Below are positions 1 through 64,000 of a stretch of 64,000 bases of DNA, in pieces. This DNA comes from Aureispira anguillae (GTDB taxonomy: Bacteria > Bacteroidota > Bacteroidia > Chitinophagales > Saprospiraceae). Location: positions 1,767,501 to 1,831,500 of the forward strand of contig NZ_AP026867.1 of assembly GCF_026000115.1 (NCBI RefSeq), given 5' to 3'. Position 1 is the first letter of the stretch. Each line of letters opens with the position of its first letter. The position numbers and the translations under genes are program-made. Under the pieces are notes generated by a model. It ran no database searches, was not told where the DNA came from, and worked only from the letters and a program-made list of their open reading frames with translations.

Positions 1-602
1 TCTAAGGTGCTAAGAGAAACCGTTTTGGGAATTCGATCTACATAAGATGAAAAAACAATTGTATTGGCAGTATGCATGGTATAGCCCAAATAAGGCAAAT
101 GATAAGCCAGTTCTCCATGTTGAACAAATTCGCTGTGCGGAACTTGCACGCCAAATACTTCTTCTCCCTTTGCATTGTATTTGTAGACCATAAAGCCATT
201 GTCTCCCTTTAGTGGTTTGATGTAAACAATGCCACCTGTAGCCTCTAGAAGTAAACTATTTCCTTGCATTGGCAATCCCTTTTCTTTGTTAGGAAGTGGA
301 ATAACGGCCTGCGTTTCTAAGTTTTTAAACAATAGGCTATTGTCTTTGGACGCTTCAAATAACATTCCTTGATAGGCAATTTTATCCAATGCAAGCCCTT
401 TGTAGCGCATGGCATACTTGCTGTCGGTTTTAAAGGAATGTGCTAATTGTTCTTCTTGGTTCGTATATTGCAGCGTTTGAAGATTGAGAATTTTTTTATT
501 AAAAGGGTAGAGGTGCGTATTAATTTTTTTAGGGCTCTCTTGAGCTTTTGTGATCAATCCTAAACTACTAAAAAGCGTAATAAAAAGTATCGTTCTTATC
601 AT
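1..602 (-). CDS. secreted hypothetical protein (3' part beyond window)
   Basis: An open frame runs on the minus strand from an ATG at 602 to the left edge without a stop, so only the N-terminal 200 or so residues are visible. The product starts MIRTILFITLFSSLGLITKA followed by QES, a good signal peptide, so it is exported. The rest is rich in short beta-strand-like stretches (for example GGIVYIKP, GFMVYKYNAKGEEVF) that resemble 6-bladed propeller or DUF4221-type Bacteroidota proteins, but I cannot place it in a family. It reads in the same direction as the M15 peptidase at 629-1453, 26 bp upstream, so the two may be co-transcribed. Function unknown. Confidence 0.75.
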   Translation of the reverse strand, partial: MIRTILFITLFSSLGLITKAQESPKKINTHLYPFNKKILNLQTLQYTNQEEQLAHSFKTDSKYAMRYKGLALDKIAYQGMLFEASKDNSLLFKNLETQAVIPLPNKEKGLPMQGNSLLLEATGGIVYIKPLKGDNGFMVYKYNAKGEEVFGVQVPHSEFVQHGELAYHLPYLGYTMHTANTIVFSSYVDRIPKTVSLSTL

Positions 603-628
603 ATTGTATAGATATTGTGGTGTGTAAC

Positions 629-1453
629 TTATAAGTCAATAAGAAGTTCGGGACGGTATTCAAAATGCATGGTATCATAGTGATACCATTTGCCACCCCA
701 AATAAAACCATTGTTTTCAAATATTTCTACAATTTGTAGAGGAATTCTGTTTTTATAAATAATGGGGCGTTTTCCATTTTCTGTTTTGTCTTTTACCGCC
801 CAGCGCCAATAATTAGAATATTTAATGTTAATATCAATCGTCATACCAAAACTGTGTGTGCTCAATCGGTTGGTTCCCGCTATTGTTCGCCAATTGAAGC
901 TACCGCCAACATTTTCCAAATAAGGTTTTAATTCAGGATATAAAGCCAATTCTTGTGCAATTTTAGTTAGTTTTTTATCAATACCATTAATCCTTGTTAC
1001 CTTGAGTTTAGTGCCTAAAAAATCAATTTCTACCAATTGTTGCATGACTGCTTCTTTATTCTTGCCATACATCTTCAAAAAAAAATCCTCTACTCGAATT
1101 CTTCCTGGATCTTGGTTTCTACTCGGAATTTTATAGTTCTTTCCTTTGGTATAAACCATTGCCATTTGGTCTTCTAAATCGGGCTGATTCAACAATTGCT
1201 CAAAAGATTTTTGAGGGATCGTATCTTGATATAGACTCGTTGATCCATCTGACCAAATTAAGTGATTCGAAGAAGCGCTTAGTTGCTGACTGGGGTAAGC
1301 AGCTACTATTTTTTGTAAACCTAAGGGAATGGGATCTTGTTGTTGAACAGGATCTATTTTGGGGAGGGGGATGTGTTGGGGTTGATGTTCAATAGGGGAA
1401 TTACAAGCGCAAAAAAAAATGCACCAAATAATGTTATGTAAATAAGTGTTCAT
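629..1453 (-). CDS. M15 family D-alanyl-D-alanine carboxypeptidase-like lipoprotein
   Basis: Zinc peptidase of the M15 (VanY/M15C) family, expected to trim D-Ala-D-Ala or cross-links in periplasmic peptidoglycan. Numbered from the longest possible start (ATG at 1489), the ligand pattern is STHSFGMTIDIN (H212, D219) and WYHYDTMHFEYRPE (H275), the usual S-x-H-x-x-G-x-x-x-D and MHF motifs. I chose the internal start at 1453 because MNTYLHNIIWCIFFCAC then forms a lipoprotein signal peptide with lipobox FCAC; the longer start adds residues that do not suit a signal peptide. About 170 residues between the lipobox and the catalytic motifs are a linker and N-domain I do not recognise. Divergent from the VWA protein at 1737; a palindromic repeat lies between them. 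Confidence 0.85.
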   Translation of the reverse strand: MNTYLHNIIWCIFFCACNSPIEHQPQHIPLPKIDPVQQQDPIPLGLQKIVAAYPSQQLSASSNHLIWSDGSTSLYQDTIPQKSFEQLLNQPDLEDQMAMVYTKGKNYKIPSRNQDPGRIRVEDFFLKMYGKNKEAVMQQLVEIDFLGTKLKVTRINGIDKKLTKIAQELALYPELKPYLENVGGSFNWRTIAGTNRLSTHSFGMTIDINIKYSNYWRWAVKDKTENGKRPIIYKNRIPLQIVEIFENNGFIWGGKWYHYDTMHFEYRPELLIDL

Positions 1454-1620
1454 CATTAAAAATACAAAAACCATTGGACTCTTTGGCAATTTGCGTTAAA
1501 AAAGAAAAGAGATTAATAAAGTCTAGTAGAAACACACCAAAATTATAGAAGTGAGCATCTTCTTAAATATTGAATCGTACCAATCTTCTTTTACGATTTC
1601 GCTAGAGTTGTAGATTACTA

Positions 1621-1701
1621 ATACTCCGTTAATGTTTTGCTTTTCCACAACTGTTCTCATGAGCAAAGCGAACTAAAAAAAAGCAAAACATTAACGGAGC
1701 A
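1621..1701. repeat. palindromic intergenic repeat R1 with module A
   Basis: Two perfect 21-bp inverted arms (1624-1644 and 1679-1699) flank a 34-bp centre holding module A, CTCATGAGCAAAGCGAACTA, at 1656-1675. The outer arm ends read ctccgttaatg / cattaacggag. The centre and inner arms recur at 62876-62930, and the ACTCCGTTA boundary recurs at 43196, 61152 and 62994. It sits between divergent genes (1453 minus, 1737 plus). Confidence 0.9.
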
Positions 1702-1736
1702 ATGGATTACCTAACCCTCCAAAAAATAAAAATCTT

Positions 1737-3809
1737 ATGATAAAAGTACTTCATATTATCTTTTTTAGTTTATTAATTCTTCATAATACAATAGCTCAAA
1801 CAACAGGAACACTTCAAGGTCAAGTGCTAGACCTTAATAGCGACGAAGGCTTACCTTTTGCTAGGCTTAGTTTAGAACATCCCATTCATCCAAACAAAGT
1901 AACAGAAACGGATTTTGATGGAAAATATAATTTTAGTAATGTCAAACAGGATACCTACCAATTGGTTGTTTCTTATGTAGGGTTTCCTACAAAAACGATG
2001 ACGGGAATTGTGGTACAAGCAGGGCAAGTAACCATTATAGATGTTGAGATGGAAGAGACCGTTCAGATGGCAGAAATAGTGGTGGCAGCAGAACCCTTGA
2101 TTGAACAATCTGCGGTTGCTGGGGGACAAACCCTAAGTGCCAACGATATTAAAAATTTGCCAACTCGTAGTGTGACGAGTATCGTGGCAACAACAGCAGG
2201 CGTCAATCAAGCAGACAAAGGAAGTGCTGTCTCTAGTCGTGGATCGAGAGCGAATACACGACTCAAGAGAATAAGTGGAAAAAAAATGAAAAGAAAGGCA
2301 ATGCGCCCTGCTGCTGCCCCAAAACCCTATTCCAATTCAAAAAATTACCGAACAGCGGCTCCACCAGTCGAAAAACCTGCCAATGAAGAATATGCTTCTT
2401 TTGTAGAAAATGAATTTCGAGCGGTACAAGACGAGCCCTTGTCTACTTTCTCTATTGATGTTGATCGTGCTTCTTATGCTAATATTAGACGCCACCTTAA
2501 TCAAATGCAAAAACCGCCTAAAGATGCCGTTCGAATAGAAGAGATGATTAATTATTTTGAGTATAACTATCCACAACCACAGGGCGAAGATCCTTTTAGT
2601 GTGACAACAGAAGTAGCAGACTGTCCTTGGAATAAAGCTGCTCAATTGGTGAAAATTGGCTTGCAGGGCAAAAATATAGATTTGGAAAAAGCACCAGCGA
2701 GCAATCTTGTTTTTTTAATTGATGTTTCTGGCTCCATGTCTAGTGCGAATAAACTACCCTTGTTAAAAGAATCGCTTAAATTATTGATTAATAATATGAG
2801 AGCACAAGACAAAATTGCAATTGTTGTTTATGCAGGTGCAGCAGGATTGGTACAAGCCTCAACCAACGATAAAAATAAATTATTAAAAGCCTTGGATCAA
2901 TTACAAGCAGGTGGTTCAACTGCAGGTGGTGCAGGCATTGAGTTGGCTTACAAAACAGCCAAAAGCAACTTAGCAAAGGACGGCAATAATCGAGTTATTA
3001 TTGCGACAGATGGTGATTTTAATGTAGGTGCTTCTAGTGCTAATGATTTGGAAAAATTGATTGTTGAAAAACGAAAAGACAATATTTTCTTGACCGTTTT
3101 GGGCTATGGAATGGGCAATTATAAGGACAGTAGAATGGAAGTTTTGGCAGATAAGGGAAATGGAAACTATGCTTATATTGACAATATAAAAGAAGCCAAA
3201 AAAACCTTGGTCAAAGAAATGGGAGGGACACTTTATACCATTGCCAAAGATGTGAAAATTCAAGTAGAGTTTAATCCTGTACAAGTCAAATCTTATCGTT
3301 TGGTAGGTTATGAAAACCGCTTGTTGAACAAGGAGGATTTTAACAATGATACCAAAGATGCAGGTGAATTAGGAGCAGGACATACGGTAACAGCCTTGTA
3401 TGAAATTGTATTGTCAACGGGTAAAAAAGCCAATAAAGCAGCTAAAAAAGTAGATGAACTGGTTTACCAAAAAAATAAATCTACGCACTTAGCGCAAACT
3501 AGTAATGATTTGATGACGATTAAATTGAGGTACAAAAAGCCAACGGGAATGAAAAGTACACTTATGAAATTCCCACTAGAAAAGAAGTTACAACCAATTT
3601 CTGAAGCGTCTGAAAATTTCCGTTTTGCGGCTTCTGTTGCTGGTTTTGGTATGTTGTTGCGAGATTCTAAATTTAAAAATGACTTGACCTACAAAACGGT
3701 TTTAGAACTGGCTAAAGGGGCTAAAGGGGCAGATAAAGAGGGATATAGAGCCGAATATATAGAGATGGTTTCTAATGTGTTGTCTATGACAGCGCAAGCA
3801 CAAAAATAG
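1737..3809 (+). CDS. VWA domain protein, YfbK-like, with N-terminal carboxypeptidase-regulatory-like domain
   Basis: Exported protein of 690 residues. Residues 1-21 are a signal peptide ending NTIAQ. Residues 24-108 form a CarboxypepD_reg-like beta-sandwich (GTLQGQVLDLNSDEGLPFAR...), normally found at the front of TonB-dependent receptors. Residues 112-172 resemble the start of a receptor plug domain (ANDIKNLPTRSVTSIVATTA, then SSRGSR), but no barrel follows. After a basic Ala/Pro-rich linker (175-215), the YfbK N-terminal domain (about 220-310) precedes a von Willebrand A domain with an intact MIDAS motif DVSGS (D329, S331, S333) and a DUF3520-like C-terminus. The family binds ligands through a divalent metal; its exact role is unknown. 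The ATG at 1737 starts directly at the signal peptide. Confidence 0.88.
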   Translation: MIKVLHIIFFSLLILHNTIAQTTGTLQGQVLDLNSDEGLPFARLSLEHPIHPNKVTETDFDGKYNFSNVKQDTYQLVVSYVGFPTKTMTGIVVQAGQVTIIDVEMEETVQMAEIVVAAEPLIEQSAVAGGQTLSANDIKNLPTRSVTSIVATTAGVNQADKGSAVSSRGSRANTRLKRISGKKMKRKAMRPAAAPKPYSNSKNYRTAAPPVEKPANEEYASFVENEFRAVQDEPLSTFSIDVDRASYANIRRHLNQMQKPPKDAVRIEEMINYFEYNYPQPQGEDPFSVTTEVADCPWNKAAQLVKIGLQGKNIDLEKAPASNLVFLIDVSGSMSSANKLPLLKESLKLLINNMRAQDKIAIVVYAGAAGLVQASTNDKNKLLKALDQLQAGGSTAGGAGIELAYKTAKSNLAKDGNNRVIIATDGDFNVGASSANDLEKLIVEKRKDNIFLTVLGYGMGNYKDSRMEVLADKGNGNYAYIDNIKEAKKTLVKEMGGTLYTIAKDVKIQVEFNPVQVKSYRLVGYENRLLNKEDFNNDTKDAGELGAGHTVTALYEIVLSTGKKANKAAKKVDELVYQKNKSTHLAQTSNDLMTIKLRYKKPTGMKSTLMKFPLEKKLQPISEASENFRFAASVAGFGMLLRDSKFKNDLTYKTVLELAKGAKGADKEGYRAEYIEMVSNVLSMTAQAQK

Positions 3810-3840
3810 AACCCAATACAACCGTATTGATAGGGACAAA

Positions 3841-3889
3841 CCATCGTTCAAAATAATCGTAGTTGTTTATTTTGAACGGTGGTTTTTTT
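3841..3889 (+). terminator. rho-independent terminator after the VWA gene
   Basis: A 16-bp stem (3841-3856 with 3867-3882, one G-U pair, core CCATCGTTCAAAATAA) is followed by a seven-T tract ending at 3889. It starts 32 bp after the VWA stop codon. Confidence 0.9.
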
Positions 3890-3982
3890 ATGCCTATTCG
3901 CCACCCGTTTGCATTTAGAAGTGATAATACCTTATCTCCAAAATAAAATCCTATCAAGTATTAACATGCTCTGAATTTTGAG

Positions 3983-3990
3983 TATCTTTG
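3983..3990 (+). promoter_or_regulatory. candidate Bacteroidota -7 box (TATCTTTG)
   Basis: Exact match to TAnnTTTG, 85 bp upstream of the ATG at 4076 and downstream of the VWA terminator. I see no clear -33 TTTG at the right distance. It would drive the SH3-GNAT-ribF-glycosyltransferase operon. Confidence 0.45.
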
Positions 3991-4075
3991 CGTTTTGATT
4001 AGCCTGCCAAAGAATCATAATACGTTATAACGTGGATTCAATAGGTAGTATTTATGTTTATGAAACTAATAAAAT

Positions 4076-4651
4076 ATGGCATCAAATAGACCCCGTAGAC
4101 GTAAACAGGAAGAAGTTCAAGAACCCCAAGCTCCCAAAGGAAGACTCAATAATATGGAATTGTTGGGCATTGCTTTGTTTTGTATTGCTTTTATGTTGTA
4201 TGGAATTTCTAAATGTGGCAAAGAACCTGTAGTAGAAACTACAGATAATCTTCCTGTTGTAACAGAAGAAATTGTAGATTCTAATACCGTTGCTCCTAAT
4301 AATAATAATAATGAGAGTTCTTATAGTAGTGGAGATAACAATAGAACCGTACCGAGACCTACACGAGTTGATAGCGTAGCAACTCCTCGAAAACTTTATA
4401 GTATTGCAGATAGTTTAAGAGTTCGAAAAGAACCAAATTTGTCTGGAGAATTAATTACTTATTTGAGTTATGGGGAGGAAGTTGTTGATTTGGGAGAGCA
4501 TACCGTTTTGGAAAAACTTCGAGTTTCTGTTGATGAGGTTAGAATGGCTCCATGGATTAAGATTAAAACAAAAAAAGGAAAAATAGGTTGGGCTTTTGGT
4601 GCGTACATGCAATTTTATCCTGTTGCAAGAACAAATCCAAATAATCAATAA
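4076..4651 (+). CDS. membrane-anchored SH3 domain protein
   Basis: Protein of 191 residues. An N-terminal basic segment (SNRPRRRKQEE) is followed by one transmembrane helix (about 28-47, LLGIALFCIAFMLYGI), a low-complexity Glu/Asn/Ser-rich spacer, and a C-terminal bacterial SH3 (SH3_3) domain from about residue 105 (SIADSLRVRKEPNLSGELITYL ... KKGKIGWAFGAYM). This places the SH3 domain outside the cytoplasmic membrane, where such domains usually bind peptidoglycan or protein partners. First gene of a tight operon: the next gene starts 6 bp after its stop. An overlapping start at 4032 in another frame is rejected because its product has no recognisable domain. Confidence 0.8.
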   Translation: MASNRPRRRKQEEVQEPQAPKGRLNNMELLGIALFCIAFMLYGISKCGKEPVVETTDNLPVVTEEIVDSNTVAPNNNNNESSYSSGDNNRTVPRPTRVDSVATPRKLYSIADSLRVRKEPNLSGELITYLSYGEEVVDLGEHTVLEKLRVSVDEVRMAPWIKIKTKKGKIGWAFGAYMQFYPVARTNPNNQ

Positions 4652-4657
4652 TCCATC

Positions 4658-5131
4658 ATGGAAAAGAGCTTTGGTTCGTATCATCTAAAATTAGCTAACA
4701 ATAGCTATACAGATGCTATAAAATCTGTTGTGTTTGATGTTTTAAAGGAATATCATCTAGTCGCTGGAGCAATTGATTTTTGTTTAGAAAATGTCGAGAC
4801 ACATTATTTAAATCAAGGTGGAATTTTTTTAGTGTTGATGGATGGCAAAGAAAGGGTTGTAGGAACAGGAGGCTTGTATCGTTTGAACGATCAAACTGTT
4901 GAACTTAGAAAGATGTATTTGTTGTCTGAACATAGAGGAAAGGGCTTAGGAAAATGGCTTTTAACTACCTTGTTGGATGAAGCCAAACGATTAGGATATA
5001 AACGAGTAGAACTAGAAACAGCAAGCGTTTTGAAGGAAGCAATTGGGCTGTACAAAAAATATGGCTTTCAACCGTTCAATTCGGACCATATTGCAACTCG
5101 TTGTGATCAAGCTTATGAACTGATATTATAA
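4658..5131 (+). CDS. GNAT family N-acetyltransferase
   Basis: Cytoplasmic acyltransferase of 157 residues with the GNAT fold. The acetyl-CoA pyrophosphate-binding motif A is clear: beta-4 LRKMYLLSE followed by R-G-K-G-L-G at residues 93-98 and helix KWLLTTLLDEAKRLG, then beta-5 RVELET and motif B around AIGLYKKYGFQPF. Substrate cannot be told from sequence; small single-domain members acetylate amino acids, polyamines or ribosomal proteins. It lies between the SH3 protein and ribF with gaps of 6 bp on each side, so it is translated from the same transcript. Confidence 0.88.
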   Translation: MEKSFGSYHLKLANNSYTDAIKSVVFDVLKEYHLVAGAIDFCLENVETHYLNQGGIFLVLMDGKERVVGTGGLYRLNDQTVELRKMYLLSEHRGKGLGKWLLTTLLDEAKRLGYKRVELETASVLKEAIGLYKKYGFQPFNSDHIATRCDQAYELIL

Positions 5132-5137
5132 ATAAGA

Positions 5138-6082
5138 ATGAGAATATACAGAGATTTAGATAATTTACCCCATTTTAAAAATGCTGTTTTAACAATTGGT
5201 TCATTTGATGGGGTACATATTGGCCACCAACAAATTATCAAGCAAATAAATGACTTAGCACGATCTATTAATGGTGAATCGGTATTAATTACTTTTCATC
5301 CGCATCCCAGATTAATTGTTACGCCCAATAACAATGACTTGAAATTGCTCAATACTTTAGACGAAAAGGCAGCTTTATTAGAACAGTATGGCGTAGATGT
5401 TTTGGTGGTGGTGCCGTTTTCCAAAGCGTTTGCCAACCAAAGTCCTGATGAATACATTCAGCAGTTCTTAGTGGCTCATTTTCATCCTCAAATTATTGCG
5501 ATCGGTTACGATCATAAATTTGGCAAAAATCGAATGGGGGACATTTCTTATTTGAGAAAATTTGAAACGGCTTATCAATATCAAGTTGTAGAAATCTCCA
5601 AACAAGAAGTAGCCGATATAGCAGTTAGTTCCACAAAAGTTCGCAAAGCTTTGTTGGCTGGAGATGTAGCAAGAGCCAAACGCTTGTTAGGGCATAATTT
5701 TAGTTTGGAAGGGAAGGTGGTGAAAGGGCTGCAAATTGGAGCAACCATTGGATTCCCAACCGCTAATATTGAGGTTTCGGATGCACACAAATTAGTGCCT
5801 CCAGAAGGAATTTATGCCGTCTCTATTTATCATAATGCTACCCAATATCAGGGCATGCTGTATATTGGTAATCGTCCTACCATTGACCATGATTTGAAGC
5901 AGACGATAGAAGTTAATATTTTTGATTTTGATCAAATGATTTACGACCAAAATCTCACCATTGAATTTGTTGAATATTTGCGTGGTGATGCAAAATTTGA
6001 TACATTGGATGGATTAAAGTTTCAATTAAAAAAAGACAAAGAAGCTGCTTTGCAAGTGCTTGGCAATCGAGAAAAGATATAA
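5138..6082 (+). CDS. ribF: bifunctional riboflavin kinase / FAD synthetase
   Basis: Makes FMN and then FAD from riboflavin in the cytoplasm, 314 residues, the normal family length. The N-terminal adenylyltransferase domain has GSFDGVHIGH at 21-30 and the ISSTK-type motif (VSSTKVRKALLAGD). The C-terminal riboflavin kinase domain carries GATIGFPTANIEV, the flavin/ATP-binding signature, and ends in the usual QLKKDKEAA helix. Start at 5138 gives the canonical N-terminus a few residues before the first strand. Essential housekeeping gene; its place between GNAT and glycosyltransferase genes does not suggest a dedicated pathway. Confidence 0.95.
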   Translation: MRIYRDLDNLPHFKNAVLTIGSFDGVHIGHQQIIKQINDLARSINGESVLITFHPHPRLIVTPNNNDLKLLNTLDEKAALLEQYGVDVLVVVPFSKAFANQSPDEYIQQFLVAHFHPQIIAIGYDHKFGKNRMGDISYLRKFETAYQYQVVEISKQEVADIAVSSTKVRKALLAGDVARAKRLLGHNFSLEGKVVKGLQIGATIGFPTANIEVSDAHKLVPPEGIYAVSIYHNATQYQGMLYIGNRPTIDHDLKQTIEVNIFDFDQMIYDQNLTIEFVEYLRGDAKFDTLDGLKFQLKKDKEAALQVLGNREKI

Positions 6083-6084
6083 TT

Positions 6085-7194
6085 ATGACAACAGAACATC
6101 GTTCTAGTATACCTAAAGTTGCTATTGTGATTTTGAATTACAACGGCATGAAAGATAATTATTTATCGGACTTTTTGCCTTCTGTTTTTGCTTCTGAATA
6201 TGCCAATTTAGAATTGTATGTAGCCGATAACAAATCAACAGATGATTCTGTTGCTTACCTCAAAAGCCAAGGATTTCAACCTCATACCGATAAAACTCAT
6301 CAGCCTTACGATTGCCCTAGGTATTTAATTGAAATGCCTGAAAATTATTGGTTTGCAGGGGGCTATAACAAAGCCCTAAAAGAAGTAGAGGCTGATTATT
6401 ATATTTTGCTGAATTCTGATGTCAAAGTATCGCCCAATTGGATACAACCCATCATAGATTTAATGGAACAAGATCCTCAGATTGCAGCTTGCCAACCCAA
6501 GATCAGGATGGTAGCTGAGCCTTATTTGTTTGAACATGCAGGGGCTTCAGGAGGCTATATCGATAAATGGGGCTATCCATTTTGTAGAGGTCGAGTTTTT
6601 ACAAAAGTAGAAGAAGACAAAGGACAATACGATCAAGTTTTGGAAGTTTTTTGGGCAACAGGAGCAGCCATGTTTATTCGAAAAGAGCTCTTTCACAATA
6701 TGGGTGGTTTTGATGAGGATTATAAAGCTCATATGGAAGAAATAGACCTCTGCTGGAGACTCAAACGAGCCAATTATAAGATCATGGTTTGCCCTCAATC
6801 TACGGTTTGGCATGTAGGAGGGGGGACGTTGCCGCAACATAGCCCCCAAAAGGCTTTTCTCAATTTTAGAAATAGCCTAGCAACAATTTTTAAGAACGAA
6901 GTAGGCAGCAAAGCTTACCGCATTGTTTTTATTCGTTTGTTACTGGATGCTGTAGCAGGGTTTAGATTTTTGTTGAATGGGGAGTTTGCGAATATTTGGG
7001 CCATCGTCCGAGCGCATTGGTCTTTCTTTGCCCAATATGGCAGAAACAAACAAAAGCGAAAAGAATCCGCCGCCATTATAGCGCAACATTGTTATGAAAA
7101 ACCACATTTTCGCCCAACGGGTGTTTACCCGAATAGCATTGTTTGGCAGCATTTTGTTAAAGGAAAACAGACCTTTGAAGAATTGGAGTTGTAA
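6085..7194 (+). CDS. glycosyltransferase family 2 (WbbL/rhamnosyltransferase type)
   Basis: GT-A-fold glycosyltransferase of 369 residues. Nucleotide-sugar binding region PKVAIVILNYNGMKDNYLSD at the N-terminus, then a DxD-like metal site in YYILLNSDVKVSPNW, and the acceptor-side motif HMEEIDLCWRLKRANYK followed by VWHVGGGTL, all as in WbbL-like GT2 enzymes that build O-antigen or other surface glycans. The C-terminal part (about 270-330) has hydrophobic helices that may bring it to the membrane face. It starts 2 bp after the ribF stop and is the last gene of the operon. A large repeat (R2) follows immediately. Confidence 0.9.
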   Translation: MTTEHRSSIPKVAIVILNYNGMKDNYLSDFLPSVFASEYANLELYVADNKSTDDSVAYLKSQGFQPHTDKTHQPYDCPRYLIEMPENYWFAGGYNKALKEVEADYYILLNSDVKVSPNWIQPIIDLMEQDPQIAACQPKIRMVAEPYLFEHAGASGGYIDKWGYPFCRGRVFTKVEEDKGQYDQVLEVFWATGAAMFIRKELFHNMGGFDEDYKAHMEEIDLCWRLKRANYKIMVCPQSTVWHVGGGTLPQHSPQKAFLNFRNSLATIFKNEVGSKAYRIVFIRLLLDAVAGFRFLLNGEFANIWAIVRAHWSFFAQYGRNKQKRKESAAIIAQHCYEKPHFRPTGVYPNSIVWQHFVKGKQTFEELEL

Positions 7195-7199
7195 TAATT

Positions 7200-7551
7200 T
7201 TCGTGCTTTGACAATCCATAGGCTCAGGCAGTAACCATGCAGAACCCCGCTTGCTGGCTCACGAGTGATAACGAACCAGCTCATAAGCGCTAGCGCACTA
7301 GCTAACCTAGCAGCGAACTAAAGCGCAGCGCTCATGAACGTAGTGAATAACAAAGCTAATCATGTAGAATATTAAACAGCCCTGCTCTCTTATTACTACT
7401 TTTGTTATAAGTTATAGTTTGTAAGTCGTATGCTTAGTTCCTGTAAATACAGGACATACGACTTAGAACCTATAACTCTCTACTAAAAGAAAAGTAGTAA
7501 AAAGCTTACCCTTTGTTAGGAGCTGTCACACGACTAGTCAAAGAACCACAA
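7200..7551. repeat. composite intergenic repeat R2 (about 350 bp)
   Basis: This fills the gap between convergent genes ending at 7194 and 7571. Its skeleton matches the reverse complement of 37381-37614: both share the TAGGCTCA-GCAGTAACCA-GCAG block (here 7219-7242), GCTAATCATGT-GAATA (7355-7370), TTACTACTTTTGTTATAAGT (7393-7412), a long hairpin (7393-7500) and AGCTTACCCTTTGTT (7503-7517). Between 7243 and 7350 it holds extra modules missing from the other copy: module C (GCTTGCTGGCTCACGAGTG, 7249-7267), module B (GCTCATAAGCGCTAGCGCAC, 7279-7298) and an A-like module (7328-7350). Ends are imperfect inverted repeats (CTTTGAC at 7206-7212; GTCAAAG at 7537-7543). Confidence 0.85.
7393..7500. other. 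nested long hairpin inside repeat R2
   Basis: Outer arms TTACTACTTTT (7393-7403) and AAAAGTAGTAA (7490-7500), then GTTATAG (7411-7417) with CTATAAC (7470-7476), then TAAGTCGTATG (7422-7432) with CATACGACTTA (7455-7465), then TCCTGTA (7439-7445) with TACAGGA (7448-7454). The sister copy at 37399-37523 keeps the stem with different bases. No T tract on either side, so it is not a simple terminator. Confidence 0.85.
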
Positions 7552-7570
7552 CTTTTAATATTCTAAGACA

Positions 7571-9100
7571 TTAAAGCTCTCCATCAAAATCGGGAGGCAG
7601 CATTTTTTGTATGTGTTCATCTGGTGTATCAATAGGAACCTCTACCTTAAAGACATCAGCGGCTACTCGTTCCCCTTTATGGTTGATACAATACGATTCA
7701 TTTTTTTCAATTACCTGTGCAATGCCATTTTGAAAATGACTAACATAATTGTATTTAAAAGGAATGATCTCATTGCCTTCAATGTCTATAAAACCCCATT
7801 TTTCCCATTTTTTAACCCCTGCTAAATTTTCACTAAAATTGTAAGCCGCAGTGTATTTAGGAGCAATAATAATGCTTTGATCCTTGGCATTTACAAAGCC
7901 CCATTTATTGGTTTTTTCATCCAAAAAAGGAGTAACATTCTGAAGATAACCAATCAGTTTTAAGGCATGTTCAATTCGGTACAATGCCTCGTGGTTGATA
8001 CTTTGGATGCTTTCCAACAATAAATCGGCCATGCGTTGGTAGTTCTGAATTTTATACAAACGAGCGGCTTCTTTTAATGTGTTTTCTAGGGTGTATTCAC
8101 GGTCACAAATTTGAATTTTATGCTCAATGACTTTTCGTTCTGGAGTAAAGTTGCTTTGATGATATTCAAGGGCTGTTGTGTATGCTTCTTTTGCCATTTT
8201 CCATTCTAAGGACAAAAAGTATTCATGCCCCTGTGTTAAATGTTGTTCAAAAGGAGCTCTTTTTTCTCGCAAGTCCTCCTCGTCCAAATAAGCTTTTACC
8301 TTAGTATACAGTCGTCGAATGACGGCATCATCTCTTAGATCAAGGGCATCTTTGCAATTAAAAAAGCAAGTTTGATAGTCGTGAATTTTATATGCTTCAT
8401 GTGCGGCTTTAGAATAATGCCTAAAATCTATTTCACGATGACAGATTTCGATATGAGCTTCTATTATTTTTCGATCAGGAGCAAAGCCCTCTCGCCAATA
8501 AGCTAAGGCTTCTTTGTATAGCGGTAGGGCACTTCTAAGTTGCCCTGGATGCCTTTGCCAATGGTTAAAAATAGCCTCTGCTTCCGTTATTTTGAGTTTA
8601 AAAACTTCTTCCAATTCTGCCTTTCGTTGTCGAACTTTCTCCAGTTTTTTATCAAGTTCCTCTACTACCTGATCAAACAATTCATTTTTTATATTAGAAC
8701 TATCATAAATAGGAAGCCCTGCTCGTGGCAGCACATCTAAATTTTTGAACACGGTATCTTCCCACCAACAGGTATTCAAAATAATGGGGACAACAATACT
8801 TCTTTCGTTATCGTGCTGTTGCAAAGTTTCCCTTAATTCTCTAGAAATAAAAAATGGGGACAAAATAGAGTTGTCGCTCATAAGCAGCAAAACCAAATCA
8901 GCAGCTTCTGTTAATTCACGAATGCTTGCTCGACCAGATTCCGAGAGATCTGTACCATCATACCAAACCTTGTTGACCACATAACCCCTGTTTTTTTTGT
9001 CCAATTCCATTAGGTACTGCAACAGTTCCTCAAATTGGGCTTGATCTTTAGGGTGATAAGCAATGAAAATATTTAATGTATAGGTTGCTTTTAAGTGCAT
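7571..9100 (-). CDS. TIR domain protein with TPR-like middle and C-terminal WG repeats
   Basis: Cytoplasmic protein of 509 residues with no signal peptide or membrane helix. Residues 8-140 match a TIR_2-type domain: NIFIAYHPKD (beta-A), DGTDLSESG, VLLLMSDNSILSPF, then ISREL, where E88 sits at the position of the catalytic Glu of bacterial TIR NADases, and VVPIILNTCWW. Residues 150-390 are alpha-helical TPR-like pairs (ALPLYKEALAYWREG, AKEAYTTALEYHQ). Residues 395-480 carry two WG (KWG) repeats: NKWGFVNAKDQSIIIAPKY and EKWGFIDIEGNEIIPFKY. TIR proteins act in NAD-consuming signalling or phage defence; WG and TPR parts usually bind partners. It stands alone, so a defence role is inference. Confidence 0.82.
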   Translation of the reverse strand: MHLKATYTLNIFIAYHPKDQAQFEELLQYLMELDKKNRGYVVNKVWYDGTDLSESGRASIRELTEAADLVLLLMSDNSILSPFFISRELRETLQQHDNERSIVVPIILNTCWWEDTVFKNLDVLPRAGLPIYDSSNIKNELFDQVVEELDKKLEKVRQRKAELEEVFKLKITEAEAIFNHWQRHPGQLRSALPLYKEALAYWREGFAPDRKIIEAHIEICHREIDFRHYSKAAHEAYKIHDYQTCFFNCKDALDLRDDAVIRRLYTKVKAYLDEEDLREKRAPFEQHLTQGHEYFLSLEWKMAKEAYTTALEYHQSNFTPERKVIEHKIQICDREYTLENTLKEAARLYKIQNYQRMADLLLESIQSINHEALYRIEHALKLIGYLQNVTPFLDEKTNKWGFVNAKDQSIIIAPKYTAAYNFSENLAGVKKWEKWGFIDIEGNEIIPFKYNYVSHFQNGIAQVIEKNESYCINHKGERVAADVFKVEVPIDTPDEHIQKMLPPDFDGEL

Positions 9101-9370
9101 GGTCTGTTAATTTTCTAATGGGACATAATGTATGGACAAGACGACAAAAGTTAAACTCCTTTCATAGCCATTATCTACATTGTTTTGAGTTTTTTACATT
9201 TTTCTAAAACCTTTTTGATGATTTGGTTTTATAATATATAGAACCTTTTTTGCCAATTCTAGACTAGGCAGATTTTTCAACTAATTTATAAAAGGGTGCT
9301 CCAAAATCTCAAATTATAAATTAATCTCATAAGAAAAAGAAAAAAAGTCATGGATCAATTAACAAATATA

Positions 9371-10042
9371 ATGAAAAAAATAGCGATACTAGGTGTATTC
9401 GCAATATTGCTGACTTCTTGTGTTAGTAGAAGTGCAGAACGTAGTTTTAACCGCTATGCGGAACAACAACCTTATGATGCAATTATTGTTCCTGGTGTTC
9501 CTTTTGAAGATGGAGAATGGAGCAACATAATGAAGATGCGAGTACATTGGGCTGTTTATTTGTATAAAAATAACTACACCCAAAATATTATCTTTTCTGG
9601 GAGTTCGGTTTATTCTCCTTATGTAGAGGCTAAAATAATGGCGCTCTATGCCGAACAGTTGGGGGTGCCCAAGGCACATATCTATACTGAGGAGCGAGCA
9701 GAGCATAGTTCCGAAAATCTATATTATTCTTATCGAGTGGCCAAAGAAAATGGTTTACAAAAAGTAGCTTTAGCAACCGACCCTTTTCAAGGTTCTTTTT
9801 TAAAAGGTTTTGCTCGAAAAATAAAACTAGACATCGGCTTTTTACCCGTTATTTTTGACAAGCTCAAAACTTTGGATACCTACACGCCTAAAATAGATCC
9901 TTCTTCCGCTTATGTAGAGGATTTTGTTTCTATAACCAAAAGAGAAAATGCTTTGGTGCGTTTTCAAGGAACCATGGGAAAACACATTCAGTATGAAGCC
10001 GAAGATAATCCTAAGTTAAAACGAAAGAAGGCTAAAAAATAA
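9371..10042 (+). CDS. YdcF/SanA family (DUF218) lipoprotein
   Basis: DUF218-fold protein, about 223 residues from the chosen start. The hallmark strands are YDAIIVPGVPFEDGEW, NIIFSGSSVYSPYVEAKIM and IYTEERAEHSSENLYYS, then KVALATDPFQGSFLKGFARK. Members (YdcF, ElyC, SanA) affect envelope integrity or bind nucleotide-like ligands. The start at 9371 gives MKKIAILGVFAILLTSC, a lipoprotein signal with lipobox LTSC; an in-frame ATG at 9350 would add seven residues and is less likely. The end is very basic (KLKRKKAKK). It converges on the membrane protein at 10054 with an 11-bp gap. Confidence 0.82.
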   Translation: MKKIAILGVFAILLTSCVSRSAERSFNRYAEQQPYDAIIVPGVPFEDGEWSNIMKMRVHWAVYLYKNNYTQNIIFSGSSVYSPYVEAKIMALYAEQLGVPKAHIYTEERAEHSSENLYYSYRVAKENGLQKVALATDPFQGSFLKGFARKIKLDIGFLPVIFDKLKTLDTYTPKIDPSSAYVEDFVSITKRENALVRFQGTMGKHIQYEAEDNPKLKRKKAKK

Positions 10043-10053
10043 CTCGATTGCTC

Positions 10054-10605
10054 TTAGGGAGAAGTGTCTAACCAATACCATTGGTCTTTTATTTTTTGAT
10101 CGCCAGCATAGGGAAGGCTATTTTTGTGGTAATAATATCGAATGCTTACGGTCTTAAGGTAGAAACTTATGCAGCCATGCCCCAGTTGGAAACTATCTAC
10201 TGCCGTTTCCCTTAGCAGAGTTTGGATTTGTTTTGCCGTATCTAAGTTTAGCGCCCTATTTAGATCCATTAATTTATAATTACTTAATAGCTGATAAGTA
10301 CCCTCAGCCTGTATTAAGAGGGCAAGTTTTTGGAGTTGCTCTTCTTTTTGGATAAAATCAAGTTGTCTCGTTATTAAGGAAGGCTGGATTAACAACATCA
10401 TCCAAAAGGGAAGCACCATTGAGCTCAGAAAATAGTGCATCTTTTTTGTTTTCATCCATATTAGAATAAAACATAGGATAAGAAGTATAAGGGTAGCTGT
10501 TCGGAAAAAATTTGCCAAACTATAAAACGTATGGTGAAAACTAAAGAATGGAATACTAAAGGCGATAGCTACCCCTATAACTTTATGATAAATATCTGTT
10601 TGCAT
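10054..10605 (-). CDS. hypothetical membrane protein
   Basis: Protein of 183 residues with three hydrophobic segments in its first 80 residues (about 9-30, 36-52 and 60-76, for example ATLILLILCFILIWM), then a soluble C-terminal part of about 100 residues (QKEEQLQKLALLIQAEG ... WYWLDTSP). I do not recognise a family. It converges with the DUF218 lipoprotein gene and is upstream of a 190-bp gap before the subtilase gene, read in the opposite direction. Confidence 0.6.
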   Translation of the reverse strand: MQTDIYHKVIGVAIAFSIPFFSFHHTFYSLANFFRTATLILLILCFILIWMKTKKMHYFLSSMVLPFWMMLLIQPSLITRQLDFIQKEEQLQKLALLIQAEGTYQLLSNYKLMDLNRALNLDTAKQIQTLLRETAVDSFQLGHGCISFYLKTVSIRYYYHKNSLPYAGDQKIKDQWYWLDTSP

Positions 10606-10866
10606 AAGCTGTTATTTTCAACAAAAAAGCAGCATTCTACTTACAAAACCTATTGAAAATTATTGAACTTAGTATTTGGTTGGCTGGATAAGTATTTGGA
10701 AACAAACTTTACAGGTTTAAGTTTGGGTTAAACTTTTTGATTAAAACAGTACATTCTAACCGATTAAAGTTTTTTAGAAAGGACAAAGTGGCTTACTTTG
10801 TGTGGCTATTTTGTTTATCAATTACTTGTCGTTGCTATACTTTCCAAATTTTCTAAATCAACAGAT

Positions 10867-12624
10867 ATGAAACAACTATTCTGCCTTTTTCTATTGTTAA
10901 TCAGTTTTAATCTTGGCGCACAAAACAAACCTCATACTTGGGAATCAAAAATTGATGCAGAGGTTTGGAATGCTGCTAGTCAAAAGACAACCTTTGAATA
11001 TTTTGTCTTATTAAAAGATCAAGCCAATACAAATTATGCCAAGCAATTAAGTACAAAAAATGCCAAAGCAAATTATGTATTTAATACCTTAGAAAATAAA
11101 GCGAATGAAACACAAGGAGAGTTGTTGCAATTGATTGTTCAACATCAAGGTGCATATCGCCCATATTGTATTGTAAATGGAATTTGGATCAAAGGAACCC
11201 AAGCCTTGATGGAGGCTTTGGCGAAACGAAATGAGGTGCAATTGATTGCTCCCAACCCAGCCATTCGAAATGAATTGCCTAATCGACCTGATTGGCCAGC
11301 ACCAGCAACAATGCGTAACCCTAAAGCTTCAGAATGGGGAATTGGTAAAATTCGTGCCGATCTTTTGTGGAATCATAATATCAAAGGAGCAGGTGTTGTA
11401 ATTGGAGGACAGGATACGGGGTATGAATGGATTCACCCTGCTTTGAGAAGCCAGTACAGAGGAGACACCTTAGATCATAATTACCATTGGCACGATGCTA
11501 TTCACGCACAGATTAGCATGGATTCTATTAATAGTTGTGGTTTTGATGTAAAATATCCCTGTGATGATGCGACACATGGTACTCATACCATGGGAACCAT
11601 GATTGGAGATGATGGCGCAGGAAACGAAATTGGGGTGGCTCCTGAAGCAACGTGGATTGGTTGTAGAAATATGGAAAATGGTTGGGGAACTCCCGCAACT
11701 TATATTGAATGTTTTGAGTGGTTTTTAGCTCCTACAGATACCAATAATTTAAATCCCAATCCAGCTATGGCTCCCCATGTTATTGCCAACTCTTGGGGCT
11801 GTCCTACCGTAGAAGGCTGTAATCCTAGTAATTTTCATATTATGCAAATTGCCGTTGAAAATTTAAAAAATGCAGGCGTGTTTATTGTTGTTTCAGCAGG
11901 GAATGATGGTTGGAGTGGTTGCCATTCTATTAATAGTCCAGCCGCTATTTACGAGGCGAGTTTTTCGGTTGGTGCAACAGATATTTTAGATACCCTTGCC
12001 AATTTTAGCAGTAGAGGGCATGTCACATCAGATGGCAGTTTGCGGCTAAAACCGAATGTTGTTGCGCCAGGGGTAAATGTTCGTTCTTCTATACCAGGAG
12101 GTGGTTACGCTGCTTATTCTGGCACAAGCATGGCTGGCCCTCATGTAGCTGGAGCCGTTGCGCTGTTGATTAATGCCAAACCAAGTTTAGCAGGGAATGT
12201 AGATTCACTTGAAACCTTGTTAGAGATGACGGCTGATAGCGTTTATACCTATCGAGATGATACTTGTGGAACGACTCCCCAAACGGTTTTCCCAAATAAC
12301 ATGGTTGGATATGGACGCATTAATTTGTACAAGGCATTAGAGATCATTCGCCCTGATTTGATGGTAGGAACTACTAAGTTATTTACACATCAAGTGCAAA
12401 TTTATCCCAATCCAGTTGCTAAGACGCTTTATCTTCAAACTGCGAACCCAATGGGAAAATGCACGGTCACAATAACTACGGCTTTGGGGCAGGTAGTTCG
12501 CCATTTTGATACCTATTTTTCTACTATTTTAGAGATGGATTTAGGCAATTTGTCGAGTGGTGTTTATGTGGTTACAATAGAAAATAAGCAGGAAAAGGTT
12601 GTAGGGAAACTGGTGAAAGATTAG
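10867..12624 (+). CDS. S8 family subtilisin-like serine protease with T9SS sorting domain
   Basis: Secreted protease. From the chosen start at 10867 the product has signal peptide MKQLFCLFLLLISFNLGAQ, a prodomain-like region, and the subtilase triad: D183 in VVIGGQDTGYEW, H237 in DATHGTHTMG, S421 in YSGTSMAGPHVAG, with oxyanion Asn in ANSWG. The last 75 residues are a type A T9SS sorting domain starting VQIYPNPVAKT and ending VVGKLVKD, so it should cross the outer membrane and be anchored or released at the surface. An in-frame ATG at 10798 would add 23 residues before the signal peptide and is rejected. Its stop overlaps the convergent gene at 12621 by 4 bp. Confidence 0.93.
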   Translation: MKQLFCLFLLLISFNLGAQNKPHTWESKIDAEVWNAASQKTTFEYFVLLKDQANTNYAKQLSTKNAKANYVFNTLENKANETQGELLQLIVQHQGAYRPYCIVNGIWIKGTQALMEALAKRNEVQLIAPNPAIRNELPNRPDWPAPATMRNPKASEWGIGKIRADLLWNHNIKGAGVVIGGQDTGYEWIHPALRSQYRGDTLDHNYHWHDAIHAQISMDSINSCGFDVKYPCDDATHGTHTMGTMIGDDGAGNEIGVAPEATWIGCRNMENGWGTPATYIECFEWFLAPTDTNNLNPNPAMAPHVIANSWGCPTVEGCNPSNFHIMQIAVENLKNAGVFIVVSAGNDGWSGCHSINSPAAIYEASFSVGATDILDTLANFSSRGHVTSDGSLRLKPNVVAPGVNVRSSIPGGGYAAYSGTSMAGPHVAGAVALLINAKPSLAGNVDSLETLLEMTADSVYTYRDDTCGTTPQTVFPNNMVGYGRINLYKALEIIRPDLMVGTTKLFTHQVQIYPNPVAKTLYLQTANPMGKCTVTITTALGQVVRHFDTYFSTILEMDLGNLSSGVYVVTIENKQEKVVGKLVKD

Positions 12625-13151
12625 GATGATTTAAGCCAGTTTTTGAATACTTTTTTTAAGGCTTTTAGTTCATAATAACTCGGAGCCATTAAATAGGTAA
12701 GGGTTTTTTGATCTTTAATTTGAATGGACAGTTTGGTTAGTTCATAGTTGATAAGACTATCTTCTTGATGATCTAATTTGATTAATACCTTGTCAAAACT
12801 AATATGGTTGATTTTTTCAAGATCAATAAAAGCAATTTTTTTGTGGAGCAGAGTTTGACGGACTATGATTAAAACATCGGTATGCAACTGGAAATGATAA
12901 ACCGTCGTTCTTAGAATGCCTTTTATACTGATTCCTATACAAAAAACGAATAGCCCAATAAATAGAAGGGGAGCATTGGGGTTAACTTTGGGAACTCTAG
13001 AAAGCTGATGGGGGTAAATAAATAGACTATGAGGACACCATTTTATACCTAGGTATAAAATACCAGTACTCAAGATTAAAAATAGTAGAGAGCGGAGCAA
13101 AAGAAAGCGTTGGTCAATTTTTTTTAAAGGAACAGAGGTCTTAGATAGCAA
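12621..13151 (-). CDS. membrane protein with PH-like C-terminal domain
   Basis: Protein of 176 residues. Two transmembrane helices (about 18-37 FLLLRSLLFLILSTGILYLG and 62-79 LLFIGLFVFCIGISIKG) precede a beta-rich C-terminal domain (VYHFQLHTDVLIIVRQTLLHKKIAFIDLEKI ... LSIQI) ending in a helix (ELKALKKVFKNWL), the layout of small bacterial PH-domain or YcxB-like membrane proteins. The family call is tentative and the function unknown. It lies downstream of recQ on the same strand, separated by a hairpin, and its last 4 bp overlap the end of the convergent subtilase gene. Confidence 0.6.
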   Translation of the reverse strand: MLSKTSVPLKKIDQRFLLLRSLLFLILSTGILYLGIKWCPHSLFIYPHQLSRVPKVNPNAPLLFIGLFVFCIGISIKGILRTTVYHFQLHTDVLIIVRQTLLHKKIAFIDLEKINHISFDKVLIKLDHQEDSLINYELTKLSIQIKDQKTLTYLMAPSYYELKALKKVFKNWLKSS

Positions 13152-13217
13152 GGTATAGAAATTTTAGTAGTTGTTCTTATACAACACTATTAACTAAATA
13201 AGCAGTTCCTACTTCTT

Positions 13218-13268
13218 GTGTCAATTTGAAAATATTTTAGATAATTTTTCAAATTGACACCTTTTTTT
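13218..13268 (+). terminator. strong hairpin with T tract, plus orientation
   Basis: A 15-bp perfect stem (GTGTCAATTTGAAAA at 13218-13232 with its complement at 13246-13260) followed by seven T (13262-13268). The T tract serves plus-strand transcripts, yet both flanking genes are on the minus strand; the only plus-strand source is read-through from the subtilase 600 bp upstream. It may shield recQ from antisense transcription. Confidence 0.7.
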
Positions 13269-13271
13269 AAT

Positions 13272-15101
13272 CTAATTCTGACTATTAAATTCCTGAATTG
13301 CCCGAATAAATTGTTTTCCATACCGTTCAGCCTTGTGAGCACCTACTCCGTTAACATTCATAAACGCATCCAATGTGGTAGGAGCCTTGGCACTCATGTC
13401 TTTTAGGCTCGCATTGCTAAAGACAACAAAAGCAGGCTTATTGATTTGTGCCGCCAATTTTTGACGCAAACCCCTTAAGTGTTCATAGAGAGAGGGGTTA
13501 CTTTCTAGGATTAATTTGGGAGCTGCTTTTGCTTGTTTTTTCTGAGATTCTTGACGCTCTCTTATTACATCATAGCTCACCAATTTGACAGGAGCCTCGC
13601 CTTTTAAGATTTTCCAACTATAATCGTTTAATTTAAGGTTGTAATGATCTTTGTAGTCCAATTCTATAATCCCTTGTTGGATCAACTGCTGAATATAAAG
13701 TTGCCAAGCAGCAGCCGTTGTTTTTTTGCCTACCGCAAAGGTTTTGATTTCGTGGTATTGCTTTTCACGAACGGTTTCCGTATAAAAGCCTTTTAGTATA
13801 TCAATAAGTGTACTAATGCTAATTTGCTGATTGGTTCTAGCAATGGCAGAGAGCGCCATTTGAGCAAGCAACGTTCCTTCAAAAAATTTAGGCGGATTTT
13901 TGCAGACATCACAATGGCCGCAATCTTTCTCTAATGTTTCACTAAAATAGCTCAACAGTATTTTTCGGCGGCAAACCTGTGCCTCTGCATATTCTTGCAT
14001 GCGTTTTAGCTTTGCAATTTGAATATCTCGATAGGTTTCATTGGCAATATCGCCAGCGAATCCGAGGTGTGTTTGCACATCTCTATAACTATAAAACAGA
14101 ATGGTATCTGAATCTTGCCCATCTCTACCTGCTCGACCAATTTCTTGGTAAAAACTCTCTAAATTGCCAGGCATATTATAATGAATAACATAGCGCACAT
14201 CAGGCTTGTCGATTCCCATCCCAAAAGCAATAGTAGCACAAATGACATCCAAATCACCTTGAATAAAGGCATCTTGCGTTTTTTCTTTGAGGCGATTCAT
14301 CATGCCAGCATGATAGCAGGCCGCTTTTACCCCATCAGCCTTTAGTTTTGCCGCCAAAGTTTCCGTTGATTTTCGGCTGCTACAATAGATGATGCCACTT
14401 TTATTGGCATATTTATGGACAATGCGAATGATTTGCTCCCATTTTTTTTGACCAGGCAAAACCGATAAAGAAAGATTAGAGCGATCAAAAGAAGACAAAA
14501 AAGTCTTGGGCTGCTGCATGCCTAACAATGCCCCTATGTCAGAGCGAACTGCTTTATCAGCAGTAGCGGTTAGCGCAACCATGGTAGCTTTGGGCAATTT
14601 ATTTTTGAGTAAATACAGTTTCTGATATTCAGGTCGAAAATGATGCCCCCAACTACTGACACAATGTGCTTCATCAATCGCAATCAGTTGAATATTTAAT
14701 AAGGTTAAAAAAGAAAGAAAATTAGGCGCAAAAACCCTTTCAGGAGAAACATAAAGCAGCTTTATTTCATTGCGTTCTAACTTAGTTTCTATTGCTTTTT
14801 CTTCTGCTGTGCTAAGGCTAGAATTTAGATAAGCAGCAGAGATGCCGTTGGCATTAAGTCCCTGAACTTGATCTTTCATCAGTGCAATAAGCGGAGAAAT
14901 AACCAGTGTTAGTCCATCTAAGAGCAGAGCAGGAACTTGGTAACAAAGCGATTTTCCTCCCCCTGTAGGCATTAATACAATGGTATCATTGCCCGCCAAA
15001 ATATGTGTTATAATGGCTTCTTGTTGATCTCGAAAGCTATTGTACCCAAAATGCGTTTTTAATTTTTTGTAGAGATTGTCTTTGTTGTGTTTTGTGATCA
15101 T
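13272..15101 (-). CDS. recQ: ATP-dependent DNA helicase RecQ (with HRDC domain)
   Basis: Superfamily 2 helicase for recombination and repair, about 609 residues from the ATG at 15101 (MITKHNKDN). In order: FRDQQEAIITHIL (motif 0), MPTGGGKSLCYQVPA (Walker A), VISPLIALMKDQV, IDEAHCVSSWGHHFRPEY (DEAH plus the RecQ aromatic loop), ALTATA (motif III), the second RecA domain with GIDKPDVRYVIH and QEIGRAGRDG (motif VI), the zinc site with Cys in EAQVCRRKI and CGHCDVC, an RQC winged helix, and an HRDC domain ending FVVFSNASLKDM ... FMNVNGVGAHKAERYG. An in-frame upstream ATG at 15140 is possible. The paralogue at 27709 lacks HRDC. Confidence 0.95.
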   Translation of the reverse strand: MITKHNKDNLYKKLKTHFGYNSFRDQQEAIITHILAGNDTIVLMPTGGGKSLCYQVPALLLDGLTLVISPLIALMKDQVQGLNANGISAAYLNSSLSTAEEKAIETKLERNEIKLLYVSPERVFAPNFLSFLTLLNIQLIAIDEAHCVSSWGHHFRPEYQKLYLLKNKLPKATMVALTATADKAVRSDIGALLGMQQPKTFLSSFDRSNLSLSVLPGQKKWEQIIRIVHKYANKSGIIYCSSRKSTETLAAKLKADGVKAACYHAGMMNRLKEKTQDAFIQGDLDVICATIAFGMGIDKPDVRYVIHYNMPGNLESFYQEIGRAGRDGQDSDTILFYSYRDVQTHLGFAGDIANETYRDIQIAKLKRMQEYAEAQVCRRKILLSYFSETLEKDCGHCDVCKNPPKFFEGTLLAQMALSAIARTNQQISISTLIDILKGFYTETVREKQYHEIKTFAVGKKTTAAAWQLYIQQLIQQGIIELDYKDHYNLKLNDYSWKILKGEAPVKLVSYDVIRERQESQKKQAKAAPKLILESNPSLYEHLRGLRQKLAAQINKPAFVVFSNASLKDMSAKAPTTLDAFMNVNGVGAHKAERYGKQFIRAIQEFNSQN

Positions 15102-15480
15102 TCTGTTGGTTCTCATCAATAACTTTGGAAAAATAGGCAATAACAGTTTCTATGGCAGATAGGCGATTGAGAGCAAAGCATCCTATTGTGGTAGAAACAA
15201 AACGGAAAGTTATTGTATTTTTCTGATAATACAAACCAATAGTCGGCTAAAAATTAGCAAACACGAACTTTAAAGGACTCTGTTATCAGCAGTATGTTGG
15301 GTATGCTTTTTAGGGCTTTACTCGAAAGAACCTTGGATTATTGGTAGCGTTATTTTGGTATTCTTATAGAACGAATAAAAATAATCCTTTTTAGGGGCAA
15401 ATTTTTAGTTCATGGTGTCTATGGGGATTTTAGATGGGCAATTATTTAGCGACTTCAATTAGAAAAAATGTCAATTTTAG
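15102..15480. other. gap upstream of recQ with no recognised feature
   Basis: This is the first half of a 700-bp space between recQ and the DUF5606 gene. I find no frame of useful length, no hairpin of note and no TAnnTTTG box on the minus strand for recQ. The right half holds a promoter candidate and a repeat, listed separately. Confidence 0.4.
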
Positions 15481-15522
15481 AAATATTCTCTTTCTTACAT
15501 TCTTTGAGTTGAGTCAATTTTG

Positions 15523-15530
15523 TATTTTTG
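15523..15530 (+). promoter_or_regulatory. candidate -7 box (TATTTTTG) with upstream TTTG
   Basis: Match to TAnnTTTG with a TTTG at 15503-15506, about 20 bp upstream, the expected -33 spacing. It would give the DUF5606 gene at 15804 a leader of roughly 270 nt containing repeat R8. Confidence 0.5.
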
Positions 15531-15675
15531 TTCCACTTTCGTAAATAATAAAGTATTTGACAAAATATACAGATCTAGTTGAGATAAACGCTCAGGTGTA
15601 AAAATTGTTAAAGGCTTTATGAATGTAAAAAATACTATTAAAAGACGTTCTTTTGCCAAAGAAGTTGTTTAAAAA

Positions 15676-15731
15676 TGGAGTTACTTCGTTATGCGTTTCA
15701 CTGATGAGCCTACAAGCTGGGTTTGTGAGTG
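15676..15731. repeat. diverged copy of module C (R8) in a leader
   Basis: The stretch TTCGTTAT, then CACTGATGAGCCTACAAGCT, then GGGTTTGTGAG is the reverse complement of module C, best matched at 61408-61435 (CGTGAGCCAGCAAGCTGGGT) and at 7249-7275. A six-base insertion and several substitutions show it is an old copy. It lies between the predicted promoter and the DUF5606 start. Confidence 0.7.
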
Positions 15732-15803
15732 CTTTAGCTACACTGATTTTCAGTTCTTAAATAATTCCTAAATGGTCAAAAGATCTTAAAAGAAACATAA
15801 ACA

Positions 15804-16259
15804 ATGAATTTAGAGAAACTTGTAGCAGTTAGTGGTCGTTCTGGAATATATAAAATGGCAGCAAATCGCCCTAATGGATTAATTATTGAAGATTTGGATA
15901 GTGGGAAAAAGTTTTTTGCACCAAGTAGAAGACATCAATTTACACCATTAGAATCTATTTCTATTTATACAGAAACAGAAGAAGCTACCGTAGAATTGAA
16001 GACGGTATTTGTTAATATGTTGACTCAAGTTGAGACCAACCCACCTGTTCATACGAAAGCAAGTTCTACAGAAATTAAGGATTATTTTGAAGGAATTTTG
16101 CCTGAATACGATAGAGATAAGGTATTAGTAAGTGATATTAAAAAATTGATTAAATGGTTTAATTTCTTAAATTCTAGAAATTTATTGGAATTGCCAACGG
16201 AAGAAGAGCTCGCTGCTGAAACGGAAGTGGTAGAAGAAACCAACGTAACGGAAGAATAA
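15804..16259 (+). CDS. DUF5606 domain-containing protein
   Basis: Small cytoplasmic protein of 151 residues typical of Bacteroidota. The N-terminal 70 residues match DUF5606 (MNLEKLVAVSGRSGIYKMAA ... GLIIEDLDSGKKFFAPSRRH, SISIYTETEEATVELKTVF). The middle is charged and helical (KDYFEGILPEYDRDKVLVSD, KLIKWFNFLNSRNLL) and the tail is acidic. Function unknown; the domain is widely conserved in the phylum. ATG at 15804 matches the conserved N-terminus. It stands alone with its own promoter candidate and a terminator 65 bp downstream. Confidence 0.88.
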   Translation: MNLEKLVAVSGRSGIYKMAANRPNGLIIEDLDSGKKFFAPSRRHQFTPLESISIYTETEEATVELKTVFVNMLTQVETNPPVHTKASSTEIKDYFEGILPEYDRDKVLVSDIKKLIKWFNFLNSRNLLELPTEEELAAETEVVEETNVTEE

Positions 16260-16323
16260 AAATAGTAGAATACAGGGGTGATCTTTTATCTTGATTGGTA
16301 CCTGTAGATGCTAACAATATAAT

Positions 16324-16364
16324 AAGGCAGTCTCCGCATTTGCGAGGACTGCCTTTAATTTTTG
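16324..16364 (+). terminator. terminator after the DUF5606 gene
   Basis: Stem AAGGCAGTC (16324-16332) with GACTGCCTT (16347-16355), inner pairing CGCA/TGCG, followed by a T-rich run to 16364. It also faces the end of the convergent gene at 16381. Confidence 0.8.
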
Positions 16365-16380
16365 GTCTTTGGTGAATAGC

Positions 16381-17997
16381 TTATAATTTTTGAATTAGAT
16401 CTTTTGACCATATTGTTTTAAGGAGGTAGAGACCGCTAGGAAGATTACGTATATCTATGTAAAAATTATTCGTTTCTTTTTTGATGGGAACATCAACCTG
16501 TTGACCATAGGAATTATATAAAATAGGAGCAGGCAGTTCTTCTTCAGATGTTAATGTAAGATATGAATCACTAGGGTTAGGATAAATTGATACATTTAAA
16601 TAGGGAACTTCTATGGCTTTGATTTCACTGTATAAACTAATATTGTCAGGATGGATCGTTTTTAAGCGATAATAAGACAAAGGAGCAAGTGGCGCAGCAT
16701 CTATATAAGTGTATTTTTGTTGCTTGTTTTTATATTGCCTGCTACTCAGTGTAGACCAAGAAACCCCATCCGTTGAGCGTTCAATAAAGTATTGGGTTCC
16801 CTTTTCTTCTTGGTTTACAATCCACGATAGGTTGACTTCTCTGGCTGAGCGTTTGGTTACATCAAACCGTATTAAATCCAATAACACAGTTTGTTCAAAA
16901 CAAGATGCCAAGGGAGGGCAGGAGAAAATGACACTGGGAGCTACTGTTGAGCTAGGAGCCGCATTAAGGGTGACACAAGCAACCAATGGACCAAAAAGTG
17001 TAGCGCTATTGTAATTATTAAGTGCGCCAGACCCTCCATCTGATCCTATATATCCACAATCCGTTGTACCTATATTGCCATAATTATGGATGGAGCCACT
17101 AGACCGAACACGCCCATGGTTTTCTAAAAGCCCATGATTGGTAAAGCTTCCATTAATAATTACATCTCCCTTTTCATCCACATAACAGTCACAACCATAA
17201 TTATAAAATTCTACGCCTGAATAGTTGAATAAATCACTATTGGTAGAAATGGGACCATAGTTGGTTACTATTGTTGCAGTAGAAGATTCAGAGATATAAA
17301 TATCTCCTTGTGCAGATATGCTACCACGATTAAGCATAGTCGTACCATCTGTAATATCTAAATAACCATTGCTTGCAATGCTCGCTGAATCTGCATTATA
17401 AAAATAGGTCGTATTGGCAGATAATTCTAAATCCCCCGAAGTAATGGCTCCATGATTCAATAAACTATCGGCTGCAAACAAAAATTGAGGACTGCTTGGG
17501 CTGTGACAACTGGTGCTGTTCCCAAGAATATTGATTTCACCATAGTTTTTTAGCACAGAATGGTTAACAATTCTTACTTCTTGGCTAGTCCAAACGCCAC
17601 CATAATGATTAATCCAAACGGAATTGGAATATCCAGATCCTACCAAATCTACCTCTAAGACTCCATAGTTTTCAACTCTTCCAGGAGTACTCATGGTATA
17701 ACAAGATATAGTACCATGGTTAAGCCAGATGGCATTTCCCCAAGCATTCAAACTTTGGCAGCTAGAAGCCTGAAGAGAAGCACCAGAATTAACCAACAAT
17801 TGCCAAGCTGCTCCTTGGGGGGAAACATCCATAACAATAGCGTGATTAATGGTTACTGTATAATTTCCCCATGTGGGTGGGGGTGTTCCTATATTCCATG
17901 TATTAGGATCAGACCAATTACCATTGCTGATCGTTGTATATTGGGCGAAAAGAAAATGAGGGACAAGTAAAAACAATAGGGATTTGATGTAAACCAT
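16381..17997 (-). CDS. T9SS-sorted secreted protein with beta-helix-like repeats
   Basis: Surface or secreted protein of about 538 residues from the ATG at 17997, where MVYIKSLLFLLVPHFLFAQ forms a signal peptide; a longer frame start at 18078 is less likely. The body is a run of Asn/Gly-rich turns of the kind NHGxxxNYG (INHGTISCYTMSTPG, VENYGVLEVD, LKNYGEINI, FTNHGLLENHGRV, IHNYGNIG), consistent with a parallel beta-helix adhesin. A fibronectin-like segment follows (VNLSWIVNQEEKGTQYFIER) and then a T9SS type A sorting domain from VSIYPNPSDSYLTL to the end (YLLKTIWSKDLIQKL). No enzyme motif seen. Confidence 0.85.
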   Translation of the reverse strand: MVYIKSLLFLLVPHFLFAQYTTISNGNWSDPNTWNIGTPPPTWGNYTVTINHAIVMDVSPQGAAWQLLVNSGASLQASSCQSLNAWGNAIWLNHGTISCYTMSTPGRVENYGVLEVDLVGSGYSNSVWINHYGGVWTSQEVRIVNHSVLKNYGEINILGNSTSCHSPSSPQFLFAADSLLNHGAITSGDLELSANTTYFYNADSASIASNGYLDITDGTTMLNRGSISAQGDIYISESSTATIVTNYGPISTNSDLFNYSGVEFYNYGCDCYVDEKGDVIINGSFTNHGLLENHGRVRSSGSIHNYGNIGTTDCGYIGSDGGSGALNNYNSATLFGPLVACVTLNAAPSSTVAPSVIFSCPPLASCFEQTVLLDLIRFDVTKRSAREVNLSWIVNQEEKGTQYFIERSTDGVSWSTLSSRQYKNKQQKYTYIDAAPLAPLSYYRLKTIHPDNISLYSEIKAIEVPYLNVSIYPNPSDSYLTLTSEEELPAPILYNSYGQQVDVPIKKETNNFYIDIRNLPSGLYLLKTIWSKDLIQKL

Positions 17998-18173
17998 ATA
18001 AATTAAAAATTTTACCTTGAACAACCATAGATGTTCAATAACATTAATGAAGTGTGTAAAAAATGCGAAAGTAGCCAAAATAAATTTCTTGGAGTAGAAA
18101 TTTATTTTTAGTTAGATTTTTTGCCTTTGTAATAGCTGGCAGAAAAGATGAGATAGCTTGCTTGATAGCTTAT

Positions 18174-18545
18174 TTATTCTGCGTTTCGGATGGGAGATAA
18201 TTGAGAGATTTCATCTGTAGAGAATAGGCGAGACTTTGTAATAAAACGAATTCCCATAGGAATTTCTAAGGAAAAACTAGAACCTCGTCCTTGTGTAACG
18301 TCTATGGTTAATTGTGTATATTTCCAGTATTCAAACTGATCTTGTGACATAAAAAAGCCACAATTATGAATGTCACCTAGCCAAATGTCTGTTTCGTTAA
18401 GCATCAATTCTCCTTTAGGAAAACACATTGGAGCAGAGCCATCACAACAACCAGCACTTTGATGGAAGATTAATTCACCATGTTCTAATCGCAACTGATC
18501 AATTACGGATTTGGCTTCTGGGGTAATCAAAACTCTAGGAATCAT
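18174..18545 (-). CDS. DUF779 domain-containing protein
   Basis: Protein of 123 residues matching DUF779: GELIFHQSAGCCDGSAPMCF with a conserved Cys pair and a later Cys (IHNCGFFMS), then QFEYWKYTQLTIDVTQGRGS and SLEIPMGIRFITKSR. Genes of this family sit next to NAD-dependent acetaldehyde/aldehyde dehydrogenases (AcoD/ExaC type) in many bacteria, and that is so here: it is downstream of the aldehyde dehydrogenase gene on the same strand, separated by 91 bp with a hairpin. Role not established; an accessory or metal-binding function is inference. Confidence 0.9.
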   Translation of the reverse strand: MIPRVLITPEAKSVIDQLRLEHGELIFHQSAGCCDGSAPMCFPKGELMLNETDIWLGDIHNCGFFMSQDQFEYWKYTQLTIDVTQGRGSSFSLEIPMGIRFITKSRLFSTDEISQLSPIRNAE

Positions 18546-18560
18546 TTTTTTAGTATAAAA

Positions 18561-18604
18561 ATCCCATCCCTAGATAGACGGGGAGTCTATCCGCTGGATG
18601 GGAT
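18561..18604 (-). terminator. intercistronic hairpin between aldehyde dehydrogenase and DUF779
   Basis: Outer stem ATCCCATCC (18561-18569) with GGATGGGAT (18596-18604) and inner stem GATAGAC (18573-18579) with GTCTATC (18585-18591). In the direction of transcription it is followed by TTTT and, 15 bp on, the DUF779 ATG. It may be a partial terminator, a processing site or a translational control element. Confidence 0.75.
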
Positions 18605-18636
18605 ATGATTGAAATAGTGAACAGTATTGATTTTCT

Positions 18637-20160
18637 TTAGAAAAACCCTAATGCATTCTTATCGTAAGAAATCAGCATGTTTTTGGTTTGACGATAATGA
18701 TTCAGCATCATTTTGTGCGTTTCACGGCCAATACCAGATTTTTTGTACCCGCCAAATGGTGCATGGGCAGGATAAGCATGGTAACAGTTGACCCAAACAC
18801 GACCTGCTTCTACCGCTCTTGAAATTTGGTAAGCTTGGTGCATATCTCTTGTCCAAACGCCAGCTCCTAAACCATAAGGGGTATCGTTGGCAATTTCAAT
18901 GGCTTCGGCTTCGTTTTTGAACGTAGTAACACAAACTACAGGACCAAAAATTTCTTCTTGGAAAACACGCATTTTATTATTGCCTTTCAAAATCGTTGGT
19001 TGGATATAATAACCACCTTCTAGCCCTTTGTTGTAGGCTGTTGCACCTCCTGTCAGGACTTCGCAGCCTTCTTCTTTTCCTATTTTGATGTAATTTAAAA
19101 TTTTCTCGTATTGGTCATTAGAAGCTTGAGCGCCCATCATCGTATTTGGGTCAAGTGGATGCCCCAACTGAATGGCGTTGGTTCTTTCGACTACTCGTTC
19201 TATAAAAGCATCATAAATACTTTCTTGCACAAGAATACGAGAAGGGCAGGTGCAAACTTCTCCTTGGTTGAGGGCAAACATTACAGCACCTTCTAAGCAT
19301 TTATCGAAAAACGCATCATCAGCATCCATAATACTTTCAAAGAAGATATTGGGAGATTTTCCTCCTAATTCTAATGTTACAGGAATGATATTTTTAGAGG
19401 CATATTGCATAATCAATTGCCCTGTTGTCGTTTCGCCTGTGAAAGCAATTTTGTTGATTCGAGGGCTAGAAGCCAATGGTTTGCCAGCTTCTAAACCAAA
19501 GCCATTAACAATATTTAAGACACCAGCGGGTAAAATATCTTGCACCATTTCTGCCCAAACCATTATACTTACAGGTGTTTGCTCAGCAGGTTTTAGTACA
19601 ACGCAATTGCCTGCTGCTAATGCTGGTGCAACTTTCCATGCCGCCATTAAAATGGGAAAATTCCAAGGAATAATTTGCCCAACGACTCCCAATGGCTCAG
19701 GTATATTTAGAGAGACCGTAGAAGCGTCTAACTCGCTAACGGAACCCTCTTCGGCACGAATAACGCCTGCGAAATAGCGAAAATGGTCAATTGCCAAGGG
19801 AATATCTGCCGCTCTTGTTTCACGAAGTGCTTTTCCATTGTCCCATGTTTCGGCACGTGCCAAAGTCTCTAGGTTGGCTTCCATTGCATCTGCAATCTTG
19901 AGCAATATATTGCTACGTTCAGTAGCAGAAGAATTGTTCCATTCTGGAGCTGCCGTCCAAGCTGCATCAATTGCCAAGTTGACATCATCAGCGTTAGAAC
20001 GAGCGATTTGTGTAAAAATTTTCCCATCTACGGGAGATATATTATCAAAGTATTGCCCATTGGTAGGAGCAACCCATTTGCCACCAATGAAATTATCGTA
20101 ATGAGGCTTAAAAACGGGTTTTTCAACGACAAAACTGATGGATGTTTCAATATTGTTCAT
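18637..20160 (-). CDS. NAD-dependent aldehyde dehydrogenase (AcoD/ExaC/AldB type)
   Basis: Oxidises short aldehydes such as acetaldehyde to the acid in the cytoplasm. 507 residues, the full family length. Key residues: [18 protein letters not shown] (cofactor loop, with the catalytic Asn in WNFP), [15 protein letters not shown], general base E264 in [10 protein letters not shown], nucleophile C303 in [11 protein letters not shown], and the [13 protein letters not shown]-terminal motif. The GEVCTCPSR form is typical of the AcoD group. Transcribed with DUF779 and divergently from an AraC-type regulator 248 bp away, which probably controls it. ATG at 20160 lies about 75 bp from a -7 box. Confidence 0.95.
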
Positions 20161-20243
20161 ATTTCTATAATTTTAAACGATTAGTGATTGTTTTGAGATT
20201 GTTCTTTTCTTTTTAGGAAAAGTTCTGAGTCTTTGTTTGAACT

Positions 20244-20251
20244 CAAAATTA
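20244..20251 (-). promoter_or_regulatory. candidate -7 box (TAATTTTG) for the aldehyde dehydrogenase operon
   Basis: On the minus strand the octamer fits TAnnTTTG and is 84 bp upstream of the ATG at 20160. No TTTG at -33; an activator such as the divergent AraC protein could replace it. The palindrome TTTGAACTCAAA (20236-20247) overlaps. Confidence 0.45.
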
Positions 20252-20408
20252 TATATGGTTTTTGTTTTTTAATCGTCTAATTCTATTAAAAAGGTGAACA
20301 ATCCTTGCAAAGTTGCTCTAATTTGATTTTTTAGCCTTTAAAAATTTGATTAGCGCTTATTTTTCATGATCTTAAAGAATCAATACACATGTAAAAAATA
20401 GGTTTCAA

Positions 20409-21323
20409 ATGCTGCTATCTGATAAATTGTTAAAAAATCGCCGTTTGGAAACACTAGTAGAAAACCAAACTTCTTTTGCATTGCAAAGTGCAGAACTGCA
20501 TGTGTTTGAGACCCACCAAGAGGCGGAACAGGTGTTATTAAAGTTTAGCCAACCCATTTTGGCAAGTATGTTAGAGGGAAAGAAGGTGATGCACCTCAAC
20601 GATATGACGGCCTTTGATTTTTTGCCTGGCGAATCGCTCATTTTACCACCCAATGAGATGATGTGCATTGATTTTCCAGAAGCTAAAATGGATCGTCCTA
20701 CTCGTTGTTTGGCAATGGCAATCTCAGAAGCTAAAATAATGGAAACAGTCAACTTCTTGAATGAGAGTCGTGCAAAAATAGACGATGAATGGAAGTTTAC
20801 AGACTATAATTTTCACTTTACCAACGATATTGCCATTCAGCAAATTGTTCATCGTTTGCTATTTCTGTTCACAGAAAATCATCCATCTAAGGATGTTTTT
20901 GCAGATTTTATGTTGAGAGAATTGATTATTCGAATTCTACAGACAGAAACTAAAAAGATCTACACCAGTAAGGCAATGAAATTGAGTAGCAGTCATCGAC
21001 TGGCTTTTATCATTCAGTATATACGACAAAATTTAGAAAAAAATCTAACGATAAAAGAACTCAGCAATAAAATATACATGAGTGAGTCCAACTTTCATCG
21101 TGTTTTTAAGAACGAGCTCAATATCTCGCCCATTGATTTTATCAATAATGAACGCATAAAATTAGCAACCAGTCTATTGCAAGACCCTAAGAAAAAGATA
21201 AAAGATGTTTATATGGAGTGTGGGTTTAATAGTTTGAGTTACTTCATAAGAGTTTTTAAGCGAAAAGAGCAACTTTCGCCCAAAGAATACCAACTGCGAG
21301 CTAACTATAAAGAAGGGATATAA
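20409..21323 (+). CDS. AraC family transcriptional regulator
   Basis: DNA-binding regulator of 304 residues. The N-terminal part (1-195) is a ligand-sensing domain of the AraC_N kind (SADLHVFETHQ-like start, FDFLPGESLILPPNEMMCIDFP, HFTNDIAIQQIVHRLLFLF). The C-terminal part (about 205-297) has two helix-turn-helix units: LTIKELSNKIYMSESNFHRVFKNEL and IKDVYMECGFNSLSYFIRVFKRK, then the SPKEYQ end. It is divergent from the aldehyde dehydrogenase/DUF779 operon and shares its 248-bp promoter region, the usual arrangement for a local activator. Inducer unknown, probably an aldehyde or its precursor. Confidence 0.92.
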   Translation: MLLSDKLLKNRRLETLVENQTSFALQSAELHVFETHQEAEQVLLKFSQPILASMLEGKKVMHLNDMTAFDFLPGESLILPPNEMMCIDFPEAKMDRPTRCLAMAISEAKIMETVNFLNESRAKIDDEWKFTDYNFHFTNDIAIQQIVHRLLFLFTENHPSKDVFADFMLRELIIRILQTETKKIYTSKAMKLSSSHRLAFIIQYIRQNLEKNLTIKELSNKIYMSESNFHRVFKNELNISPIDFINNERIKLATSLLQDPKKKIKDVYMECGFNSLSYFIRVFKRKEQLSPKEYQLRANYKEGI

Positions 21324-21340
21324 ATGGATTAAGTACAAAA

Positions 21341-21376
21341 AAAATGACCCATTCTAGTAAAAGAAAGAGTCATTTT
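21341..21376. terminator. bidirectional terminator between convergent genes
   Basis: Arms AAAATGAC (21341-21348) and GTCATTTT (21369-21376), extendable inward with two mismatches (CCATTCT/AGAAAGA). A tract on the left and T-rich sequence on the right suit both the AraC gene and the OmpA lipoprotein gene. Confidence 0.75.
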
Positions 21377-21396
21377 ATAGAATAAAACTAGCTAAT

Positions 21397-22551
21397 TTAG
21401 TTCTCCAAAAGGTTCATAATTTCGTCCAATTGAGGAGACAAAATGATGTCAGTTCGGCGATTTTTTGCTTTGCCTGTATCAGTATCATTAGAAGCAACAG
21501 GAACATGTTCACCACGTCCAGCAGCCGTAATTCTTTGCGGAGTAACCTTATTTTTTATCAATTGGTTGACAATAGATAACGAACGTTTGGTACTTAATTC
21601 CCAGTTCATCTTCTCATCTCCATCGCTATCCGTATGCCCTTCTACCAAGACATTAATTTCCGTATTTTTATTAAGTACCTCCGCCAATTTAGTAATGGCA
21701 CTAGCTCCTTTGCTATCTAGTCTAGAGCTTCCCGTTGCAAACAACAAATTTTGGCTTAAAGAAACATAAACCTTTCCATTGCGTTGTTCAACACTTAAGT
21801 CAGAGGCTTCAAAGCCCAATAAAGCCTGAGATAATTTATCTTTTAGTGCTTTGGCTTTTGCATCCCGTGCAGCAATCGCACTTTCTAGTTCTTTCACTCG
21901 TTGTTCCCGTGCAGCCAAGCTACTTTCTAAGTCTTTGACTTTTGTTTCACGAGCTTTGAGGCGATTTTCTAAATCTTTTAATTTTAGCTCACGCTCTTTG
22001 AGGCTTTTTTCTAATTCCGATTTGTCCCCTTGAAGATTGTTAATATTTGCATTTTTATTTTCCAAATCTTTTTGAAGGCGATCAATTTCTGCTCGTTCCT
22101 GATCCATTTTTTGTTTTAGATCAGCCATGTCTCGTTCACGGCGACGAATTTCGTCTTCTTTGCGACGCAACTCATCTTCCTTACGGCTAACCTCTTCGGT
22201 TAATTCTCTTCGTTTACCAGCAGCTTCTTGCGTTAGCTTTTCATTCACTTCAAGTAATTTGTCATAAAGTACTTGAAGGTCTTTGTTTAGTTTTTGTTGT
22301 TGTTCATAACGGGTTTTAATTAGCGTATAGTCCTTATCCAACTCTGCCAGCTCCTTTTCAATTTTTTGGATTTCAGACTCCGCCAATTCTCTTTGTTCAT
22401 TGGCTTGTTTGGCTTCTTCTATTGCTTCTCTAGTTTGTCTTTCAGCGGCATTTCTCGCTGTTACTTCTTCCTGAAATCGTCTATTCGGGACACAAGAAAG
22501 CAAAGTGCCAAAAAGGAAAATAATGAAAATATAATTTAAATGTTTTAGCAT
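21397..22551 (-). CDS. OmpA family lipoprotein with long coiled coil
   Basis: Outer-membrane lipoprotein of 384 residues. MLKHLNYIFIIFLFGTLLSC is a lipoprotein signal (lipobox LLSC). Residues 28-240 are an almost uninterrupted heptad-type coiled coil (EELRRKEDEIRRRERDMADL; repeats of the form LKxLExRLxAREx at about 190-235). Residues 255-375 form an OmpA-C/MotB peptidoglycan-binding domain (LLFATGSSRLDSKGASAI, VLVEGHTDSDG, SLSIVNQLI, ITAAGRGEHVPVASN, NRRTDIIL), with the Asp and Arg that hold diaminopimelate. It should bridge outer membrane and cell wall across a long spacer. Followed on the same strand by a shorter relative at 22642-23502 (upstream), so the pair may form one unit. Confidence 0.92.
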   Translation of the reverse strand: MLKHLNYIFIIFLFGTLLSCVPNRRFQEEVTARNAAERQTREAIEEAKQANEQRELAESEIQKIEKELAELDKDYTLIKTRYEQQQKLNKDLQVLYDKLLEVNEKLTQEAAGKRRELTEEVSRKEDELRRKEDEIRRRERDMADLKQKMDQERAEIDRLQKDLENKNANINNLQGDKSELEKSLKERELKLKDLENRLKARETKVKDLESSLAAREQRVKELESAIAARDAKAKALKDKLSQALLGFEASDLSVEQRNGKVYVSLSQNLLFATGSSRLDSKGASAITKLAEVLNKNTEINVLVEGHTDSDGDEKMNWELSTKRSLSIVNQLIKNKVTPQRITAAGRGEHVPVASNDTDTGKAKNRRTDIILSPQLDEIMNLLEN

Positions 22552-22641
22552 AATTACCTATTTATTGATATTCGTTAAGAGCAAATTAAAAATAGTGTTA
22601 AATATTGTATTCATACACAGTAACTTTAGCCTAGTTTGGCT

Positions 22642-23502
22642 TTATTTAGCTGGTATTAACTTTAAAAGTTGATTATTCTGATAGTGTAAAATTATTTCTG
22701 TTCGGCTATTTTGGTGCTTGGCGTTTGGAGTTTCTTCCGACACCATAGGATGACCTTCTCCATAACCAATTACCCTGATTTTGTTGGGAAGAGTAGTTTT
22801 TTGAGTTAACGTATACAAAATAGAAAGCGTTTTTCGAGTGCTATTTTTCCAGTTTTCTTTGAGATCTCCACCCGTTGGCATATGCCCATGGATGTCAATG
22901 AAAACAGAGGGATAACGACTTAGGATTTCTGCTAATTTATGTAAATTATTGCGACCAGTACTAGACAAACGATTGGTAGAAGCAAAAAGACTGCTATGAT
23001 CGATGGTCAAAATTAATTCTCCCTTGTCCAATAACTGTGTCATTTTTATTTCAGGGATACTTGCAAAATTGATTGAAATATCTTGCTGAATGGCATTCAA
23101 AGAACTATTAATATAAGAGAGCCTTTTTTGCACATCCAAAAAGGGAGATAACTGTTTTTGATGTTGTTGTTGCTCTGCTTTTAATTGCCCTTTGGTTTGT
23201 TGCAATTGAGTTTGATAGCTAACGAGTGCTGCCTGAGCTGCATCTAGTGCCGCTCGGTCTTCTGCCAACTGCTGCTTGAGGCTTTTTATTATTTCTGTTT
23301 GTTCCTCATTGGTATAAGAAGAAGCATCTTTTAATTTGTTCAATTCACGCTTGGCGGTTGACAGTTCTTGCTTTGTATCCAATAATGTGGTTTCTAATTT
23401 TTGCTTGCCTTCCTCTAACTGTTTAAATTTTTTAGTACTTACGCAGCTAGAAGATAAGGACATTAGGATTAGTAAATAACCCAATGGGAATAGTTGTTTC
23501 AT
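22642..23502 (-). CDS. OmpA family lipoprotein, shorter paralogue
   Basis: 286-residue relative of the neighbouring lipoprotein. Signal MKQLFPLGYLLILMSLSSSC with lipobox SSSC, a coiled coil (about 25-110, KQLEEGKQKLETTLLDTKQE; QTKGQLKAEQQQHQKQL), and a C-terminal OmpA-like domain (SLFASTNRLSSTGRNNLHKL, VFIDIHGHMPTGGDLKEN, KIRVIGYGEGHPMVSEE, NSRTEIIL). The canonical GHTD is changed to GHMPTGGD, so the diaminopimelate-binding Asp may be shifted or lost. Located 90 bp upstream of the larger paralogue and downstream of the CHAT protein gene, all on the minus strand. Confidence 0.88.
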   Translation of the reverse strand: MKQLFPLGYLLILMSLSSSCVSTKKFKQLEEGKQKLETTLLDTKQELSTAKRELNKLKDASSYTNEEQTEIIKSLKQQLAEDRAALDAAQAALVSYQTQLQQTKGQLKAEQQQHQKQLSPFLDVQKRLSYINSSLNAIQQDISINFASIPEIKMTQLLDKGELILTIDHSSLFASTNRLSSTGRNNLHKLAEILSRYPSVFIDIHGHMPTGGDLKENWKNSTRKTLSILYTLTQKTTLPNKIRVIGYGEGHPMVSEETPNAKHQNSRTEIILHYQNNQLLKLIPAK

Positions 23503-23545
23503 TCAATTGATTGATTCGTTTATTGGTAATTTATTGGTCAAAAAG

Positions 23546-23553
23546 CAAAAGTA
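23546..23553 (-). promoter_or_regulatory. candidate -7 box (TACTTTTG)
   Basis: Minus-strand match to TAnnTTTG, 44 bp upstream of the ATG at 23502. It would start a transcript with a leader of about 40 nt for the two OmpA lipoprotein genes. Confidence 0.4.
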
Positions 23554-23677
23554 TATATTTTATACGATGCTAAGCTAACGGTTTTTGATAAAAAAGAAAA
23601 GATTTCTTAACGGCTAAATAGAAGGAAATTTTAAAAATCTATTCTATTATAGAAATAAATATTTGAAAGTCTATTTC

Positions 23678-26596
23678 TTAAACTTTCTTTCGGAGAAAGA
23701 GCCGTGCTAAAAAAACAATTATAATACCAAAAAATAAGAGCAAAAGGCCGTTGACAAAAGAGAACAACTGAAACGCACTTAAAGTCAGCGGTTCTTGATT
23801 GCCCAATTGTATGAATGGAGCCCAAAGTGCAGGGTGAGCGGCTATTCCATTTCTTTGTTTAAGGTAGGTTAACTTGGCCGATCGAAGTGCAGCACTTTTA
23901 GATTTTCCTTTTTTTAATTCCGTATAAAAAAAGCGCATAATTTCGGAAGTAGAATAGTCGTTGACCTGCCACAAACTCACGACTAAGCTAGGGACACCCG
24001 CATGCATAAACGAACGGGCTAGAGACATGATGCCTTCCCCTTTTTCAAACTTTCCAAAACCTGTCTCACAGGCACTTAAGACAACCAATTGAGCATTTAG
24101 GGGTAAATTGCTGATTTCAAAAGCATGCAAAAAATTGTCTTCTGTTTGGGCACCATCCTCTGTAAAAGCCAAAGAAGAAGCGATTGGATTTTTTTTGTTG
24201 AGAATCCCATGCATGGCTAGATGGATAAGCCCATAATGAGGGAGGTGTTTTTTGAACAGGGTTTCATTGGCTTGTTGATCATACAAAAATATCCCTTTAG
24301 TGACTTTTTCTAAGGCTTTAACCTCGTTAACAGCCGCAGGCAGTGGTTTTAAATTTCGGCGAAACATCAAATCTTCTTCGGACCTGTTTTTTTGGGTAAC
24401 CACCTTGTTTTTATAATCGGCAGCAACAGCCAATAGTTCTACTTGCTTGGCTTGTGTATCGTACTGCTGTTTATTTTGTAATAATAAAGTACCCGAATAA
24501 GAGTATTGAATTTCATAATCGTGGATCAGGTAGTTTTTATGCTGGTAATCAACAGAATGGTCTTCTTTGATCGAAGCGGTAAACGCTTCAAAAGGCAAGT
24601 GACCTAACAAATGATCGGGGATAATAATTAAGTGCTCATTAGAGCTGTTTTGGAGTACTGGTTTAAGGAGCGTTGTATAAAATTTGTGGGAAAGCTTATC
24701 ATAGGTTTGGTTGGCAATGGTAGCATTGGCTTGTACATACTTCAAGTCCGTTAGTACTTTTCTAAATGCTTGAATATCCTTGGTGTAATTGCTATCTAAT
24801 TGAATGCGTTGAAAATTAGCTGTTTGTTGCGTTGCACTCCAGATGTAAACATCTGGAAATTGAATATAATAGGCAATAAGGGTGGCTTGTTGGTCTAATA
24901 TGATTTGTTGGATTTCTTGGACAGAAGCAATATGATTTTTGTATTTTAATTGATAATACAAAGGGTAATCTTTTTCGAGTTTTTGGATCAAAACCTCTAA
25001 TGCTCGCTTCTTAGCAAACAATGCTTCTTGAAGTTCATAGGGGGGCTTTCGCTTCTTGTTAACCTCTAGTATTTTTTTATCTAATTTGCTAATGGCTTTT
25101 TTGAGTTGGTTTTCTTTTTGGATTAGACTGTCTGGAATACCTCCAAAATTAAGAGCTCTTTTAGAACTAAGGGCACTCGTTAAGGTCGCATCTCGACTGC
25201 GTTCTGCCAATTGAAAACCATCCTCTAAATATTTTCTGTCCTGCGTCAATTCATACAATTGGTGAGCGAGTTTAATCCCTATGGTAAAGGGCATAAAATT
25301 TTTGTTTAGAATCTTTAGTTTGTCTTGGTCGCTCAATTTATTTTTGGCTTGATCCAAAATAGCTATTTGGGCTAAAACAGTTTGATGTGCATGTTTTAGA
25401 TTGGCAATGTCCTTGTTTTTTTTGTACAAGTGTTGGAATGCCATCGTGCGGTTATTTAAATTTCCAATTGCATTAATTGGATCTAATATTTTGTATTTAG
25501 CTATGATTGGTAGTAGATCTACTAAGGGAGTTGTATCTTTGTAATTTAACGTGTTGGCGATAAAGCTCTGTTGACTAGCGATTAAAGCATCATCGTGACG
25601 CCCCATCATATTGAGCAAAATCGTTAAATTGCCATAAGCCAGGGCAACATTGGGGTTGTGAGAACCAAAAATACGAGTTTTGATAGCGATTGATTTTCTA
25701 AAATAAGTTTCCGAAGTAGCTAAGTCATTGAGCTGTGCATAAGCAATGGCTAAATTCATATAAGCCATCGCTGTTATCGTACTAATCGCACCATGTTCTT
25801 TGGTAGTTGCGGCTATATATTCATGATAGATGCTCAATCCTTGATCTGTTTGCCCAACTTGGAGATAATGACCTGCCAAATTATTGAGCAATGAAATTTC
25901 TAGGCGGCGGCTGGTGTGGCTACTGTCTTTTTTGCAAATGACAAGCGCCTTTTTGATGTAATGCAATTGTTGAGTATAATCTCCAGCTTTAAAATAGCCC
26001 ATTGAAAATGATCGATACAATCGAGCTAGATGAAGCGGGGTGGTTTGGGGGCTATTTTGATAAATCGCTAAGGCCTTGTTAAAATATTCAATCGCTCTGT
26101 TGGTTTGCGTTTTCTCTTTGTAAAAAATGCCTATTTTTTGATAATTATTAGCCAGTTCCAAGGTTTGGTTTAAACGATCTTTATTGTAAAAAACAATCAG
26201 TTTTTTTCCTTGTTTTATTGCTTTATCGTAATGCCCAATTTGCTCATAAGAAGATCTTGCAACCCAATGTGTATAAATGGATGGCTGAATAGAATCGCTA
26301 TAAAGTTTAGCAATCTGTAAGGCTTTACGAATATGTAGAATTGCTTCAGCATAAGATTCTTCTAGTCCTAGATAATTTGCTTTGATCGAATGATAAATTT
26401 GTTGTTCAATGCTATTAGGAGTTAGTTTTGGGAGTTCATTTTGCTCAAATGCGTTTAAGGCTTTATGGATGGGAGTTGGTGGATTGCTCGCTAACATTTT
26501 TTGTAGCGCAGCTAACTTAGCACGTGGAGATGCTTCTTTTTGGGAAAATAGAATATTGGGGGAGAAAAATATAAAAATTAGTACTATTAATTTCAT
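23678..26596 (-). CDS. CHAT domain protein with TPR repeats and C-terminal membrane anchor
   Basis: About 972 residues from the ATG at 26596, where MKLIVLIFIFFSPNILFSQ is a signal peptide (the frame extends seven codons further up). Residues 30-400 are tandem tetratricopeptide repeats (AEAILHIRKALQIAKLY, RAIEYFNKALAIYQNSP, ATSETYFRKSIAIKTRIF). The C-terminal third is a CHAT caspase-like domain with an intact dyad: His in GLIHLAMHGIL (H803) and Cys in VVLSACETGFG (C850, numbered from the longest frame), plus GVPSLVVSLWQVND. One transmembrane helix follows (about 948-972) with a basic tail. CHAT proteases are usually activated by partner binding to the TPRs. Here the protease faces the periplasm; target unknown. 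Confidence 0.92.
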   Translation of the reverse strand: MKLIVLIFIFFSPNILFSQKEASPRAKLAALQKMLASNPPTPIHKALNAFEQNELPKLTPNSIEQQIYHSIKANYLGLEESYAEAILHIRKALQIAKLYSDSIQPSIYTHWVARSSYEQIGHYDKAIKQGKKLIVFYNKDRLNQTLELANNYQKIGIFYKEKTQTNRAIEYFNKALAIYQNSPQTTPLHLARLYRSFSMGYFKAGDYTQQLHYIKKALVICKKDSSHTSRRLEISLLNNLAGHYLQVGQTDQGLSIYHEYIAATTKEHGAISTITAMAYMNLAIAYAQLNDLATSETYFRKSIAIKTRIFGSHNPNVALAYGNLTILLNMMGRHDDALIASQQSFIANTLNYKDTTPLVDLLPIIAKYKILDPINAIGNLNNRTMAFQHLYKKNKDIANLKHAHQTVLAQIAILDQAKNKLSDQDKLKILNKNFMPFTIGIKLAHQLYELTQDRKYLEDGFQLAERSRDATLTSALSSKRALNFGGIPDSLIQKENQLKKAISKLDKKILEVNKKRKPPYELQEALFAKKRALEVLIQKLEKDYPLYYQLKYKNHIASVQEIQQIILDQQATLIAYYIQFPDVYIWSATQQTANFQRIQLDSNYTKDIQAFRKVLTDLKYVQANATIANQTYDKLSHKFYTTLLKPVLQNSSNEHLIIIPDHLLGHLPFEAFTASIKEDHSVDYQHKNYLIHDYEIQYSYSGTLLLQNKQQYDTQAKQVELLAVAADYKNKVVTQKNRSEEDLMFRRNLKPLPAAVNEVKALEKVTKGIFLYDQQANETLFKKHLPHYGLIHLAMHGILNKKNPIASSLAFTEDGAQTEDNFLHAFEISNLPLNAQLVVLSACETGFGKFEKGEGIMSLARSFMHAGVPSLVVSLWQVNDYSTSEIMRFFYTELKKGKSKSAALRSAKLTYLKQRNGIAAHPALWAPFIQLGNQEPLTLSAFQLFSFVNGLLLLFFGIIIVFLARLFLRKKV

Positions 26597-26764
26597 GAAA
26601 TCTTTGTTCTTTTGCATTCAAACAAAATAGGGAGTAGAAGGAAATTGTTTTAAATAGTTTTGCTGTGGAATGTGACAGCATAAAATAACTAAGTTAAGAA
26701 TTTTAATTTAAAAGTTAAACTCTAAAGTGTCAAGCCTATTCACCAAATCAAATAACTAACTTAT

Positions 26765-27574
26765 ATGAAATCAGTAAGGGATCAAATGCAAGCACTTATT
26801 CAGCTTCCTGAGCATCCAAAACGAATCGTATCTTTAGTACCTTCCCAAACAGAGCTGCTGTATTATTGGGGCTTAGGGGATAGGGTGGTAGGGATTACCA
26901 AATTTTGCATACATCCTAAGGAGTGGTATAAAACAAAGACAAGGGTAGGGGGAACCAAAAAAATCAATTTTGATGTAATAGAGGCTTTAGAACCTGATTT
27001 AATTATTGGAAATAAAGAAGAAAATGAGCAAAAAGATATAGAATTTTTAAAAAAAAGATACCCTGTCTGGATGAGTGATATGCAACGGCTAGACGAGGTC
27101 TGGGATATGATGCATTCATTGGGAACAGTGCTAAATGTAGAAGAACAGAGTAAGCGTTTGGTGCAACAGCTCAAAACAGATTTTGAGGACTTAAGAACGA
27201 CTACAAAAGGCCGTCAATGGCGGGTGGCTTATTTTATTTGGAAAGACCCATTTATGGTTGCAGCTTCCAATACGTTTATTGATACGGTACTTCAACAAGC
27301 TGGCTTTGAAAATGCATTTAGGGATTTTGAGCGTTATCCTGAAGTTGGAATAGCTGAAATCCAACAACAACAGCCTGAATTGATATTTTTATCCTCAGAG
27401 CCTTATCCATTTAGAGCAAAACATATACATCTATTTCAGCAGATTTGCCCAACTGCAAGGATTGAAATTGTGGATGGAGAGCTCTTTTCTTGGTATGGGG
27501 CTAGACTATTGCATACGGTGGATTATATAAAAGAATTGCAAGAAAAGTTAGAACAAGGGGTTAAGGATAACTAA
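26765..27574 (+). CDS. BtuF-like substrate-binding protein without signal peptide
   Basis: Protein of 269 residues with the helical-backbone metal/cobalamin-binding fold: PKRIVSLVPSQTELLYYWGLGDRVVGITKFCIHP, RVGGTKKINFDVIEALEPDLIIGN, then the long helix and second lobe (WRVAYFIWKDPFMVAASNTFIDTVLQQAGFENAF, EVGIAEIQQQQPELIFLSSEP). BtuF proteins normally deliver vitamin B12 to an ABC importer, but this one starts MKSVRDQMQALIQLPEHPKR with no export signal, and no transporter genes are near. It may act in the cytoplasm, as seen for many Bacteroidota relatives; ligand unknown. It is followed by recQ2 135 bp downstream. Confidence 0.82.
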   Translation: MKSVRDQMQALIQLPEHPKRIVSLVPSQTELLYYWGLGDRVVGITKFCIHPKEWYKTKTRVGGTKKINFDVIEALEPDLIIGNKEENEQKDIEFLKKRYPVWMSDMQRLDEVWDMMHSLGTVLNVEEQSKRLVQQLKTDFEDLRTTTKGRQWRVAYFIWKDPFMVAASNTFIDTVLQQAGFENAFRDFERYPEVGIAEIQQQQPELIFLSSEPYPFRAKHIHLFQQICPTARIEIVDGELFSWYGARLLHTVDYIKELQEKLEQGVKDN

Positions 27575-27708
27575 AGAAAAATAGTTAGAAATTTTTGTTA
27601 TAGTGTATTTAATATTCTGCGTGGGTTGTTAGGTCAAAACAAAAAAATAAAGGGCATTCTTGCCCAAAACTTGGCGCATTTCTCTAAAAAGCATACTTTT
27701 AAAGTACA

Positions 27709-29631
27709 ATGAACTCAAAAAAAACAAGATTGACCCCACACGAAGTACTTAAAAAATACTGGGGGTATGATGATTTTCGACCATTACAATTGGATATTGT
27801 TCAATCTGTATTAGATGGAAAAGACACCTTGGCCTTGTTGCCAACAGGTGGTGGGAAATCTATTTGTTTTCAGGTGCCCGCATTGTGTTTGGATGGGATC
27901 TGCATTGTTGTCTCTCCTCTGATTGCGTTGATGAAAGATCAAGTCAAAAATTTGGTCGATAGAGGGATTCGAGCCTATGCTATTTATTCAGGTATGAAAA
28001 TTGCGACCATTGATCGAATTTTAGACAACTGCATTCATGGAGGAGTTGATTTTCTTTATCTTTCGCCAGAACGTTTGTCTTCAGACTTGGCAATAGAGCG
28101 AATCAAACAGATGAAGGTAACTTTACTAGCTGTTGATGAAGCACATTGTATTTCGCAATGGGGCTACGATTTTCGTCCTTCTTACCTAAATATTGCTGAA
28201 ATTCGAGCGTTATTACCCAATATCCCTTTAATTGCACTAACTGCTACGGCTACTCGACCCGTTGTTAAGGACATTCAAGAAAAGTTAGTATTCTCCCAAA
28301 CTGCTAATGTTTTCCAGAAAAGTTTTGCTCGCCAAAATCTCTCTTATGTTGTTTTGTATGAAGAAAATAAGCGAACAAAGATGCTTAATATTTTGCGAAA
28401 AATAAAAGGCTCAGGGATTGTTTATGTACAAAATAGAAGAGAGACACAGGAGGTGGCTTACTTCTTGAAAAAAAATGGTATTTCTGCGGAATTTTACCAC
28501 GCAGGACGCAGTGGAGATACCCGAGAAAAGGTACAAGAAAATTGGATTAACAATAAGGTTCGTATCATGGTCGCTACCAATGCTTTTGGAATGGGGATTG
28601 ATAAGCCTGATGTGCGCATTGTGATTCATTTGACCTTGCCCGATAGCTTAGAAGCTTATTTTCAAGAAGCAGGTCGAGGTGGAAGAGATGGGGAAAAAGC
28701 TTTTGGAATTTTGTTGTATAACCAATCTGATCGAATCAAACAAGAACGAAATTTTAAGCAATCTTATCCTACGCTCAAAGAAATTCGCAGAGTGTATCAA
28801 GCATTGGGCTCTTATTATCAGTTGGCTATTGGAGCTGGTTTGGGGCAAACCTTTGATTTGGATGTGGCAGATTTTGCCAAGACTTATAATTTAAATCCAA
28901 TCGAAACGCTTCATGCACTCAAAATTCTAATGAAGGAAGAGTATTTAAATTTAACAGAGAATGTTTTTTTTCCTTCTACCTTGCAAGTGATTGTCCGAAA
29001 GGAGGAACTTTATGATTATATGTTGAGAAACAATAAAATAGAACGACTGATAAAGGTTATTTTGAGATCTTACCAAGGGGCTTTTAATCACGATGTAAAT
29101 ATAAGAGAAGGGCAATTGGCTCATTTTCTTAAGGTGCCCCAAAAGCAGTTGGTGTTTATGCTAGATAAACTGCATAAGGACGCTATTATTCGATACAAAC
29201 CCCAAAAAGATGCTCCTCAGTTGACTTTTTTGTTAGAACGATTACCAGAAAAAGAAATGGTCATCGACCAACAGCGTTATAAATTCTTAAAAGAACGCCA
29301 ACAAAAGCGCATGGAGGGGGCTTTGTATTATGCAGAAACACTGCAATGCCGCAATCAGTTGCTATTGGCCTATTTTGATGAAAAAGGAGCTAAGGTTTGT
29401 GGTCACTGTGATGTTTGCCTAGGGCGACATGACCAATATGTAAAGCATCAGGAGTATTATGAAATCAAAACAAAACTAGAGTATGCCTTGAAAAAAAATT
29501 CAGTGGAGCTGCGTGCTTTAGTGGATCAATTTCCTAGTACTATGAAAGAAAAGGTGCTAAAAGCAATTGAGCACCTTATGGACAATCATATGATTGTCCG
29601 AACGGGCAATAATCAGTTGCGTTGGAATTAA
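27709..29631 (+). CDS. recQ: RecQ family ATP-dependent DNA helicase (no HRDC)
   Basis: Second RecQ of the window, 640 residues. FRPLQLDIVQSVL (motif 0), LPTGGGKSICFQVPA (Walker A), VSPLIALMKDQVKNL, VDEAHCISQWGYDFRPSY, ALTATATRPVV, then GIVYVQNRRETQEVAYFL, GIDKPDVRIVIH and QEAGRGGRDGEKA. The zinc site is present (LQCRNQLLLAYF and CGHCDVCLG), followed by only about 60 residues, so the HRDC domain of the 13272 paralogue is absent. The aromatic-rich loop and arginine finger are intact, so it should be active. Bacteroidota often carry two RecQ types with presumably different substrates. Ends 18 bp before a symmetric terminator. Confidence 0.93.
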   Translation: MNSKKTRLTPHEVLKKYWGYDDFRPLQLDIVQSVLDGKDTLALLPTGGGKSICFQVPALCLDGICIVVSPLIALMKDQVKNLVDRGIRAYAIYSGMKIATIDRILDNCIHGGVDFLYLSPERLSSDLAIERIKQMKVTLLAVDEAHCISQWGYDFRPSYLNIAEIRALLPNIPLIALTATATRPVVKDIQEKLVFSQTANVFQKSFARQNLSYVVLYEENKRTKMLNILRKIKGSGIVYVQNRRETQEVAYFLKKNGISAEFYHAGRSGDTREKVQENWINNKVRIMVATNAFGMGIDKPDVRIVIHLTLPDSLEAYFQEAGRGGRDGEKAFGILLYNQSDRIKQERNFKQSYPTLKEIRRVYQALGSYYQLAIGAGLGQTFDLDVADFAKTYNLNPIETLHALKILMKEEYLNLTENVFFPSTLQVIVRKEELYDYMLRNNKIERLIKVILRSYQGAFNHDVNIREGQLAHFLKVPQKQLVFMLDKLHKDAIIRYKPQKDAPQLTFLLERLPEKEMVIDQQRYKFLKERQQKRMEGALYYAETLQCRNQLLLAYFDEKGAKVCGHCDVCLGRHDQYVKHQEYYEIKTKLEYALKKNSVELRALVDQFPSTMKEKVLKAIEHLMDNHMIVRTGNNQLRWN

Positions 29632-29648
29632 ACGGCTTCTATATAAAA

Positions 29649-29685
29649 GAGCAACTTAGCAAACACAATGCTCGCTAAGTTGCTC
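29649..29685. terminator. bidirectional hairpin between convergent genes
   Basis: Perfect 12-bp stem GAGCAACTTAGC (29649-29660) and GCTAAGTTGCTC (29674-29685). A-rich left flank and AAATTAAT right flank. It separates recQ2 from the T9SS PKD gene. Confidence 0.8.
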
Positions 29686-29715
29686 AAATTAATGATATAA
29701 AATACACCTACTTTT

Positions 29716-32142
29716 CTAATGGGTTACAACAAATGGTTTGGTGATTTTATGTTGAGGAAACTGGATGCTAATCCAATAAGATCCAGCTGCTAATTGGGAA
29801 CTGTCAAGATTTATTGGTTCACCTGCTGTGATTTTTCCTGTTTTTATTCTTTCTCCGAGATGGTCAACGATCTGATATTCAAAATTTCCTTTTTCAGTGG
29901 TTTTTAAACTAAATTGAACCGTTCCTGTAGAGGATGGATTGGGACTAATGATTAAGTTATTTGTAGTCGTTTCACCTGCGGATACCCTAATTTGTTTAGC
30001 ATCCTTTTGCGTTTGGGGTTGTCTTTCTAGCGTGGTAGGAGGGAGTGCACAAATGGTATTAATTACTTGAAAATTGTAAATGGTACAACAAGTATCAGCA
30101 CCAATAGCTGCACAAACTTCAACACTAATCGTTTTAATTCCTTCGCTTATAAACGTATGGGTAGGATTTAAATCAGTGCTTGTGCCATCTCCAAAATCCC
30201 AAGAAATACCCGCAGGAACACTTCCACCACCATAAACGATGATGGGATCAAATTTGAACTCCCCATTCTCAAAGCAATAATTGACACAAACATCTACCTC
30301 GCAAGGACTACACAAATCATCGGTTAGTTTTCCGAACGTAAATAGATCTGGTCTGGGATTACTACGCTCAAAATCGGTAGAAACAAGAGGAATTGCGGTG
30401 CGTATTGTTGGTGCTCCAGCAAGTGTTGTGGTAGCCAGACCACTATTGCCATGCGATACCCATTGATTGGGAGCCAAATCCCAACGAGTAACGGCCAATT
30501 CGCACAATTCATGATTAAAACAAGGAGTAGAATTGTAGTTCAATTCCAAATTAAAAGTCCAAGGGTCTGCTGCTGAATTATCATACTTTTGAATTGCCCA
30601 AACCTCACAAGGACTGATTTCGCTAAGGGTAGGTGTTTCAAAACTTAAAACAGATTCTACGGACTCGGCATCAAAATATTCTGCACTATACATATTAATA
30701 ATGCTATGTCCTGTACTTATCCCAGAGATGGGTTTGATTAAGGCAGGACGATAGAGCGAAGACTTGCCAATTGGTAATTCAAGTTCCTTTCCTGTTCTAA
30801 CTCGGATCGCTCCATTGCAGTGAGAGGCATCCGACGCACCCGCTATTGACGTATTGGTGTTTAAGACAAGTACATCATCCGTTAGAGCGTCTTGGGTAGA
30901 AGCAGTCGTAGGATAGAGAATACCTTGTATAAATTGAATTTGATTGTTAAAAGTTGTAGGTCCTTCTAAAATAATGTTTCCTAAAGGCTTGTTAATTTTT
31001 AGGGAGGGTAAAATCCCTGAAAAATTATCATTGTTATAGGGATGTCGAATATGCTGATTGGGATCTAAAGGATCATTGCCGTTCATAACCAAAAATAAAT
31101 TGCCAAAAGCAGCTGTACCTGTAAATTCAAACGATGCGGTAGTGTGAACATTACCAACAATTAAATCGTTTTTGATGTGAATTTCAGTGCCTATAGGTGC
31201 ATTCATAATAATTGGGTCTGAGCCCGTTCCTAATACGCCAAGTGAACCAGCAGTCATAAAGTTGTTTTCTACAATACAAGGAGCTCCTGAAAACTCTTTA
31301 GTGGCAGGATCTGCTCCATTCGTGGTCACTTTTAAGTCCCAAAAATGTACGTTGCCAAGGTTATAAAAACGGGTAGCCATTCCTGCGCTTCTATTGGACA
31401 AAACTACAGTGCCTTGACGAGAATTGTCAAAGTGAAGACCATTCGCAAAGGTCGCATTGTGTCGAATTCTAGTTTCATCTTCAGGGGCTTTAAAGGTTCC
31501 ATTTTCAACAGTTAGTGGGACCGCAAACAATAGACCATAGCTGGGAGAAATTCCTCCAACAATACCAGCTCCTCCTTGAAAGCCATTAGACGCTAAGACT
31601 GGACCGCCAAAATTAAAACGTGCTTGATAGGCTAGCATAGCATTTACCGCTATTAAGTCGGAGTGACCTGATGAAATGGAAATACTACCATCCCAAAAAC
31701 CTTCTCCTCCAGCATCATCGGATTCAGATACGTTGAATCGAGTACCATTTATTTGGGTAAGCGTTCCTGTATAACCTTCGATAATAATTCCTCCGACCCG
31801 TAAAGAAGCATTAATATCGCAATTGCCATCGTATAAGTTGTTGAAAATGGCAATATCATTTTTAGGTCCCTCTGGATTAATAAGCCCCCCTTGTCCAGGG
31901 TAAAAAGGAGCAGGGGAGATCCTATCACTAGTAGCATAGGGATAATAATCCCAATTGCTGGCATCTGTCCAGTCATCTGTTGATCCACCTCCTGTCCACA
32001 AAAACTGATTTTGGGCAAAAGAAGTACTAGAAAATACCATTACCATAAAAAATAAAAAGCCTGTTTTCAATACGGAGCATCTTACCGTAGAGTTGCTAGA
32101 AGTAGCTTTAATTACTTCGCTGTTTAAATTCTTTGTGTTCAT
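29716..32142 (-). CDS. T9SS-sorted secreted protein with PKD domain
   Basis: Large exported protein of 808 residues. A long n-region precedes the hydrophobic core TGFLFFMVMVFSSTSFAQ (cleavage near residue 44). The body is beta-rich and adhesin-like (WTGGGSTDDWTDASNWDYYP start; many GTxxFNN, VENxF turns). A PKD domain sits at about 640-700 (PAGISWDFGDGTSTDLNPTH), followed by a T9SS type A sorting domain from LIISPNPSSTGTVQFSL to the end. The gene is next to the LytTR response regulator at 32370 (same strand), and two direct repeats 21 bp apart lie about 80 bp upstream of its start, so that regulator may control it. Confidence 0.88.
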   Translation of the reverse strand: MNTKNLNSEVIKATSSNSTVRCSVLKTGFLFFMVMVFSSTSFAQNQFLWTGGGSTDDWTDASNWDYYPYATSDRISPAPFYPGQGGLINPEGPKNDIAIFNNLYDGNCDINASLRVGGIIIEGYTGTLTQINGTRFNVSESDDAGGEGFWDGSISISSGHSDLIAVNAMLAYQARFNFGGPVLASNGFQGGAGIVGGISPSYGLLFAVPLTVENGTFKAPEDETRIRHNATFANGLHFDNSRQGTVVLSNRSAGMATRFYNLGNVHFWDLKVTTNGADPATKEFSGAPCIVENNFMTAGSLGVLGTGSDPIIMNAPIGTEIHIKNDLIVGNVHTTASFEFTGTAAFGNLFLVMNGNDPLDPNQHIRHPYNNDNFSGILPSLKINKPLGNIILEGPTTFNNQIQFIQGILYPTTASTQDALTDDVLVLNTNTSIAGASDASHCNGAIRVRTGKELELPIGKSSLYRPALIKPISGISTGHSIINMYSAEYFDAESVESVLSFETPTLSEISPCEVWAIQKYDNSAADPWTFNLELNYNSTPCFNHELCELAVTRWDLAPNQWVSHGNSGLATTTLAGAPTIRTAIPLVSTDFERSNPRPDLFTFGKLTDDLCSPCEVDVCVNYCFENGEFKFDPIIVYGGGSVPAGISWDFGDGTSTDLNPTHTFISEGIKTISVEVCAAIGADTCCTIYNFQVINTICALPPTTLERQPQTQKDAKQIRVSAGETTTNNLIISPNPSSTGTVQFSLKTTEKGNFEYQIVDHLGERIKTGKITAGEPINLDSSQLAAGSYWISIQFPQHKITKPFVVTH

Positions 32143-32221
32143 TTTGAATCGTTTATAATAAATAAATGGGGTATATGTTGTTAAGTAATATAAATTATTC
32201 AGACTTGATTTGTTGTTAAAA

Positions 32222-32255
32222 TCTTTATTCGTAGTAATTGAGTCTTTATTTGTAA
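32222..32255. promoter_or_regulatory. direct-repeat pair, LytTR-type operator candidate
   Basis: TCTTTATTCGTAG (32222-32234) and TCTTTATTTGTAA (32243-32255) match at 11 of 13 positions with an exact 21-bp offset. LytTR regulators bind two direct repeats spaced about two helical turns. The same core, TATTCGT, occurs three times with 21-bp spacing at 43316-43364. Confidence 0.6.
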
Positions 32256-32313
32256 ATAAAGTGTTCTAATGTGAAAAATTTTAAGACTTGTATAACAGTT
32301 GCTCATAAGGAAA

Positions 32314-32345
32314 CAGCCCATTCAAAACTTGTTTTGAATGGGCTG
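32314..32345 (-). terminator. terminator-like hairpin after the LytTR regulator gene
   Basis: Perfect 15-bp stem (CAGCCCATTCAAAAC at 32314-32328 with its complement at 32331-32345) and a two-base loop. In the direction of the regulator gene it is followed only by TTTCC, so the T tract is short. Confidence 0.7.
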
Positions 32346-32369
32346 CTGGAATAATAAAAGAAATGGCAA

Positions 32370-33119
32370 TTAAGTAAGCTTATCAAAGTAGTTGATTAAC
32401 TTGTTTTTTAGTCGATGAGAGACAGGTATTTTATGATTGAGTGTCGTTACTAAAAAATTTTTATCTTTTTTGTCATAACGCATAACATGATTTAAATTAA
32501 CCAAATAGGACTGATGTACCCGCATGAAATTATCTTTAGGCAATAAATCCTCGTATTCTCTCAATATTTTAGAAGCCATAACTTTCTGTGAATCTGCTAG
32601 ATAAAAAGTCGTATAGCCTTTGTCGGATTCACAGTAAATAATATCAGCAACATGGATGACGTGGATACTGTCTGCGGTACTAATCGTAATCTTTTTGATG
32701 CTTTCTTCTTTATTATTTAAGTTTTGGAGCAAAGAGTCAAGACTTTCTTGTTGCTGCTGCTGAGAGAGTTTTTGCTTGATTTTTCGAACAGCAGCCATCA
32801 ACTCGCTTGCTTTGACAGGTTTTAGTAAATAATCAACAGCAGAGGCTCGTAATGCTTTTAATACATAGTCATTGTGTCCCGTAACAAAAATGACGTTGAG
32901 TGCTTCTCCTTCAAAATGTTTTAATACATCAAATCCACTATCAGACCCTAAGTCTATATCTAAAAATAAAATATCTGGTCGCTCTTGCTGGATCGATAGA
33001 ATAGCAGACAAAAGACTATCCGCTTGTTTAAAAGAGTCTATATCTGGGCAACATAAACTAGCAACTTGAATTAAGGTTTCTCTGGCTCGTTTTTCATCAT
33101 CAATAATAAGTGCTTTCAT
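32370..33119 (-). CDS. LytTR family response regulator
   Basis: Two-domain regulator of 249 residues. Receiver domain 1-120: acidic pair DDEKRAR, phosphoacceptor Asp in ILFLDIDLG, Thr/Lys in VIFVTGHND and YLLKPVKAS. A Gln-rich linker (SQQQQQESLDSLLQNL) leads to a LytTR DNA-binding domain (about 140-245: IHVIHVADIIYCESDKGYTTFYL, FMRVHQSYLVNLNHVMRYD). It is downstream of two TPR histidine kinases on the same strand and is their likely partner. Candidate binding sites of LytTR type lie 115 bp beyond its end (32222-32255) and at 43316-43364. Confidence 0.92.
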   Translation of the reverse strand: MKALIIDDEKRARETLIQVASLCCPDIDSFKQADSLLSAILSIQQERPDILFLDIDLGSDSGFDVLKHFEGEALNVIFVTGHNDYVLKALRASAVDYLLKPVKASELMAAVRKIKQKLSQQQQQESLDSLLQNLNNKEESIKKITISTADSIHVIHVADIIYCESDKGYTTFYLADSQKVMASKILREYEDLLPKDNFMRVHQSYLVNLNHVMRYDKKDKNFLVTTLNHKIPVSHRLKNKLINYFDKLT

Positions 33120-33299
33120 TATTTGGAGGCTAATTAGAATGAATGTTAATACTTGTTGTTACTCCAAGAAAAAACCGCATTAGGTTGATGGGTAGGCTTG
33201 GAGACATAGACCAAAGCCAAAACCCAATAGCAAACTAATTTAGTATCTTAGACAACTCGATGCAAGATGCTTTTTATGTTTTATACCGAAAAACTAAAA

Positions 33300-33376
33300 T
33301 CTCGAAGAACTCAGCTTGCTGGCTCACGAGTGATAACGAGGAAACCAAGCAACGTAGTTAGACTAATGGAGTATTA
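33300..33376. repeat. intergenic repeat R3 (module C plus boundary motif)
   Basis: Module C (CAGCTTGCTGGCTCACGAGT at 33312-33331, then GATAACGAG) is followed by a short tail and the boundary GGAGTATTA (33368-33376), which abuts and overlaps the stop codon of the kinase gene at 33374. It separates the kinase from the response regulator in what would otherwise be one operon. Confidence 0.75.
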
Positions 33377-35299
33377 ATATTTATAGCTTAAAGGTAAGGA
33401 AAAAGATACTAAAGTCCCCTTGTTTTCTAATCCTTTCATATCGAAATAAATTTTATTTCCTCGTTTTTTATTCAAGAAATGCAAGCGATCTTTGGTGATT
33501 TTAACCGCTAACGATTTGTGAGTCTTAACAGAAGGTGAAGCTAGGCTATTTTCTAGCCCAATGCCATTATCTTTGACCTCAATATGCAGAATTTGATCCT
33601 TGATGGTGATGTTTACCGTGACTTTGCCCTTGTAATTAATATTTTTTAGACCGTGCTCCAAGGCATTTTCAATAAAAGGCTGCGTCAACATAGGAGGAAT
33701 CAACATATTGTCTAAATCAATAGCCTCATCAACTTGAATGTTGTATTCAAAACTATTATCAAAGCGCAACAATTGCAATTTAAAATAATTATTGAGCCAC
33801 TGAATTTCTTTTTCTAACGAGATATATTCCTCCATAGAATTTTCGAGAATGGTTCGAATCAGGGTGGCAAAAGAAGCTAAATATTCTCCTGCTTGAAGGG
33901 GCTCTTTTTGGTAGACATAATTTTGGATGGCAACCAAAGAATTAAAAATAAAATGCGGGCTCATCTGATTGCGGAGCAAACGATGTTTGAGTTGGTTGGT
34001 CAGGTGTTGCGCATTGATTTTGTATTGACGCATTAACAAAAAGGAAATCACCAAGATTAAGGTAATTGCCAAAAAAGAAAGATAGACCAATTGCCGATTT
34101 CTATCTGCTCTTAGTGTTTCAAGCTCTTTTTCTTGCGCCAATAAACTATTCTCTTGTTCTTTTTTTTCGGTTTCATATTTGATTTCTAATTCTTTGATTT
34201 GTTGCTGCTTATCAGAATTGAGTATAGAGTCTGCTAAAATTTGAGTTTTATTTTGTGTATAAAATGCTTTTTCAAAATCCCTAAGTTGGATATAATTATT
34301 AACTAGACCCTCTAGTGCTTGTCGTTGATAAGAGATTTCATGAATTTGTTGAGCAGTATCTAATATATTCGTGTAGGCTTTAATGCTTTGGGGGTAATTT
34401 CCTTGTTCAAATTGAATGGCTGCTAAGACAATTTTGAGGTGCATTTTATGCGTTTTAGATTGAATTTTATCTTCTATCGCAATGGCTTTTTTTATACTTT
34501 CTAAGGCAAGGTCTAGTTTTTTTTGAATCTTATAGATGTTGGACTTATTGGAATGTGCAATGGCTTGATATTCTAAATTTTGATTGTTTTGAAATAAGAT
34601 CAAGGCTTGGTCAAAGTATAAAAGCGCAGAATCAAGTTCTTCCATCTCCGTGTAGATCAATCCAATATTATAAAGCGTAGAAGAAATGCCAAGAGAGTGC
34701 TTCATTGTTTGATAAATATGAAGTGCTTGTTTGCCATTTTTGAGTGCTTGAGGGTATTCCTTTAAAATAATATCAATGCTTAGTAGATTGGACAAGATTG
34801 GTGCAATAGCAAAGGTGTCGTTTAGCTGCTCAGAAATATCTAGACTCTTGTAAGCGTATTCCGATGCTTTTGTATATTCATGTGTTCTACAATAGACCAT
34901 ACTCTTATTGCTAAAAACTCTAGCAACTCCCCTAAGGTTGTTTGTTTTTTTGTAAAAAAACAAAGCACTATCTAAATAATTAAATGCAAGAGAGGGCTTA
35001 GATAGATACTGAGCAAGAACGCCCAAAAAATTATAGGTTTTCCCCGCAAATGCTACATTGTTAGCTGGAAGAAGCTGTAGGGCTTGGCGCCCCAAATCTA
35101 GCGCTTTTGAAGGGTTGGTATGCTGGTATTGTTTTGCAATTTTTATGTATATTTTAGCTCTACTTAACGAATCAGTAGTTGTCAATAGAAGCTGTTGTAA
35201 ACTGTCAATCTTTTGTTGAGTTTGTGAAAATACAACTTGATTTAGGAGTAAGGAACAGAGAAAACAAAGTCCTATTCTTGTCAAGAAAACAAAGTTCAT
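33374..35299 (-). CDS. TPR-containing sensor histidine kinase (LytS/His_kinase family), copy 2
   Basis: Sensor kinase of 641 residues. Signal peptide (IGLCFLCSLLLNQVVFSQ), then about eight TPR units (residues 30-370: ALDLGRQALQLLPAN, ALLYFDQALILFQNN, LDLALESIKKAIAIED) that should face the periplasm, a coiled segment (TEKKEQENSLLAQEKELE), one transmembrane helix (about 405-425) and a cytoplasmic PF06580-type kinase: phosphoacceptor His in NQMSPHFIFNSL, N-box FIENALEHGLKNI, G-box DNGIGLENS. From residue 373 to the end it is nearly identical to the kinase upstream (35404-37329), while the TPR half differs widely. Followed by a LytTR regulator, the likely phosphate acceptor. Confidence 0.92.
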   Translation of the reverse strand: MNFVFLTRIGLCFLCSLLLNQVVFSQTQQKIDSLQQLLLTTTDSLSRAKIYIKIAKQYQHTNPSKALDLGRQALQLLPANNVAFAGKTYNFLGVLAQYLSKPSLAFNYLDSALFFYKKTNNLRGVARVFSNKSMVYCRTHEYTKASEYAYKSLDISEQLNDTFAIAPILSNLLSIDIILKEYPQALKNGKQALHIYQTMKHSLGISSTLYNIGLIYTEMEELDSALLYFDQALILFQNNQNLEYQAIAHSNKSNIYKIQKKLDLALESIKKAIAIEDKIQSKTHKMHLKIVLAAIQFEQGNYPQSIKAYTNILDTAQQIHEISYQRQALEGLVNNYIQLRDFEKAFYTQNKTQILADSILNSDKQQQIKELEIKYETEKKEQENSLLAQEKELETLRADRNRQLVYLSFLAITLILVISFLLMRQYKINAQHLTNQLKHRLLRNQMSPHFIFNSLVAIQNYVYQKEPLQAGEYLASFATLIRTILENSMEEYISLEKEIQWLNNYFKLQLLRFDNSFEYNIQVDEAIDLDNMLIPPMLTQPFIENALEHGLKNINYKGKVTVNITIKDQILHIEVKDNGIGLENSLASPSVKTHKSLAVKITKDRLHFLNKKRGNKIYFDMKGLENKGTLVSFSLPLSYKY

Positions 35300-35403
35300 T
35301 TTTAATGATTTAGAATGGGGAGTGATTGTTGATCGTTTGATTGTGCTTGGATTATTAATAAGTCAAAAAAGCTAATTTTAGATGTTTAGGCTTGAGAGGG
35401 ATT

Positions 35404-37329
35404 TTAGTATTTATAAACGAGAGGAAGGGAAAAAGATACTAAAGTTCCTTTATTTTCTAGCCCTTTCATATCAAAATAGATTTTATTTCCTCGCTTTTTG
35501 TTCAAGAAATGCAAACGATCCTTGGTGATTTTAACCGCTAATGATTTGTGAGTCTTAACAGAAGATGAAGCTAAACTATTTTCTAGCCCAATGCCATTAT
35601 CCTTGACCTCGATATGTAGAATTTGATCCTTGATGGTGATGTTTACTGAGATTTTGCCTCTGTAATTAATGTTTTTTAGACCGTGCTCCAAGGCATTTTC
35701 AATAAAAGGCTGTGTCAACATAGGAGGAATCAACATATTTTCTAGATCAATAGCCTCATCGACCTGAATGTTGTATTCAAAACTATTATCAAAGCGCAGC
35801 AATTGCAATTTAAAATAATTATTGAGCCACTGAATTTCTTTTTCTAACGAGATATATTCCTCCATAGAATTTTCGAGAATGGTTCGAATCAGAGTGGCAA
35901 AAGAAGCTAAATATTCTCCTGCTTGAAGGGGCTCTTTTTGATAGACATAATTTTGGATGGCAACCAAAGAATTAAAAATAAAATGCGGGTTCATCTGATT
36001 GCGGAGCAAACGATGTTTGAGTTGATTGGTCAGGTGTTGCGCATTGATTTTGTATTGACGCATTAACAAAAAGGAAATCACCAAGATTAAGGTAATTGCC
36101 AAAAAAGAAAGATAGACCAATTGCCGATTTCTATCTGCTCTTAGTGTTTCAAGCTCTTTTTCTTGCGCCAATAAACTATTCTCTTGTTCTTTTTTTTCGG
36201 TTTCATATTTGATACTCAACTCTCTGATTTGTTGTTGCTTTTGAGTACTCAGCATATCATTTTTGATGTTAAAAGCTTCTATGAAATAATTGAGCGCATC
36301 CTCAAATTTTTTAAGCCCCCTAGATGTCCTCATCAAACCCGTTAATGCTTCGTATTGATAATGTAAACTTTCTTGTTGTTTTGCTAGTTCTAGAAGCTCG
36401 GCATAAAAAAATAAGCTTTGAGTATATTTTTGAGTATTGAACAAAAGAAACGCTCGATCTTGGTGTAAGCGCATAAGGCTCTCTTTGGATTTACTTTGCT
36501 TTGCTAAATCAATGGCTTGATTCATGTTTTGTAAGGCGAGGTCGATTTTGCCTTGCATTTCATAAACAGAAGTTTTGGTAGAATAGACCCCTATAAGATG
36601 GTCAACATCATTCTCTTTTAAGAAAAAGCGTTGGGCTTCTTCAAGGTAAAGAATGGCAGAATCCAATTCTTCGGTATTGGAATAAACAATTCCTACATTA
36701 TAGGTGCTGGAAGCCACGTCAAAAGGATCATTCATCTTTTTATTAATGGCAAGTGCTTCTTTGACATTCTCTACCGCCTTTGCTGCATCTCCCAGTACTA
36801 AATTGACAATAGATAGGTTGTTTAATATTTTAGAAATATTAGATGAATCTTTTAACTCCTTGTTAATATCTAAGCTTTTGTAATAACATTCAGCGGCACT
36901 TACATAGTCATTTTGTTGAGAGTAAATCGCCCCTTTGTTGATATAAACACTAGCAATTCCTAATTCAAATTGTTCTTTTTCAAAAAAATACATAGCGCTA
37001 TCAATATACGTTAGCGCAATAGAAAAATTAGCTAAGTGAGCATTCGCACTAGCCAAAAGATTATACCGATAACCTAGCTTATTATAAGCTTCTTTAGAGA
37101 GGAGGGATAAAGATTGTTGAGTATATTGAATGGCTTTTGTTGGGTGAGCATACAGATACTTTTGAGCAAGGTTATACAATAGTTTTGATTGCTCCTCTGT
37201 ATCTTTTGTGCTTGATAATAGCTTTTCCAAGCTATCTATTTGACTTTGTGGTTGACCATAATTAATGGTAGAAAAAAATAAAAAACAATAGAGAAGGTAA
37301 ATACCTTTTGTAGGACTAAATGTATTCAT
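35404..37329 (-). CDS. TPR-containing sensor histidine kinase (LytS/His_kinase family), copy 1
   Basis: Same length (641) and plan as the next gene: signal peptide (GIYLLYCFLFFSTINYGQ), periplasmic TPR array (AIQYTQQSLSLLSKEAY, AAECYYKSLDINKELKD, AILYLEEAQRFFLKE), coiled segment, one transmembrane helix and a LytS-like kinase with NQMNPHFIFNSL, FIENALEHGLKNI and DNGIGLENS. The alignment to the copy at 33374 has a constant offset of 2030 bp without gaps over the last 810 bp; at 36213 the similarity stops abruptly. First gene of the HK-HK-RR unit, 104 bp from the next. Its start lies 51 bp from repeat R4. Confidence 0.92.
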   Translation of the reverse strand: MNTFSPTKGIYLLYCFLFFSTINYGQPQSQIDSLEKLLSSTKDTEEQSKLLYNLAQKYLYAHPTKAIQYTQQSLSLLSKEAYNKLGYRYNLLASANAHLANFSIALTYIDSAMYFFEKEQFELGIASVYINKGAIYSQQNDYVSAAECYYKSLDINKELKDSSNISKILNNLSIVNLVLGDAAKAVENVKEALAINKKMNDPFDVASSTYNVGIVYSNTEELDSAILYLEEAQRFFLKENDVDHLIGVYSTKTSVYEMQGKIDLALQNMNQAIDLAKQSKSKESLMRLHQDRAFLLFNTQKYTQSLFFYAELLELAKQQESLHYQYEALTGLMRTSRGLKKFEDALNYFIEAFNIKNDMLSTQKQQQIRELSIKYETEKKEQENSLLAQEKELETLRADRNRQLVYLSFLAITLILVISFLLMRQYKINAQHLTNQLKHRLLRNQMNPHFIFNSLVAIQNYVYQKEPLQAGEYLASFATLIRTILENSMEEYISLEKEIQWLNNYFKLQLLRFDNSFEYNIQVDEAIDLENMLIPPMLTQPFIENALEHGLKNINYRGKISVNITIKDQILHIEVKDNGIGLENSLASSSVKTHKSLAVKITKDRLHFLNKKRGNKIYFDMKGLENKGTLVSFSLPLVYKY

Positions 37330-37380
37330 TGGTGTTTTTTTAGAGGCGAATGAATTAAATAGATGTAAGTTGGTAACACG

Positions 37381-37614
37381 AACAAAGGGTAAGCTTCCTA
37401 CTACTTTTAGCTTCGCTGCTACTATGTAGTTTAGAAGAAAATTATAGATAGTAAGTCGTAAGTCCTGTATTAACAGAGACTAAACACAGGACTTACGACC
37501 TATAACTTATAACAAAAGTAGTAATAGGAGAACTGGGCTGTTTTATATTCCACATGATTAGCTTCGCTGCTACTGCGTGGTTACTGCGTGAGCCTACGGG
37601 CTATCAAAGAACCA
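37381..37614. repeat. composite intergenic repeat R4 (inverted relative of R2)
   Basis: Between divergent genes. Read on the minus strand it matches the R2 skeleton: TAGGCTCACGCAGTAACCAC (at 37576-37595), GCTAATCATGTGGAATA, TTACTACTTTTGTTATAAGT (37505-37524), the hairpin, and AAGCTTACCCTTTGTT (37383-37398). It lacks the 108-bp block of extra modules in R2 but has module D (TAGCTTCGCTGCTACT) twice: at 37408-37423, inserted inside the outer hairpin arm region, and at 37559-37574. The right end ATCAAAGAACCA (37603-37614) matches the right end of R2. Confidence 0.85.
37399..37523. other. long hairpin inside repeat R4
   Basis: Outer arms TACTACTTTT (37399-37408) and AAAAGTAGTA (37514-37523); inner perfect 14-bp stem GTCGTAAGTCCTGT (37455-37468) with ACAGGACTTACGAC (37486-37499). 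Compared with R2 the stem base pairs differ but pairing is kept. Confidence 0.85.
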
Positions 37615-37719
37615 TATTTTTTAATGAAATTATATATATTAACGAAAATTGTAGATGAGGTGTATAGATACAAACGTGAATTAATTTGCTTCTAGCAGGT
37701 TTTTATTATAAATTGTACC

Positions 37720-39990
37720 ATGGAAAAAATAGAGGGAAGCTTAGAACATATTATTTATAGAAATGAAGAAAATGGGTATACAGTAGGCAAATTGTTGGAG
37801 AAAGAAACGGCAAGGGTTATAACTATTGTAGGGAGCATGATGGGCATTCAAATCGGTGAAACGCTTGTTTGTGAGGGAAATTGGCGCAATGATAAACGTT
37901 TTGGTAAGCAATTTGTAGTCACACTTTTTAATGTAAATATTCCTTCTACTACTAGAGGCATTGAACAATATTTGTCCTCTGGTTCTGTAGCGGGAATTGG
38001 AGAAGTTTTTGCCAAAAGAATTGTCGATCATTTTGGTGAAAATACCTTAGAAATTTTTGACATTGCCCCACATCGCTTATTGGAGGTAGAGGGAATTGGC
38101 AAAAAGAAATTGGAGCGAATTCAATCTTCTTGGATCAAACAAAAAGACATCCGTCAGGTGATGATTTTTCTTCAAAATTATGGTATTTCCCCTGCTTATG
38201 CGCAGCGCATTTTTAAAGTGTATGGGCAAGAAAGTATTGAAAAAGTAAAGGACAATCCTTATCGCCTTTCTACTGAAATAGACGGAATTGGATTCAAAAA
38301 ATCAGATGCTATTGCCCAGAAAATGGGAATTGAAATTGATGCCGATAGTCGCATCGCTTCTGGAATAGAATACAGCTTGGAGCAAATGGCAAAAATGGGG
38401 CATAGTTGTTATCCGTTAGAGGAACTCGTAAAGGAGGCGGCTATGTTATTGGGCGTTGCTTATGAATCCGTTAACAAAGCGATTCACGCTTTAGCCGAAA
38501 AAGGAAGAATTTTACTCCAACTACTAAACAATGCCAGTGGAATACCTCAAACATTTGTTTGGTCCAAGATACACTATGATTACGAAAAGGACATTGCTGC
38601 TGAAATATTCCGATTACAGTTGTTTGATGATGTTTTTGTCCATTCCGATTGGGAAGAAGCAATTGAACAATCGAGCAAAAAATATGGCATCACACTAGCC
38701 GTAGAACAAGAAAAAGCAGTAGAAAAGAGCCTAGAGGAAAAAATCCATATCATTACAGGGGGACCAGGAACGGGAAAGAGTACCATTACCAAAGTGGTTT
38801 TAGACATTTGTTTGGCGTCTACTTCTTCTATCTTGTTGGCGGCACCAACGGGACGAGCAGCGAAGCGATTGAGCGAAATTACTAAACGGGAAGCTTCTAC
38901 CATACACAGCTTACTGACCTTTGATTTTGTAAGCCATTATTTTCGAAAAAATAAATACGATCAACTAGACTGTGAGGTGATTATTATTGATGAGGCTAGT
39001 ATGATCGATGCCTTTTTGATGAGTGCCCTCTTAAAAGCAATTCCTAGCAATTGTAAGGTGATTTTGGTGGGAGATGTAGACCAGTTGCCTAGTGTTGGTG
39101 CGGGAAATGTATTAAATGATTTGATATTGAGTAAGCGGGTGCCTGTGACTCGATTGAAGGAAATTTTTAGACAGGCAATTAACTCACAAATTGTATTAAA
39201 TGCTCACAGAATTAATCAAGGCATTTTTCCAACCATAACCACCGACAAAAGCAGTGATTTTTTCTTTATTACAGAACGACAACCCGAACGAATTATTCAG
39301 CATGTTTTGGGATTGATTGATCGTCGTTTGCCAAAAGCTTACCAATTTCATAAATTAAGAGATATTCAATTGCTATGCCCTATGAATAAAGGAAAAATTG
39401 GGAGCATAGAATTTAATAGAGTTCTACAATTGAGTCTGAACCCAAAGAAAAAAAATGAGGAAACAGGGGTGGGACCCCGTAAATTGGTAGAGGGCGACAA
39501 AGTAATACAAATTAGAAATAATTATGACAAAGGGGTTTCAAATGGTGATATAGGCTACATCAAAAAAATATCGGAAGTAGATAAGTTGTTGATTGTAGAG
39601 TTTGAGGGGAAGGACATTGAGTATGAATTTTCTGAATTGTTGGAATTGGACTTAGCCTATGCGGTATCGGTACATAAGTATCAAGGGAGTGAGAGCCCTT
39701 GTATTATAATGCCTATACACGAATCGTATAATCGGCTCTTATTTAGAAATTTATTGTATACAGGGATCACAAGGGGCAAACAATTGGTGATTTTGGTAGG
39801 AACCAAAGAGGCTGTTAGTGCTGCAATTCGCAACAACAAAGCTCATAAGCGTTATACGGGCTTAGTGGCTAAGTTGGAGCAAGAGGGAAAGGGCTTACCT
39901 GTGATACAAATTGTACCTATGTTGGGAACAGAAAACTATTCCAAATGGGTGGAAGATAACTTTGGAACTTCGGCAGAGAAGCTGCTATAA
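37720..39990 (+). CDS. recD2: RecD2-type ATP-dependent DNA helicase
   Basis: Superfamily 1B 5'-3' helicase of 756 residues, the RecD2 form that works outside RecBCD. N-terminal OB-like and helix-hairpin-helix region (GSVAGIGEVFAKRIVDHFGENTL, LLEVEGIGKKKLERI, YRLSTEIDGIGFKKSDAIA), Walker A GGPGTGKSTITK, motif Ia APTGRAAKRL, Walker B VIIIDEASMIDAFL, motif III LVGDVDQLPSVGAGNVL, and the C-terminal UvrD-like VSVHKYQGSESPCIIMP with ITRGKQLV. ATG at 37720 gives the standard N-terminus (MEKIEGSLEHIIYRNEENGY). Involved in replication-fork and mismatch repair in other bacteria. Start of a possible three-gene unit. Confidence 0.94.
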   Translation: MEKIEGSLEHIIYRNEENGYTVGKLLEKETARVITIVGSMMGIQIGETLVCEGNWRNDKRFGKQFVVTLFNVNIPSTTRGIEQYLSSGSVAGIGEVFAKRIVDHFGENTLEIFDIAPHRLLEVEGIGKKKLERIQSSWIKQKDIRQVMIFLQNYGISPAYAQRIFKVYGQESIEKVKDNPYRLSTEIDGIGFKKSDAIAQKMGIEIDADSRIASGIEYSLEQMAKMGHSCYPLEELVKEAAMLLGVAYESVNKAIHALAEKGRILLQLLNNASGIPQTFVWSKIHYDYEKDIAAEIFRLQLFDDVFVHSDWEEAIEQSSKKYGITLAVEQEKAVEKSLEEKIHIITGGPGTGKSTITKVVLDICLASTSSILLAAPTGRAAKRLSEITKREASTIHSLLTFDFVSHYFRKNKYDQLDCEVIIIDEASMIDAFLMSALLKAIPSNCKVILVGDVDQLPSVGAGNVLNDLILSKRVPVTRLKEIFRQAINSQIVLNAHRINQGIFPTITTDKSSDFFFITERQPERIIQHVLGLIDRRLPKAYQFHKLRDIQLLCPMNKGKIGSIEFNRVLQLSLNPKKKNEETGVGPRKLVEGDKVIQIRNNYDKGVSNGDIGYIKKISEVDKLLIVEFEGKDIEYEFSELLELDLAYAVSVHKYQGSESPCIIMPIHESYNRLLFRNLLYTGITRGKQLVILVGTKEAVSAAIRNNKAHKRYTGLVAKLEQEGKGLPVIQIVPMLGTENYSKWVEDNFGTSAEKLL

Positions 39991-40020
39991 TTATGAATTA
40001 ACAATACAGCTAATTATTAT

Positions 40021-40590
40021 ATGGATAATGAACTTGTAGATAAATTAGAAGGTGCAACATTAGAGCCCTATTTACTCTTGTCAGAAACTGCGGATCCAGA
40101 ATGGTTCCGACAGCTAATGAAGGATGAAGGCGTAGAGGTAGTTTTAGAATGGCGTTATTACTATGCTTATAAAGATGCCATCCGAATTATCGATTTTGTA
40201 GAAACCAGCGGAATTTATGATGCTTGGGTCGTGCTATTGCCTAAGGCTGCCCAGACGACAGCGGACAAGATAAGAGAAAAATACCCTAAAATATTGGGTG
40301 ATTTTGCAGAAGCAGAAGAGCGATTTTTAAGAGGTTTACCTCCGAATCTTTTGGTGCAAGCGTTGGCTTCCGAACGAATGAAGGACCTTAGCTTAGTGTT
40401 AGCGAAACAAATTCTGAAAGAGCAACAAATTGAATTTAGCGAAGAAGAAATAAGAAACTTCAAGCAAAAATTAAGAACGCAAAACGCTAAACAAAATTCA
40501 AAAATAGGCTTAACAAAAGTCTTTATTTGGGTATTTTTAGTGGTGGTAATCCTTGTTTATCTTTGGTTAGTTGGATTTTTCCGTTTCTAA
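40021..40590 (+). CDS. hypothetical protein with C-terminal membrane helix
   Basis: Protein of 189 residues. The first 100 residues look globular, mixed alpha/beta (EPYLLLSETADPEWFRQLMK, VEVVLEWRYYYAYKDAIRII), followed by charged helices (SEEEIRNFKQKLRTQNAKQN) and a single C-terminal transmembrane helix (about 165-186, VFIWVFLVVVILVYLWLVGF). No signal peptide, so it is probably tail-anchored facing the cytoplasm. I do not recognise a family. It starts 30 bp after recD2 and may be co-transcribed. Confidence 0.65.
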   Translation: MDNELVDKLEGATLEPYLLLSETADPEWFRQLMKDEGVEVVLEWRYYYAYKDAIRIIDFVETSGIYDAWVVLLPKAAQTTADKIREKYPKILGDFAEAEERFLRGLPPNLLVQALASERMKDLSLVLAKQILKEQQIEFSEEEIRNFKQKLRTQNAKQNSKIGLTKVFIWVFLVVVILVYLWLVGFFRF

Positions 40591-40691
40591 GCTTATTCTT
40601 TTACAGAATGCTTTGGCACGACTTTTTAAGTTCAAGAGCAACGCACTAAATTGTAAAATAGGTGAATTTTTTCATTCCTAAAATCAGTATA

Positions 40692-41576
40692 ATGAAAACA
40701 AGAACGTTATTTTTATTTATTTTATGGATACCCGTTCTTCTTTTGGGACAAGAGGAGGCGATTGATTATGCAGAAGGAAGAGATACTTACCATCAATTTG
40801 AAAATGGACAGGTTGCTTATTTGTTGGCAGATCGAGTCAATATAAGGGATAAAGCTTCTACGGAAGGAGCTATTATTGCTAACTTGGGTATAGGAACAGC
40901 GGTAACTATTGTGAGGCGATCCAGTTATTTACTTCGATTAAATGGCTTTGAGACCAATTGGTATAAGGTCTTGTTTGAAGATCAGGGCATTGAAAAAAAA
41001 GGCTATGTTTGGGGTGGCTTGATTGCGGAAGGAAGGGTTCAATCGACTAAAGATAAAACGATACATTTTTTGTATGGCATCGCATCTTACAAAAAACAAA
41101 GCAATGAAACTTATCCCAAGTATCGGTTGAAGTTACAAGTTCGAGCTTGTCGGGCGAACCAAGAACTAGCAAAGCTAGAATTCGAAACGTCAGGTTTTTT
41201 AGAAATTTTCCATGGTTTTGGAAATTATGGAGATAGAGGCTTGAAAAAAATACAAGATGTACTCGAATTTAACGAAAGCCAAGAAAGGTGTGCAGGGTTT
41301 AATGGTAATACCGTAATTTTTTGGGATGGAAATGTTTTACACAAAGTAGTCACGCTTTATCCTGGTAGTGATGTCCCTTATTATGCAACGGATGATTTGA
41401 TTTTTCCTGCTGATAAAGGTGGCGTTGCGGGGCAAATTATTAGAGACCAGCAGGAAGGTTGGTACGATATCGACAAGGAAAAAGACATTGTAGAAAGCCA
41501 TAAAAAGGTAGCATATATTTGGACGGGGAGTAGCTTAAAACAAACTAAGGTTTTAGCGGACAAAAGCACAGATTAG
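40692..41576 (+). CDS. exported SH3 domain protein
   Basis: About 294 residues from the ATG at 40692, which gives signal peptide MKTRTLFLFILWIPVLLLGQ; an in-frame ATG at 40662 would add ten residues before it. Residues 35-115 form an SH3_3-like domain (GQVAYLLADRVNIRDKASTEGAIIANL ... YKVLFEDQGIEKKGYVWGG). The C-terminal 190 residues are beta-rich (KYRLKLQVRACRANQELAKLEF, GNTVIFWDGNVLHKVVTLYP) and unassigned. The SH3 part and that at 4076 share only the fold. Located in the periplasm by prediction; role unknown. Confidence 0.72.
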   Translation: MKTRTLFLFILWIPVLLLGQEEAIDYAEGRDTYHQFENGQVAYLLADRVNIRDKASTEGAIIANLGIGTAVTIVRRSSYLLRLNGFETNWYKVLFEDQGIEKKGYVWGGLIAEGRVQSTKDKTIHFLYGIASYKKQSNETYPKYRLKLQVRACRANQELAKLEFETSGFLEIFHGFGNYGDRGLKKIQDVLEFNESQERCAGFNGNTVIFWDGNVLHKVVTLYPGSDVPYYATDDLIFPADKGGVAGQIIRDQQEGWYDIDKEKDIVESHKKVAYIWTGSSLKQTKVLADKSTD

Positions 41577-41619
41577 TGAGTAGAACAAGAGCCAACGAAT
41601 CCGTTTGTAATCTGTTATC

Positions 41620-41654
41620 AAAAAAAAGAAGCTGCTAGAATTTCTAGCAGCTTC
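41620..41654 (-). terminator. terminator of the T9SS gene at 41687
   Basis: Stem GAAGCTGCTAG (41628-41638) with CTAGCAGCTTC (41644-41654). On the minus strand it is followed by a T tract (A run at 41620-41627 on plus). Confidence 0.85.
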
Positions 41655-41686
41655 CAATGTACACCTAAATAAACCAATCGTCCAAC

Positions 41687-43039
41687 TTATTTTTTTACAA
41701 ACTTTTCATTGATGACGGTGTTTCCCGAAGTATATTTCAAAATATAAGTACCTTGACTTAGGGTAGAAATATTTAAACTAACAGAAGTAGTCGAAACCGT
41801 TTTAGACTGAATATTTTTACCATTAAGGTCTAAAACTTCTAGGCTGGCCTCAGCATTGTTTGGTAAACGCACATTTAAAGTTGAGGTAGCGGGATTTGGA
41901 GTAATTTGCAATTGATTTGACGGTTCTAGCTCTCCATCTAATCTTGCTTTTGCATTGTCTTGATCCACTGTCGAAGTTGCTTTCTTAGAAGTGCTACTTG
42001 ATCCAGAGCTAGAGCCTGCGGCACCTGCTGGCAAACACAATAATTTTTCACAGATTTTACATTCCTTGTCAATTAATCCTAATTTAACACAATAATCCAC
42101 ACTATTGGGGCAACAAGTCAATTCTAAGGTAGGAGGGAATTGTAAATCTAAGGAAATCGTTTGATTGACAACTGTTGGTACAGGGAATTCATAGACAATC
42201 TCTGCGGAACCACTAGTGCTTGGTCCTGTAAATGTTGGTGTTACTCCTGCGATTATAGGCAAGTTGGTGATTTTTCCATACTTAGAAATATTAGCAGGAT
42301 CACATTTGATGCATTCAGAATTCGCTGATGACTCGTAATAAGGGATGGATACATTTAGTTTTGAAAGTGGAACACCTGCCGAGTTTACATTAACATCAAC
42401 AGAGGTAGCCCCTGAACTGGGAATTGAAGAACTAGCTCCAATTAGTTTGAGATCTTTGTTGTCACAAATACAATTGTCACAGCAATCGTATAAGATCGAA
42501 TCCAAGAAAATACCATAACCAACCGTTCTGTTATAAGTTAGGGTTACTGTGGTTAAAGGGGTTGGACCAAATTCTACCCAGCCCAAGGTGTTGTTAACTC
42601 CGAAGGGAGGTGTCAATGTTCCAGCTACGTTATTAAACATTGGACCTGCGGGGCTAATAGAGGGGGATATGCTTGTAAACATAGGGCTAGTTGTCATTGT
42701 TTCCGTAGGAGGGGTAGAGGTTGGACCATAATCCAAGTCATTTACCTTTAGCTTTAGGTTACAGACAGGGTGTAAAAAATTAAGGGTAATCGTAACGGTT
42801 GTTGTTGGATCAGTACCCGTACTAGATGGAAAAAGGGCACTCGTCCCAGAGAGAGAATGCGTAGATGGGTTAGAAGTTAACTCAATAACATTTTGAATAC
42901 CACAGGCAGCCGCTCCTGTGCTACTGCTGTTGCTATTGGTGGCTACCCAGCCAAAACTATTGGCATAACCTTGGGCATTTACAGAAATACTTGCTGCCAT
43001 TAGAAATAGAGCAGCCAAAAAGATTTGAATTGATTTCAT
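41687..43039 (-). CDS. T9SS-sorted secreted protein, tandem paralogue 1
   Basis: Start at 43039 gives signal peptide MKSIQIFLAALFLMAASISV followed by NAQ; a longer frame start exists at 43084. About 450 residues: an N-terminal beta-sandwich domain (SFGWVATNSNSSSTGAAACG ... TVTITLNFLHPVCNLKLKVN, LGWVEFGPTPLTTVTLTYN), a Cys-rich middle (YDCCDNCICDNKDLKLIG, CIKCDPANISKYGKI, LTCCPNSVDYCVKLGLIDKE, CKICEKLLCLP), and a T9SS sorting domain (ITPNPATSTLNVRLPN to NEKFVKK). The Cys pairs suggest many disulphides outside the cell. Close relative of 43443-44780. A triple 21-bp direct repeat lies about 280 bp upstream. Confidence 0.87.
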   Translation of the reverse strand: MKSIQIFLAALFLMAASISVNAQGYANSFGWVATNSNSSSTGAAACGIQNVIELTSNPSTHSLSGTSALFPSSTGTDPTTTVTITLNFLHPVCNLKLKVNDLDYGPTSTPPTETMTTSPMFTSISPSISPAGPMFNNVAGTLTPPFGVNNTLGWVEFGPTPLTTVTLTYNRTVGYGIFLDSILYDCCDNCICDNKDLKLIGASSSIPSSGATSVDVNVNSAGVPLSKLNVSIPYYESSANSECIKCDPANISKYGKITNLPIIAGVTPTFTGPSTSGSAEIVYEFPVPTVVNQTISLDLQFPPTLELTCCPNSVDYCVKLGLIDKECKICEKLLCLPAGAAGSSSGSSSTSKKATSTVDQDNAKARLDGELEPSNQLQITPNPATSTLNVRLPNNAEASLEVLDLNGKNIQSKTVSTTSVSLNISTLSQGTYILKYTSGNTVINEKFVKK

Positions 43040-43154
43040 AAAATTGGTTTTACAAAGTACGGGGCAAAAATAGGAATGAACCATTTAAAGCATGAATCTA
43101 CCTAGAACGATAAGTTTAATGTCTAATGCTGTCTATATTGGGGCAGATCAATAA

Positions 43155-43206
43155 CTTTAGTTAGTGATTCCTCGTGTCATGCTTAGTTTGCCTTGTACTC
43201 CGTTAG
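43155..43206. repeat. degenerate intergenic repeat remnant
   Basis: TTAGTTAGTG, then TCGTGTCATGCTTAGTTT, then the boundary TACTCCGTTAG (43196-43206) resemble the left half of R6 (61152 onward) in diverged form. Low copy quality. Confidence 0.45.
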
Positions 43207-43315
43207 TTTTAATAAAAATAGTACTTGGCAAGTCGGGAATAAAAATAAAAAAGGGGTGACTTGCTATTTCTCTTTAAAGATAAGACTGGGGAAATGAAAT
43301 ATAATTCAAAATTAA

Positions 43316-43364
43316 TATTCGTAATTGTTAGATGATTATTCGTTAACTACAAGCCCTTATTCGT
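43316..43364. promoter_or_regulatory. triple 21-bp direct repeat (TATTCGT), LytTR-type operator candidate
   Basis: TATTCGT occurs at 43316-43322, 43337-43343 and 43358-43364, exactly 21 bp apart, with flanks TAA or TA in each copy. This is the spacing of LytTR operators. It lies between the two T9SS paralogues, upstream of the one at 41687. A minus-strand octamer TAATTTTG (43307-43314) abuts it. Confidence 0.65.
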
Positions 43365-43375
43365 AATAAATGCAA

Positions 43376-43412
43376 AAGAGCCATCCCTTTTTAGGAATGA
43401 CTCTTCATTTTT
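43376..43412. terminator. hairpin after the second T9SS paralogue
   Basis: Stem AAGAGCCATCCCT (43376-43388) with AGGAATGACTCTT (43393-43405), two mismatches, T run to 43412 on plus and A run on the left. It lies 31 bp beyond the stop of the gene at 43443. Confidence 0.65.
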
Positions 43413-43442
43413 TAGTTGTTGTAAGCAAGTTGATTCATCAAC

Positions 43443-44780
43443 CTATTTTTTGACAAATTTTTCATTGATAATAGTTGATCCTGAGGTGTATTTTAAAATA
43501 TAAGTACCTTGACTTAGGGTAGAAATATTTAAACTTACAGTAGTTGAAGACACCTTTTGGGATTGTATATTTTTCCCATTTAGGTCTAAAATATCTAGAT
43601 TCGCTTCCTTTTCATTAGGAAGGGTTACGGTTAAGGTAGACATGGCAGGATTTGGGGTAATTAATAGTTTCGCAGAAGGGCTCGGTACACCATCTAATCT
43701 CGCTTTTGCATTATCTTCAATGATGGTAGAAGTTGCTTTTTTAGGCGTGACACCTAATCCTGTAGAACTGATGTTATTTAAGCACAATAGCTTTTCACAG
43801 ATTTTACAATCCTTATCGATTAATCCTAATTTAATGCAGTAGTTAACCTTATTTGGACAACACTTAAGCGCTAAGGTTGGAGGGAATCTTAGGTTTAATG
43901 TAATACTGTGAGCAATAACCGTTGGTGTACTAAATTCGTAGACGATCTCCGCAGAGCCACTAGCAGTTGGTCCCGTAAATGTCGGTGTTACCCCTGCAAT
44001 AGTAGGTAAGTTAGTGATTTTACCATACATAGAAATATTAGCAGGGTCACACTTGATACATTCTGTATCCGCTAAAGATTTATAGTAAGGAATGGATACA
44101 TTTAGTCTTGAAATAGGAACCCCTGAAGAACTAATGCTAACCGTTGCAGAAGTTATCCCTGAGTTTGGAATGCTAGAAGTTCCAGCTAACTGAATGTGCT
44201 TGTCATCACAAATACAGTTTCTGCAGCAATCGTAAGTTAGAGAATCTAAAAACGCATGGTAGCCTGTTATTCTGTTGTAGGTTAAGGTCACAGAACTGAT
44301 AGGAGTTGGACCAAATTCTACCCAGCCCAAGGTGTTGTTAACACCAACAGGAGGTGTCAAGGTTCCTCCAACATTGTTGAATAGGGGACCTGCTGGGCTA
44401 ATAGAAGGCGCAATACTCGCAAACATCGGGCTAGTGGTCATTGTCTCAGCAGCAGGCGTAGTAGCAGAACCATAATCTAAATCGTTTACTTTTATCCTTA
44501 AATTACAGACAGGTTGCGAAAATCGAAGCCTAATGGTAATAGCGGATGTTGTATCACTTGTGGTAATTGGAAGCCTAGCACTTGTTCCATTTAATGTGTG
44601 AGTGGCTGGACTAGAAGAGAGTTGAATAAAATTCTGAGTTCCACAGGCCGTAACGGTTGTGCTACTGGTATTGGTGTTTGTTCCTACCCACCCAAAGTCA
44701 CCAGCATAATTTTGAGCAGTTGTAGAAGTACTTGATGCTATAATGAATAGAGCAACCAAGAAAATGTGAATTGGTTTCAT
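43443..44780 (-). CDS. T9SS-sorted secreted protein, tandem paralogue 2
   Basis: Start at 44780 gives signal peptide MKPIHIFLVALFIIASSTST followed by TAQ. About 445 residues with the same order as the paralogue at 41687: beta-sandwich start (DFGWVGTNTNTSSTTVTACG, LGWVEFGPTPISSVTLTYNR), the same Cys pattern (YDCCRNCICDDKHIQLAG, CIKCDPANISMYGKI, KCCPNKVNYCIKLGLIDKD, CKICEKLLCLN) and a T9SS domain (ITPNPAMSTLTVTLPN to NEKFVKK). The linker before the sorting domain differs most, and the first copy has a Ser-rich insertion there. A tandem duplication, older than the kinase pair at 33-37 kb. Confidence 0.87.
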   Translation of the reverse strand: MKPIHIFLVALFIIASSTSTTAQNYAGDFGWVGTNTNTSSTTVTACGTQNFIQLSSSPATHTLNGTSARLPITTSDTTSAITIRLRFSQPVCNLRIKVNDLDYGSATTPAAETMTTSPMFASIAPSISPAGPLFNNVGGTLTPPVGVNNTLGWVEFGPTPISSVTLTYNRITGYHAFLDSLTYDCCRNCICDDKHIQLAGTSSIPNSGITSATVSISSSGVPISRLNVSIPYYKSLADTECIKCDPANISMYGKITNLPTIAGVTPTFTGPTASGSAEIVYEFSTPTVIAHSITLNLRFPPTLALKCCPNKVNYCIKLGLIDKDCKICEKLLCLNNISSTGLGVTPKKATSTIIEDNAKARLDGVPSPSAKLLITPNPAMSTLTVTLPNEKEANLDILDLNGKNIQSQKVSSTTVSLNISTLSQGTYILKYTSGSTIINEKFVKK

Positions 44781-44985
44781 AAAAATGGTTTTAATAGTGA
44801 GGTAATTAATAATGAGCAACCCTGCTCTATAAGGTTGGGAATGAGGAGGGTATGCTTGTTTTTGTAAAGGTAAGAAAAAAAATAAATTATAATTGATTTG
44901 TAAATAATATTTGTAATAATTTTATTTTTAATGGAATGTAAGTCAGTGTTTTGGGTTGTTGTTAGTTTTGGGGAGATGAGTAGGC
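44781..44985. other. AT-rich leader region, no firm signal
   Basis: Upstream of the second T9SS paralogue. TTTGTAA occurs at 44898-44904 and again 13 bp later, a weak echo of the direct repeats near the other cargo genes but with the wrong spacing. No convincing -7 box. Confidence 0.35.
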
Positions 44986-44988
44986 TGA

Positions 44989-45020
44989 AAAAAGAATAGC
45001 CACCCGAAGGTGGCTATTTT
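44989..45020. terminator. bidirectional terminator after the gene at 45094
   Basis: Stem AATAGCCACC (44995-45004), tetraloop CGAA, GGTGGCTATT (45009-45018), with an A run on the left (T tract for the minus-strand gene) and TTTT on the right. Confidence 0.85.
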
Positions 45021-45093
45021 ACTTACTTAAAGGCTGGAAAGGAATTGGATTTAGCTTAAGTTGGGGGGGATTGGGATGAAAGGAGGGCATTAA

Positions 45094-45969
45094 TTATCGT
45101 TTACTTACCAATACGTCAGGGTATTTGTTGCCTTCTCTACTTTTGGTAATCCAAGGAGGGATGGTATATCCTGAGCTACCATTATAACTCACAGCACCAT
45201 CTTCTTGGATACTATAAGACCAGTTGTGGTATTTTTGACATTGAAAACTACAATTGCCAAATTTTAAACTATAGACCAGTTCCCAACCTTTTTTGGTTCG
45301 TTCAATGTGTATATCATTGCCATCACCATAAGGCAACACTTCTTCTATGGAGCCAATTCCCTTTTCTACAAAGAAACGCATCATTAAGGCGGGAATATTG
45401 ATAGGCGTTCTAGACTGTAAAACCAAGGCAACTCGCTCTTCATCTATATGGACTAATTTAGAAATGCTTAAATCATGGGCTCTAATAATGGCATTAATTT
45501 GGCTATTTCCTGTGGTATCTTCCCGATGTTTTAACGGTTTTAACCAAGGGGCATCATGTTCTGCAATTAGGATAATTTTTTCTACATTGGGGACAGGAAA
45601 AGTTCGAATATAATACTGGTTGACCATTGTATCAACAGCGCTGTAATTACTGGTTCTTACTGCTACCATGGCATTGTAAATAGCTTGAACCAATTCTTCA
45701 GGGATCTGTACCGTTTGTTGAGAAATTCGCAACTCTTTATTTAATAGTCGGATAGAGATTCGTGCGGCATCTCTTTTGTAAATTTGTTTCATATATAGAG
45801 GCAGCCTAGAATCGTCTACAAAAAAAGTAGGCAAATTATCCAAAATAGATTTTTTGTGTTTTTTTAAGAAACGGGGTCTTGTGTGCCTGTTTTGGCTGTA
45901 ATTATTTTCGGTGATTCCAAAAACAAAAAACAAAATAAAGAAATAGGAGATGTTAGGAAGTATTTTCAT
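45094..45969 (-). CDS. exported hypothetical protein
   Basis: About 291 residues from the ATG at 45969, where MKILPNISYFFILFFVFGIT followed by ENNYSQ is a signal peptide; a start at 45993 would add eight residues. The mature part begins with a basic stretch (RHTRPRFLKKHKK) and has no domain I recognise. It contains regions such as LYMKQIYKRDAARISIRLLNKEL, IRTFPVPNVEKIILIAEHDAPW and, near the end, CSFQCQKYHNWSYSI, with only two Cys close together. Monocistronic, with a terminator about 75 bp downstream. Confidence 0.65.
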   Translation of the reverse strand: MKILPNISYFFILFFVFGITENNYSQNRHTRPRFLKKHKKSILDNLPTFFVDDSRLPLYMKQIYKRDAARISIRLLNKELRISQQTVQIPEELVQAIYNAMVAVRTSNYSAVDTMVNQYYIRTFPVPNVEKIILIAEHDAPWLKPLKHREDTTGNSQINAIIRAHDLSISKLVHIDEERVALVLQSRTPINIPALMMRFFVEKGIGSIEEVLPYGDGNDIHIERTKKGWELVYSLKFGNCSFQCQKYHNWSYSIQEDGAVSYNGSSGYTIPPWITKSREGNKYPDVLVSKR

Positions 45970-46533
45970 AATCGTCTTATTTTTAGTAACCAATTGGACA
46001 GAAATAGAATGACCGAGTAAAGTAATACATTCAATTATTCGCCAAATAAAAAAAGGTTATCACCGAATTCTCAATCTTTTTAAAAATTCTGTTTATTTCT
46101 ATGAAAATTTGCGTTGGAAAACTTATATTATTACATCATGGATCAATTAAAAAAATAAGAATAATTACCAATTGATTCGCTGACAATTCTTTAGTACATA
46201 AAAAGGCTAAAGAACCAAAAAAACCTTGAGAAGTTTTACAACTACAATAGACTTTCTTAGCGTTGATGATTTGCTCATTTGAAACCTAATTGGTTTTGAG
46301 TTGGCAAATCACCAAAACGGAGACGACAATTTGTAAGCAATTAAGGTGTTTGTAGACCAATTTAATTTTTGTCCTAGAAAGAAGCTAACTTCGTGATGGC
46401 TAAGTAGTGCTTGTTTGGGATGGTTCAATCCTAGAACAAATGCTATCTTTTTATGCGATGCTAATCATTAGTTAGACCGCATTTTTACGAAGTAATGATG
46501 AAGTGGCAAATCATAATTTAAATAAAAAAACGG
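45970..46533. other. long gap upstream of the GH3 gene with a hairpin and repeat remnants
   Basis: No frame of useful length. A structured segment lies at 46269-46311 (GATTTGC with GCAAATC, inner TTGAAACC with GGTTTTGA around a short loop). AACTTCGTGATGG (46387-46399) and TACGAAGTAATG (46486-46497) look like decayed ends of the R5-type repeat (TACTTCGTGGA / TCCACGAAGTA). No clear TAnnTTTG box found. Confidence 0.45.
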
Positions 46534-49524
46534 ATGACCCCGAAAATAAGCATTACGATTCTTACAATTATATTAACTAGTTTTTTGATGTGCCAGTCGG
46601 ACCGCCCCAACAGGGCCTTATTAGCCCGACAAAAAATAACACAGGATTCTATTGCAAAAGCAGAAGCAGCAGCTCGTTTATTAGCAGAAGAACATCGCAA
46701 AGCAGCAGAAGCTTGGGTTAATCAGGAAATGAGCAAAATGGATAAAAATGCTCGTTTGGGACAGTTGTTTATGGTGGGAGCTTATCCCCCCAAAGGAGCG
46801 AGTGACGAAAGAAAAATTTTACATGCTATTGATAGCCATAAAATTGGAGGAATAATATTTTTTAGAGGGCATCAAGATAGAATTGCACTATTGACCAACC
46901 GCTACCAAAAGCGTTCAAAAGTCCCTTTGATGATGGCAATGGATGCCGAATGGGGAACGAACATGCGAGTAAGTGCTGCGGTCAAATTTCCTCGTCAGTT
47001 GTTAATGGGAGCAATACAAAACAATGCTTTGATCTATGATTTTGGAAAGGCGGTTGCAAAAGAGTGCAAAGCCATGGGAATTCATGTGAATTTCGCACCT
47101 GTGGTAGATGTTAATAATAACCCTGCTAATCCTGTAATTGGAGATCGTTCGTTTGGCGAAAACCGAGAAAATGTCACCGCAAAATCATTTCAATACATTA
47201 GTGGTTTACAAGATCATGGGATAATGGCTTGCGCCAAGCATTTCCCAGGTCATGGAGATACAGATGTAGATTCGCACAAAGATCTGCCTGTTATTTATCA
47301 CGACATGAAACGCCTAGATAGTATTGAGCTTTATCCTTTCAAAAATTTAGCACAACATGGAGTACAAAGCGTTATGGTCGCTCATTTGCATATTCCTGCC
47401 TTAGATTCTACGCCTAATTTGCCGATCACACTTTCTAAACCCGCTGTAACTGGATTACTCAAGGAAAAATTGGGCTTTAAAGGCTTGATTTTTACGGATG
47501 CTCTCAATATGAAAGGGGTAACCAAGCATTTTAAGGATGGGGAAACAGATTTAAAAGCATTGTTGGCAGGAAATGACATTCTTTTGGTAACACAAGACAT
47601 TCCCAACGCTAAGAAACGAATTTACGAGGCCGTTGACAAAAAATTGATTAGCTGGGAAGAAATTGATCGCCGAGTGCGGAAAATTTTGCGGGCTAAATTT
47701 GAATTAGGATTAAATAACTACAAGCCTGTTAATGCAAATAATGTTGCGAGTCGCTTAAATGTTCAAGAAAATAAAGCGTTAAAACAAGAAATGGTCAGCC
47801 AAGCACTGACTTTGATTGATAAAAATTCTATTCTCCCTTTGGGCAAAAAACACGTAGCTTGTATAACGGTAGGAACAGGAAAAAGAGAAACAGATTTTAC
47901 CAAAGAACTATCTCGGTATGGAATCAAACATCATCATTTTGCCAGAAATAAGGTTGCCCAAAACAGAATCCAGCAATTGGCAAAAAAAGATGTGGTGATT
48001 GTTGCGGTTCATAATATTGGAAAAAACATTAAAAACAATTTTGGAGTCGCACAGGGCATTCAAAGTGCCGTTCGTGCATTGAGTGCCAGAACAAAGGTTT
48101 TGGTGGTCAATTTTGGAACGCCTTATGCACTTAAGAATTTTCCAACGGCACAGGCTGCCGTAGTGGCTTTTAATGACGAATCGTTAACTCAAAAATTAAC
48201 TGCGAGGGCTGTTGCAGGTGCTTTGCCATTTAGGGGGCGTTTGCCTGTTTCTGCATCGCCTCAGTTTCAGTATGGCATGGGAAAAGATACCGAAGTACAA
48301 AAAATGATGTATGCTGCTAGCCCAGAATCTGTGGGGCTTAGCTCTAAGACGTTATCAAGAATCGATCACATTGCTGCTGAAATGATTCAGCAAAAAGCGG
48401 CTCCTGGCTGCCAAGTATTGGTGGTCAAAGATGGACAAATCGCATTTCATAGAACCTATGGTCACTATACCTATCGACGCAAAAAGCGTGTGAAGTTAGA
48501 GAATGTTTACGATTTGGCTTCGGTTACTAAAGTAGCGGCTACGACCATCTCTATCATGCGTTTGGTGGATGAAGGAAAACTAGATATTAACCAACCTTTG
48601 AGTTTTTATTTGCCAGAGTTAAGAGGAACCAATAAATCTAGGATGACGATCAAGGATGTACTCTTGCATCGAGCAGGGCTAAAACCTTGGATTCCTTTTT
48701 ATACCAAAACCTTAGACGACAACAAAAAGCCAATTATGGGGCGTTATTATGCTACAGAACAACAGCCCGATTATCAGGTTCGAGTAGCTGAAAATCTTTA
48801 TTTTGCTGCGAGTAAGACAGACTCTGCCATTTGGCAGCGGATTTATGAGCAAGATTTGCGTTCTCAACGAAATTATAAATATAGTGATTTAGGATTTTAT
48901 CTTTTTTCTAGGTTGATAAAACAAGTGACAGGTAAAACTATTGACGATTATGCCAGTGAGACGTTTTATCGCCCAATGGGATTAACTTCTACTACGTTTA
49001 ATCCTTTGAGAAAGGGCACGCCAAAAGATTTGGTGATTCCTACAGAGGACGATCAATATTTTAGATACCAAGTTGTTCAAGGAGATGTACACGATATGGG
49101 GGCTGCCATGTTGGATGGTATTTCAGGGCATGCAGGATTGTTTTCCAATGCGCAGGATTTAGCGGCTATTTTCCAAATGCTGGTTAATGGAGGGGAGTAT
49201 AATGGAAAGCGTTATTTGAAGGAAGCCACTGTGAAAAAATTTACAGCAAAATTTAGCAATCAATCTAGACGAGGTTTAGGATTTGATAGAAAGGAAGAAA
49301 GCCCAAAGCCAAAAACTTCTATTAATGTTGCTTATCAAGCATCTGACCTAACCTTCGGGCATCAAGGCTTTACGGGAATAGGTGCTTGGGGAGATCCTAA
49401 AAATAAAATCGTGTATTTGTTTTTATCAAACAGAACATTTCCTTCTGGAGAAAATATGACTTTGATTCGTCGTGATATTCGCTCTCGAATGCAGGAGGTG
49501 GTTTACGATGCCATTCTGAAATAA
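46534..49524 (+). CDS. GH3 (NagZ-type) glycosidase fused to a beta-lactamase-like serine hydrolase, lipoprotein
   Basis: 996 residues. N-terminus MTPKISITILTIILTSFLMC with lipobox FLMC, so a lipoprotein. Residues 60-400 are GH3 of the NagZ group: catalytic pair in KHFPGHGDTDVDSHKDLP and nucleophile Asp in GLIFTDALNMKGV, which cleave N-acetylglucosamine from muropeptides. A GH3 C-domain follows (about 420-590, IPLGKKHVACITVGTG-like). Residues 605-990 are a class C beta-lactamase/esterase-type serine hydrolase: Ser-x-x-Lys in DLASVTKVAAT, the Tyr motif in YKYSDLGFYLF, and the third motif in FGHQGFTGIG. The fusion is found across Bacteroidota and probably serves peptidoglycan turnover in the periplasm. 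A terminator follows. Confidence 0.93.
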   Translation: MTPKISITILTIILTSFLMCQSDRPNRALLARQKITQDSIAKAEAAARLLAEEHRKAAEAWVNQEMSKMDKNARLGQLFMVGAYPPKGASDERKILHAIDSHKIGGIIFFRGHQDRIALLTNRYQKRSKVPLMMAMDAEWGTNMRVSAAVKFPRQLLMGAIQNNALIYDFGKAVAKECKAMGIHVNFAPVVDVNNNPANPVIGDRSFGENRENVTAKSFQYISGLQDHGIMACAKHFPGHGDTDVDSHKDLPVIYHDMKRLDSIELYPFKNLAQHGVQSVMVAHLHIPALDSTPNLPITLSKPAVTGLLKEKLGFKGLIFTDALNMKGVTKHFKDGETDLKALLAGNDILLVTQDIPNAKKRIYEAVDKKLISWEEIDRRVRKILRAKFELGLNNYKPVNANNVASRLNVQENKALKQEMVSQALTLIDKNSILPLGKKHVACITVGTGKRETDFTKELSRYGIKHHHFARNKVAQNRIQQLAKKDVVIVAVHNIGKNIKNNFGVAQGIQSAVRALSARTKVLVVNFGTPYALKNFPTAQAAVVAFNDESLTQKLTARAVAGALPFRGRLPVSASPQFQYGMGKDTEVQKMMYAASPESVGLSSKTLSRIDHIAAEMIQQKAAPGCQVLVVKDGQIAFHRTYGHYTYRRKKRVKLENVYDLASVTKVAATTISIMRLVDEGKLDINQPLSFYLPELRGTNKSRMTIKDVLLHRAGLKPWIPFYTKTLDDNKKPIMGRYYATEQQPDYQVRVAENLYFAASKTDSAIWQRIYEQDLRSQRNYKYSDLGFYLFSRLIKQVTGKTIDDYASETFYRPMGLTSTTFNPLRKGTPKDLVIPTEDDQYFRYQVVQGDVHDMGAAMLDGISGHAGLFSNAQDLAAIFQMLVNGGEYNGKRYLKEATVKKFTAKFSNQSRRGLGFDRKEESPKPKTSINVAYQASDLTFGHQGFTGIGAWGDPKNKIVYLFLSNRTFPSGENMTLIRRDIRSRMQEVVYDAILK

Positions 49525-49550
49525 CTACTTGCATCTACATTAAATTTAAA

Positions 49551-49591
49551 AAAAAAGGTAACCGCAAATCCATTTTGTGGTTACCTTTTTT
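49551..49591 (+). terminator. terminator after the GH3 fusion gene
   Basis: A run then stem GGTAACCGCAAA (about 49557-49568) with TTTGTGGTTACC (49574-49585; one G-U pair) and six T. Symmetric enough to serve the convergent Kazal gene as well. Confidence 0.9.
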
Positions 49592-49612
49592 ATTGATGCA
49601 GAACTATTGAGT

Positions 49613-49888
49613 TTATTCTTTTAGACTCAGTAAAACTGCTCCGCCTCCATTACCATTGCAGGCACCAGGAGTATAGTGTTTTACTCCATGACATCGAGCA
49701 ACACAGGCATTGCTATAGGTTACGCCATTAATTCCACAAACTGGATCATAGACCATGGGGCAGTAGCAATTAGCCGAGGTTAGTTCTTGTTGAGATGAAT
49801 TAGAAGATGATTTTTCCTGCCAGCTTATAAGAGTCGTCATTGAGGCAGCAAGTAATGTTAGCATAAAAAAAGAAATTTGCTTTTTCAT
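49613..49888 (-). CDS. exported Kazal-type serine protease inhibitor
   Basis: 91 residues. Signal-like N-terminus (FFMLTLLAASMTTLISWQ), a Ser/Gln spacer, then one Kazal domain with all six cysteines at C41, C43, C51, C62, C66 and C77: CYCPMVYDPVCGINGVTYSN followed by ACVARC and GAC. The VYDPVCGxxGVTYxNxC core is canonical. By alignment to ovomucoid domains the P1 residue in the reactive loop is Met45, so elastase-, chymotrypsin- or subtilisin-like enzymes would be the targets. A Gly-rich tail follows. It may protect the cell from its own or foreign proteases; the window also encodes a secreted subtilase. Confidence 0.9.
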   Translation of the reverse strand: MKKQISFFMLTLLAASMTTLISWQEKSSSNSSQQELTSANCYCPMVYDPVCGINGVTYSNACVARCHGVKHYTPGACNGNGGGAVLLSLKE

Positions 49889-50008
49889 AATAAATTGAGG
49901 TTATAATGGTTAAATAAGAATAATAGAGGATAAATTTTTGTTACGAACTTTCTTCTTGTTAGCAGTCTTCATAGAAGCTATTGAAGAGTCCAAAGATTTG
50001 GTAAAGAG

Positions 50009-50368
50009 TTACTTACTTAAAAGAAAGGGAAAAGCTGTAGCATTAAGAATCAATGAACCAGTTAATTTAGTACCATCTAATGAGAATACTCCAGAGAAAT
50101 AATTGGTTCCTATTTTTTGGTTTGGGATACTAATGGTCGAACAATCTGCGTTCAGTTCTCCAGAAAGGGTAACCGTTTGCCCAACTACATTAAAGGTAAC
50201 CGATAGAGCTTTTTCGGATTCTCCTGCATCCAATACACAAGTAATTGTTCCATAAGTGGGGTCGTCGCCATCGTAACTTCCAAGCCTACTGTCTCTACAG
50301 TTTTCTTTTTTACAAGCAACAATAAGCAAAAGGTAAATACAAAAGGTAATTAAGCTTAATTTTTTCAT
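50009..50368 (-). CDS. small lipoprotein of unknown function
   Basis: Start at 50368 gives MKKLSLITFCIYLLLIVAC with lipobox IVAC, 119 residues; a frame start at 50458 is less likely because it would bury the signal. The mature part has a conserved-looking Cys pair (CKKENCRD and ITCVLDAG) and an alternating beta pattern (LSVTFNVVGQTVTLSGELNAD, YFSGVFSLDGTKLTGSLIL) that suggests a small beta-sandwich or lipocalin-like barrel. I know no family name for it. Monocistronic, upstream of the Kazal gene on the same strand with 120 bp between. Confidence 0.68.
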   Translation of the reverse strand: MKKLSLITFCIYLLLIVACKKENCRDSRLGSYDGDDPTYGTITCVLDAGESEKALSVTFNVVGQTVTLSGELNADCSTISIPNQKIGTNYFSGVFSLDGTKLTGSLILNATAFPFLLSK

Positions 50369-50586
50369 GATGTTTAATCTTAGTTGTGAATAGATATTTG
50401 ATAAAAAGGAATTTGTTCTTTTGTTTGTAAGTGGCTGTTTATTAGTAGTGATAGCCATTGTTTACAGTTGTAAATATCTAAGAATAGAGCTAGTTTTGCA
50501 ATTCTGTTATGCAAAGGGGGGATAGCTTTCTGTGTACTTGTGTTTTTCTTCTGCAAAAAAATAAGCGTTAACCCGTCTTTATGGAT

Positions 50587-50616
50587 AAAAAAAATCCCTG
50601 CCGAAAATGAGCAAGG
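50587..50616 (-). terminator. terminator of the LytTR/LytS operon at 50661
   Basis: On the minus strand: stem CCTTGC with GCAGGG (one G-U pair, 50596-50601 and 50611-50616) followed by a run of T (A run at 50587-50594 on plus). Confidence 0.75.
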
Positions 50617-50660
50617 AGCTTAGTAAGTTGTTGATAATTAGGTGATTTTGCGTTGAGGGC

Positions 50661-51350
50661 TTAAGCTTTGATCTTTTTAAAAAAGGCGGCTCTATAGGTT
50701 TCAGAGATGGGGATAAGCTGATCAGAAATACGGATTCTACTGCGTTCTATAGAGTCTATTTTGGCAAAGGCAACCATATAAGATTTGTGCACTCTTGCTA
50801 CTAGATTAGCGGGGAGTATTTGTTCCAATTCTTTGAAGTTTTGCAAGGTCATGATTCTTTTTTTTGTGGTGTGAATTCTTCTGTAATCTCGCATTCCTTC
50901 AATATAAAGGAGGTCTTCAAACATAATTTTCTCTAGGCGATTTTCGGTTTTTATAAAAATAAAATCCCGATTGATGGTTGAAGGCTTGGAACTTATATTT
51001 TCGCAAGCTTTGTTGACTGCTTGCAAAAAACGCTCAAAAGTAAATGGTTTGAGCAAGTAATCGGTAACATTTAATTCATAGCCCTTGAGTGCATATTCTT
51101 GGTAAGCTGTTGTAAAGATGACTTGACTATTAATGGAAGAATTTTCAAGCAATTCTATCCCCGATAGCTCATCCATATTGATGTCTAAAAACAGCAAATC
51201 TACGGCGTTATTTTTAAGATAAAGTAGCCCATTCAGTGCATTGTCAAAGGTAGCAGACAAGTTTAAAAATGGGATTTTATGGACAAAAGACGCAGTTCGT
51301 TCAAGCGCCAAAGGCTCATCTTCAATAATAATACAATTGTATTTTCTCAT
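50661..51350 (-). CDS. LytTR family response regulator
   Basis: 229 residues. Receiver domain with IIEDEPLALER, phosphoacceptor Asp in LLFLDINMDELSG, VIFTTAYQEYAL and YLLKPFTFERF; LytTR DNA-binding domain from about residue 130 (FIFIKTENRLEKIMFEDLLYIEGMRDYRRIH, RVHKSYMVAFAKIDSIERSRIRI). It starts 3 bp after the stop of the sensor kinase gene at 51354, so the two are a translationally coupled two-component pair. The effector domain differs enough from the 32370 regulator that the sites may differ. Confidence 0.92.
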   Translation of the reverse strand: MRKYNCIIIEDEPLALERTASFVHKIPFLNLSATFDNALNGLLYLKNNAVDLLFLDINMDELSGIELLENSSINSQVIFTTAYQEYALKGYELNVTDYLLKPFTFERFLQAVNKACENISSKPSTINRDFIFIKTENRLEKIMFEDLLYIEGMRDYRRIHTTKKRIMTLQNFKELEQILPANLVARVHKSYMVAFAKIDSIERSRIRISDQLIPISETYRAAFFKKIKA

Positions 51351-51353
51351 AAT

Positions 51354-52394
51354 TTATCGTACTGTTTGCAGCCTTAAAAAGACCTGATACAAGTCCTTTT
51401 GATTGCTAATATTTAATTGGTGTTTTTTTTGGTAAATTAGATTTAGACGTTTTTGAATTAAGTGATTACCAATGCCATTACTTTTTGTTTGCTTTTTTCG
51501 GCTGCTATCAAATTTATTTTTACAAACCAAGGATATAGCATCCCCTTCAATTTTAATGACAATATCAATTGCATTTTTTATTTTTTTATTATTGGTATGC
51601 TTAAAAGCGTTCTCGATAAATGAAATAAATGCCATCGGGGCAATGGTTTGATGTTGAGGATTGCCTATTACTTCAAAATTTACATAATCCGAGTTAGAGG
51701 TTCTTATTTTTTGCAATTCGATATACTTTTGGATATACTCAATTTCGTGTGCCAATGGAATTTTATCTGTTTTGGTTTCAAAAAGCATAAACCGCATAAT
51801 ATCAGATAGTTTGTTTAAATACTTAGAAGCTTCCAAAGCATTTTTTAACATTAAAACATCAATATTATTAATCGTATTGAATAAAAAATGAGGGTCTAAT
51901 TGGGCTTTAATTAAAGCTAATTCCATTTCGTGATTTTTTTGCCGCAGGCGATCCTTAAGCTTTATTTCTTCCAACCAAGTTAAGCAACCTTTTAGTATGA
52001 GCGCTATGGCACCACAAGCCAAGGAGACAAAAAACATAACCAGCAAACCATCGGGCGAATTTTTTTTGCAAATTCCGAATGTAGGGGTGACATCCCGTAT
52101 AAAGGAGAGGCTAAGCACTCCTAAAGTTACCGCCAGAAGCGTGCTGAATATCCCATATACGATGGATAGAGCAATTTTTCGTTGGCGCAAATAATTTGGA
52201 AACACCCCAAAATAAAAAAGATAAAAGCTTGTCATTGATGGAACTAAGATAAATCCACAAAGTAGTTCCATATAGAAAGCAAGGCGTGATTCTGGGACAT
52301 TACCCCTAAAATAAATGCCTAACATAACCATTAACAAAAATAGAAAGCCTCCCCAAAAGATTAAATGCAACACAATGACAAACGGTTTTTTCAT
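51354..52394 (-). CDS. LytS-like membrane sensor histidine kinase
   Basis: 346 residues. Four transmembrane helices in the first 140 residues (about 8-28, 43-63, 76-98, 115-137), then a coiled link (KLKDRLRQKNHEMELALIKAQ) and a PF06580-type kinase: phosphoacceptor His in LDPHFLFNTINNID, N-box FIENAFKHTNN and a G-box region (KSNGIGNHLIQKRL). No separate sensor domain, so the signal is probably read in or near the membrane. Forms a pair with the response regulator downstream. Divergent from the nitric oxide reductase gene, whose 332-bp upstream region it shares. Confidence 0.92.
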   Translation of the reverse strand: MKKPFVIVLHLIFWGGFLFLLMVMLGIYFRGNVPESRLAFYMELLCGFILVPSMTSFYLFYFGVFPNYLRQRKIALSIVYGIFSTLLAVTLGVLSLSFIRDVTPTFGICKKNSPDGLLVMFFVSLACGAIALILKGCLTWLEEIKLKDRLRQKNHEMELALIKAQLDPHFLFNTINNIDVLMLKNALEASKYLNKLSDIMRFMLFETKTDKIPLAHEIEYIQKYIELQKIRTSNSDYVNFEVIGNPQHQTIAPMAFISFIENAFKHTNNKKIKNAIDIVIKIEGDAISLVCKNKFDSSRKKQTKSNGIGNHLIQKRLNLIYQKKHQLNISNQKDLYQVFLRLQTVR

Positions 52395-52584
52395 CTCTAA
52401 GAATTTTGAGGTTAATAAAAGTTAAGATCAACTATTGTCACCAATTTCAAAAATCTATTCTGCCAATGGAGTAAAAATATCTGCAAACGATTTGTAGGGT
52501 AAATAAATTAAAGAATGCTTAATTCATTTGTATTTAATTTTCATTGCTCAATGATGCCTTTTTTTATTAAAAAACTAAACAAGC

Positions 52585-52596
52585 AACGGAGTATTA
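52585..52596. repeat. solitary boundary motif of the repeat family
   Basis: AACGGAGTATTA matches the right boundary of R7 (62996-63006 region) and R6 but has no modules next to it. It is 3 bp from the FNR-type dyad upstream of the nitric oxide reductase. Confidence 0.5.
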
Positions 52597-52598
52597 TT

Positions 52599-52612
52599 AT
52601 GATATGGGTCAT
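52599..52612 (+). promoter_or_regulatory. CRP/FNR-type dyad (ATGA-N6-TCAT)
   Basis: Symmetric half-sites ATGA and TCAT separated by six bases match the TTGA-N6-TCAA layout of FNR, DNR and NnrR sites. Its centre (52605.5) is about 41.5 bp upstream of the start predicted from the -7 box at 52635, the class II activator position. Confidence 0.6.
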
Positions 52613-52634
52613 AAAAATTAACGTGAATAGTCCC

Positions 52635-52642
52635 TAATTTTG
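52635..52642 (+). promoter_or_regulatory. -7 box (TAATTTTG) of the nitric oxide reductase gene
   Basis: Exact TAnnTTTG match 85 bp upstream of the ATG at 52727. No TTTG at -33; the FNR-type dyad occupies that side, as expected of an activator-dependent promoter. Confidence 0.6.
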
Positions 52643-52726
52643 AAATAGAAAGAACAACCACAAACGTTGGTGTTTAATTTATAAAAAATAACTCTTTGGG
52701 TGATCAAAGAACTAAAAAAATAAGAC

Positions 52727-54955
52727 ATGAGAAAAATATGGGCCTTGTTTGCAATGGTGATTGTATTATCATTTGCCATACTTAGTTGGGTAGGTACAGA
52801 AATTTATCAACAGCAGCCCCCGATTCCTAATCAGGTACTTGTTGAACCAACAGGAACGATAATTTATTCGGGAAAGGATATTCAACGAGGACAAAATGTT
52901 TGGGAATCCATAGGAGGGATGGAAGTCGGATCTATTTGGGGACATGGGAGCTACGTAGCTCCCGATTGGACAGCAGATTGGATTCATAGAGAAGCCGAAT
53001 TTATGCTTGATGCTTGGGCTAGAGAATTAGGCGCAACAACTTACCAAGCATTAAATGAAGAACAACAAGCACAACTAAAGGCTAGATTGATTAAAGAAAT
53101 CCGAACCAATACCTTTAAAGAGAGTAATGGAGGAACCATTACTTTATCAGCAGCTAGGTATGCTGCAATACAAGCGAATGTGGTTTATTATAGTTCCATT
53201 TTTAGAGATGGGAGGGATGAGTATGCAATACCTAAAAATAGCTTGACCGATTCAGCTAATTTAGCAGATTTGAACGCTTTTTTATTTTGGACTTCGTGGG
53301 CAGCGAGCACCAATAGACCCGACCAATCGATTACCTATACCTCTAACTGGCCGCATGAGCCACTTATTGACAATACCATATCAACAGATGCACAACTTTG
53401 GTCTGGTTTTTCTATTATTTTACTCCTGTTATTCATTGGGCTATTGGTGTTGTATCAACTCAAAAAGAAGCATGAAAATCTTGATATTCCGAATACTGAT
53501 CCTTTGGTTGGTTTACAATTAGTGGCTTCCCAAAAGGCGGTCTTAAAATACTTTTTTGTTATTAGCTTATTAATTGCCTTGCAAGTTTTGTTGGGGGCAT
53601 TGACTGTTCATTATACGGTAGAGGGAACTAGCTTTTTTGGGGTAGACCTTATTGCGGAGTTCTTTCCATATAGCGTTACCCGAACATGGCATACGCAGCT
53701 AGCTATTTTTTGGATTGCAGCAACTTGGTTGGCGACAGGCTTGTTTTTTGCACCAATCATTAGCGGTCAAGAGATGAAATTTCAAATCTTTGGCATTAAT
53801 TTTTTATTTGGAGCATTGTTGTTGATTGTGTTAGGTTCAATGTTTGGAGAATGGCTAGGCATCCATCAATTTTTGGATTTGACCACTAATTTTTTCTTTG
53901 GGCATCAAGGTTATGAGTACATGGATTTGGGAAGATTTTGGCAATATATTTTAGCCATAGGATTAATTTTGTGGATGTTTATGGTAGGTCGTCATATTGT
54001 CTACGGAATCAAACAAAACAACGAAGCAAAGCACTTGTTAATCCTTTTTTTGATAGCGGTAATTGCGATTGGGATGTTTTTCTTTTCGGGGCTTATGTAT
54101 GGAGAAAACAGTAGTTTGCCCGTTATTAATTATTGGAGATGGTGGTTGGTACACCTTTGGGTAGAAGGATTTTTTGAAGTATTTGCAACCGTTGCCATTG
54201 CTTTTATTTTTACAAAAATGGGCGTCATTTCTTCAAAAACAGCAGGGAGAGCTTCTGTTATATCGGCTATTATTTTCTTGGCAGGAGGAATTGTAGGCAC
54301 CCTTCATCATCTTTACTTTTCGGGAACGCCTGTTCATGCAATTGCGCTAGGTGCTACCTTTAGTGCCCTAGAAGTCGTTCCATTAACGCTTGTTGGATTT
54401 GAAATATGGGAAAATTGGGAGTTGCTAAAAAGCAAACCATGGATGGAACGCTATAAATGGCCCATTTACTTTTTTATAGCTGTCTCGTTTTGGAATATGA
54501 TTGGAGCAGGCGTATTTGGCTTTCTAATTAATCCTCCTATTGCCTTATATTATATTCAGGGATTAAACACAACTCCTGTTCATGCTCACACGGCTTTATT
54601 TGGGGTGTATGGGATGCTCGGAATGGGATTTATTGTGACCTGTTTGAGGCTTTGTTCTTCCCGTAAATGGGAAGCATTAGAAAATAAGAAACTTAAAAGA
54701 GCTTTTTGGATGCTAAACATAGGATTATTAGCAATGGTCTTGATTAGTTTGTTGCCAGTAGGGATTATTCAAGCCCAAGCATCTATAGAACATGGTTATT
54801 GGTATGCAAGAAGCAGTGAACTGCTTTATTCGCCTTTAGTTCAAACCTTAAAATGGCTAAGAATGATAGGCGATGTTCTGTTTTCTATTGGAATTTTCTA
54901 TTTCTGTTGGTTTTGCATTTCAGAAACTTTTTATTGTTATAAAAAACAGCAGTAA
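52727..54955 (+). CDS. norZ: quinol-dependent nitric oxide reductase (qNor)
   Basis: Membrane heme-copper-type oxidase of 742 residues that reduces nitric oxide to nitrous oxide with electrons from quinol. The N-terminal extension after the first helix (residues 20-220: VEPTGTIIYSGKDIQRGQNVWESIGGMEVGSIWGHGSYVAPDW) is the periplasmic domain special to qNor, which replaces NorC. Then about 12 helices with the heme and FeB ligands: TRTWHTQLAIFW, HLWVEGFFEVFATV (His, Glu), TLHHLYFSGTP (His-His) and THAHTALFGVYG-like region NTTPVHAHTALFG. Length and order fit a single-subunit enzyme. It probably detoxifies nitric oxide or ends partial denitrification; no other nor, nir or nos gene is in the window. 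Start at 52727 chosen because the signal-anchor follows directly. Confidence 0.95.
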   Translation: MRKIWALFAMVIVLSFAILSWVGTEIYQQQPPIPNQVLVEPTGTIIYSGKDIQRGQNVWESIGGMEVGSIWGHGSYVAPDWTADWIHREAEFMLDAWARELGATTYQALNEEQQAQLKARLIKEIRTNTFKESNGGTITLSAARYAAIQANVVYYSSIFRDGRDEYAIPKNSLTDSANLADLNAFLFWTSWAASTNRPDQSITYTSNWPHEPLIDNTISTDAQLWSGFSIILLLLFIGLLVLYQLKKKHENLDIPNTDPLVGLQLVASQKAVLKYFFVISLLIALQVLLGALTVHYTVEGTSFFGVDLIAEFFPYSVTRTWHTQLAIFWIAATWLATGLFFAPIISGQEMKFQIFGINFLFGALLLIVLGSMFGEWLGIHQFLDLTTNFFFGHQGYEYMDLGRFWQYILAIGLILWMFMVGRHIVYGIKQNNEAKHLLILFLIAVIAIGMFFFSGLMYGENSSLPVINYWRWWLVHLWVEGFFEVFATVAIAFIFTKMGVISSKTAGRASVISAIIFLAGGIVGTLHHLYFSGTPVHAIALGATFSALEVVPLTLVGFEIWENWELLKSKPWMERYKWPIYFFIAVSFWNMIGAGVFGFLINPPIALYYIQGLNTTPVHAHTALFGVYGMLGMGFIVTCLRLCSSRKWEALENKKLKRAFWMLNIGLLAMVLISLLPVGIIQAQASIEHGYWYARSSELLYSPLVQTLKWLRMIGDVLFSIGIFYFCWFCISETFYCYKKQQ

Positions 54956-54960
54956 CAGCA

Positions 54961-54998
54961 TTGTTGTCGTGGAGAATAGCAATTCTCCATGGCAACAA
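54961..54998. terminator. bidirectional terminator between norZ and the SDR gene
   Basis: A 17-bp stem (54961-54977 with 54982-54998; two G-U pairs) and a four-base loop, followed by CGTTTATTT. It lies in the 46 bp between convergent genes. Confidence 0.85.
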
Positions 54999-55001
54999 CG
55001 T

Positions 55002-55799
55002 TTATTTGGCTTTATAAGCAGTCAAGCGCATCAACCAAGCAAATAAACCTGGGATAAAACGATTGAGCCGCACCAAAATAGCCAACATAAAAGGTTTGAT
55101 GGTTTCCTGCTTGGGAAATTGAGCTACCTTGGCGATTACTTTTCCGCTATATTCTTCGCTCATTGTGGAAACTAAGTAATCAGAAATTTTAGGAATTCGT
55201 TCCTCACTAGTGGGATTATTCGTGAAATAAGGGCTAGATACTTTGCCTAGGGTAACCAACGAGACGTTAAATTTACTGGCATACAAGTCTGCTTGCAAGG
55301 ATTTAGCAAAACCTAACATTGCCCATCTTGCTGCGGTATAACCCGTTGCCGCAGGAAAAGAAAAGTAAGAAGCCACAGAATTGATAATAATAAAATGCCC
55401 GCTGCCTCTTGCTTGCATTTTATCATAAAAAACTTTGCAAGTAAATGCCGTGGCGAGATAAGGCGAAGCCATCGTCGTCTCATAATGTTTGGGAGTAGCT
55501 TCTTTAAGGGACAACCAGTCGCCAGAACCTGCACTATTGATTACAATATCGGGCAAACCGACCTCTTGAATAATGGTATTGGCTGAGGCCTCAACAGCCT
55601 CAGCAGTAGTTAAATCGGTAGAATAATAATGTACTTTAGCGCCCAATAAGCTTATTTCGGTCGCTGCGGCTTTTAGTTTGTCAACATTTCTAGCTTGAAG
55701 TATAATGATTGCTCCTTGTTTGGCCAATTCAATGGCTGTTGCTTTTCCAATACCACTGGAGCCACCTGTAATTAGAATGCGTTTGTTTTGAAGCACCAT
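55002..55799 (-). CDS. SDR family oxidoreductase with YxxxR in place of YxxxK
   Basis: Classical short-chain dehydrogenase of 265 residues. Rossmann motif ITGGSSGIGKA (10-20) and NSAGSGDW for the NAG-type motif; catalytic Ser near 141-144 (INSVAS); Tyr154 in the active-site motif GYTAARWAM, where the expected Lys is Arg158. Such Arg variants occur in a subset of SDRs. The extra C-terminal region (FMLAILVRLNRFIPGLFAWLMR, about 235-260) is hydrophobic and may touch the membrane, as in 3-ketosphinganine reductase-like enzymes; that substrate is a guess. Cofactor preference cannot be fixed, though ARN after beta-2 suggests NADP. Confidence 0.85.
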   Translation of the reverse strand: MVLQNKRILITGGSSGIGKATAIELAKQGAIIILQARNVDKLKAAATEISLLGAKVHYYSTDLTTAEAVEASANTIIQEVGLPDIVINSAGSGDWLSLKEATPKHYETTMASPYLATAFTCKVFYDKMQARGSGHFIIINSVASYFSFPAATGYTAARWAMLGFAKSLQADLYASKFNVSLVTLGKVSSPYFTNNPTSEERIPKISDYLVSTMSEEYSGKVIAKVAQFPKQETIKPFMLAILVRLNRFIPGLFAWLMRLTAYKAK

Positions 55800-55862
55800 A
55801 CCTTATTATTTCTTATCTAATGTATTTGGGATTTAGAGAACATGTACATTTAATCAGAAGAT

Positions 55863-56216
55863 TTAAGCATCTGCTGAAGCACGAACTGTAATAGATTCTT
55901 CGATCACAGTAGCAATGATTAACAATTGTTCATCGGTCATGGCTTTTATAATTCCTTTTCCAACCGTTAAGATCGCTTTTTTACCAACTTTTATGGCATT
56001 TTCGACCGCAATCATTTTAATTCTGCCAAGCCCTGCTCGCTTTAGCGATTGTATAAAGTAATAATCTAATCCTTCATCGGACAAATCGCTAATTGCCTGG
56101 AATAGTCTTAAAGCATGCTGACGTTTATTCGTATCCTTTTTGAGGTCTTGGATTACCTCGTGGACACGATTTAACAGGGATTCAGACAGTGGAAAACCTA
56201 AGTACTTTTGTACCAT
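55863..56216 (-). CDS. hypothetical protein
   Basis: 117 residues, predicted all-helical and soluble: SESLLNRVHEVIQDLKKDTN, RLFQAISDLSDEGLDYYFIQ, SLKRAGLGRIKMIAVENAIK, VGKGIIKAMTDEQLLIIATV. No signal peptide. I do not recognise a family. It is on the same strand as the SDR gene (64 bp upstream) and may be co-transcribed with it. Confidence 0.65.
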   Translation of the reverse strand: MVQKYLGFPLSESLLNRVHEVIQDLKKDTNKRQHALRLFQAISDLSDEGLDYYFIQSLKRAGLGRIKMIAVENAIKVGKKAILTVGKGIIKAMTDEQLLIIATVIEESITVRASADA

Positions 56217-56461
56217 ATTTAAACATAATTAAAGGTGAATGAAATGGAGTTAAATTTAGATTGTGTGGAGTGATGTTTAAAATGGACTTTAATGAACGAT
56301 TCTTTTAGCGGAATTCCAAAGAAAAATTAGTTTAGTTTTATTAATAAGCTTAATTTTTTGGTTGAAATTAGTTTAGAACTGAGCCCCTTGTAATCTATTT
56401 TTGGGTAGACTGAAAAATCAGGGCTAGTTCTAAAGGAGCGTGTTTTTTGTTGGGGGGAAGT

Positions 56462-57289
56462 TTATTTTAAGATTGATTGAATGGCTTTCCATTGCCAAGT
56501 AATCTGATAAGGATATGTTTCGTACGAGGAAGAATCTTCATTAAAAGTATATCCATTTTCAAAATTTTGTTTTCCTAATCTCATCAAAGCTTTTGCTGCT
56601 TCTTTTTTACCCATATAGTTTAAGCAAATACTCTTATAATATTGTGCGTCAGAGAAGTTGGGGTAAATCTCCAATACCTTGTCCAATTCCGCAATAGCAG
56701 CTTGGTAATTATCCAATTCATAGTGGGCTATGGCTAAGTAATATCGATCTAAAAAATGAAGCCAGTCCGCTCCATTTTCTTTTTCTTGCTTTTTGGCATT
56801 TTCACTTAAAACGTGGAGGGCTTTATCGTATTGATTTAATTGCAAATGGCAAATTCCTATATAAAATGCTAAGGCATGATCTTGTTCATAGGTAGAACCA
56901 AATTCATTGATATAAGCAATCAAATCATTTAAGGCTCCTTGGTAATCTTTAGCAAAAATACATTTGAGAAATCCAAGCCTAGACAGCCATTGCTGCCGAT
57001 CATAGATGACGGCTTTGTCATAATAGGTGACCGCTAATTGATATTTTTTTTGTTTCCAAAAGGGCAATGCTTTTTGCTGCCATAAATAAGCAATCGTTGA
57101 ATCTTTTTGGAGCCCCTTATTGATCCATTTGTCCCATTCTTTGGTGAGGTAATGGTGGTTCCATGCACCATTTTTTAAGTATTGGGCAATAATTTTTTCT
57201 TGAGAAAGCTCACTAGAATGTTGTTCCTGCTGCCCTTTGCAGCTTACGATTAAAAATAAAAAAGTAAATAAAATATATGCTTTTGTCAT
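56462..57289 (-). CDS. TPR lipoprotein
   Basis: 275 residues. MTKAYILFTFLFLIVSC with lipobox IVSC, then at least four TPR motifs (YLWQQKALPFWKQKKYQLAVTYYDKAV, ALNDLIAYINEFGSTY, HLQLNQYDKALHVL, YLAIAHYELDNYQAAIAELDKVLEIYPN, AQYYKSICLNYMGKKEAAKALM). TPR lipoproteins act as scaffolds at the outer membrane; the partner is unknown. Same strand as the M61 gene upstream, 143 bp away. Confidence 0.82.
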   Translation of the reverse strand: MTKAYILFTFLFLIVSCKGQQEQHSSELSQEKIIAQYLKNGAWNHHYLTKEWDKWINKGLQKDSTIAYLWQQKALPFWKQKKYQLAVTYYDKAVIYDRQQWLSRLGFLKCIFAKDYQGALNDLIAYINEFGSTYEQDHALAFYIGICHLQLNQYDKALHVLSENAKKQEKENGADWLHFLDRYYLAIAHYELDNYQAAIAELDKVLEIYPNFSDAQYYKSICLNYMGKKEAAKALMRLGKQNFENGYTFNEDSSSYETYPYQITWQWKAIQSILK

Positions 57290-57432
57290 GTTGTAAGTTG
57301 GAATGTAAAACGGTTTAAATTTTTTTTATTCAACTTAAGCCTTTTGTTCCAATTATTTATGACCAGTCTATATTCGTAAAGATTGAGTTAATGTTTGAGG
57401 CAAAAAAGTAAAGAAGTGTGTAAAAAAAATCC

Positions 57433-59295
57433 TTACTTTGTTCTATAATTACCCAACCAAGCATTTCTAATTTTTAATACTTTTGCTGTTGCCTTAGGAT
57501 TTATAACAAAGGTGTTATTGATTTCTGTCTCTACTTGAATTAACTTAGCACTTAGTTCGACTTCAACATAAACACCATCTTTATTTTTACGCAACACCGT
57601 AACATTTAATAGATCACCATCCTTAGCCGATTTTTTATAAACCTCCCACGTTTCTTTAAGCGTTCTCATTTCAAGCTCCTTTCCTTGCCACTTGTAGAGT
57701 AAATCCCCGTGCAGGAATCCCATAATGTTTTTTCCAAAAGAATCAATTCCTTTTTCTTGTAACTCTAATTTAGCTTGTTCATTATTAAAACGCAGTCCAT
57801 TATTAGGATTAAATCCAAAAGCAGATAATTCTTTGATCACGGCGTTTTTTAGAAAAGAAATTCCAACTTCATCCATCAGTTGCCCTATTGGTAACGGTTC
57901 GGGACCTTCTACATAGCTTTTAAAAAAATCCCTAATTTCATTTGGGTAGCCACTTAGTTCGCTTATCTCATCAAATAGATCCTCATCATTAAATGGCTTT
58001 TTGGCATGGTACTTTTGGGATAAATCATGGATCATGTTCTGAAAACCATAAGTTCCATTAGAAAGAATTCTAAGTTTTAGATCAAGGCATAAATTAATAA
58101 GTGCCCCTTTTTGGTATACATTACCATACTCACTGCTCAATTCGTTAACACATTTTTTACTCATAACAGTGAATGGAATAGAATTGTCATAACGACCACT
58201 ATTTTTAATCTTTGAGCTTAAAATATCGAGATACCGTTGAACGGTCATAACGCCATTTTGCACTTGATAATGAATAGATGCATATTCTGTTCCCCCTTCA
58301 TAAAGCCACAAGTGCTTGGACATTTTGGGTTCCATAAAATCAAAAAAATGAATTTCTTTAGAACGAATGCTTAATGGAGTCCACGTGTGAAAAAATTCAT
58401 GAGCAGCAATATCACGAATAACATAACGTAAGTTTTCTAGTGCTCCCTCCTTCAAGCAATATACAGAAGAATTTGTATGTTCTAATGCACCAATTCCCCA
58501 AGAAGCTCTATAGTTTTCAAACTCCTTAATCATAAAAATTAAGAACACATATTGCTCTAGCGGCAACTGTTTGTTTAAATAAGCCTGTTGAGCTATTACG
58601 ATTTGCTTTAAATCCTTTACAAACGATTTGGAATTATTTCGACCCGTTGGTGAATAGAGTTGTACTAAAAAAGTTGTATTTCCAACCTTAAACGTTGCCG
58701 TGTCAGGTCTTGCAAATAGGATAGGGTTATCAATGAGCTTAAAATAAGAATCTGCTTCAAAAATATCGGTATCATGATCGCCCCCTGTTTTCTTTAAGGC
58801 GGTTCCTCCGTATAAATAACTTGGCCTATCGATTTCAATGTTGAAAGGCAGATGTTCATAATTTTTGAAAAAACCAAAAAAGCCGTGGTTGTTAAAAAGA
58901 AAAACGTTGCTGTCTATATTTGTTCCAGCTGGGTTAGTAACAATATTGGTATCCCAAGTATCATTTACACGATAAGAAATTTCATCAATATTTTCAGCAT
59001 TTTTGATCTTCCAAGTATTTAGCGTAGGGTGGCTAACTTTTAATTTATTACCATTTTTATCCTTTGCTTCTAACTTAAGAATAAACCTTCCAAAATCTAC
59101 GGTACCATAGGAGCCTGGTATTACCACAGGAAACTGAAAAAGCAGTGTTTTTTGTTTTAGATTCGGAACTTTTAATTTTATAGTGAGCTGATCCTTGCTT
59201 ATCTCCTTGAGGTTTACTTTATAGTTGTAGCGTTGAGCAAACAAAATGGAAGTAGGAAATAGACAAAAAAATAATAAGAAAATTGCCAATTTCAT
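57433..59295 (-). CDS. M61 family metallopeptidase with PDZ-like C-terminus
   Basis: 620 residues with signal peptide (MKLAIFLLFFCLFPTSILFA, then QRYNY). N-terminal beta domain (KVNLKEISKDQLTIKLKVPNL, VVIPGSYGTVDFGRF), then the peptidase: substrate loop WGIGALEHTNSSVY, zinc motif IAAHEFFHTWTPLSIRSKE (HExxH) and downstream glutamate ligand in LWLYEGGTEYAS. The last 150 residues hold a PDZ-like domain (DSFGKNIMGFLHGDLLYKW, KDGDLLNVTVLRKNKDG). M61 enzymes remove N-terminal Gly or Ala; this one acts in the periplasm or outside. Divergent from the T9SS protein at 59625. Confidence 0.93.
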   Translation of the reverse strand: MKLAIFLLFFCLFPTSILFAQRYNYKVNLKEISKDQLTIKLKVPNLKQKTLLFQFPVVIPGSYGTVDFGRFILKLEAKDKNGNKLKVSHPTLNTWKIKNAENIDEISYRVNDTWDTNIVTNPAGTNIDSNVFLFNNHGFFGFFKNYEHLPFNIEIDRPSYLYGGTALKKTGGDHDTDIFEADSYFKLIDNPILFARPDTATFKVGNTTFLVQLYSPTGRNNSKSFVKDLKQIVIAQQAYLNKQLPLEQYVFLIFMIKEFENYRASWGIGALEHTNSSVYCLKEGALENLRYVIRDIAAHEFFHTWTPLSIRSKEIHFFDFMEPKMSKHLWLYEGGTEYASIHYQVQNGVMTVQRYLDILSSKIKNSGRYDNSIPFTVMSKKCVNELSSEYGNVYQKGALINLCLDLKLRILSNGTYGFQNMIHDLSQKYHAKKPFNDEDLFDEISELSGYPNEIRDFFKSYVEGPEPLPIGQLMDEVGISFLKNAVIKELSAFGFNPNNGLRFNNEQAKLELQEKGIDSFGKNIMGFLHGDLLYKWQGKELEMRTLKETWEVYKKSAKDGDLLNVTVLRKNKDGVYVEVELSAKLIQVETEINNTFVINPKATAKVLKIRNAWLGNYRTK

Positions 59296-59475
59296 GGGAA
59301 TACGAAATTTGAAGTTTTAAGAAACAAAAAGAGATACAAGATAAAATAAATTTCCGAAATAATTAACGATGTTTTAGTTCCAAATGATGTCTAATACCAT
59401 AGCAAGCAGCAAATAGGAGTTATTAATCGTTAGATGAAATATATGTTATATATTTTTTCTAAAACACTCCTTTAA

Positions 59476-59607
59476 CATTACTTCGTGGAAAACTTGAAGG
59501 CTCACGTAGTAGCAGCGAAGCTAATCGCATTAAACTATCTCATGAGCGCAGCGAATAACTAAGCACAGCACTCATGACCACAGGGACTAATCCACGAAGT
59601 ATTACTT
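59476..59607. repeat. palindromic-ended intergenic repeat R5
   Basis: Perfect 11-bp inverted ends TACTTCGTGGA (59479-59489) and TCCACGAAGTA (59591-59601). Inside: module D in reverse (GGCTCACGTAGTAGCAGCGA, 59499-59518), module A (CTCATGAGCGCAGCGAATAA, 59539-59558), and an A-like unit (CTAAGCACAGCACTCATGAC, 59559-59578). It ends 18 bp before the next gene's ATG and fills most of the 329-bp divergent gap with M61. Confidence 0.85.
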
Positions 59608-59624
59608 AAAAAACAAAACAAAAA

Positions 59625-61070
59625 ATGCACCGATCCTTTACGCTAAAACTTTTTTTTGGATGTTTATTCATCCTTTTCGGAACCCTTTCATCCATTGCTC
59701 AACACAAAATCTTAAGTGGAGAGATTACTTACCACAGCATTGCTAGCAACACCTATATTATTAGCACAAAACTTTTTGTAGATTGCCAAGGGACAGCTTT
59801 ACCCGATTCCATTATTTTAGATTGGTCTTCCTCTTGCCAAGGAGGTATTGCAGGCAGCCTGCCTTTGTCCAAAGCCGCAGGTTATCCAATAGACGCCACT
59901 CAATATGCTTTCTCAGGAGGGAGTTATTGCAATGGAGGAACTGGAACGAGAGGAATAGAGCACTATCTTTATCTAGATACCTTGGTTGTACCAGCAGCTT
60001 GTACGGTTTTTGATCTCAGTTGGTCCTCTTGTTGCCATAGCGATAGCTTTAATTCGATCCTTAGCCCTAACACGACCTCATTTTATTTACACAGTGTCCT
60101 TAATAATGTTAACAATATGGGCTACAACTCATCTCCGCAATTTGGCAACTTCCCAATTATTGGAGCTTGTCAAAATATGCCAGGGCAGTATTATCAAGGA
60201 GCTTATGACTATGAAGGAGACACTTTGCGCTATTCATTGGTCTCCTGCTTAGCGAATGAAAATGATACCGTTAATTATCAAGCAGGATATAGCGGAACAG
60301 CGCCTTTAGGAGCCTCTAATCCTGTCAGTATTGATCCACAAACAGGAATAATTGACTATCTTATATCTCCTCTACAAATGGCCATGATATGCGTATTAGT
60401 AGAAGAAATTAGAGGAGGGCTTGTGATTGGAAGTGTTACCCGTGAAATTATGATAGTGGGATCGAATTGTTTTAATAATACGCCTGTTATTACAGGAATT
60501 GATAGTACCAATAATTACGATACAACTATTGTAGTTGGGCAAACGTTGTGTTTTGATATTCATGCTGAAGATTTGGATACAGCTCAACAATTAACAATGT
60601 CACTGCTAGGAGTTCCTATTCCAGGAGCAACGTTCACCATTGATACTACCAACAACCCAATTGGTACATTCTGTTGGACACCAACGGCGGCAGATACAGG
60701 ACAGCATGTTTTTGTGATTGAAGTACGAGATAATGGTGTCCCTATTTATGGAGCTGATTTTAAGGGTTTTACAATTAATGTGGTAGCAGTGACAAGCATT
60801 CCAAAAATAAAGAAAAAAGAACCTACGTTATCTATTGCTCCGAATCCAGCCAAAGAATTTATCCAAGTAGAATTCGACCAAGTACTGCCCCAAGCTATTC
60901 AATTATTAATTGTAGATGCTCAAGGAAAAGTTGTTCAGCAAGAACATAAAAAGGCAGGGACTCAAGTTTTAGAAATCGATATTCATTCCCTTCATACGGG
61001 ATTTTATTCGATTGTTACTTTTGATGAAGCAGGGGAATATATTAGCAGTCAAAAGCTGATCATTCGGTAA
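59625..61070 (+). CDS. T9SS-sorted secreted protein with cadherin/Ig-like domain
   Basis: 481 residues. Signal peptide (SFTLKLFFGCLFILFGTLSS, then IAQ). Residues 30-270 form a Cys-containing beta domain (GEITYHSIASNTYIISTKLF, CQGTALPDSIILDWSSSCQG, FDLSWSSCCHSDSFNSILSP) like those of gliding-motility-associated surface proteins. Residues 290-385 are a cadherin- or He_PIG-like domain (VVGQTLCFDIHAEDLDTAQQ, GTFCWTPTAADTGQHVFVIE). A T9SS type A sorting domain follows from LSIAPNPAKEFIQVEF to KLIIR. No enzymatic motif. Promoter may lie in repeat R5, which ends just before the start. Confidence 0.87.
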   Translation: MHRSFTLKLFFGCLFILFGTLSSIAQHKILSGEITYHSIASNTYIISTKLFVDCQGTALPDSIILDWSSSCQGGIAGSLPLSKAAGYPIDATQYAFSGGSYCNGGTGTRGIEHYLYLDTLVVPAACTVFDLSWSSCCHSDSFNSILSPNTTSFYLHSVLNNVNNMGYNSSPQFGNFPIIGACQNMPGQYYQGAYDYEGDTLRYSLVSCLANENDTVNYQAGYSGTAPLGASNPVSIDPQTGIIDYLISPLQMAMICVLVEEIRGGLVIGSVTREIMIVGSNCFNNTPVITGIDSTNNYDTTIVVGQTLCFDIHAEDLDTAQQLTMSLLGVPIPGATFTIDTTNNPIGTFCWTPTAADTGQHVFVIEVRDNGVPIYGADFKGFTINVVAVTSIPKIKKKEPTLSIAPNPAKEFIQVEFDQVLPQAIQLLIVDAQGKVVQQEHKKAGTQVLEIDIHSLHTGFYSIVTFDEAGEYISSQKLIIR

Positions 61071-61095
61071 TTAATGAAATCGGAAACCAAAAAAA

Positions 61096-61124
61096 GGAGA
61101 AACCAATGAATCGTTGGTTTCTCC
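61096..61124. terminator. hairpin between convergent genes
   Basis: Perfect 11-bp stem GGAGAAACCAA (61096-61106) with TTGGTTTCTCC (61114-61124). A run on the left (T tract for minus-strand transcripts); no T tract on the right. Confidence 0.75.
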
Positions 61125-61151
61125 ATATAATAAAGGTGTTTCTAGAACTAG

Positions 61152-61468
61152 TACTCCGTTGATTAGCTAGTGCGCTTTGCTTATGATCGCTTCACTCATT
61201 ATTCCCTGCGGTCATGAACGCTGTGCTTAGTTGTTCCCTACGGTCATGAGATAGTTGTTTAGTTTTTTAATGTTTTAAGTTGCAAAAATATATGGTGTTA
61301 ATAATCAACTGCGCAGCACTCATGCAATAATGTGATGCGATTAGCTTCGCTGCTTCTGCGTGGTTACTACGTGAGCTTTGTTACTCACTCTGTTTGTTAC
61401 TCGTACCTCGTGAGCCAGCAAGCTGGGTTCGTGAGGTCGCAAGCTCTGTTCGGGTTTTTAACGGAGTA
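61152..61468. repeat. large composite intergenic repeat R6
   Basis: 317 bp between inverted ends TACTCCGTT (61152-61160) and AACGGAGTA (61460-61468). From left: reversed module B (GCTAGTGCGCTTTGCTTATG, 61166-61185), two reversed A-type units (GTCATGAACGCTGTGCTTAG at 61211-61230; GTCATGAGATAGTTG from 61242), an AT-rich centre, GCGCAGCACTCATGCA (61311-61326), module D (GATTAGCTTCGCTGCTTCTG at 61339-61358, GGTTACTACGTGAGC at 61361-61375) and module C (CGTGAGCCAGCAAGCTGGGT, 61409-61428). Fills the gap between convergent genes ending at 61070 and 61484. No open frame. Confidence 0.88.
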
Positions 61469-61483
61469 ATGTAGAACCTAAAA

Positions 61484-62803
61484 TTACTTTTTAAGCGCAT
61501 CGCTAGGTTTAGGAACATAATGCCCAACACCACCACCACGTTGATCGTTAAAAGTAGTTGGGGCAGAATTTTCATCCAAGCGATTTTGCCAAGATTTAAA
61601 TTGAGTGCCATCGTCCGTTTGAACCATGGTGATACAATCGTCAACAGGGCAGACCAAAGAGCACAGGTTGCACCCCACACAATTATGATCAATAATGTTG
61701 GGAACACGAGTGCCTGCTTTTAATTCTATTGCCTGATGAGCGCCATCTTCGCAAGCGATATAACACAATTGGCAACCAATACACTTATCGGCATTGATTT
61801 TTGCCTTAACTTCATATTTTAAATTTAAGTCTTTCCATTCTTTGACCTTAGGGAGTGATTTGCCAATAAAATCATCCAACTTGTTAAAACCTTTGTCTGC
61901 CATAAATTGGCGCAAACCAGATTCCATTTCACGAACAATGCCAAATCCGTAATGCATAACAGCAGTACAAACCTGTACATTGCTAGCTCCTAACAACATA
62001 AACTCAACAGCATCCCGCCACGTTTCGACTCCACCAATACCTGAAATGGGCAGCCCAACACCAGCGTCCAAAGCGCAGTTTTTGACCATGTTCAAAGCAA
62101 TAGGCTTTACAGCAGGGCCGCAATAACCTCCATTGGTAGATTGCCCTCCAACAATAGGCGTAGGGCAGAGGGTATCCAGATCAATATTAACAATTGATTG
62201 AATGGTGTTGATGAGCGAAATGGCATTTCCTCCCCCTGTTTTTGCAGCACGAGCGGGTTCTGTTATATCGGTAATGTTGGGCGTTAATTTTACAATAACG
62301 GGAACCGTAGCAACTTCCATTACCCAATTGGTAATCGTTTCCAAAGCACTAGGATTTTGCCCAACAGCAGACCCCATACCTCGTTCACACATTCCATGTG
62401 GACAGCCGAAATTTAATTCGATACCATCGGCACCAGCATTCTGGACATCCTTAACAATTTGGTGCCATTCCTCACGAGTATCAACCATTAGAGAAGCAAT
62501 GACAGCATGATCTGGAAAATACTTTTTGACCTCTTCCATCTCACGCAAATTGTCAACTAAGGGGCGATCCGTAATCAATTCAATATTATTTAAGCCCATC
62601 ATTCGTGTATCTCGATAATTAACAGCACCATAACGGCTAGATACATTAACGACAGGGACACCTAAGGTTTTCCAGACAGCACCACCCCAGCCAGCGTCAA
62701 AAGCTTTCATAATTTGGTAGCCTGAATTGGTAGGAGGGGCAGAAGCCAACCAAAAAGGATTGGGCGACTTAATGCCTGCTAAATTTGCGGATATATCAAT
62801 CAT
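61484..62803 (-). CDS. preA: NAD-dependent dihydropyrimidine dehydrogenase subunit PreA
   Basis: Reduces uracil and thymine to their dihydro forms with PreT, the first step of pyrimidine breakdown, in the cytoplasm. 439 residues: FMN-binding barrel (FWLASAPPTNSGYQIMKAFD, ELNFGCPHGMCERGMGSAVG, PVIVKLTPNITD, GIGGVETWRDAVEFMLLGAS) and a C-terminal 2[4Fe-4S] domain with CIGCQLCYIAC (from residue 341) and CVGCNLCSLVCP (from 375). At the position of the mammalian active-site Cys (in GMGLACGQ) this protein has Val. Downstream of preT on the same strand; repeat R7 lies between. Confidence 0.93.
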   Translation of the reverse strand: MIDISANLAGIKSPNPFWLASAPPTNSGYQIMKAFDAGWGGAVWKTLGVPVVNVSSRYGAVNYRDTRMMGLNNIELITDRPLVDNLREMEEVKKYFPDHAVIASLMVDTREEWHQIVKDVQNAGADGIELNFGCPHGMCERGMGSAVGQNPSALETITNWVMEVATVPVIVKLTPNITDITEPARAAKTGGGNAISLINTIQSIVNIDLDTLCPTPIVGGQSTNGGYCGPAVKPIALNMVKNCALDAGVGLPISGIGGVETWRDAVEFMLLGASNVQVCTAVMHYGFGIVREMESGLRQFMADKGFNKLDDFIGKSLPKVKEWKDLNLKYEVKAKINADKCIGCQLCYIACEDGAHQAIELKAGTRVPNIIDHNCVGCNLCSLVCPVDDCITMVQTDDGTQFKSWQNRLDENSAPTTFNDQRGGGVGHYVPKPSDALKK

Positions 62804-62875
62804 TTTATTTTTTTATAGAACATTTCTATCCTAGAATAGAAAATAATTTTAGGTTGAATTAAATACAAGATATTT

Positions 62876-63006
62876 TTTTTGCTTTTTTACAACTATTCTC
62901 ATGAGCATAGCGAACTAAAAAAAGCAAAAAACTATCTCACGAGTGTAACGAACCGACCTCAGGGAGCTCATAAGCGCTAGCGCACTAGCTAATTAACGGA
63001 GTATTA
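62876..63006. repeat. intergenic repeat R7 inside the preT-preA unit
   Basis: Left hairpin: TTTTTGCTTTTTT (62876-62888) pairs with AAAAAAGCAAAAA (62918-62930) around module A (CTCATGAGCATAGCGAACTA, 62898-62917), as in R1. Then a short C-type unit (CTCACGAGTGTAACGAACC, 62936-62954), module B (AGCTCATAAGCGCTAGCGCA, 62965-62984) and boundary TAACGGAGTA (62994-63003), 4 bp before the preT stop codon. Identical module B to that in R2 over 27 bp. Confidence 0.88.
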
Positions 63007-64000
63007 TTAAGAAAAGTGTTGATGGATGGTTTGAGCAGCTATTTTAGCTTCCCCAGTCGCATTAACCACTTCGGCGCCGCCATTAACAGCATCGCCTGAA
63101 GCATAGTACATGGGGTTGGTAGTTTGATAACCATCGTTGCAAACAATTCTATTTTTGGCATCCAATTCTAGACCATCAATTAAGCCTAAAAAGTCGGGTA
63201 ATTTTGCTTGACCCGTTGCAAGAATAACCATATCACATGCCAATTCAAATTCTGATCCTGCTATTGTTTGAACCCGACCCGCCTCAACGGTGGTCTTAAT
63301 TAAACGGATTCCTTCTACTTTTTCTTTCCCTAGAATAGCAATTGGATTGCAGTTGAACAGGCCCTGAGTCCCTGCATTTTTTGCCAAGTCATATTCAAAA
63401 GCATAAGCTCCCATTTCTGCCTTGTCTCGTCGATAAACCAACTGAACGGAGGCACCCATTCTAGCGGCTTCAGAAGCTGCATCCATTGCGGTGTTGCCGC
63501 CACCAACTACCACTACTGATTTGCCAACAAAGGTATTCAGTGGATTTAATTTGAAGGCTTCTATAAATTCGGTTGCCCCAATACAATGTTGTAGTTGTTC
63601 TCCCTCAATGCCTAAGGAGCGAGTTCCTCCCATTCCAATGCCCAAAAAGATAGCATCGTATTTATTTTCTAACGCTTGTAATTGTTCTTTCGTACGAATT
63701 GGATGATTGTAATGAACCGTATATCCAAATTGCTCTTGCAGGTAATCCATTTCTGCCAAAATCTCTTCATTGGTTATTTTGTAAGGAGCAATGCCATAAA
63801 GACAGAGCCCAGAGGCATGTTCTTTTGCCTCAAATACATCAACGGTATAACCATATAAACGCAATTCACAAGCGGCACTAATACCAGCAGGTCCCGCACC
63901 AATAACCGCTACTTTTTTACCGTTTTCGGGAGCAGGTTGGTATAATTTTTTGCCTTTTTTTAGGGTATGAGCAGTAGCAAAAGCTTGTAAGCTTCCAATA
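63007..64000 (-). CDS. preT: NAD(P)-dependent dihydropyrimidine dehydrogenase subunit PreT (N-terminus beyond window)
   Basis: Flavin subunit that passes electrons from NAD(P)H to PreA. The frame is open from the right edge (331 codons visible) and ends at 63007. The first Rossmann motif, AVIGAGPAGISAACELRLYGY, lies at about 63850-63915, so the start, with the usual N-terminal iron-sulphur-binding helical domain, is outside the window. The second nucleotide site is VVVVGGGNTAMDAASEAARM, followed by YRRDKAEMGA and ILATGQAKLPDFLG, and the C-terminal FAD segment YYASGDAVNGGAEVVNATGE. No complete start is present; an internal TTG at 63864 is not the true start. Upstream partner of preA. Confidence 0.92.
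   Translation of the reverse strand, partial: IGSLQAFATAHTLKKGKKLYQPAPENGKKVAVIGAGPAGISAACELRLYGYTVDVFEAKEHASGLCLYGIAPYKITNEEILAEMDYLQEQFGYTVHYNHPIRTKEQLQALENKYDAIFLGIGMGGTRSLGIEGEQLQHCIGATEFIEAFKLNPLNTFVGKSVVVVGGGNTAMDAASEAARMGASVQLVYRRDKAEMGAYAFEYDLAKNAGTQGLFNCNPIAILGKEKVEGIRLIKTTVEAGRVQTIAGSEFELACDMVILATGQAKLPDFLGLIDGLELDAKNRIVCNDGYQTTNPMYYASGDAVNGGAEVVNATGEAKIAAQTIHQHFS

Follow-up and report, generated by a model that had tools for sequence, protein, structure and literature searches.

Two composite repeats, R2 and R4, lie in opposite orientation in a 64,000-nucleotide stretch of Aureispira anguillae DNA (contig NZ_AP026867.1, positions 1,767,501 to 1,831,500; hereafter the window), and they raise the question of what kind of element is built as a larger repeat that seems to gain and lose short modules. 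Both repeats belong to a new non-coding MITE family in Aureispira, a foldback roughly 200 bp long that is bounded by terminal inverted repeats (GTTCTTTGACAAATCGTGTGG...). Inside R2-type and other Aureispira MITE families, modules occur as units of 20 to 38 bp that are present or absent whole, and it is this module layer that accounts for the modular repeats first seen in the window.

The skeleton that the original prediction recognized in inverse orientation at both places is real. A within-window comparison matches 7353-7487 with 37430-37564 over 135 nt at 85% identity, and further copies exist in the same genome (G000), where at least 79 matches to the R2/R4 family were found, a count that includes palindromic copies matched again on the reverse strand and comes from 40 scored candidates of 244. 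R2 lies on the forward strand, its limits refined to 7203-7546. It opens with the terminal inverted repeat end GTGCTTTGACAA (7203-7214), followed within the left terminal repeat by the 20-bp module T5, TCCATAGGCTCAGGCAGTAA (7215-7234), which also forms an indel between two relatives, G003 and G008 (p3 13311). Next comes the main module, T1, 22 bp long (CCACGNAGTAGCAGCGNAGCTA), in three pieces: CCATGCAG (7235-7242), TAGCAGCGAA (7308-7317), and GCTA (7355-7358). It is interrupted after 8 bp by 65 bp (7243-7307, made of 35- and 30-bp parts, which are found again in part at 33306-33339 and 62965-62992) and after 18 bp by 37 bp (7318-7354). Core I (7359-7534), a long foldback with arms at 7390-7417 and 7470-7500 and a tip at 7433-7455, leads to the right terminal inverted repeat end TAGTCAAAGAAC (7535-7546). 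The 8-mers on the two flanks, ATAATTTT (7194-7201) and ACAACTTT (7548-7555), form a target duplication with 2 mismatches.

R4 runs on the reverse strand from 37612 down to about 37369. Its left terminal repeat end GTTCTTTGATAG (37601-37612) precedes the same pair of modules as in R2, namely, T5 (CCCGTAGGCTCACGCAGTAA, 37581-37600) and an intact 22-bp T1 (CCACGCAGTAGCAGCGAAGCTA, 37559-37580). Core I follows (37369-37558); a right terminal repeat was sought there without success and has presumably been lost. Because the same T1 is intact in R4, the block of R2 that R4 lacks consists of two insertions nested within one T1. The original prediction gave the block as 108 bp of modules B, C and A; its absence from R4 is confirmed, and by our count it comprises 102 bp in two parts. 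The additional module D reported for the hairpin region of R4 is present; it is a second T1 copy with 2 mismatches, located in the right hairpin arm (37408-37429, reverse strand). T1-like modules also occur elsewhere in the window, at 59502-59523 on the forward strand and 61342-61363 on the reverse strand. No open reading frame (ORF) of at least 120 amino acids overlaps R2 or R4.

The ends of the larger element identify it as a MITE. Oriented copies start with GTTCTTTGACAA and finish with TTGTCAAAGAAC. Exact GTTCTTTGRYAA ends, compared with a reversed-pattern control, number 159 versus 8 in the same genome, 187 versus 4 in G001, 191 versus 12 in G006, 37 versus 9 in G008, and 36 versus 7 in G003, with 6 to 13 versus 4 to 8 in the remaining four Aureispira genomes. 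Ends of 20 bp with up to 3 mismatches number 106 in G001 and 212 in G006, against none in either control. Pairing of ends in 80 loci of the same genome, picked for a core or end match, gave 84 pairs in 69 loci. The 8-bp flanks, taken one base outside the ends, are identical in 36 of these pairs and differ at one base in 14, for a total of 50/84 against 2.2 expected from shuffled flanks (0.8 identical and 1.4 with one mismatch); ties in pairing were settled by flank match, which introduces a small bias. The target duplication is thus fixed at 8 bp and is mostly A+T-rich.

The 55 elements with no more than 2 flank mismatches measure 126 to 344 bp. By a pattern-based assignment, 36 of them carry core I, as R2 does, 13 carry core II, and 6 carry neither, although two of the latter (L099 and L131) resemble core I on reading. 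Two loci (L101 and L124) consist of ends plus modules only, without a core, and have identical flanks. No 16-mer is common to at least 5 of 19 stretches of the same genome, which indicates that the MITE family is sparse. Terminal inverted repeats, a target duplication of fixed length, a short non-coding body, and strong secondary structure are all features of MITEs; the exceptions at this locus are the right inverted repeat that R4 lacks and the two mismatches in the R2 target duplication.

Orthologous gaps were compared in eight relatives. The left neighbor of R2, a glycosyltransferase gene, has a DNA match in seven of the eight (not in G004), and in these seven the same right neighbor is not close to it. 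Scanning of 13 loci around both R2 neighbors gave no core I match, and no pair of ends lies beside the left-neighbor gene in the relatives' loci that were read; a single end match, in L309, is inside the right-neighbor gene. A different module-bearing element sits beside the left-neighbor gene at G003:C1 ~3672700-3672850 (L315), and this element is itself a G003/G008 indel, the two genomes differing there by one T1 (p3 20818). Upstream of the RecD2-like helicase gene to the right of R4, no core I was found in the eight relatives, over 700 bp in seven of them and 78 bp in G001. In that region, G008 has two weak matches that resemble ends, each with 2 mismatches. The core I pattern applied at both gaps is tuned to the A. 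anguillae genome, such that a diverged core is detectable only via its ends. Gene order differs among the genomes, and intergenic DNA has diverged too far for empty sites of R2 and R4 to be defined to the base. A full element in every related gap, with never an empty site, is not what the loci read from relatives display: no core I was found there beside the orthologous genes.

The genes around these gaps have features of their own. The gene to the right of R2 (7571-9100) encodes a TIR domain fused to WG repeats, and adjoining R4 are two tandem TPR/histidine-kinase genes (33374-35299 and 35404-37329) that share 89% identity across a compared length of 300 nt. Two more tandem paralogous stretches, 76 to 81% identical over three compared pieces, occupy 41683-44556.

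The modules have a distribution of their own. With up to 1 mismatch, AGTAGCAGCGAAGCTAA occurs 66 times in G000, 262 times in G008, 249 times in G003, 165 times in G001, and 101 times in G006, against 0 to 2 in controls, and it has no such match in the other four Aureispira genomes. Among 30 loci read, T1 lies in elements with several different ends (CAATAGTTCGTTGA, ATTACTCCGTTGA, GAAGTTGTTTA, and GTTCTTTGACAA), that is, in several MITE families. Moreover, G003 and G008 contain the most modules yet few R2-type ends. Both observations indicate that the modules are independent of the R2-type MITE. In the G003 stretches, just 2 of the 30 T1 sites fall within ORFs of at least 150 amino acids, though such ORFs cover 83% of the sequence.

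The limits of T1 are exact. When exactly 22 bp are excised at 65 T1 sites, the joined flanks are found elsewhere for 18 of them, as opposed to 0 to 3 when 14 to 21 or 23 to 30 bp are excised instead; the sites come from two samples (G003 and G008 stretches), and orthologous empty alleles are counted. These 65 sites represent 40 distinct 12+12 contexts, with G003 and G008 alleles counted apart, and many of them repeat at one MITE position (CAATAGTTCGTTGAAA^). Under a stricter pattern, the base preceding the CCACG of T1 is A at 31/31 sites in G008 and 25/25 in G003, largely the same places. The preceding base is likewise A at 37/38 non-Aureispira sites among the matches listed, where the A that follows T1 is set by the query itself. 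T1 is placed with an A on its left and an A on its right. It has neither terminal inverted repeats nor a clear target duplication; on reading, duplication of the target does not exceed one A at T1 or AA at the modules of p3 13311, p4 79271, and p2 75298. A TA target duplication for T1 was considered and rejected: although three G003/G008 sites agree with it, p5 835 does not, and in 36 of the 38 non-Aureispira sites a base other than T stands second to the left.

Outside Aureispira, the distribution of T1 is wide but rare. A search of genome_contigs with CCACGNAGTAGCAGCGNAGCTAA returned at least 120 loci, at least 82 of them in Aureispira, and the others comprise at least 38 loci in at least 26 assemblies, among which are isolates of Neolewinella, Faecalibacter, and Parapedobacter. 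All 26 listed non-Aureispira assemblies belong, as we take it from their names, to Bacteroidota. In the 25 loci read, the flanks of T1 differ from genus to genus. Within three assemblies, the same flanks appear on two contigs (L166/L227, L181/L209, and L224/L242), and T1 there is accordingly part of a repeat of that genome. By contrast with this spread, an even draw of 394 other genomes across the phylum, with no other Aureispira among them, contains no T1 at up to 2 mismatches. The viral_contigs collection contains no exact match for T1 or for the 21-bp MITE end.

Direct evidence for modules as units comes from aligning 540,554 bases of G003 with G008. Eleven of the 12 segments are 98.7 to 99.7% identical, and a misaligned block lowers the twelfth to 94%. 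That block (p4 21975-22626) accounts for 24 of 53 indel rows, which were dropped, leaving 29 indels of at least 8 bp that were sorted by eye; breaks from segment to segment were left out of the scoring. Thirteen of the 29 consist of one module, and two genomes cannot separate gain from loss. These 13 comprise five T1 copies of 22 bp, four of them base-exact and the fifth (p3 20818) with an allele lacking T1 that deviates at one base from clean excision; one module each of 22, 26, 20, and 38 bp; and four modules of a 34- to 36-bp type, one of which is cut to 23 bp. The other 16 are two composite modules, a 51-bp mini-MITE with T1, two whole MITEs (152 and 154 bp, duplication included), one MITE remnant, two partial modules, and eight others. 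Three more T1 copies are contained in the larger indels, and T1 sites fall within indels at 3/30 sites in G003 stretches and 5/35 in G008 stretches, denominators that include sites outside the aligned segments. The suggestion that a larger element gains and loses short modules is thus borne out by the nested insertions in R2 versus R4, by the coexistence of module-bearing and module-free copies in one genome, and by single-module presence or absence between genomes that are about 99% identical.

How did the modules get there? Modules exist as exact units, are present or absent between close genomes, and are used by several MITEs, and alongside these observations we infer an enzyme and a direction of change. 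The modules were probably inserted de novo by enzymatic activity and then spread passively, with MITEs and by gene conversion. The MITE would be moved in trans by a putative DDE transposase. Modules would insert de novo via a putative trans-acting enzyme that leaves a duplication of at most 1 to 2 bp (A or AA), would then be multiplied passively whenever the host MITE transposes, and might be swapped between MITE copies by gene conversion. Several observations run counter to this reading, namely, the failure of the ISL3, IS1595, IS6-type, and Y1 searches to identify a transposase, the lack of terminal inverted repeats and of a clear target duplication in T1, the unremarkable folding of the modules, the T1 sites that repeat at one MITE position, the flanks that recur in some other assemblies, the inexact p3 20818 allele without T1, and the zero matches in 394 phylum genomes. 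The recurring positions and flanks are what one would expect from co-transposition or gene conversion.

Searches for the movers covered a few families. An ISL3 origin for the MITE ends was suggested by their sequence together with a duplication of 8 bp, and IS1595 and IS6-type sources were considered too. An ISL3 derivation was rejected because the A. anguillae genome has no PF01610 match, and IS1595 and IS6-type sources were rejected with 0 matches in nine genomes. No insertion sequence (IS) with ends matching the MITE was seen in these searches (ISL3 in the same genome; IS1595 and IS6-type in nine), and no transposase for the MITE or the modules was found among the ISL3, IS1595, IS6-type, and Y1 searches. 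Candidate autonomous elements were taken as end pairs 1 to 2.6 kb apart among the matches listed; a reading of the raw sequence of two, at 3409881-3412450 on C1 of the same genome and 250356-251487 on C30 of G008, revealed no transposase.

A rather unlikely alternative is that the modules do not insert themselves at all and are instead shuffled only by gene conversion, slippage, and template switching between repeats that already share short flanks, carried along by MITEs. The module sites read do lie mostly in MITE-like repeats, one MITE position holds T1 in many copies, and the composite indels p2 94977 and p4 7124 occur between similar flanks. Also, the hairpin tip of core I (7433-7455 in R2) is found in both orientations among the 36 core I elements (19 forward, 16 flipped, and 1 unclear) with pairing unbroken, a sign of hairpin-templated exchange. 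However, T1 keeps its 22-bp limits across the 40 distinct contexts described above, and it stands beside unlike flanks in other genera, which exchange between flank-sharing repeats alone does not create.

De novo insertion followed by passive spread, which we prefer to shuffling, can be taken further. We tentatively propose, as a possibility short of a probability, that the 20- to 38-bp modules may constitute a mobile DNA class of Bacteroidota in their own right, with a dedicated putative enzyme, exact insertion between A and A, no terminal inverted repeats, at most 1 to 2 bp duplicated, MITEs as safe landing sites, nesting in other modules, and passage between genera. If this is true, the modules would rank with the smallest mobile DNA described. 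The limits of T1 are exact, its sites are numerous, its filled and empty alleles occur in two genomes that are about 99% identical, and four genomes of the genus lack it, so a responsible enzyme can be looked for by comparison and tested.

That the modules are functional sites, such as protein-binding or transcription elements, maintained by selection and not mobile, is improbable. Exact T1 matches in distant genera and the location of T1 mostly outside ORFs are in keeping with function, whereas the presence or absence of modules between genomes about 1% apart, the residence of T1 in MITEs of several kinds, and its absence from four members of the genus and from the phylum-wide draw argue against it.

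The foldback of core I invites the further idea that R2 and R4 belong to a structured RNA family and not to a mobile element. Folding is strong (z scores of -5.09 for R2 and -3.96 for R4), and in an alignment of 22 copies, 12 of 34 predicted pairs have changed on both sides with pairing kept across species, a count in which relatedness is not controlled. Full-length copies in G001 and G006 retain their length and ends while identity to the query falls to 67 to 70%. Nevertheless, an RNA family is very improbable: the window has no Rfam match at gathering scores, the elements carry inverted ends and 8-bp target duplications, core I is missing beside orthologous genes, and a palindrome kept by arm-to-arm conversion would yield the same covariation. 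The structure of core I and the pattern of its tip fit the exchange of DNA palindromes at least as well as RNA selection. Among the 36 core I elements, 13 have a non-ATCGTGTG inner end on one or both sides (more than 3 of 8 bases mismatched), and on reading, the module insertion points are mirror-symmetric in both ends, with one more in the right hairpin arm. A tRNA search of the window returned none.

Movement of the modules as REP/REPIN-type elements by a RAYT (Y1) transposase is scarcely credible. The modules match REP/REPIN in size and in intergenic abundance (PMC3116915 and PMC3733652), and module-bearing G006 has one Y1_Tnp match (L374). However, Y1_Tnp (PF01797) was not found in the other four module-bearing genomes (G000, G001, G003, and G008), it occurs once in module-free G004 (L375), and the eight modules that were folded gave no hairpin beyond shuffles. 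The modules are accordingly not typical REPs, and the RAYT route is rejected.

MITEs and BOX composites are the closest known kinds to the larger element, and the small dispersed repeats of cyanobacteria are closest to the modules. The original prediction knew of no described family with this plan, which holds only in part, given that the larger element is a MITE and that both BOX composites with optional inner modules and very small, possibly mobile cyanobacterial repeats are known. Bacterial MITEs such as RUP, NEMIS, Nezha, and ERIC (PMC3733652) are likewise short, non-coding, and intergenic, with terminal inverted repeats, target duplication, and strong pairing. The Aureispira element differs in that no IS in the families searched shares its ends and in that it hosts a second layer of exact mini-modules.

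The BOX element of streptococci is a composite repeat with optional inner modules, and in Streptococcus suis, the same boxB modules are common to different end pairs (PMC3049150). The Aureispira inner modules are, in the 30 loci read, similarly common to elements with different ends. BOX modules vary mainly as a tandem boxB array between fixed ends (PMC3049150). Unlike these, Aureispira modules split terminal repeats and each other, sit in a hairpin arm, and enter other MITE families, and the Aureispira elements showed no tandem run of a single module flanked by fixed ends.

In papers that cite them (PMC2884548 and PMC3116915), the small dispersed repeats of cyanobacteria are described as units about 20 bp long with possible mobility. 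The Aureispira modules are similar as dispersed, possibly mobile units of about 20 bp, a likeness judged by those descriptions. They differ in belonging to another phylum and in that single units are present or absent between two near-identical genomes. Elhai et al. in 2008 reportedly found that the cyanobacterial repeats insert into other repeats. The Aureispira modules bear on how DNA units of about 20 bp can spread, given that the text citing the cyanobacterial repeats goes no further than possible mobility. Among the listed titles and abstract openings of open-licence PMC articles, none points to the present repeats in Aureispira or to T1-like modules in Bacteroidota, which is no proof of absence from print.

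Finally, two observations concern other repeats. A second MITE-like end, TAATACTCCGTTAAT...ATTAACGGAGTATTA, is present in the window at 1616-1712, 61149-61176, and 62979-63006, with module-like sequence adjoining. Among the larger G003/G008 indels, p1 61644 (267 bp), which is flanked by the 10-bp direct repeat GGTGAAACTA, and p4 20942 (277 bp) are perhaps other mobile elements.
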